Virus record (IMG/VR): IMGVR_UViG_3300022934_000260
Span: 1 to 20,198 of that record
Source: a virus
Reading direction: 5' to 3' (one strand)
Length of the DNA: 20,198 nt
Shown: one piece after another, positions 1-20,198 of the stretch
How the letters are laid out: the number at the start of each line of letters is the position of its first letter
Position numbering within the stretch: the first letter of the stretch is position 1
Position numbers and translations under genes: made by a program
The notes under the pieces: model-generated
Told to the model about the DNA's origin: nothing
What the model saw: only the letters and a program-made list of their open reading frames with translations
Database searches by the model: none

Positions 1-1654
1 AAATAGGTACGTCTATCGTAAAACGTGCAACAGTGGATGCCGTAGTCGCGTTCACTGCGATTTTGCCGAAGACATGGACGGTATCATTTATTCTGAAATA
101 CTGCACCTGTGATGGGGTGACTGAATCGATGTTTACAATCGAGGTGGCAGTAGGAGTATATGAACCCGTGTATTGTTGACGAATATCAACAAGATCCGAA
201 GCAGTCGCGGTAGGAAGACTGGCAACGGGAAGCGAAAGGGTAGAATCGAAGATGTTGGACGCAATTCGTACCTTGTCCGCCAAACCGTTAAATTGAATTC
301 CAATAGAAGCTGTCAAGCTGCTAAAAGAGTTAGACGTTATTGTGATTGAATCAACATCGGTAATTTTAATACCACCTGATACGTCACTGAAAGAGTTACT
401 TGAAAATGTGTAGCTTCCTTCATTTAATCCACTCGAAGTAGCGGGACCTATGTTAACGGCAGTACTATCGCAACCAGAGAACACGCAGTTACTAAAGGAA
501 AGTCTATCAATAAACTCTCGAATATCTACAATAGGCTGTCCTCCTCGGCAATTTGCTAACATGCAATTTGAGACGCGAATAGACCTAAGAGTGTTTCCGC
601 CTAGGCCAGACGCAACCACATAAAATGCTCTAGGAGTCCCAGTAGTGGCTCCAGGCGTAGCTGCTACTCCGTCGAAATAGATATTACTTAAAGTGACTGC
701 AGTGACGTAATCAGAAGAAAGAGATCTTTTTATATTAAAATGTGACGAGGCATAATAAGCTAAATAGGCACCATTTATACTCAATCCATCAACCATCTTC
801 ACCTGGATGGCATACGAATGGCGCTTGTCAAAACCGCTAGTAGCGATCCAGTTATTGATCTGAACGGTGTAGCAATACTGGTAATCACCTCCTCCAATGT
901 CTGCTTGTTCCAAAAGGATGCCTGCAGAAGCACCAACAGGTCCACCTGTATAAGGAGAAAAGCAAAATGTCCTAACCGTATCTAGCGTATTCAACTGGCC
1001 ACCGCTAACCCTAATACCGTAATCATGGTTGTGAGCTCGGACATCGACAGCTTTGAAGCCATTGCATTGCCGCAGCCAAATAGCGGCTCCACCATCGCCT
1101 GAGTCAGTGCGTGTGACTCCTAAGCCTTTGATCCCAGCCGCGCTGAGGTAAGAGTTTGCGCTACCTGCATCAGACGGCTGAAAAACAAGCCCGTTGCCTC
1201 CATGATTTGCAAGTATGGAGCAAACAGAACTTCCGGATCCCTCTAGGGTAATACCTTGCTGAATTAAGATCGGAGCAGTAGTCTTGTAATTGCCAGCCGG
1301 GAAGTAAACGTGGCGCTTCCCATACGCTTGAACAGAATCAATCGCCGCCTGAATTGCAGCCGTATCGTCCGTCACCCCATCTCCAACAGCACCAAAGTCC
1401 TTAACACTAACCACATCCTGCAGCCTTGATTCAACGGTGCGCTCAACAGCACCCGTGCCAGCCTGCGTAAACTGCACGCCTTCCGCAGTACTGGTGGTAT
1501 CGGTATTTGCAAACTTTTTGATATTACCGTTGATGTCCTTGGCATAAAGCTCAGCGTCTGCCGCATTGATCGCAATTTCGCCAATATCAAGATCGCTTGG
1601 AGCAGGTGCCTGCCCAACGCTTGTATTGTTCTTGTGGATGATCTTAAGCGACAT
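1..1654 (-). CDS. Tailspike with pectate-lyase-like beta-helix (3'-partial)
   Basis: The frame from ATG 1654 is open to the left edge: 551 complete codons with no stop, so the C-terminus lies outside. Residues 1-80 are a virion-binding domain (IGEIAINAADAELYAKD, then a linker ending VESRLQDVVS). At about residue 84 VKDFGAVGDGVTDDTAAI opens a pectate-lyase-3-type right-handed beta-helix, the fold of polysaccharide-degrading spikes. The helix continues with regular short strands and Asn/Cys ladders (LSINGAYLAY, VTLSNIYFDG, IRVSNCMLANC, LSFSNCVFSGC, ITITSNSFSSL, VRIASNIFDSTL) to about 480. A C-terminal module follows (GSYTPTATSIVNIDSITPSQ, YFRINDTVHVFGKIAVN), a common spike ending. It probably binds or cuts a host surface glycan. 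Catalytic residues cannot be named. DNA from about 300 to 800 is AT-rich, fitting an exchanged module. Confidence 0.85.
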   Translation of the reverse strand, partial: MSLKIIHKNNTSVGQAPAPSDLDIGEIAINAADAELYAKDINGNIKKFANTDTTSTAEGVQFTQAGTGAVERTVESRLQDVVSVKDFGAVGDGVTDDTAAIQAAIDSVQAYGKRHVYFPAGNYKTTAPILIQQGITLEGSGSSVCSILANHGGNGLVFQPSDAGSANSYLSAAGIKGLGVTRTDSGDGGAAIWLRQCNGFKAVDVRAHNHDYGIRVSGGQLNTLDTVRTFCFSPYTGGPVGASAGILLEQADIGGGDYQYCYTVQINNWIATSGFDKRHSYAIQVKMVDGLSINGAYLAYYASSHFNIKRSLSSDYVTAVTLSNIYFDGVAATPGATTGTPRAFYVVASGLGGNTLRSIRVSNCMLANCRGGQPIVDIREFIDRLSFSNCVFSGCDSTAVNIGPATSSGLNEGSYTFSSNSFSDVSGGIKITDVDSITITSNSFSSLTASIGIQFNGLADKVRIASNIFDSTLSLPVASLPTATASDLVDIRQQYTGSYTPTATSIVNIDSVTPSQVQYFRINDTVHVFGKIAVNATTASTVARFTIDVPI

Positions 1655-1679
1655 GATGCTACAGCTTGATGGTTGCAGT

Positions 1680-3113
1680 CTAGCCTTCGCGCAACTGCAC
1701 CTCACGTACAGTCACGAAGTTTGCCGATCCACTGATCACATCCGTTGCGCGTGTGCTGATTGCCGTGTTTGTGATCAAAATCTGCGCTCTGTAGTACAGG
1801 TCACCTGGTAGCAGCGTGTAGGTGTAACTGACTCGATCACGCTGACTTGGATCGATCATCCAGAACTCAGCAGTTGCTTCGGCCTGCTCTGCGGTATTGA
1901 GCAACAAGCGGAGCAAATTGCTTGTACCAACACTGGCGAGCACCTGATCAGCAAGTTCACCAATTTCGCTGCGCGGCGTGATATTCGCATTGTCGTATGG
2001 ATTGGTGCCAGCATCTAGGCTCGCATCGTCGTAATCTGGACCGTAATCGGCAAGGCTTCCTGATGTTCCAATGATGTCCGCTGAGTTGTATGTCAGGTTT
2101 TCTTCAACACCAACGAAGGAGCGTGCATTGGCATAATCATCTCGATTAACGATTGCAGTTGTGCGTGTGTCGACGGACTCACGCTCCACCAAAAAATCCA
2201 AGCTGCCACCGCCTTGAATCAGCGATTTGACGCCATCAAAGAACTGATCGCCAAGTCCCGTCGTGTCGATCTCGTTGCCGTTAAGGCTAAGCTCCCAGCT
2301 CTGCAGCGAACACTCCAGATTCCATTCATTGACCAGCCTTAATTCAATCAAAGTATCTGGCAAAGGATCGCTGAGCTGCACCTCAGTAATTTCAGTCCTT
2401 GGTGTGATATTTGCATTGTCATACGAACTTGCGCCAGCATCCAGACTTGCATCGTCGTAATCCGGCCCATATTCCGAAAGGCTGCCCGATGTTCCAACGA
2501 TGTCGGCTAGCTCATAACTGCAAGATTCAATAACATGCGTAATGCACTGTGCATTCGCATAAGCGCTCAAGCCAGCGCCTTGGTCAATCTTGACGGCATC
2601 AGCAATGGGCAGAAAATCATCAAAATCAATGTTTTCGCGTGTTGCGTCTGACGCTCCAGCCAAAGCAGCAGCCCTAGTTCTATAAAACGAGAGCCTGTTT
2701 AGTTGATCGACGTGTACATAAAGCTGGTTTCGATACGGTTGCTGGTCTGCGGCTGCTGGTTCAATGACAAGAGCATCACCGTCTTGGGTTGTCAGCGGTT
2801 CGTTTTCCTCTGTACTCAACCACCTGAACGGCCTCAACAAGCTTGGCGGATAAGCGACGCTGTAGTCCACAGCTTCGGCCCAGTCCTGATGCTGATACGT
2901 GTTGGCGTACGTCGGGACCAGCCGCGAATCGAAAAGATAGTCGTTAGGCCAGTTGTCAACGCTAGTAACCTCGACAAGATCACCAGTTCTGAAGCTTGGC
3001 GCTGAAAGTAGAACGATATTCTTGTCTTGATTTAGGTCAGTAACTTCAACGACAACAGGTGTTGGCGCCGAGCGGTTGAGGATGACCCTGCCATTGCTGC
3101 CAAGGACTGCCAT
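1680..3113 (-). CDS. Tail structural protein with tube-like C-terminus and duplicated Asp-rich module (477 aa)
   Basis: Probable virion protein without a named family. Residues 1-180 form a beta-rich N-terminal part (GSNGRVILNRSAPTPVVVEV, PSFRTGDLVEVTSVDNW, LYVHVDQLNRLSFYRTRAAA). Residues 203-239 and 345-381 carry two copies of an Asp-rich module with SEYGPDYDDASLDAG or ADYGPDYDDASLDAG and YDNANITPR. From about residue 250 the sequence resembles the tail-tube fold: SLQSWELSLNGNEIDTTGLG, GGGSLDFLVERESVDTRTT, then LPGDLYYRAQILITN and SGSANFVTVREVQL. The second Asp-rich copy sits inside that domain. Asp-rich loops may bind calcium, which is a guess. It overlaps the preceding tube-like gene by TAATG. 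Confidence 0.6.
   Translation of the reverse strand: MAVLGSNGRVILNRSAPTPVVVEVTDLNQDKNIVLLSAPSFRTGDLVEVTSVDNWPNDYLFDSRLVPTYANTYQHQDWAEAVDYSVAYPPSLLRPFRWLSTEENEPLTTQDGDALVIEPAAADQQPYRNQLYVHVDQLNRLSFYRTRAAALAGASDATRENIDFDDFLPIADAVKIDQGAGLSAYANAQCITHVIESCSYELADIVGTSGSLSEYGPDYDDASLDAGASSYDNANITPRTEITEVQLSDPLPDTLIELRLVNEWNLECSLQSWELSLNGNEIDTTGLGDQFFDGVKSLIQGGGSLDFLVERESVDTRTTAIVNRDDYANARSFVGVEENLTYNSADIIGTSGSLADYGPDYDDASLDAGTNPYDNANITPRSEIGELADQVLASVGTSNLLRLLLNTAEQAEATAEFWMIDPSQRDRVSYTYTLLPGDLYYRAQILITNTAISTRATDVISGSANFVTVREVQLREG
1975..2515 (-). repeat. Two diverged direct repeats (about 115 bases each, 426 bases apart)
   Basis: Copies at 2401-2515 and 1975-2089 code for the ADI-V/I-GTSGSL-x-YGPDYDD module of the 477-residue protein. 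The offset is exactly 142 codons. The DNA copies are clearly alignable but differ at many, mostly synonymous, positions, so the duplication is not recent. Confidence 0.85.
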
Positions 3114-3493
3114 TACGCTGCGGTAATGGTCAAGTTACCAGTAAACGTAAATGCGACGTTTGTGCTTGTGACATCACCGACGGTCACGGTTGAACCGACG
3201 CTTGTAATTAGCACGCTGCCGGAGATCGTTTTACCTGTGGTCAACGTCAGCGTTGCGGTGATAGCGCTTTGCGAATCTGTGTTGATCTTGGCGTAAACAT
3301 CATCAAGCAAGCTGTTTTCGTATAACAAAGTTGCGCTACCTGTTGCACCACGCAAGCCTGTGACGTATGTCCTACTGGACTCACCTAAATTCGTGGTCTC
3401 CAGTGTATCGCGTGAAATATCAATACTTGCATCACGAACCACAGCCGTCGAGCCGGCGATCGTAAAACTGCCCGTAGTGCTGGTGACTGCCAT
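3113..3493 (-). CDS. Second tail-tube-like protein (126 aa)
   Basis: A 126-residue protein sharing the tail-tube signature with the major tube protein: DASIDISRDTLETTNLGESS aligns with RSWSLTITKETLDTSVHGDT. Both are followed by a glycine/serine hairpin (GLRGATGSATLLYEN here) and strands ending in a threonine-rich edge (SGSVLITSVGSTVTVGDVTS, FTFTGNLTITAA). It lacks the insertion present in the main tube gene and is shorter by 14 residues. It lies downstream of the hub among receptor-binding genes, which suggests a tip or fibre-base ring and not the tube shaft. The start follows the hairpin gap. The stop overlaps the next ATG (TAATG). Confidence 0.62.
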   Translation of the reverse strand: MAVTSTTGSFTIAGSTAVVRDASIDISRDTLETTNLGESSRTYVTGLRGATGSATLLYENSLLDDVYAKINTDSQSAITATLTLTTGKTISGSVLITSVGSTVTVGDVTSTNVAFTFTGNLTITAA

Positions 3494-3505
3494 GAGGGTT
3501 GCCTT

Positions 3506-3565
3506 TTAGGTCAGTCTAGCTTCTGCGGTCGCAATAGGCTAGTTGATGTTGTCAGTCTGACCTAA
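3506..3565 (-). repeat. Inverted repeat in the gap before the second tube-like gene
   Basis: TTAGGTCAGTCT (3506-3517) faces AGTCTGACCTAA (3554-3565): 12-base arms with one mismatch and a 36-base spacer. Inside, CTAGC (3516-3520) faces GCTAG (3538-3542). The minus-strand RNA can therefore fold across the 58-base gap between genes. No U-tract follows, so it is not a classical terminator. It could affect RNA stability, processing or translation of the next gene. Confidence 0.6.
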
Positions 3566-3971
3566 TCTCAGCGATCAATTCAACCTTAACAGTGCTGATG
3601 CCAGGCGCTACGCTCTCGACAATTGGTTCTTGGGCGTAGGTCCAACGAGCACCTGTCGTCGCACTAAGAATCTCAGCTTTCATATCATTCGACATTCCAT
3701 CAAACATCGGGTCTGTTGACTGAATGCCGCTACCACTTGTTGTCTCCAGGTAATCCAATCCACCTTTTGTCTGCTGCCAGCGATCAATGAAGTCCTCGGC
3801 TACGTTGTCAGGGATGTTTGCATAGGTCAAACTCAGCAAACCACCGCTGGCCAAATTGCCCCAAAGTCTTTTGCTGCGAACGCCTGATTGGCTTGTTGCA
3901 GTCGTGATTGGCCATTTACCAGCACGAAAACTGCGGCTGGTTGGTGCTCGTTGAACGGTGAGAACAGGCAT
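3552..3971 (-). CDS. Conserved tail-tip-associated protein (139 aa)
   Basis: No named function. Visible elements are RSFRAGKWPITTATSQSGVR, SKRLWGNLASGGLLSLTYAN, a helix NVAEDFIDRWQQTKGGLDYL, a WTYAQEPIVESVAPG segment and a closing strand VKVELIAEIRSD. The K-R-L/x-W-G-N pattern with a following LSLTYANI strand recurs, by recollection, in a protein placed just after the J-like hub in cyanobacterial siphoviruses. Beta-rich, soluble, no signal peptide. Its start lies two bases after the fibre stop. Its last codons contribute one arm of the inverted repeat at 3506-3565. A tip or fibre-attachment component is inferred from position. Confidence 0.6.
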   Translation of the reverse strand: MPVLTVQRAPTSRSFRAGKWPITTATSQSGVRSKRLWGNLASGGLLSLTYANIPDNVAEDFIDRWQQTKGGLDYLETTSGSGIQSTDPMFDGMSNDMKAEILSATTGARWTYAQEPIVESVAPGISTVKVELIAEIRSD

Positions 3972-3973
3972 GA

Positions 3974-4909
3974 TTAAGGACTCTCGGGTTCGGACGACTT
4001 AAGAGGTTCAACAATTACTTTACCGTTATCATCAGTCCAGCTTGTGTCATACATATGCTGGTCTTGCCGTTCACCAATTACAAGCCATGAGATCGTATCG
4101 GCGCAAGTATGCTCTTGAGCGGTAATTGTCAATATGTTACCCGTGACAGATCCTTTAACAGCAGTCCAGCCAGTTTCGTTGGTCGTAAAGCACTGCACTT
4201 CTCGGTTTAACGCAGCAAATGTACCTTCTGTCATGCCAGCTGCAGTGTCGATATTTATCGTTGCAGTCCCGCTGGCTAGCTCGACTTTTCCACGATAGAT
4301 ATTGTCTGCTTGTGGGCCTTCAATAAAAGAATGAACTAAGTTATGAGTTTTTGCTTTTTCTAGCAGCGGATGAGTAATCTTAAATGATCCAGAGCCCTTG
4401 CTAAAAGCCCCTACTACATCTACATCTCCGTTTGTATTAATAGTGAAATATGTGGTTCTGTTGGTGCCTACTTTTTTGACGACCCTAAACTCATGACTTG
4501 ATCCTGAAGCTTGACCTATCAACCATTCGGCAACGCCACCGTTGTTGTACAGGTGATACTCTGCGTTACCGCCACCATCTCTGTTGTTCCACAAAAAAAC
4601 TTCACGGCCCATAAGTCTGTATTGGGCAATATATTGACTGTTGTCTTCTAACAGATGCTCTCTTAAATCGCCTACTCCTGTCTTCTTTGTCTCACTTGCA
4701 CTGTCATCATTGATGATTAGCAAATCATCGTTAGCAATATTGTCTGCTGAGAGCGCGTCAAGCGTGGGGATCTCTCCAAATACTGTTGCTTTTATTTGTC
4801 CAATCGTAATTTTAAGTGTTTTTTCCTCACTTGTGTCGCTGATGACAAGTAGGTCATCATCGCTGACAGTTATGATTGGATCTAATGTTGGGATGAATAA
4901 CTTAGGCAT
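3974..4909 (-). CDS. Tail fibre protein with duplicated N-terminal module
   Basis: A 311-residue protein directly behind the hub. Residues 6-45 and 47-87 are two copies of one module: IPTLD, then DDLLVISDTSEEKTLK in the first copy and NDDLLIINDDSASETKK in the second. The DDLL-(V/I)-I-x-D-x-S-x-x-ETKK motif is frequent at fibre N-termini. A beta-rich middle part (FLWNNRDGGGNAEYHLYNNG, WLIGQASGSSHEFRVVKKVG, FTINTNGDVDVVGAFSKG) resembles the repeat before a fibre C-terminal domain. FKITHPLLEKAKTHNLVHSF then opens the terminal domain, of a type found in fibres and other phage surface proteins and possibly trimerising. The end is acidic. The DNA is visibly richer in A and T than the neck genes, as often in exchanged fibre genes. 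Confidence 0.72.
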   Translation of the reverse strand: MPKLFIPTLDPIITVSDDDLLVISDTSEEKTLKITIGQIKATVFGEIPTLDALSADNIANDDLLIINDDSASETKKTGVGDLREHLLEDNSQYIAQYRLMGREVFLWNNRDGGGNAEYHLYNNGGVAEWLIGQASGSSHEFRVVKKVGTNRTTYFTINTNGDVDVVGAFSKGSGSFKITHPLLEKAKTHNLVHSFIEGPQADNIYRGKVELASGTATINIDTAAGMTEGTFAALNREVQCFTTNETGWTAVKGSVTGNILTITAQEHTCADTISWLVIGERQDQHMYDTSWTDDNGKVIVEPLKSSEPESP

Positions 4910-7900
4910 CAGCTCACCTCCCAACTGCTGGCATTGTCAAAATTCACGACGACTTGAGGGATACCGCTGTTGTTCACGGGCATGTGCAACGCTTCAATTG
5001 TAAACGTTCCATCCTCGCCTGCAGTGATCCGCTCGATCTGGTAGGTGCGTGATGCTTTGTTGCTGACGATCTCGGTGAAAACAATGCCCGTGGGCGATGC
5101 TGTGGTGCCGCCGTTAGAGACCGTCAATGTGACGTTGGCTGGATCGCTGCCGGATGTGGGATTCCATGCGTACACGCTGTAGGTGCTATCCGACAGTGAC
5201 TGCGTTGAGATCAATGAACCATCATCAAGCACGACGCCGTTGTTGTACTGGTCGTAATCAGTTGCATCCATCGCAACCTTGATGTAATCGCCAGGCGCAA
5301 TATCGGCAAAAATAGCGTCATAGGTTGTCTTGAATTTGATCGTGTGATCAGGCACACGGCGCATCCTGATCAGGAACTTAGCAGCATCAATTGCATGATC
5401 TCTTGTAGTGCAGTAATCGGTCATGTCCAGCGTTTCAGTGGTGAATGGGTCGTAAGCTGCACCGGCTTCACGCACAAGCACTGATCGCACCACAGAGAAC
5501 ACGCCTTCATTGTTTGTATCGCTGCTGCCGCGCTCTTGCCTGTACTGCACAGCCACTTGGATTGGTTCACGTTCCTCCGGCGCAAGGTAGGAAACCTCGT
5601 AACTGTCCTCAGCGATATTACCAACAGTAAATAGCCCCTTAATGTCTACAGCTGTAAAGTTGCCGCTAGCGTCTGTTGAGAAATACGGCTTCAGTGTGTA
5701 CTTGCCGTTTATTTCTGCAAAGTACAGCAGGTAAGTGGAGGAAATGTCTGCCGCATATTGCCTTAGATTTGACTGCTCTGCAATAACACCGTTAAATCGA
5801 TATTCCCTTCTGTGATTGAAGTTAGCAGCATCTTCAAAACCATCCAAGTCAATCATTTCATCCTTAACAAACTTGCCCATCCCATAACGCTCATTCGTGA
5901 GCAGATCTAAGAGAACATCAGGAAACAGTGAAATTGTGCCTACTGCAAGGTCGGATCGTAGTTGAGGCGCTTGGATTCCTTGCCTGATGTAACCGGAGAA
6001 CTGCGCTAGCTGTTGCCATTCCTGCGATGAGCGAATGTTAATGCCGACCAGTGCCATATTGTCATAGGCAGGTGCCGGGCTGGGGTTTTCGACAATCTCA
6101 TTTACATAAACAATTTCATGCTCTGGTCCGGACTCAGCAGATGCTTTTACCTCTTCATAGGGGAATGATTCCGCAAGCTTCGTGTAAGTGTCGATGTAAT
6201 TTTGATAAGTGTCGCCGTCAATGGTTGTGGCGTCATCAACTTCATACAAGCCGAACAGCTCTTCTGTATCTTCCTCGCCGTTGCCTAGTTTTTTTGTAGT
6301 ATAGTCGTAGTCATTTTCATTAAAATTACCAAAATTGTTCCAGCTAAAGCGTGACGCAAAGCGCGAGGATTTTTCTGAGCCTGTTATCGCGTAACCGTTA
6401 AACTCGCATTTCACCAGCTCGCCGCCAATCGTCGCTTGAAGAGTTGGTGTATACAATCCATCCCTTGCATCCAAAACATACAAAGTTCCCGTGCCACTGC
6501 GTATTTCAAATCCGGCCAACGGTCTGAATCTAAAAATGCGTTGTTTGGCCGTAGGAAATTCAAGCCTAAGGTAGTTGAACTGCGCCTGTTGCGTTTCACC
6601 TGCAAAGCCAAACGTAAAACCTAGCTCCTGCCAATCGCCGTCACTGTCGGCGGCATCCGCAGCTTTGAATTGGATCGTAAAAAACGAATAACGTTGTTCG
6701 CTAGTCGTAATTGTGCTGCTTTCGTAAAACTGACTATCCAATCGCTCGGCCTTTTCGTTTCTAAATGCAGTGCAATATGACGTATCAGCAAATTTGAAAC
6801 TTTTTGCATCCCTGAAGTTGCATAGGTTCGTAATGCGTAGTCCCATCACAGACCTAAAGCCAAACTCAGTTGCAATGCAGGGGCGTGTATTTGTGACTAC
6901 TGCCTGCGCGACTCGCAGAATGTGATCTTTACTTGTAGCAGTCTCGCGCTGTGTCTCATCAGTGCCTGTTTTATTCAAATGTCCTGTTGGGTAAATAGTG
7001 CATGATCCAGCTTCTGTGATGTAGAAATCAACCTCAATATTTTGGGCGTCATCACCCAGCTCATCCGCTTCAGATATAAACGCGCCTTCTGTTCGGGCAA
7101 CACATACGCCATAGGCAGTGCCGATTTTGTAAACTTCGCCAACGATCAATGCTTGGTCGTAAGTTTTCTGCCTAGATGCGACTGCATCAGAAACATCTCC
7201 AAGGCTTTGTTCCGAACGCACCTGTCTGACTCTTCCATTGCCCCAAACTCGTAGAACTTCCGCAGGGCCGAAGTAGCCCTTCACTCTTCCATCGGCGGAA
7301 TTGGGCATTGAATTGATGAAACTTTGATCTGTTGCGGTAAAGATGTCGCCGACTTCAACAGGTACATCTCGGTTATCGCTGTCTTCTACTGAAAGCGTAC
7401 CAAGCGCCCCGGCAAGCCTGGCCCATCTACCGCCATCCCCAGATTCACTGGTTGCCCATCCTTCGTCCATGTTACTACCTATAGCTGTAATTTCGTATCT
7501 ACGGCCTGCTACGCAGTTGTTTACGTCAACGTCGGCAATCAGAGAGTCATAACTGCTGTCTACATAGAATTTATTTCCTATAATGTAGCTTGTTAAATTA
7601 GGAGCGGCGATAAGGTCAAATTCGTCGTCTGTTGTTTGGTAATTTCTATCACCAAAAGAGTTAATTACTTCTTTGTTGGCTTCTGGGTTTTTCTCTTGAA
7701 TTTGATAACGTTCGCCAGCTTGAAGCTCTGTAAGATCTAACAATTCTTGCGGGTCAATAGCAAGAGTAAGCTGATCGCCTTCATTATATGTAACGCCAGA
7801 TGTCCCGGCTAACTCATTCCATTCATCTTGTTCAGTGTTGCTTAGTTCGACTATCTGATATGTCTTGCCTTTTTTGCCATTTTTTACTTTCATTTTGTTG

Positions 7901-9003
7901 CCAAGCGTCTCTGTACTTCTGCCGCTAAACAATTTATATCTGACGTAATCTCCTCTGCTCAGGCTCTGGCTAGTTATGCTGCTTACAGTGCCAGACGCTA
8001 GTCCCCCCTGGGTTGTTGCATGTGCAATAATTCCAGACCTTGATGAGTAGTGGATATTCATTTTTTCTCGGCGGCTTAACTGCTCTTCGTCAATCGGACA
8101 GTTAATTTGAACGCGGCCATCCTTTGTTTTAGGTTTCATCTGGATACTTACAGCCGGTCGTATTGACGGGTTTATGCGATGAACTAAATCATTGCCAATC
8201 AAGCTGTAAACACCAAATGTAGTGTTTGAGCTTGGTTTATGAGTAGCGCAAAAATCAGTTTGTTCGCTGCCACCATAAAAAACACTGAATACATCTCCAG
8301 TTGAAGTAGTGGAAGACGATCCACCGCCGTTAGCGCGTTGGTCTTGTTCACCGCTGCGTCCAAACACTCGATCATCTTGGGTAATTCGACCGCCGTCCTT
8401 GCTAAAATAAATGGTTACGCGAGCTGCTTCTTCCGTCTGTGAGCTGTAGTTAAACTTGTAATTTTTTAGCGAGTTTGACCCAATTGCCCATAAGTCGTTG
8501 TCAACTTCTCCTAAAGTTGATTCACTCAGTAAAAACACAGCTCGCAACATTTGCGACGTGCCGAATGAAATAACTTGAGACCATATCAGTGGCATGTTGA
8601 CGCGAACGCCGCCAACCTTGGCGCCGCCGATTTCGCGTTTCGTGTAAATTAGGGGGATAATTTCCCCTAGCTTTGTAACTTGCTGTGTTGAATCAAAGCC
8701 AAAACGCGGCGCAAAATTAACATTACTTTGAACTGGTTCTTGGCTGATGTCGGTTGTTTTTATTTCGCCCGGTCGCCTTTGTTTTGGTATTGATGGCTTA
8801 AGCAGCAGTGATGCAGCGATCGAGCCAAGGCCAATCACAATGTTAATGATGGCAAGCGTTAAGGCAGTCTCACCCCCCGCCACTGGACCTTCAATCGGGT
8901 TGTCCTTCAGGTGCTGCCGTGCTGCAGCCTGAAACTCAATGAATTCGTCCTCGGTGATGCCGAGCAAGCTGCACAGGTAGCGATCAGATGGAAGCATGTT
9001 CAT
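4909..9003 (-). CDS. J-like tail tip / host specificity protein (central hub)
   Basis: A 1364-residue hub protein that closes the tail and probably contacts the host. The ATG at 9003 is preferred: it makes an ATGA junction with the peptidase stop. An upstream TTG at 9051 would overlap that gene by 52 bases. In order: N-terminal LCSLLGITEDEFIEF segment; a hydrophobic stretch at about 46-68 (ALTLAIINIVIGLGSIAASL); the hub domain starting near KLGEIIPLIYTKREIGG; serine/glycine-rich region; repeated YxI-xx-W-x-LAG modules at about 380-560; a beta-rich lectin-like region at about 660-830; then the conserved J-like part with LFPDVLLDLLTNERYGMGKF and the closing MRRVPDHTIKFKTTYDAIFA and a beta-sandwich. 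Hydrophobic stretches of this kind in J proteins may insert in membranes. Confidence 0.85.
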   Translation of the reverse strand: MNMLPSDRYLCSLLGITEDEFIEFQAAARQHLKDNPIEGPVAGGETALTLAIINIVIGLGSIAASLLLKPSIPKQRRPGEIKTTDISQEPVQSNVNFAPRFGFDSTQQVTKLGEIIPLIYTKREIGGAKVGGVRVNMPLIWSQVISFGTSQMLRAVFLLSESTLGEVDNDLWAIGSNSLKNYKFNYSSQTEEAARVTIYFSKDGGRITQDDRVFGRSGEQDQRANGGGSSSTTSTGDVFSVFYGGSEQTDFCATHKPSSNTTFGVYSLIGNDLVHRINPSIRPAVSIQMKPKTKDGRVQINCPIDEEQLSRREKMNIHYSSRSGIIAHATTQGGLASGTVSSITSQSLSRGDYVRYKLFSGRSTETLGNKMKVKNGKKGKTYQIVELSNTEQDEWNELAGTSGVTYNEGDQLTLAIDPQELLDLTELQAGERYQIQEKNPEANKEVINSFGDRNYQTTDDEFDLIAAPNLTSYIIGNKFYVDSSYDSLIADVDVNNCVAGRRYEITAIGSNMDEGWATSESGDGGRWARLAGALGTLSVEDSDNRDVPVEVGDIFTATDQSFINSMPNSADGRVKGYFGPAEVLRVWGNGRVRQVRSEQSLGDVSDAVASRQKTYDQALIVGEVYKIGTAYGVCVARTEGAFISEADELGDDAQNIEVDFYITEAGSCTIYPTGHLNKTGTDETQRETATSKDHILRVAQAVVTNTRPCIATEFGFRSVMGLRITNLCNFRDAKSFKFADTSYCTAFRNEKAERLDSQFYESSTITTSEQRYSFFTIQFKAADAADSDGDWQELGFTFGFAGETQQAQFNYLRLEFPTAKQRIFRFRPLAGFEIRSGTGTLYVLDARDGLYTPTLQATIGGELVKCEFNGYAITGSEKSSRFASRFSWNNFGNFNENDYDYTTKKLGNGEEDTEELFGLYEVDDATTIDGDTYQNYIDTYTKLAESFPYEEVKASAESGPEHEIVYVNEIVENPSPAPAYDNMALVGINIRSSQEWQQLAQFSGYIRQGIQAPQLRSDLAVGTISLFPDVLLDLLTNERYGMGKFVKDEMIDLDGFEDAANFNHRREYRFNGVIAEQSNLRQYAADISSTYLLYFAEINGKYTLKPYFSTDASGNFTAVDIKGLFTVGNIAEDSYEVSYLAPEEREPIQVAVQYRQERGSSDTNNEGVFSVVRSVLVREAGAAYDPFTTETLDMTDYCTTRDHAIDAAKFLIRMRRVPDHTIKFKTTYDAIFADIAPGDYIKVAMDATDYDQYNNGVVLDDGSLISTQSLSDSTYSVYAWNPTSGSDPANVTLTVSNGGTTASPTGIVFTEIVSNKASRTYQIERITAGEDGTFTIEALHMPVNNSGIPQVVVNFDNASSWEVS
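4915..4922 (-). promoter_or_regulatory. Strong ribosome binding site for the fibre gene
   Basis: GGGAGGTG lies inside the last codons of the hub gene. Seven bases separate GGAGG from the ATG at 4909, which forms TGATG with the hub stop. This site decides the fibre start: the in-frame TTG at 4924 would overlap the Shine-Dalgarno sequence itself. Confidence 0.8.
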
Positions 9004-9371
9004 CGAAATGTTCTGTACTCTCGGTGCGCGACTTTTCTGTTTGGCAGCCAATGCACGCCACGCTTATGGTGCGGGAATAGCAAGCCTTCATCCACAATAA
9101 TACCTAAGCCCATGTGGGCAGGCTCTTCAAACAATGTCAACGCATATTCCTGCTGCGGACATGGCTTAGTGCGTTCTAGCCACTGCTGCTTCAGTGCAGC
9201 CCATTCTCCACGCGCTGCCATCTTCAGCCAGCTTTCGTTGTAAGGCGGATGATCAACACCAGCATCACGCAGGACGTTCCAGGTCATGATCACGCAATCA
9301 CAAGCAACACCATCATCTGGATCAGCGCCAAACTGATGCGGCAATCCTAGGTAGTGATGCCAACGTTTCAT
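9000..9371 (-). CDS. NlpC/P60-like tail peptidase (gpK-like)
   Basis: A 123-residue cysteine-hydrolase-like protein just before the J-like hub, as gpK is in lambda. FGADPDDGVACDCVIMTW carries the DC motif, with Cys26 the predicted nucleophile. EEPAHMGLGIIVDEGLLFPH provides the HxGI-like motif, with His86 as predicted catalytic histidine, and a later histidine near HHKRGVHWLP could be the third residue. Proteins of this type probably cut peptidoglycan cross-links or assist tip assembly. It is short: the JAB/Mov34 domain present in lambda gpK is missing. It overlaps the previous gene by ATGA, and its stop TGA overlaps the ATG of the hub gene at 9003. Confidence 0.72.
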   Translation of the reverse strand: MKRWHHYLGLPHQFGADPDDGVACDCVIMTWNVLRDAGVDHPPYNESWLKMAARGEWAALKQQWLERTKPCPQQEYALTLFEEPAHMGLGIIVDEGLLFPHHKRGVHWLPNRKVAHREYRTFR

Positions 9372-9865
9372 GAGATGCTTATGTTGCCGGTAGTTGGCAA
9401 TGCGCCGACAAGCCCTTCGGTAATGCGACGATTCGGCACTTGGCCTTGCACTGCATCCAGCGGTGAGATCAATCGCAGTTTGATTGCTGTTGTGTCCATG
9501 TCATAGGAGGCAACACGCCAGGTTTCCTCTGAAATTAACTGATCATCTGCAAGGCTGCTGACGTTGAGGCTTACAGTTTCGACAACCAACAGCCAACGCT
9601 CTTCAACGGCTTGCTTAAATAAATTGAGGATTATGGTTGAGCCTGCTACAGCTGACGCACCAATCGCCAGCACATTACTGCTCCTGTCACCACCCTTTTC
9701 ACCACCGCCTGTCGATAGCGCAAACGGCGCAAAGGTGTAAGTGTTGCCGCCTCTGGAGCGTGTGCCGTTAATTGTAAAGTTTTGGAAGTAATACGACGTG
9801 TCAACATAAGATGAGCCGCTTGGCTTGCGGAATTTTACATAGTTGCAAAAAGCGTATCCGCTCAT
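9368..9865 (-). CDS. Minor tail protein, gpL-like
   Basis: A 165-residue protein between tape measure and tail peptidase, the place of lambda genes M and L, with ATGA overlaps on both sides. Features visible: a beta-rich N-terminal half with YYFQNFTINGTRSRGGNTYT and FAPFALSTGGGEKGGDRSS, then VEERWLLVVETVSLN, a SEETWRVASYDMDTTAIKLR strand pair and a closing LDAVQGQVPNRRITEGLVG. The LDAV-x-G-x-(V/F)P-x-R ending is shared with tail-tip proteins that connect tube and hub. lambda gpL binds an iron-sulphur cluster through cysteines. Here there is only one cysteine (residue 7), so no such cluster is expected. A distal-tail adaptor role is inferred. Confidence 0.6.
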   Translation of the reverse strand: MSGYAFCNYVKFRKPSGSSYVDTSYYFQNFTINGTRSRGGNTYTFAPFALSTGGGEKGGDRSSNVLAIGASAVAGSTIILNLFKQAVEERWLLVVETVSLNVSSLADDQLISEETWRVASYDMDTTAIKLRLISPLDAVQGQVPNRRITEGLVGALPTTGNISIS

Positions 9866-12800
9866 GCCAGGCCAACCTTACGTCTTGATTTTACGCTATT
9901 CTGCAACGCTTGCAGCGTGAGTGCACGACCGCGTTCAGCAGCCTGCGCCATGCCTTGACGATGCTGCTCAGCGGTGACGTACTCGACATTGTTGATCACG
10001 CTGGATTCGTACCGCACATCGATCGGATTTGGGCTTGCCATCATCGCAAGGGATGTGCGTTCCACTTCGCGGATGCGGTTTGTCGTCATTGTATTTTGCT
10101 GTTTGATGAGCTGCTGACGAGTAGCTTCATTGCTACGCATTATAGTATTTTGCTGTTTAATGAGCTGTTGACGAGTAGTTTCATTGCTACGCATTACAGC
10201 ATCTTGCTGTTCGAGTTTGTCGCGAGTAGCGCTATCACGCAGCACAGCATCCTGCTGCTCGAGCTGCTGACGAATAGCCTCATTGCTGCGCAGCACAGCG
10301 TCCTGCTGTTCAAGTTGTTCACGAGTAGCGCTATCACGCAGCACAGCATCCTGCTGCTCGAGTTTGCTGCGAGTAGCGCTATCACTCATCACGGCATCTT
10401 GCTGTTTGAGCTGCTGACGAGTAGCGCTATCACTCATCACAGCATCCTGCTGCTCAAGTTTTTCGCGAGCAGCGCTATCACTCATCACAGCATCTTGCTG
10501 TTTGAGCCTGTCACGGGTGGCGCTATCACTCAGCGCATCATCTTGCTGTTTGAGCCTGTCACGGGTGGCGCTATCACTCATCACAGCATCTTGCTGCTCA
10601 AGTTTTTCGCGGGTGGCGTTATCACCCATCACAGCGTCTTGCTGCTCAAGTTTTTCGCGGGTGTCGTTATTCGATAGCACCATGCCACTACTGAATGGCA
10701 TGAACAACTCAGGGCCGCGTTCACCGACGATGTAAGGCTGGTTTGCGTTGACGGGGCCACCGTTGGCGCGAGCACCGAATAGGCCAGCAGCATTGAAGGA
10801 TGACGGCGAGCTAAATCCTGACGCACCAGGCACGGCTTGATCAAAATTGCCCATATCTCCGAACTTAGTTCCGCCTGACAATCCTGCAAATGCCTTTGCA
10901 ATGCCAATTGCAATATAGGTTGCGATCATTCTTGCGCCTTCTTGCGCCAAAACCTGACCAACGCTTTTGAGCATGTTGGCAAAAACATCTTTAACTTTTT
11001 CGCTGCCTTCGATTAAACCTTGAATACCGTTGACGAGTGAACTTGAAATGGCACTTCCTACGCCTTGAGAAACGTTAATAGCAACTTGCTCAAGATCCTT
11101 GAGTGAATCTTGCGAATCGCTAATAAACTGCTGCAGCTTGCCTTGATCTTGCTTGAACAAACTGGCGAAATCCATTTTGAAAGCTTCTTGCAACCTTTCA
11201 TCTCTTGCCTCAATAGTTGCTAAATTTTCTTGATCCAGCCTATTTCTTTCGGCAAGGTTTAATAACTCTTCCCGCTGCCTTTCAGCAACGTTTGCATTTA
11301 TATTTGCTACAACATCTTCATGATTGAATTTAATTCTAAGCAGCTCGCGTTCAAGGTCATTTGACGCATTGCGTAAGTTAATTTCACGCTGCAATTGTTT
11401 CGCAATACGTTCACCGGCGGCTAATTGATCTTTCAATATATCTTCTGCGCTGGGTCCACGCCCTGCACGGCCGCCAGCAGTGCCACCGCCAGAACCGCCG
11501 CCGCCGACTGAAGGTTTAAAAGCCTCAGGTTCCTTATAAGTGCCATTGGCGCGTGCAATAGCCTCACGAATGCCAGCTTGGTCGAGAACATCAAACCCAA
11601 CAGCCTTGCCCCCCGCTGCCTTTGCTTGCGCCTCAACATCAGCAGCAATCTGACTGGCAGCAATTTCTAAGTTTACCCGAACGTCATAAACACCTTCTAA
11701 AGCTTCCAGCTGGCGCCTTAGCTCTTCGACTTCCTTCCTTTGTGCCTCTGTTGCTCTTTTGCTTGAAAGCGACGATTCGCGAAGTTTGTCTAGCTTGACA
11801 GCTGCTGCTTCAAGCTCAGCCTTTTTAGCGCTAACAGCATCTTTAAGTTCTGTTGACTCAACAGTTGAATCATTAAGCAGCTTGTTTAATTTGGCTTGAT
11901 CTGCGTAATACTTAATAACAACAGCAGAAAGACCAACAAAAGCTGCAGCACCCAACGCAATGGGATTTAGCAGTGCTGCCATGGCTCCAGCAAGGCCGCC
12001 AGCTCCTAGCTTGTAGGCCACCAATTCAATTAAAGGAGCTGCTGTCTTAAATGCCACTGCAAAGCCACCGACAGCGATGCCGGCGGCGGCAGCGGCAGCA
12101 CCAATGTCGCGTATTGGTTTGGGTAGCTCAGATGCAGCCTTCAATGTTGCATTCAGCCCATCAACTAATGGCTGCAATACAACAATGAACTTATCGCCAA
12201 TTGCGTTGGTGGTGTTCTCAACGTTACCACCTAGCACTTTCATGCTGTCAGAGAATCCACGCATCTCTTCGCGGACCTGTTCTGTTTTGCCTTGCGAGTT
12301 TTCGATTGTTTGAAACATGCTGCGAATCTTCTCTTCACTGCTTGCCAGCAATGCCTGGAATCCGCGCCCCGCTTCTTCGCCAAACAATGCCTTGGTTAGC
12401 TCAACGCGTTGGCCGACATTTAACTGATCGAGGCTACCCTTAAGCGCAAGAAGTACCTCGTCAAGTGGTTTAAGGTTGCCCTCTGCGTCTAGCACTTGAC
12501 TGCCTAATGTATCCATCGCTTTGGTCAGCATTGCGCTACCACGCGTGATCTCAAACAATGCTTCTTGGCTGCCGGATGCTGCAAGCTGCAGCCGATTCAA
12601 GCCAGTTGACAGCGATGTACCGGCTCGGCTGCCGCGAATGCCATTATCAGCAAGAAGGCCAATCGTTGCAGATAGATCGCCAATACTGATTCCAAGCGTT
12701 CGCGCACCTGGCGCTGCGTAACTCAACGCTTCGCCAAGATCAAGGATTGTCTGGTTTGAACTGTTAGCAGCTTGCACCAACGTGTCAACCACTGACGCGG

Positions 12801-13434
12801 TGCCTGACGTGGCCAGCCCAAATGCACGCAAGCTGGATGATACGATGTCGCCAAGCTGATCAAATGCAACGCTTGTTGCCTCGGCACCAGTGACGATACC
12901 TTGCAGTGATTCGCTGGTTTCTTGTGCGGTAAAGCCAGCGCGACTCAATGATGTGGCAAGTGCCGCCACTTCTGTTGGCGTACCTGCTGCTGTTGATGCA
13001 ACGCGTTCGATTGATTGCCGTAGCTGATCTAGGTTGCCGCCGCCTTCGATCGCGGCAGCACGACGCAGCTCCTGTTCAAAGCCTGCAGCGGTGCGCGTAA
13101 TGCCTGATGTAACTCGACCAGCGCCGGCCGTTGCCGCCAGCTTGGTCATGGTGCCAATCAGGCTACGAGCTGCCGTGTCTTGCTTCTTGATCCCTGCTGC
13201 CGCTGCTTCAGCGCTGGTGACAAACTGCCCATTAACCTTTCGCGCTCGGCCTGCTGCATCCGTGAAATACCGCATCCCATTGGCTGCAGTCTTTATTTCA
13301 CGCCCAGCTTTTGTGGTTGCAGATGTAACGCCCTTCGTTGCAGTCTCTAATTTTTTGGATTCATCACTTGCCTTTTTAAGTGATTGGACTGCATTCCGTG
13401 CGTCAACCCTTAGCTCAACGTTGGATACTGCCAC
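9862..13434 (-). CDS. Tail tape measure protein
   Basis: A 1190-residue protein that sets tail length and is extruded with the DNA. GTG start (MAVSNVELRVDARNAVQSL). In order: helical N-terminus (1-100); a TP901-type tape-measure core at about 110-430 with TPTEVAALATSLSRAGFTAQ and IGDLSATIGLLADNGIRGS; alanine/glycine-rich hydrophobic segments at about 443-510; charged coiled coils at about 515-590 and 660-750, separated by a glycine linker; a hydrophobic segment at about 790-850; the PYIVGERGPELFMPFSSG motif at about 900-917; twelve repeats at 922-1118; and a conserved-looking end (INNVEYVTAEQHRQGMAQAA, then a basic tail). At the family rule of about 0.15 nm per residue the tail would be near 0.18 micrometre. 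The stop overlaps the next gene (ATGA). Confidence 0.92.
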   Translation of the reverse strand: MAVSNVELRVDARNAVQSLKKASDESKKLETATKGVTSATTKAGREIKTAANGMRYFTDAAGRARKVNGQFVTSAEAAAAGIKKQDTAARSLIGTMTKLAATAGAGRVTSGITRTAAGFEQELRRAAAIEGGGNLDQLRQSIERVASTAAGTPTEVAALATSLSRAGFTAQETSESLQGIVTGAEATSVAFDQLGDIVSSSLRAFGLATSGTASVVDTLVQAANSSNQTILDLGEALSYAAPGARTLGISIGDLSATIGLLADNGIRGSRAGTSLSTGLNRLQLAASGSQEALFEITRGSAMLTKAMDTLGSQVLDAEGNLKPLDEVLLALKGSLDQLNVGQRVELTKALFGEEAGRGFQALLASSEEKIRSMFQTIENSQGKTEQVREEMRGFSDSMKVLGGNVENTTNAIGDKFIVVLQPLVDGLNATLKAASELPKPIRDIGAAAAAAGIAVGGFAVAFKTAAPLIELVAYKLGAGGLAGAMAALLNPIALGAAAFVGLSAVVIKYYADQAKLNKLLNDSTVESTELKDAVSAKKAELEAAAVKLDKLRESSLSSKRATEAQRKEVEELRRQLEALEGVYDVRVNLEIAASQIAADVEAQAKAAGGKAVGFDVLDQAGIREAIARANGTYKEPEAFKPSVGGGGSGGGTAGGRAGRGPSAEDILKDQLAAGERIAKQLQREINLRNASNDLERELLRIKFNHEDVVANINANVAERQREELLNLAERNRLDQENLATIEARDERLQEAFKMDFASLFKQDQGKLQQFISDSQDSLKDLEQVAINVSQGVGSAISSSLVNGIQGLIEGSEKVKDVFANMLKSVGQVLAQEGARMIATYIAIGIAKAFAGLSGGTKFGDMGNFDQAVPGASGFSSPSSFNAAGLFGARANGGPVNANQPYIVGERGPELFMPFSSGMVLSNNDTREKLEQQDAVMGDNATREKLEQQDAVMSDSATRDRLKQQDDALSDSATRDRLKQQDAVMSDSAAREKLEQQDAVMSDSATRQQLKQQDAVMSDSATRSKLEQQDAVLRDSATREQLEQQDAVLRSNEAIRQQLEQQDAVLRDSATRDKLEQQDAVMRSNETTRQQLIKQQNTIMRSNEATRQQLIKQQNTMTTNRIREVERTSLAMMASPNPIDVRYESSVINNVEYVTAEQHRQGMAQAAERGRALTLQALQNSVKSRRKVGLA
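10081..10671 (-). repeat. Twelve tandem 48-54-base in-frame repeats in the tape measure gene
   Basis: Codes for residues 922-1118. Nine units are 16 residues long (model ATREKLEQQDAVMSDS). One is 17 and two are 18 residues, carrying SNEA or SNET in place of DS and an IKQQNT variant. Units differ by a few substitutions (EKLEQ, DRLKQ, RQQLK, DKLEQ), and the DNA is similar but not identical, so the array is not newly amplified. It also creates long spurious open frames on the opposite strand. Confidence 0.9.
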
Positions 13435-13459
13435 GGCTTACTCAAGCGATGTCTACATC

Positions 13460-13983
13460 TTAACGACGGCCAGCCTTAGCACGATCCATCGCTTCCTTTT
13501 CACGTTCTGCCTTCAATTCGTAAAATGCTGCAAAATGAATGAACTCCGCATCGGTCAGTTCCGTGCGGAGCTTGCTTACTGTCATTCCTAGTTCGCAGGC
13601 CAGGAAAAACTCAAAGTTGAGCCAACTGTCCTGCTTCAGTCGTTTTTTGCTTCTTCAATCCCAGCATCCTCACCCAACCCAAACAAGAACAGCTCAAGTT
13701 CGTTCAGCACAGACTCCGGCAACCGACGCTGTAGCTTCGGTGCATCAGCAGACGCAAACGCCTTGCTACCGTCTTCCAGCTCAGCCATCTGACACAGCAT
13801 CTGGGTGCTGATGTCTAGTGCATCATCAGTACCGGCAAGGCTTTGTGCTTTCTTGCGATCCGCACGGGTGATTGGCTTGAAGTACAGATCAACAACCTTT
13901 TTGCCGTCTGCATTCTTCAGCTCAAACTTACGGCGCTGGTTAAGGTCAAATGCCTCAACCAGCAAGTCAACTGTTCGGGCCAT
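13460..13983 (-). CDS. Tail assembly chaperone, frameshifted long form (gpGT-like, 174 aa)
   Basis: Produced when ribosomes slip -1 on A AAA AAC at 13642-13648, three residues before the end of the short form. The first 114 residues are those of the short form. After the slip the frame reads RLKQDSWLNFEFFLACELGM and continues through EFIHFAAFYELKAEREKEAM to a TAA at 13460-13462, adding 60 residues. The extension is a charged helical domain with two aromatic-rich helices, like the T part of lambda gpGT, which binds the tape measure protein. The extension has no start codon at its beginning. The tape measure gene follows 25 bases later. The frame, slip site and gene order all agree, so confidence is high without experimental data. 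Confidence 0.85.
13636..13983 (-). CDS. Tail assembly chaperone, short form (gpG-like)
   Basis: A 115-residue product of the unshifted frame. It matches lambda gpG-like chaperones in position (between tube and tape measure), size and character: beta-rich N-terminus with FELKNADGKKVVDLYFKPIT, a helical middle (ADRKKAQSLAG, DISTQMLCQMAELEDG) and an acidic C-terminus (LFLFGLGEDAGIEEAKND). It would coat the tape measure protein and recruit tube subunits during assembly, and is absent from the mature virion in known systems. The last codons contain the A AAA AAC slip site that yields the longer form. No clear ribosome binding site precedes the start, which lies directly behind the terminator-like U run. 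Confidence 0.8.
   Translation of the reverse strand: MARTVDLLVEAFDLNQRRKFELKNADGKKVVDLYFKPITRADRKKAQSLAGTDDALDISTQMLCQMAELEDGSKAFASADAPKLQRRLPESVLNELELFLFGLGEDAGIEEAKND
13642..13648 (-). other. Programmed -1 frameshift heptamer A AAA AAC
   Basis: Codons GCA AAA AAC place the heptamer in the canonical X XXY YYZ register of the short-chaperone frame. Both tRNAs can re-pair after a one-base backward slip. The zero-frame stop TGA follows one codon later (GAC TGA). The -1 frame is open for 60 codons beyond it. No obvious stem-loop stimulator was identified by eye downstream. Confidence 0.85.
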
Positions 13984-13984
13984 T

Positions 13985-14013
13985 AAAAAAAATAGCTTTG
14001 ATGCTCAAACTAT
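13985..14013 (-). terminator. Putative intrinsic terminator or attenuator after the tail tube gene
   Basis: On the minus strand the RNA can form ATAG-TTTGA, a GCA loop, then TCAAA-g-CTAT: nine base pairs with a single bulged G. A run of eight U follows immediately. It begins 7 bases after the tube stop codon. The U run ends just before the chaperone ATG at 13983. Hairpin plus U-tract is the form of a Rho-independent terminator, but the stem has only two or three GC pairs, so partial termination is more likely than complete. The hairpin and U-tract also leave the chaperone gene without a recognisable Shine-Dalgarno sequence. Confidence 0.55.
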
Positions 14014-14020
14014 AGCCGAA

Positions 14021-14443
14021 TTATTCCAAGTTAGAAGTAATCGTGCCGGAGGTCACGAAGCTGCAGGATACGATCACCAGCTCGCCAACAGTGGAAGTGA
14101 TTTCCATGTCAGTGATGATGCCCGCGAAACTTACGGAGTCGGTGCCAGTGGCGGTGCCACTGGTGAACAGCTCAAAGGTTGCATCTGCAGGGTCTGCAGT
14201 TGTCACCACATCTTCAAGGAAACCAGCTTGGCCGGTAGCATCTGGATCGTAAACCAGTTCAACGGTGCCAGAGCCGGACACCATACTGCCAGCAAAGCTG
14301 CGGAAGGTGTCGCCATGGACACTGGTGTCCAGCGTTTCTTTGGTAATCGTCAGGCTCCAACTGCGGGTGCCGACGATTGTGGCGTTATTGGAGCCTGCGG
14401 CATCAAATTGAACAGCGCCCTGTTCACCGCGAAGAGTAGCCAT
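14021..14443 (-). CDS. Major tail tube protein
   Basis: A 140-residue protein that polymerises into the tail tube. The signature RSWSLTITKETLDTSVHGDT, followed by a GSMVSGSGTVELVYDPD hairpin and a C-terminal VSFAGIITDMEITSTVGELV sheet, matches the tail-tube beta-sandwich. The context is tail terminator upstream, chaperone pair and tape measure downstream. A GAGGAA Shine-Dalgarno-like sequence precedes the ATG at 14443, one of the stronger sites in the window, as expected for an abundant virion protein. A terminator-like hairpin lies 7 bases after the TAA. Two further proteins with the same signature are encoded at 3113-3493 and 1680-3113. Confidence 0.85.
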   Translation of the reverse strand: MATLRGEQGAVQFDAAGSNNATIVGTRSWSLTITKETLDTSVHGDTFRSFAGSMVSGSGTVELVYDPDATGQAGFLEDVVTTADPADATFELFTSGTATGTDSVSFAGIITDMEITSTVGELVIVSCSFVTSGTITSNLE

Positions 14444-14445
14444 GG

Positions 14446-14868
14446 TCAGAGTTCCTCGATGAATTCAAAGGTCACACGGACCTGTGTTTGGAAATAGCCC
14501 TCAGGTGATGCGGACACCACTTCAGGACCAATGGGTGCATCGAAGTAAACCCCCGACACAATAATTCGATTATACAGGTCGCGGATGCGCTTTGCTATCG
14601 TAAAATTAGCGCCAGCACCAGTGCCCTTGGGCGTAAAGATATTGGTGACGATGACACCAGTAATTCTGTTGTATGAGTTTGATGTTCCGCCAAGGCTTAG
14701 GTACTCGCCAGCACCGAAGTTCAGCAGGCATTGCACCCATGATGAATTAGGCGTTGGTGAATAGGATACGTTGTTAAATACGACGGGAATTGACGGACTG
14801 GATGCAAGCTCAGTGGCGAGCCTAGATTCAATCGTTGAACGTACGGTGTTTAGGTCTGCTGCGGCCAT
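14446..14868 (-). CDS. Tail terminator protein
   Basis: A 140-residue protein expected to form the ring that caps the growing tail tube and later docks to the head, as lambda gpU does. It starts with a helix (LNTVRSTIESRLATELAS), followed by PSIPVVFNNVSYSPTPNSSW, then VQCLLNFGAGEYLSLGG, a conserved ITGVIVTNIFTPKGTG strand-loop and the helix IAKRIRDLYN. It closes with YFQTQVRVTFEFIEEL. This arrangement is that of the phage tail terminator family (DUF4128-like). It lies directly before the tube gene. The junction (stop, two bases, ATG) suggests coupled translation. Confidence 0.8.
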   Translation of the reverse strand: MAAADLNTVRSTIESRLATELASSPSIPVVFNNVSYSPTPNSSWVQCLLNFGAGEYLSLGGTSNSYNRITGVIVTNIFTPKGTGAGANFTIAKRIRDLYNRIIVSGVYFDAPIGPEVVSASPEGYFQTQVRVTFEFIEEL

Positions 14869-15365
14869 TATCCTTGCCTCTTGATCTTTTCATAATGTGA
14901 TCGTACATCGGCTTGCAGTTCTTTGCCGATAAGATCAATCCATCCTGGGCCATCTGTCTGATGGCTACTTCCGCCGCCTGGTTTTTCCCAGTTTTCCACT
15001 GTACGTTCTGGATTGTATCGTTTCTCTTTTGTTAATCCAGAACCAGGAGCAGCGTTAGCTAGTTTTTCTGCATACGGCAGGTTGTTATGGATGCTGTAAT
15101 AGTTGCCTAGCTTTTCTTGACCAACAATGTAGTTATATCCTTTTGGAGGCGCCTCTTTTCCTCTATAGTCACCTGGCGGTGGTGGTGTACTGTTGCTTGC
15201 ATTTTCACCAATTTGCCAGCCAATGCGAAACCGACCAAGATCCACAGGACTTGCAGTCTTTAATTTGCCGTCCGCTTCAAGTACCGTCGTACGCAGTAAC
15301 TGCTCAACCTGTCCTTCCATGTAATCAGCAATTTTCGCCAGCTTGATTTCTTTTACCATCATCAT
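14868..15365 (-). CDS. HK97 gp10-like neck/tail-completion protein
   Basis: A 165-residue protein of the HK97 gp10-like group, which acts at head-tail joining or tail completion. Diagnostic stretches are ASPVDLGRFRIGWQIG in the first half and YYSIHNNLPYAEKLANAA in the middle. The family normally shows S/TPVDTGRLR-x-SW and an NxxPYAxxLE-type motif at these places. The C-terminus is a basic helix (KELQADVRSHYEKIKRQG). Three tandem ATG codons follow a TGAGGGC Shine-Dalgarno-like sequence. The third ATG at 15359 has the most usual spacing, so the start is uncertain by two codons. The stop shares bases with the next start (TAATG). Confidence 0.75.
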   Translation of the reverse strand: MMMVKEIKLAKIADYMEGQVEQLLRTTVLEADGKLKTASPVDLGRFRIGWQIGENASNSTPPPPGDYRGKEAPPKGYNYIVGQEKLGNYYSIHNNLPYAEKLANAAPGSGLTKEKRYNPERTVENWEKPGGGSSHQTDGPGWIDLIGKELQADVRSHYEKIKRQG

Positions 15366-15718
15366 GCCCTCAAAAATAACTGATACACAATTGCTTGGTT
15401 GGCCTGCTCCACCGTTTCAATCCGCACGATCTGATGCGTCACGCTACTGATCAGCACCTTATCGTCCAGTCCAGGCACTGCAGGCAATGCTGATGCTGCA
15501 ACCGTCAACTTCTTGTCATCACCGCGCACAAGGTCATTCACCTCCGCTGCGTTGACGTTTTCCAACACACCTTTGACCGTTTCAGTCGTAATCGTCTCAG
15601 TAGCTGTTCCAGTCGTCGGATTATAGGTGCCAAGACTCACTGATTGAATCGTGATGTCACCACCAAACTTGCCGATGGCTTTGTTGGCTACCTTTCGCAG
15701 TGAATCAGCAAGTGCCAT
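15362..15718 (-). CDS. Head-closure (head-tail joining) protein
   Basis: A 118-residue protein. The order is a short N-terminal helix (ADSLRKVANKAIGKFG), then strands (DITIQSVSLGTYNPTTGTAT), then a loop ending in KGVLENVNAAEVNDLVRGDD, then KKLTVAASALP and a C-terminal sheet (DKVLISSVTHQIVRIETV). This matches small beta-barrel head-closure proteins (Hc1, lambda gpFII or SPP1 gp16 type) that form a ring under the adaptor and block DNA exit. The next three genes are gp10-like, tail terminator and tube, the standard order after a head-closure gene. The start is coupled to the remnant gene by TAATG. The stop overlaps the next ATG (ATGA). Confidence 0.7.
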   Translation of the reverse strand: MALADSLRKVANKAIGKFGGDITIQSVSLGTYNPTTGTATETITTETVKGVLENVNAAEVNDLVRGDDKKLTVAASALPAVPGLDDKVLISSVTHQIVRIETVEQANQAIVYQLFLRA

Positions 15719-15854
15719 TAGGGATTCTCCAGTGCCGTTACCCGTGCTTCTAACAGTGTAAGCCTGTCAGTTGGTTCCCATCGGTTTGCAGCTGCAGATC
15801 AAAGTCTGCCCTGCGTTGCAGTGAGATATTGTGCTGGCCGGGTTGGACGCTCAT
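15718..15854 (-). pseudogene. Remnant of a phage structural gene (frame-disrupted, internally deleted)
   Basis: An ATG at 15854 opens a frame reading MSVQPGQHNISLQRRADFDL, then QLQ and a short tail, with a TAG at 15750-15752 after 34 residues. That beginning matches, by recollection, the N-terminus of a phage protein family normally of roughly 100 or more residues. Just downstream, a different frame reads NRWEPTDRLTLLEARVTALE and NP, a typical coiled-coil C-terminus. Its TAA at 15718-15720 forms a TAATG junction with the head-closure start. The second frame has no start codon of its own after its last upstream TGA. The simplest reading is that a deletion or indel fused the beginning of one gene to the end of the same or a neighbouring gene out of frame. 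The 34-residue peptide may still be made. Confidence 0.6.
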
Positions 15855-15872
15855 GGAATCAGTTTGCGGCGG

Positions 15873-16649
15873 TTAAGGTATCGCTGCCGCGAGATCGCTT
15901 ATCAGCGTGGTGACACGAGTGTCGAGTAGGGCGAGGTTTAGGGATTCGCCGATGGAGTAGAAGGCGAGGCGGGCATTGGAATAGTTTGCAATACTTGTGC
16001 CATTGCGATCCTCTGCAAATACGGCAGTGCTTGACGTGACGCCAGTGTAAGCAAGCTGAGTAAATGAACCTGAATTTGGCGATACGCGCCAGTCAAAACT
16101 TCCGGCGAGATTTGCACGGTTATGCCCGGCAAAAGCCCCTAATCCTGACGAAGGGAATGTGTTGGAACCGTTCATAAAGCCTATGTTCGAAGAAAACTGA
16201 AAGCCTATCCTGCATCCCTGGCTTCCGTTACCTACTAAGCATCCAATGAGCGTCCGCCCTGCCTGAAAGCCACTTGTTCTATAGATAGCTTGATGACTAT
16301 TGGAAGCGGCTGTGATTAGATTTGCGGCCAAATACTTCGTGCTCCCATCCCCCACCAGCCCCGTCTCCCTGTCGTAGTCCGCACCAACAAAGTTAAAGTT
16401 CGTCGGCGCAGTCCCAGCCAATGGAACCAATGCACCGGCCAGCGTCCTCGCACCAGCCAAGATGCAACTTGCCTTGATAGCACTCCAGATACCATCAGAC
16501 TTGCAGCCGACCACGAAGGCGTTGATGGCATCCTTCACGCCAACTTCCAGTGCTTGGCCGTCTGCGGTTTCAACTGCTGTGATGTAAGACTGTGCATCGG
16601 TGTCATACGCCGCTGCGAACTGATACGGGTTGATGTAGATGATGCTCAT
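15873..16649 (-). CDS. Putative virion fibre or adhesin-like protein (258 aa)
   Basis: A 258-residue beta-rich protein. Residues 1-75 form a helical N-terminus with VKDAINAFVVGCKSDGIW and KASCILAGARTLAGALVPL. The segment NFNFVGADYDRETGLVGDG then leads into a domain of about 180 residues built from short strands, such as IYRTSGFQAGRTLIG and CRIGFQFSSNIGFM, ending in ARLAFYSIGESLNLALLD. This layout resembles concanavalin/LamG-like carbohydrate-binding modules found in phage and prophage structural proteins, judged only by eye. The start overlaps the 171-residue gene (ATGA) and the gene belongs to the same cassette as the collagen-like fibre. Binding to a host glycan is inferred. No catalytic residues are evident. 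Confidence 0.5.
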   Translation of the reverse strand: MSIIYINPYQFAAAYDTDAQSYITAVETADGQALEVGVKDAINAFVVGCKSDGIWSAIKASCILAGARTLAGALVPLAGTAPTNFNFVGADYDRETGLVGDGSTKYLAANLITAASNSHQAIYRTSGFQAGRTLIGCLVGNGSQGCRIGFQFSSNIGFMNGSNTFPSSGLGAFAGHNRANLAGSFDWRVSPNSGSFTQLAYTGVTSSTAVFAEDRNGTSIANYSNARLAFYSIGESLNLALLDTRVTTLISDLAAAIP

Positions 16650-17161
16650 GGCTGCAACGTATAAACGAGATCAAGGCGATGCGTTGCCATCAGCTCAGTC
16701 AGTTCGGCTACGTGGTCATCAGTCAGCGCCACCTGCCCTAGCAGCAACCAGATTGCGCCTTGCATTGCCTGCGGGTTGACGCGGTAGTTCATCGCGTCCT
16801 GGATGGCCGAGACAAACACCGCCAAAGCGCGAGCAAGCTCAGCCGTGGCAGGCATTCTGATCACCGCTTCATAGGTGGCGCTGCCCAGTAGATCTGAGTA
16901 GAACCCCACGTAATCCGGCTGCGGTGGTGCAGGCACTGGCAGCTCGATCAGCTCCCAACCTTGACGCCATTCACCAGCGGTCAAATCAACCGACCACTGC
17001 TGCCGAACGCTCCATCCTTCGGGTGCATCCGGCTTCGGCTCACGCACGATGCGCAACACTCGATAGCGCGGGTCAAGTGCAACGACAGGCTCATCATCAT
17101 TGCGCGGATAAGCCAGCACCTGCTCAGCGATGGAATCCCAAAGTGCGAAATTACTGCTCAT
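16646..17161 (-). CDS. Conserved phage protein, fibre-cassette associated (171 aa)
   Basis: Not recognised as a characterised family. The N-terminal half has a tail-fibre-assembly-like flavour: a DPRYRVLRIVREPKPDAPEG segment, then WSVDLTAGEWRQGWELIELP, then a proline linker APPQPDY. The C-terminal half is helical (ATAELARALAVFVSAIQDAM, AMQGAIWLLLGQVAL, DDHVAELTELMATHRL). It is soluble, without signal or membrane segment. It sits between the collagen-like fibre and a second fibre-like gene, and its stop overlaps the next start (ATGA). A fibre chaperone or a fibre-associated structural protein are both plausible. Neither is shown by a motif. Confidence 0.5.
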   Translation of the reverse strand: MSSNFALWDSIAEQVLAYPRNDDEPVVALDPRYRVLRIVREPKPDAPEGWSVRQQWSVDLTAGEWRQGWELIELPVPAPPQPDYVGFYSDLLGSATYEAVIRMPATAELARALAVFVSAIQDAMNYRVNPQAMQGAIWLLLGQVALTDDHVAELTELMATHRLDLVYTLQP

Positions 17162-17165
17162 GGCC

Positions 17166-17900
17166 TCAGCTCCGGGTGACGTAGAGGGTGACCTTCAAGC
17201 CAGCGCCTGCGGTGCCGCTGCCCACCTGGTCAATGTCGATCGTGATCTCGGCGTCATCCGCCAGGGCTGAATCTGAGATCACCGGAGGCGTTGCTGCTGT
17301 ATCGCTTGTTTTCTCTCCGTCGTCAATGCTCAGCTTCGTGCTCAACACCGACGTGCCAGCTTCGTTGATGTCAACGATCAACGCACTGCCAACTGGAGCG
17401 GTCGTGGCCGTGGCCTTTACTGCCGTTAGCGTGCCGGCAGTGGGCATCCTGAACGTGACCTTCGCGGTGCCTGTGGTGAGCGCCGTGGTTTCATCACTGC
17501 AGGCAATCACATAAATATCATCAGCCCCGACCCATGCTGTGTCGTAGTCGGTTCCGCTTGACTTCTTCAGCAACTGCCCTGTTGTTCCACCTGCGGGAAT
17601 CCCTACCCCGTCCGCGCCATCCGTGCCGTCAGCACCATCGGCGCCGTCAGCACCAGCAGGGCCTGTCGCGCCCGTTGCACCTGTTGGGCCTTGGGGGCCA
17701 ACCAGCGTGCCAAGGTTGTCCCAAGCGCTGCCGTCCCAGACGTAAAAGACTCCCGTGTCTTCCGCCTGGTAGACATCCCCCGTCGTGGCGCCGCCGGGAA
17801 GCGCGGCCTCATTGGCGACGGTGCCAAGTACATTCAGGGCACTGATTGACGGCCCAGTTTCGTCAAGAGCGCCCGTAAATGGATTGAACTTATAGCCCAT
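17166..17900 (-). CDS. Collagen-like fibre protein (probable head or neck fibre)
   Basis: A 244-residue virion fibre candidate. The N-terminus MGYKFNPFTGALDE is a common phage fibre anchor. Residues 28-67 hold a GDVYQAEDTGVFYVWDG-type module frequent in appendage proteins. Residues 68-100 form eleven uninterrupted G-X-Y triplets (GPQGPTGATGATGPAG, then GAD repeats), expected to make a collagen-like triple helix. An IPAGGTTGQLLKK linker follows, then a C-terminal beta domain of about 115 residues ending in KVTLYVTRS, probably a trimeric knob. A GGAG sequence precedes the ATG at 17900. It lies among neck genes and not with the tail-tip fibres. Decoration of head or neck is therefore inferred, with glycan or cell-surface binding possible. 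Confidence 0.75.
   Translation of the reverse strand: MGYKFNPFTGALDETGPSISALNVLGTVANEAALPGGATTGDVYQAEDTGVFYVWDGSAWDNLGTLVGPQGPTGATGATGPAGADGADGADGTDGADGVGIPAGGTTGQLLKKSSGTDYDTAWVGADDIYVIACSDETTALTTGTAKVTFRMPTAGTLTAVKATATTAPVGSALIVDINEAGTSVLSTKLSIDDGEKTSDTAATPPVISDSALADDAEITIDIDQVGSGTAGAGLKVTLYVTRS
17601..17699 (-). repeat. Collagen-like G-X-Y repeat, 11 triplets
   Basis: Codes for residues 68-100 of the fibre protein. Glycine occupies every third position for 33 residues. Alanine and aspartate dominate the other positions in the second half (GAD, GAD, GAD, GTD, GAD), and the DNA is correspondingly GC-rich and internally repetitive. Confidence 0.9.
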
Positions 17901-17902
17901 GA

Positions 17903-18106
17903 TCAGCTCCGTGCAACGGTCAGCAGGTTGCTGCTGCCGTCGTAGGTCATGTCCAGCGTGGCGACAACTTTGCCGCCGCTGCCGCCGCGCTTGAATTCAA
18001 CCTTAGTCAGGTTGCTGCCGGTGTAGGTGTTTTGGATGAAGTCATGCGTCGGGATTTCTAACCCGTCTCGCATTACCGCATCACCGCCGCCAATGGATAG
18101 CATCAT
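17903..18106 (-). CDS. Small phage structural protein of unknown function (67 aa)
   Basis: A 67-residue protein coupled to the adaptor gene by an ATGA overlap. Two consecutive ATG codons make the start uncertain by one residue. The second half (NLTKVEFKRGGSGGKV then VATLDMTYDGSSNLLTVAR) looks like paired beta hairpins around a GGSGG turn. This pattern recurs in small phage proteins that accompany fibre or decoration genes, by recollection. It lies directly ahead of the collagen-like fibre gene, 2 bases away, so it may be a fibre-attachment or base piece. No specific function can be assigned. Confidence 0.6.
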   Translation of the reverse strand: MMLSIGGGDAVMRDGLEIPTHDFIQNTYTGSNLTKVEFKRGGSGGKVVATLDMTYDGSSNLLTVARS

Positions 18107-18663
18107 GACCGTCGAATAGCGATGTTGCCTGGTCCACTTATTCTAAGCCCAGTTAGGTAACGCTCAACCATTGGCGGGATGCGATCAGCACCAGTAGCGC
18201 CGTATTGATTCGGCGTTACATCAAGGCTGCCGATCTTTACGTTTTTGTAATCCTCCAAGCCTGACAGCCCAATGCCTTCAACATTGTTGTGCAGGTAAAC
18301 AGCAAGCTCAACCTGAGCACGTTTAATCTGTTCAGGAATTTCTGTATCAGTAAAATAATCCGTCGTAATCCTAAACGGAAAACCTACAGCATAAGTGTTG
18401 ATATAAGTGTCGGGTTTTCTAACACCTGTGCGCGGCCACTGCAATAATTGCGTGTCTGTTGCCCTAGCGCCTAAAAATCGTTCACGGTCTAAGCGTTGCG
18501 TTGCATAAGCCAATGAACGTCGGCGCGTGTCATCATTGCCGCTGCCCCAATGAACAACGTCAGCGTTTTTGATCATCGCATCAACGTAATCATTGGCTTC
18601 CGCTTCCGTCGCATAACTGTTGGCACTTGCTGAACCAACCGTTGCATCAATTGTAATCGCCAT
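18103..18663 (-). CDS. Head-tail adaptor, DnaT-like (Ad1/gp6-like connector)
   Basis: A 186-residue protein that probably forms the first connector ring below the portal. The N-terminus ANSYATEAEANDYV, the helical segment RRRSLAYATQRLDRERFLG, the QWPRTG motif and the later helix EQIKRAQVELAVYLHNN are the recognisable landmarks of the family often annotated as DnaT-like ssDNA-binding protein. In phages that family acts as a head-tail adaptor. Its position between the capsid genes and the head-closure and tail-terminator genes fits. The start overlaps the 53-residue gene by 17 bases. The stop overlaps the next ATG (ATGA). DNA binding as such is not supported here. The name reflects sequence history. 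Confidence 0.75.
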   Translation of the reverse strand: MAITIDATVGSASANSYATEAEANDYVDAMIKNADVVHWGSGNDDTRRRSLAYATQRLDRERFLGARATDTQLLQWPRTGVRKPDTYINTYAVGFPFRITTDYFTDTEIPEQIKRAQVELAVYLHNNVEGIGLSGLEDYKNVKIGSLDVTPNQYGATGADRIPPMVERYLTGLRISGPGNIAIRRS

Positions 18664-18808
18664 CAGGTTTCTCCGGCTTGGGCTTTACCGTCCTCCGCCT
18701 TTTTGGCTTTGGCTCTGTTGTAATTTTAGGCTCATTACTAGAAAGAGAGGCCACTGCCGAAGCAGCAGCCTCACGTTCCCGCAGTCGCCGGAATCCAAAC
18801 ATTCCCAT
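18647..18808 (-). CDS. Small basic proline-rich phage protein (53 aa)
   Basis: Not recognised as a named family. The ATG at 18808 overlaps the stop of the preceding gene (TAATG). A second in-frame ATG lies two codons later. The frame runs 53 residues to a TGA at 18647-18649, ending 17 bases inside the adaptor gene. The protein opens with a basic helix-like stretch (MFGFRRLREREAAAS) and ends in a lysine/proline-rich tail with KPKRRRTVKPKPEKP. The coupling at both ends and the biased but coherent composition suggest a translated gene, not chance. Small proteins with FGFRRLRER-like starts and KPKPRR tails occur between capsid and connector genes in related phages, as I recall. Their role is unknown. 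DNA or capsid-inner-surface binding is a guess. Confidence 0.6.
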   Translation of the reverse strand: MGMFGFRRLREREAAASAVASLSSNEPKITTEPKPKRRRTVKPKPEKPDGDYN

Positions 18809-19221
18809 TAGTGGGTGCCGCTGGGCATGGAGTACACAGTAACAGCCTCGGAACCGCTTGCAATAGCAGTGACGCGACCGATGAACTCACGCGTAGATGC
18901 AGCAGCAGCAGTGTTGGTGTTGTCTGCATCAAGCGTCACGCCAGTGCCGCCGACAAGGGTCATAGCGTGAGTAGCAGCAGCTTGGTTCCGCAGGATGATG
19001 CGGAACGTAGTGCCAACACGCACGCCGGAACCGAGTTCAGCAACGATCGCAGCTGCCGTAGCAGTGGTCACGTTGCGGCCAGCGGCAGGAGTCATCACCA
19101 CCAGACTGTTGACCGATTGAGCAGCGGTCAGGGTGGTGGCCTCATCGGAGGCAGCAACCAGCTCAATGCTGGCGTTCATGCGGTCAAAGACCGGTTGCTC
19201 CAGTTCAAAGATGGATGCCAT
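18808..19221 (-). CDS. Putative head decoration protein
   Basis: A 137-residue protein, rich in Ala and Thr, low in charge and without Cys, consistent with a small beta-sandwich. It lies 11 bases downstream of the capsid gene, the usual place for a decoration or cement protein. The ATG at 19221 is preceded by a TGAGGC Shine-Dalgarno-like sequence at good spacing. The C-terminal half (GTTFRIILRNQ, then GVTLDADNT, then GSEAVTVYSMPSG) alternates hydrophobic and polar residues as beta strands do and resembles capsid-decoration domains seen in many phages. No catalytic motif, signal peptide or membrane segment is visible. The role rests mostly on position. A small structural protein of another kind cannot be excluded. 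Confidence 0.55.
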   Translation of the reverse strand: MASIFELEQPVFDRMNASIELVAASDEATTLTAAQSVNSLVVMTPAAGRNVTTATAAAIVAELGSGVRVGTTFRIILRNQAAATHAMTLVGGTGVTLDADNTNTAAAASTREFIGRVTAIASGSEAVTVYSMPSGTH

Positions 19222-19232
19222 TGTTAGTTGCC

Positions 19233-20198
19233 TCAGAAGTTGGAAGTAACAGTACCGCGCACGATGCCAATGTTCTTGGTTTCGTACACTTTGCTCCAGT
19301 TACCAACAGTGGCCAGCTCAGTGCGACCTGGGTTGATGGTGGCGCTGGTCCAGCGTGCGCCGACCGGGTGGTAGACGTAATGCAGGTCGATCGACATAGC
19401 ATCACTCTTGGCGAGGATGTCACGATCAGTTTCGGTCTGCATCGCCAGCTGCTCACCCGAGGCAATAGCGCCTTGAGTGAAGAAGTACACCGGATAGTCA
19501 GTGCTGGTAGGAACCAGATCGTCAGACACAATCACACGCATACCCATGTAAGTGGGAACCTGCATGTTGCCTTCATATGCCATTGCGGTGGAGCCACCGA
19601 AGGCATCGGGCATGGCGGAATCAGCGGTGACGCGTGCCTCGGCAGCGGTCACATAATCAATGGCCTTGCGTTCAACGAGGTCGTAGAACACAGCGCTGTG
19701 CATCGCAACAGCAGCCAGCTTTTCGCCTTGATCACCCAGCAGGCTGCGGGCCTTGGCGACTTGACGGGGGCCAAGGGTTGTAGCGCCGGAGGTGTCAAAA
19801 CGCAGCGCGTTGAATGCAGGGCTGTCGCCACCGGTCAGAGCGCCGAAGCACCCATCAACGCAAGCGATCAGATCCTTCTGGCGTTGGTTGGCGACGTACT
19901 CAGCGACCTTGGCGCCGATAGCGGCCATGGGATCGGAACCAGCAGCCAGAGCCGCAAGGTCACGAGCCTCAAAAGCACGACCACGATGCAGGATCACACC
20001 GACTTGCTTGTCGGCTTCGATCTTGCCAGGCGTCAGGCTGGAGCTGTCGGACAGCACCTCGAAATCACCGGAAAGGTTCGCTTTCCAGAAAGGCACTTGG
20101 ATGGTGTCACCACCTTCGGTGGCATTGAGTTCTGCCATCGGTTGCACCACACCGCTAGCCAGGAAGGCATCACGTTGGGTGGTTTGCTCAATGACGTA
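19233..20198 (-). CDS. Major capsid protein, HK97 fold (5'-partial)
   Basis: Builds the icosahedral head shell. The reading frame is open to the right edge of the window and starts outside it. The GTG at 20150 is internal: the codons before it read on as YVIEQTTQRDAFLASG, which fits the N-terminal arm of this family. In all, 321 residues are visible. The order of hydrophilic arm, then an RGRAFEARDLAAL stretch, then a helix with VAEYVANQRQKDL (spine-helix-like), then beta-rich P- and A-domain-like sequence (YMGMRVIVSDDLVP, SIDLHYVYHPVGARW) matches phage coat proteins of the Phage_capsid_4 type, as recalled. Its place ahead of decoration and connector genes supports the call. The portal, protease and scaffold genes would lie further right. 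The family assignment is from memory. The capsid role is strongly supported by context. Confidence 0.85.
   Translation of the reverse strand, partial: YVIEQTTQRDAFLASGVVQPMAELNATEGGDTIQVPFWKANLSGDFEVLSDSSSLTPGKIEADKQVGVILHRGRAFEARDLAALAAGSDPMAAIGAKVAEYVANQRQKDLIACVDGCFGALTGGDSPAFNALRFDTSGATTLGPRQVAKARSLLGDQGEKLAAVAMHSAVFYDLVERKAIDYVTAAEARVTADSAMPDAFGGSTAMAYEGNMQVPTYMGMRVIVSDDLVPTSTDYPVYFFTQGAIASGEQLAMQTETDRDILAKSDAMSIDLHYVYHPVGARWTSATINPGRTELATVGNWSKVYETKNIGIVRGTVTSNF

Follow-up and report, generated by a model that had tools for sequence, protein, structure and literature searches.

The window analysed here, meaning the whole stretch of DNA under study, is an entire IMG/VR virus record of 20,198 bases. 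Its minus strand carries, in order, genes for the major capsid protein (MCP), head-tail adaptor, head closure, neck, tail terminator, major tail protein (MTP), a G-like chaperone, the tail tape measure protein (TMP), two small tail-tip proteins and a gpJ-like protein, and the gene order of the TMP class (tail terminator, MTP, G/GT chaperone, TMP, tip genes) was thus found. The TMP gene (9862..13434, minus strand) starts with GTG, encodes 1190 amino acids and matches PF10145 (1e-33) and PHROG tape measure families (to 7e-65). It adjoins the gene for a gpG-like tail assembly chaperone (13636..13983, minus strand; phrog_20784). At the end of the chaperone gene (13434-13983, minus strand) lies a slippery A AAA AAC followed by an open −1 frame (RLKQDSWLNFEFFLACELGMTVSKLRTELTDAEFIHFAAFYELKAE...) to about 13460, and the two together are a predicted programmed frameshift of the lambda G/GT type, which would yield the GT extension. 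On the other side of the TMP gene are the two tail-tip genes (9368..9865 and 9000..9371, both minus strand) and the gene for the gpJ-like central tail protein (4909..9051, minus strand; phrog_27845, phrog_31), all three of which are co-inherited with the C-terminal module of the TMP.

The MCP is closest to those of Synechococcus phages S-H1 (79%) and KBS-S-2A (73%), and therefore a cyanobacterial host is likely. Elsewhere on the minus strand, a tail-fibre-like protein (17166-17900) contains a collagen-like GPQGPTGATGATGPAGADGADGADG run, a protein with no PHROG match (1680-3113) contains an internal duplication of about 43 amino acids (ADIVGTSGSLSEYGPDYDDASLDAG...YDNANITPRTEI), and a second MTP-like gene (3113-3493; phrog_10528, 5e-8) lies far downstream of the usual MTP gene at 14021-14443.

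Near its C-terminus, the TMP contains an array of twelve units of 16 to 18 residues of the TREKLEQQDAVMSDSA type (10069..10662, minus strand; TMP residues 925-1122). A sequence-only reading of this DNA had described such an array at 10671..10081 with three longer units, and the analysis confirmed it at 10662..10069, the longer units being units 8, 10 and 11. The unit lengths in order are 16, 16, 16, 16, 16, 16, 16, 17, 16, 17, 18 and 18 amino acids, the end of the last unit being arbitrary. As that reading had also stated, the array sits between the GERGPELF motif (residue 904) and a C-terminal stretch, which proved to be kept in relatives. A conserved GGPVNANQPYIVGERGPELFMPFSSGMVLSNND tract (10663..10795, minus strand) precedes the array. 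Tandem Repeats Finder scored the array at 583/447/200. Residue identity within it is 0.53 at a lag of 16 and 0.43 at a lag of 32, compared to a highest value of 0.198 in 2000 shuffles over all lags from 5 to 39; in the rest of the TMP the lag identity is at most 0.153, except in one window that overlaps the array.

The DNA identity between units is mostly 64-97%, and the longest exact repeat in the array is 42 bp. Five residues (R2, L5, Q7, Q8 and D9) are invariant across units 1-10, and the units are under purifying selection, with a pN/pS of 0.23 for their first 12 codons and of about 0.31 when 16 codons are counted. The 198 residues include no aromatic residue (F/W/Y), no proline and only one glycine, with a net charge of −5. 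A 255-amino-acid open frame runs antisense to the array (9910-10677, plus strand) and is probably a by-product of the codon usage of the repeat.

The period of 16 is not a heptad, as had been pointed out from the sequence. The hydrophobic moment of the array peaks at 67-68 degrees and is 0.056 at 100 degrees. A heptad or hendecad coiled coil, for which a peak near 100-103 (or 98) degrees would be expected, was considered and rejected. With hydrophobic residues recurring at ~67 degrees per residue and not at 100, the array is unlikely to form a continuous coiled coil. AlphaFold2, run with 25 relatives, predicted that the array is almost wholly alpha-helical, with a pLDDT of about 90 in the second half and 45-60 in the first half, in a monomer model of low overall confidence (pTM 0.22). 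A second AlphaFold run, on the linker of a relative with two units (L009), gave a helix through both units at low confidence (pLDDT 60.8). In the first model, the C-terminal module (9865..10068, minus strand; TMP residues 1123-1190), which is kept behind unrelated TMP bodies, forms a short beta-hairpin followed by a helix. The GERGPEL tract has a weak profile match (E 0.013) to a solved TMP chain of the lambda type.

More than 80 loci were gathered by scanning viral contigs with the TMP, its C-terminal module and the last units of the array. The number of units is 12 in the window, 11 in L002, 5 in L004 and L028, 4 in L006, 2 in L009-L019, L021-L027 and L029-L031, and 1 in L020; L071 and others have three 13-mers in the linker. 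Degenerate DNA patterns for the units retrieved no further contigs besides L002, L004 and L006. Conservation of the same 12-unit array in distant relatives was not seen among the relatives compared. The linker with two units is the commonest form among relatives with this type of linker and is probably ancestral. Given this prevalence, the simplest origin of the long array would be the expansion of a linker with two units.

The sequence-only reading had also described relatives as having only a short linker at this position. This holds for most, as the median distance from GERG to EYVT is 84 amino acids at 74 loci, but not for L060 and L067, which have a linker of 247 amino acids, a length like that of the window, without this array. 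Behind other linkers, the same C-terminal module follows ERSYADRLRETRE repeats, Ser/Asn-rich repeats or non-repetitive stretches of up to 247 amino acids. Since such different sequences occur with one C-terminal module, the linker position evidently tolerates them. Unrelated short tandem repeats (GGSSNVSNSY, ERSYADRLRETRE, FQGNSTSVSNA, NSFQRGGNSSVS) occupy the same linker position in L038, L039, L041, L046, L052 and L078. A shorter TMP body compensating for a longer array was rejected as an explanation, as body length and array length are not correlated (r = 0.10); total tape length is therefore evidently not constant.

These linkers bear on two other explanations of the array. According to the first, the array is a neutral expansion, produced by slippage and unequal exchange at a place where almost any in-frame filler is tolerated, with no benefit of its own. 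The many unrelated linkers at the same position, several with short tandem repeats of their own, and a nearly identical pair of genomes (the window and L002) that differ by one unit are consistent with this, but the pN/pS of 0.23-0.31 and the five invariant residues indicate that the unit sequence is constrained, and we consider a purely neutral origin unlikely. According to the second, which the sequence-only reading had offered, each unit would bind one tail assembly chaperone (the G/GT-like protein encoded at 13636-13983, together with its frameshift extension), so that the array would act as a ladder. Against the regular spacing of the units, the selective constraint on their invariant residues and the neighbouring chaperone gene with its frameshift extension stand the complete lack of aromatic residues in 198 amino acids and the finding that L003, L038 and L060 have a chaperone homologue but other linkers without these units. 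The proposal is further weakened by homologous TMPs that fill the position with unrelated Ser/Asn-rich or other sequences, and it now appears very improbable.

The comparison with L002, a metagenomic relative, provides the strongest evidence for gain and loss of units in a population. Over all of L002 (4,920 bases), the two sequences differ by two substitutions and by one 48-bp unit missing from L002, which the alignment places at 10309..10356 (minus strand), spanning units 7 and 8. An error of assembly, in which short reads were joined into a wrong number of units, should be weighed here, as the 42-bp longest exact repeat is near the k-mer range of assemblers. However, the units are mostly 64-97% identical, and arrays of 4, 5, 11 and 12 units are found on independent contigs. 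Furthermore, the flanks of the L002 deletion share only about 8 bp and the 42-bp repeat is not used, so the missing unit is unlikely to result from identical k-mers being collapsed. An artefact is accordingly the least credible of the explanations discussed here. Collectively, the one-unit difference and the series of 12, 11, 5, 4, 2 and 1 units support the suggestion that units are gained and lost by DNA recombination, and on this evidence the array would be a fast-changing spacer.

The array also lies where TMPs of different origin meet, a point that the sequence-only reading had not considered. Almost every locus has a match (66-100%) to the last 68 TMP residues, and in nearly all loci that are long enough these residues are found together with the genes at 9368, 9000 and 4909. 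The TMP body, MTP and MCP are often without a match in those loci, some of which are on contigs too short to show them. Since the C-terminal 68 residues travel with the tip genes, while the body, MTP and MCP often do not, the C-terminus of the TMP appears to belong with the tail tip. Searches with the C-terminal module gave no match in isolated phages and no confirmed relative in cellular genomes.

In several pairs, DNA comparison locates the joints of such exchanges inside the array. Downstream from position 10263, inside unit 9 (10228..10275, minus strand), the identity between the window and L006 is 98.5%, and their upstream bodies are unrelated at the DNA level. For L004 and L011, the identity is 99.7% from unit 4 of L004 on. 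Between the window and L004, the adjoining body DNA is 93.7% identical up to unit 3, and the proteins of the tip genes beyond are only 44-52% alike. Other TMP pairs have their exchange joints clustered in the conserved tract that precedes the array. Overall, the upstream ends of shared DNA in all locus pairs were grouped by hand into 13 exchange events, since automatic clustering merged loci with differing bodies. Of these events, 10 lie in the stretch from the GERGPEL tract to the C-terminal module, which makes up about 10% of the TMP, for a rough binomial value of 1e-8; this figure is indicative only, as the grouping was manual and the loci were picked by their C-terminal module. In addition, the first ~550 TMP residues (11785-13434, minus strand) are about 88% identical to those of L003 (95-99% over much of this length) and the rest is unrelated, a pattern that would be a second exchange joint in mid-body.

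Such joints allow the array to be read as a recombination adapter, in which 48-bp units join TMP bodies and tip modules of different phages in frame at many registers, the size of the array would record past swaps between body and tip, and tail length would change with the new tip. We regard this as possible but doubtful.

The explanation that we favor, and hold to be reasonably probable, is that the array is a hydrophilic, mostly helical spacer of variable length in the tape rod, located before the tip-anchoring C-terminal module at the seam of body and tip, with whole units gained or lost in frame by recombination at ~2.4 nm per unit. Recombination between units would add or remove whole units of 16 codons and so keep the frame. 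The array would then lie at the seam where, in this phage group, one set of tip genes becomes joined to tape bodies of different kinds. The TMPs of phages lambda and JBD30 form trimers, and the tail tip holds their C-termini (PMC10721106, PMC11445458). In TP901-1, deletions in the TMP shorten the tail proportionally, and the phage requires the C-terminal ~60 amino acids (PMC5099701). The window TMP is most likely built in a similar way, with the C-terminal module anchoring the tape to its own tip proteins in the tail tip, and the array may form the rod just above this anchor. The sequences establish the array itself, its varying copy number, the selection on its units, the co-inheritance of the C-terminal module with the tip genes and the exchange joints inside the array, whereas the helical rod in the virion, the anchoring at the tip and an effect of the array on tail length are inferred. 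A lengthening of the tail, which the sequence-only reading had offered, is plausible.

As a helix, one unit would measure 16 × 0.15 nm = 2.4 nm and the whole block about 30 nm, equivalent to some 7 rings. In JBD30, 45 discs make up 180 nm of tail, so that each disc accounts for 4.0 nm (PMC11445458). If the block lies within the tube, the tube would gain about 0.6 ring per unit; as one unit is less than one ring, the tails of the window phage and L002 should differ by zero or one ring. TMP cleavage in JBD30 is proposed 92 residues from the end (PMC11445458). A similar cleavage here would cut close to where the array ends and so leave the larger part of it attached to the tape.

Alternatively, the tube may not count the block at all. 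The block would then exit the tip at infection right behind the C-terminal anchor and reach partway across the periplasm or cell wall of the host, and the number of units would tune reach and not tail length. The hydrophilic, predicted helical array is positioned directly before the C-terminal module, and the C-terminal domain of the JBD30 TMP is proposed to be the first to leave the baseplate (PMC11445458), but the JBD30 tube is filled by the TMP through most of its length, so that extra residues would normally be counted. This role in reach is therefore improbable in our estimate.

Compared to other TMPs, that of the window has several distinctive features. First, the TMP of TP901-1 (Mahony 2016, PMC5099701) also contains tandem units, which its authors propose to ease gain and loss of tape length; however, these are 29 units of 11/18 amino acids with aromatic marks, whereas the window array has units of 16-18 amino acids without aromatics directly before the C-terminal module. 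Second, the 11-residue TMP repeats of clostridial and staphylococcal prophages (Belcaid 2011, PMC3271669), which have a history of duplication and loss, resemble the window array in their variable unit number but differ in having a period of 11 (or 11-11-18) and W/F marks, compared to a period of 16, no aromatics and a place beside the C-terminal module. Third, lambda gpH and JBD30 gp46 (PMC10721106, PMC11445458) belong to the lambda/JBD30/T5 type of TMP, whose C-terminal helix lies in the tip lumen and touches tip proteins. The window TMP may resemble them in this respect, given its predicted hairpin plus helix and the co-inheritance of the C-terminal module with the tip genes, but no repeat array homologous to that of the window was found in them. 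Finally, the TMPs of Synechococcus phages S-H1 and KBS-S-2A, which are of the same phage type as the window and contain the GERGPELF tract, have a short unrelated C-terminus after this motif and no array. Thus, TMP repeats of variable copy number are already known, and what is new here is the period, the absence of aromatics and the place at the tip seam.

The window and L002 represent a natural, nearly isogenic pair with 12 and 11 units, and the relatives extend it to a graded series of 1, 2, 4, 5, 11 and 12 units within a single type of TMP linker, at a place where tape bodies and tip modules are exchanged. This pair and series would make it testable whether a phage ruler counts units smaller than a ring (about 2.4 nm compared to about 4 nm) and by what means a tail stays functional after tips and tapes have been swapped between lineages.

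Follow-up and report, generated by a model that had tools for sequence, protein, structure and literature searches.

Docked and detachable adhesins in described phages

The classical detachable tip is that of the T-even and S16 phages, in which a separately encoded adhesin, gp38, caps the long fibre built from gp37 and sets the host range. The locus described here shares with this pair a separate adhesin gene whose product would cap a fibre. In the available text of PMC9608196, S16 gp38 uses short helices to attach to gp37 at a hydrophobic platform, whereas we found an 11-residue tag in front of unrelated bodies. The same text presents Pam3 gp25 and Mu Tfa as small chaperones of two domains with a variable N-terminus and a conserved helical C-terminus, and our locus likewise has a small two-domain protein encoded by the fibre.

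Closest in principle are phages K1-5, SP6 and G7C and Klebsiella phages, where, according to the sections of PMC6872550 at hand, a T4gp10-like anchor docks short conserved N-terminal peptides of 7 to 29 residues. There as here, a first receptor-binding protein would hold a second one by a short N-terminal peptide while the body varies. The proposed socket of our locus is in contrast a C-terminal C1q-like knob, the tags and hosts differ, and the bodies have predicted lectin folds whereas those in the available text of that paper are capsule depolymerases. No T4gp10-like domain was named among the Pfam matches of our fibre or among the knob folds listed. The docking of a second receptor-binding protein by a short peptide is thus a known principle, realised here through another socket and other tags and heads.

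The neck fibre of phage A-1(L) is described in the accessible part of PMC10966104 as a chain of trimers, gp82-gp81-gp80, in which an N-terminal segment docks in the previous C-terminal domain; for its tip, that part gives no binding to the host tested. The likeness to our locus lies in the cyanophage origin and in the carbohydrate-binding tip and chained docking design, both of which are proposed for our locus.

The window analysed here is a 20,198-base IMG/VR virus record, a cyanosiphovirus fragment whose nearest isolates are the cyanosiphoviruses S-H1 and KBS-S-2A. Its features (Table 1) have a counterpart in the tail-fibre cluster SCRM01_023-025 of phage S-CRM01, where a knob fibre, a relative of lectin258 with the tag IINPFRF and a 171-type gene are adjacent. 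S-CRM01 differs in being a T4-like myovirus, in the order fibre, lectin, 171-type gene, and in the position of these genes among tail-fibre genes.

Organisation of the locus

Table 1. Features between and including the Ad1 and Hc1 genes of the window
Feature	Position	Strand	Evidence
Ad1/DnaT_2, head-tail adaptor, flank	18103..18663	-	phrog_477 3.4e-32; Pfam DnaT_2 1.7e-21
p67, proposed base and socket for fibre N-terminal tag	17903..18106	-	phrog_26903 6.2e-18 (function unknown)
coll244, collagen-stem fibre, 244 aa	17166..17900	-	
coll244 N-terminal tag MGYKFNPFTGALD, 13 codons	17862..17900	-	17862 is the limit of DNA homology to S-H1
coll244 C-terminal knob, aa 124-244, C1q/TNF-like by prediction, proposed socket	17169..17531	-	model and fold comparison
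hel171, probable fibre-assembly chaperone, 171 aa	16646..17161	-	homologue SCRM01_025, E 6e-9
lectin258, proposed swappable adhesin tip, 258 aa	15873..16649	-	phrog_17104 1.6e-70; ConA-like fold (predicted)
lectin258 N-terminal tag MSIIYINPYQF, 11 codons	16617..16649	-	97% DNA identity to L031
gene remnant, 154 nt	15719..15872	-	34-aa frame 15750-15854 matches start of 112-aa L101 gene
Hc1, head closure, flank	15362..15718	-	phrog_161 1.2e-22

The fibre gene, the 171-aa and 258-aa genes and the remnant that the original prediction had placed between Ad1 and Hc1 were all present, on the minus strand; its list was incomplete in that p67, also part of the block, had been omitted. The start of p67 overlaps the stop of Ad1 by 4 nt, coll244 and hel171 each begin a few bases past the preceding gene and lectin258 overlaps hel171, so that we read the block as one operon. 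A scan of positions 14800-19300, without some promoter types, gave 2 promoter-like sites against 2.7 expected, and terminator-like sites numbered 6 against 4.2 expected. With genes overlapping or abutting in one operon and promoter-like matches at chance level, the term moron, which had been proposed, is not supported in its strict sense. A GC-rich character of its own is weakly expressed, with 57-61% over the fibre and the 171-aa gene; as the coat-protein end of the window is equally GC-rich (57-60%), we no longer took composition as evidence of a foreign origin. The earlier reading also lacked the N-terminal tags and the pairing of tag and knob.

A variable insertion between Ad1 and Hc1

We compared 102 loci with both Ad1 and Hc1. 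These were L006, which is the copy in the window itself, two isolates and a set of IMG/VR contigs, one of which was counted twice (L041/L108). The gap between the two genes was shorter than 800 nt in 90 loci and 2.3-4.7 kb in 12. After removal of L006 and L108 it was below 0.8 kb in 89/100 and 2.3-4.7 kb in 11/100; since similarity to Hc1 or Ad1 was the criterion for fetching loci (best 80 matches per list), these shares do not estimate the frequency of inserts in the population. All 12 long inserts lay directly behind Ad1. One locus (L012) was nearly identical to the window and two (L092, L096) had the same proteins. A p67 homologue occurred in 5 of the 11 long-insert loci (L001, L002, L012, L031, L047), and the others carried different cassettes. 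The short gaps mostly held one to three similar-looking genes of 74-86 aa, of which the one scanned matched phrog_34166 and has relatives in Prochlorococcus phages, e.g. MED4-184.

The insertion between Ad1 and Hc1 is variable among relatives. The synteny comparison did not find identical genes at this site in every relative, and the fibre/adhesin cassette, missing or replaced in most relatives examined, behaves in this respect as the original prediction had proposed.

The fibre and its C-terminal knob

The collagen-like stretch of coll244 covers about aa 68-98, where the Pfam Collagen model matched below the family cut-off only. Over its first 124 residues coll244 shares 78% identity with a fibre of podovirus S-SRP02, and the last 110 residues match fibres of S-CRM01, Rhodobacteraceae phage MD05, Sphingomonas phage Carli, Polaromonas phage Tiera and a Microcystis phage. 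The single-chain model of the knob, built from 51 sequences, predicted a jelly roll (pLDDT 96.7). Its best fold match was the fibre head of phage 7-7-1 (Z 9.8, rmsd 2.3, 104 aligned), and further matches were a Klebsiella phage baseplate protein (Z 8.4, rmsd 3.0, 100 aligned) and the collagen X NC1 domain (Z 7.8, rmsd 3.2, 103 aligned), with C1q and BclA heads slightly lower. Foldseek gave no match at 0.001 or better, and the C1q-like reading is based on the matches of the second aligner, where Z 7-8 is common, together with the collagen stem. As a predicted jelly roll following a collagen stem, the knob would be classed as C1q/TNF-like and is presumably trimeric.

Sequence searches for solved structures of the knob, p67 and the lectin body returned nothing meaningful. 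Since gp015 of phage 7-7-1, the best fold match, has no detectable sequence kinship to the knob and its neighbour gp014 carries no tag, we found no solved structure showing the docking. Across all loci we collected 110 full knob genes, and the knob was C-terminal in 110/110. The fibre of L220, at 136 aa, is barely more than tag and knob.

A short N-terminal tag follows the knob

Loci were fetched from IMG/VR with the knob and with the lectin body (best 80 matches each), and the tag pattern ..INPY.F was written after examples had been seen. A downstream gene was visible for 108 of the 110 knob genes. The tag was found in the next gene in 70/108 and in the second gene in 21/108, that is, in one of the two downstream genes in 91/108, compared with a background of 46/2670 other genes of at least 80 aa; with best-80 match lists and related loci, P-values and conservation are overstated. 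At the level of gene sequences, tag and proposed socket co-occur. The 17/108 cases without the strict tag, checked over up to three genes, comprised seven with the variant ..IW.GTGRF, one each with IQPSRF and INLYQL, two gene-call faults, four contigs that end after the 171-type gene, and two true exceptions, namely L256 and one S-CRM01 fibre. The gene following this second knob fibre of S-CRM01 begins with MSFILGRYGN and has no tag.

The same arrangement was found in named phages and in bacterial genomes. In S-CRM01, MD05, Carli and Tiera the gene after the knob fibre begins with IINPFRF, IINPYVF, MMIQPSRF or LLNPWRF and starts within a few bases of the fibre gene, and the bodies differ. Among 27 loci from bacterial genomes, with 25 assessable knob genes, the tag was present in the next gene in 16/25 (weakly in L292). 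The nine failures included near variants (L289, L308, L309, L311), doubtful gene calls (L301, L305, L310) and two loci with no tag, not even a near variant (L294, L315). A search of open-access literature, outside which most subscription journals fall, gave for the tag letter strings no title on phage fibres among those listed.

The bodies behind the tag are diverse. Once redundancy was removed, the 91 tagged genes left 67 bodies, which fell into 20 clusters with no link between them at E 1e-4; the two largest had 28 and 17 members. In a Pfam scan of ten tagged bodies six matched (Laminin_G_3 in two, Gly_rich_2 in two, Fib_succ_major in one, F5/8 type C in one) and four had no match; a LamG-type tagged protein gave weak matches to LamG domains among solved structures (best 0.012). 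The tagged proteins therefore combine a short conserved N-terminal peptide with a variable body, as short-peptide-docked receptor-binding proteins do. Many proteins bind ligands through C1q-like heads, and the knob itself might accordingly be the receptor-binding tip, with the tagged proteins separate from it. We regard this as very unlikely, because the knob has stayed conserved, at 71% mean column identity among 51 copies (a figure raised by keeping the best matches), whereas the bodies encoded in the following genes are unrelated between phages; the knob thus appears to behave as a socket.

Lectin bodies assort independently of their tags

The profile match of lectin258 to phrog_17104 covers its full length (1-258). 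A single-chain model from 54 sequences predicted a ConA-like sandwich (pLDDT 86.8), in agreement with the earlier description of the 258-aa protein as lectin-like. Its first ten residues were poorly ordered (pLDDT 63), as would be the case for a free plug. The fold matched AbnA domain 4 (Z 15.4-15.7, rmsd 2.8-2.9, 179 aligned), sialidase lectin domains and the tailspike of cyanopodophage Pan3 (Z 13.5, rmsd 5.2, 211 aligned), for which an open literature search found no paper; the best Foldseek E was 1.1e-5. None of the 54 members scanned matched a Pfam family.

We found 132 genes with this body. When loci were fetched by the lectin body alone and near copies removed, 79 genes were left. An NPY or GTGRF tag was present in 20, each of which had a knob one or two genes upstream, compared with 0 of the 59 with other tags (Fisher 3.8e-19 for the split 20/0/0/59, which assumes independence and is weakened by relatedness). 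Bodies 83% identical carried different tags (NPY vs SWIIT), and the nearest body neighbour had the same tag class in 42/106, which shows at the sequence level that bodies assort independently of tags. The other tags, ..RPGF, ..VPGK and SWIIT, followed a single order in 27/27 loci with at least two of them, although a few of the 27 duplicate a phage or contig.

Two comparisons place the end of homology at the end of a tag. Homology to S-H1 spans most of Ad1 and p67 and stops at fibre codon 13, with 72% identity over codons 1-13 and 23%, ungapped, over codons 14-40. Compared with L031 at the DNA level, hel171 is 91% and the knob 82% identical, and lectin258 drops from 97% over codons 1-11 to 67, 59, 37 and 75% along the body. 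Such breaks, together with the frequent start of genes in an ATGA overlap, would also fit tags that are a recombination or translation relic common to genes swapping at this site. This explanation is unlikely, since synonymous differences are frequent in the tag codons (51 distinct 18-nt cores among 57), which argues for selection on the peptide, and the tag class tracks the upstream knob and not the body.

A second tag behind p67

The fibre is itself tagged. Among 28 non-redundant genes of the p67 family that had a gene behind them, 24 were followed by the strict pattern NPFTG.LD, three by near forms and one by neither. Conversely, 21/23 genes with the NPFTG.LD tag lay directly behind p67, the other two being one after a gene-call frame error and one second copy. 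By these gene-order data, p67 and the NPFTG.LD tag of the fibre behave like the knob and ..INPY.F pair.

Proposed assembly and position on the virion

We consider it probable that the block encodes an accessory host-adhesion fibre that assembles itself from interchangeable parts. In the proposed assembly p67 would form the base, to which coll244, likely as a trimer, would bind via its first 13 residues (..FNPFTGxLD). The C1q-like knob at the other end would hold the first 11 residues of lectin258 (..INPYQF), the ConA-like body of which may bind a surface sugar, and hel171 would aid folding or trimerisation of the fibre. If short tags suffice for attachment, whole heads could be swapped by recombination behind them.

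Where such a fibre would sit on the particle is suggested in different ways by the gene neighbourhood. A true neck or head fibre, with p67 attached to the adaptor ring and a lectin tip projecting from the neck, is possible but rather doubtful. The position of all 12 long inserts directly behind Ad1 and the overlap of p67 with the Ad1 stop speak for it, as do the A-1(L) neck fibres, which in the available part of PMC10966104 are attached to the adaptor and have a carbohydrate-binding tip. The A-1(L) neck-fibre genes are, however, distant from the adaptor gene, which makes gene place a poor guide to fibre position, and we found no sequence kinship to A-1(L) gp80, gp81 or gp82 (with filters off, no profile of knob, body or p67 scored above 3.4 bits). 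Relatives of the parts moreover adjoin genes annotated as tail or tail fibre in S-CRM01, S-SRP02, S-CBS4 and S-CBWM1. This gene company, and the PHROG tail-fibre matches of coll244, would instead fit an ordinary side tail fibre whose genes are merely parked among neck genes, for which we see almost an even chance, although the same neck site has been hit repeatedly in this siphovirus group.

The accessory fibre with a swappable tip might be one case of an adhesin addressing code common to many phage kinds, in which each N-terminal tag (..NPFTG.LD, ..INPY.F, or the three-slot set ..RPGF / ..VPGK / SWIIT) is matched to its own socket; we put this forward tentatively, somewhat short of an even chance. 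A tagged head would then fit any phage with the socket, and the sequence could reveal host-range modules even between unrelated tail types. Most receptor-binding proteins of phages from the sea and from fresh water are annotated as hypothetical, and if the pairing is real, a short pattern near a recognisable knob would identify the adhesin in uncultured phages. It would also account for the movement of heads among siphoviruses, podoviruses, myoviruses and prophages, and a peptide together with the purified knob would allow tests of host-range evolution in cyanophages.

The 171-residue protein and the gene remnant

Unlike Pam3 gp25 and Mu Tfa, hel171 did not hit any Tfa family directly (cut-offs of 0.1 in Pfam and PHROGs and of 0.01 in NCBIfam). 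Its homologue SCRM01_025 shares a C-terminal part with SCRM01_017, which matches tail-fibre-assembly families through its N-terminal part; as the shared part and the matching part are different, this step of the kinship is soft. We therefore regard hel171 as probably a chaperone, indirectly related to tail-fibre-assembly proteins.

The remnant next to Hc1 has one frame that reads MSVQPGQHNISLQRRADFDLQLQ... and is 55.6% identical over 27 aa (E 1.6e-5) to the 112-aa gene of L101; phrog_1084 and phrog_3304, 'L-shaped tail fiber protein assembly', belong to the family of that gene. A longer form of 59 aa occurs in L220, and these longer relatives bear out the earlier naming of this stretch as a remnant. 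It is 95% identical in L031, so the decay predates the split between the window and L031. At its far end the remnant shows a weak likeness to the C-terminal residues of adhesins (11 aa, E 0.005).

The Ad1-Hc1 site in relatives

Most relatives, such as L055, carry one to three tandem look-alike proteins of 74-86 aa between the head-tail adaptor gene (Ad1) and the head closure gene (Hc1), at the place that is occupied in the window by the fibre cassette. One of these gap proteins was scanned and matched phrog_34166, a family of unknown function. Different fibre-like cassettes were found at the same site in L046, L064, L079, L092 and L101, and those of L046, L064 and L092 precede genes of the short-gap type encoding 84-87 aa.

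Adhesin slots and an endonuclease gene

Across 27 loci, including L002 (KBS-S-2A), L004, L047 and L201, the N-terminal tags ..RPGF, ..VPGK and SWIIT mark three adhesin slots in constant order, and the bodies that follow these tags include lectin, LamG-like and Gly-rich types. The fibre cassettes of L002 and L047 further contain, between slots 2 and 3, an endonuclease gene with PHROG matches of the endonuclease VII/HNH type. The 782-nt stretch with this gene is 98.6% identical between the two loci, while other matches showed 66-89% identity. This gene may spread the cassette in the manner of a homing endonuclease.

Adjoining a homologue of p67, the proposed fibre base, L129 (ctOK67) encodes an 83-aa protein (8165-8416) with three consecutive NP..G..LD-like tags. 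This protein looks as if suited to plugging several sockets, the proposed docking partners of the tags.

Repeats elsewhere in the window

The tape-measure repeat encodes LEQQDAV.SDSATR-like repeats. In the 477-aa protein GTSGSL..YGPDYDDASLDAG..YDNANITPR.EI is present twice; a PHROG search with this protein at 0.01 gave no match.

Repeat features outside the cassette
Feature	Window position	Description
48-nt repeat	10192-10653	9.6 copies, 3' part of tape-measure gene
477-aa tail-region protein	1680-3113	internal duplication
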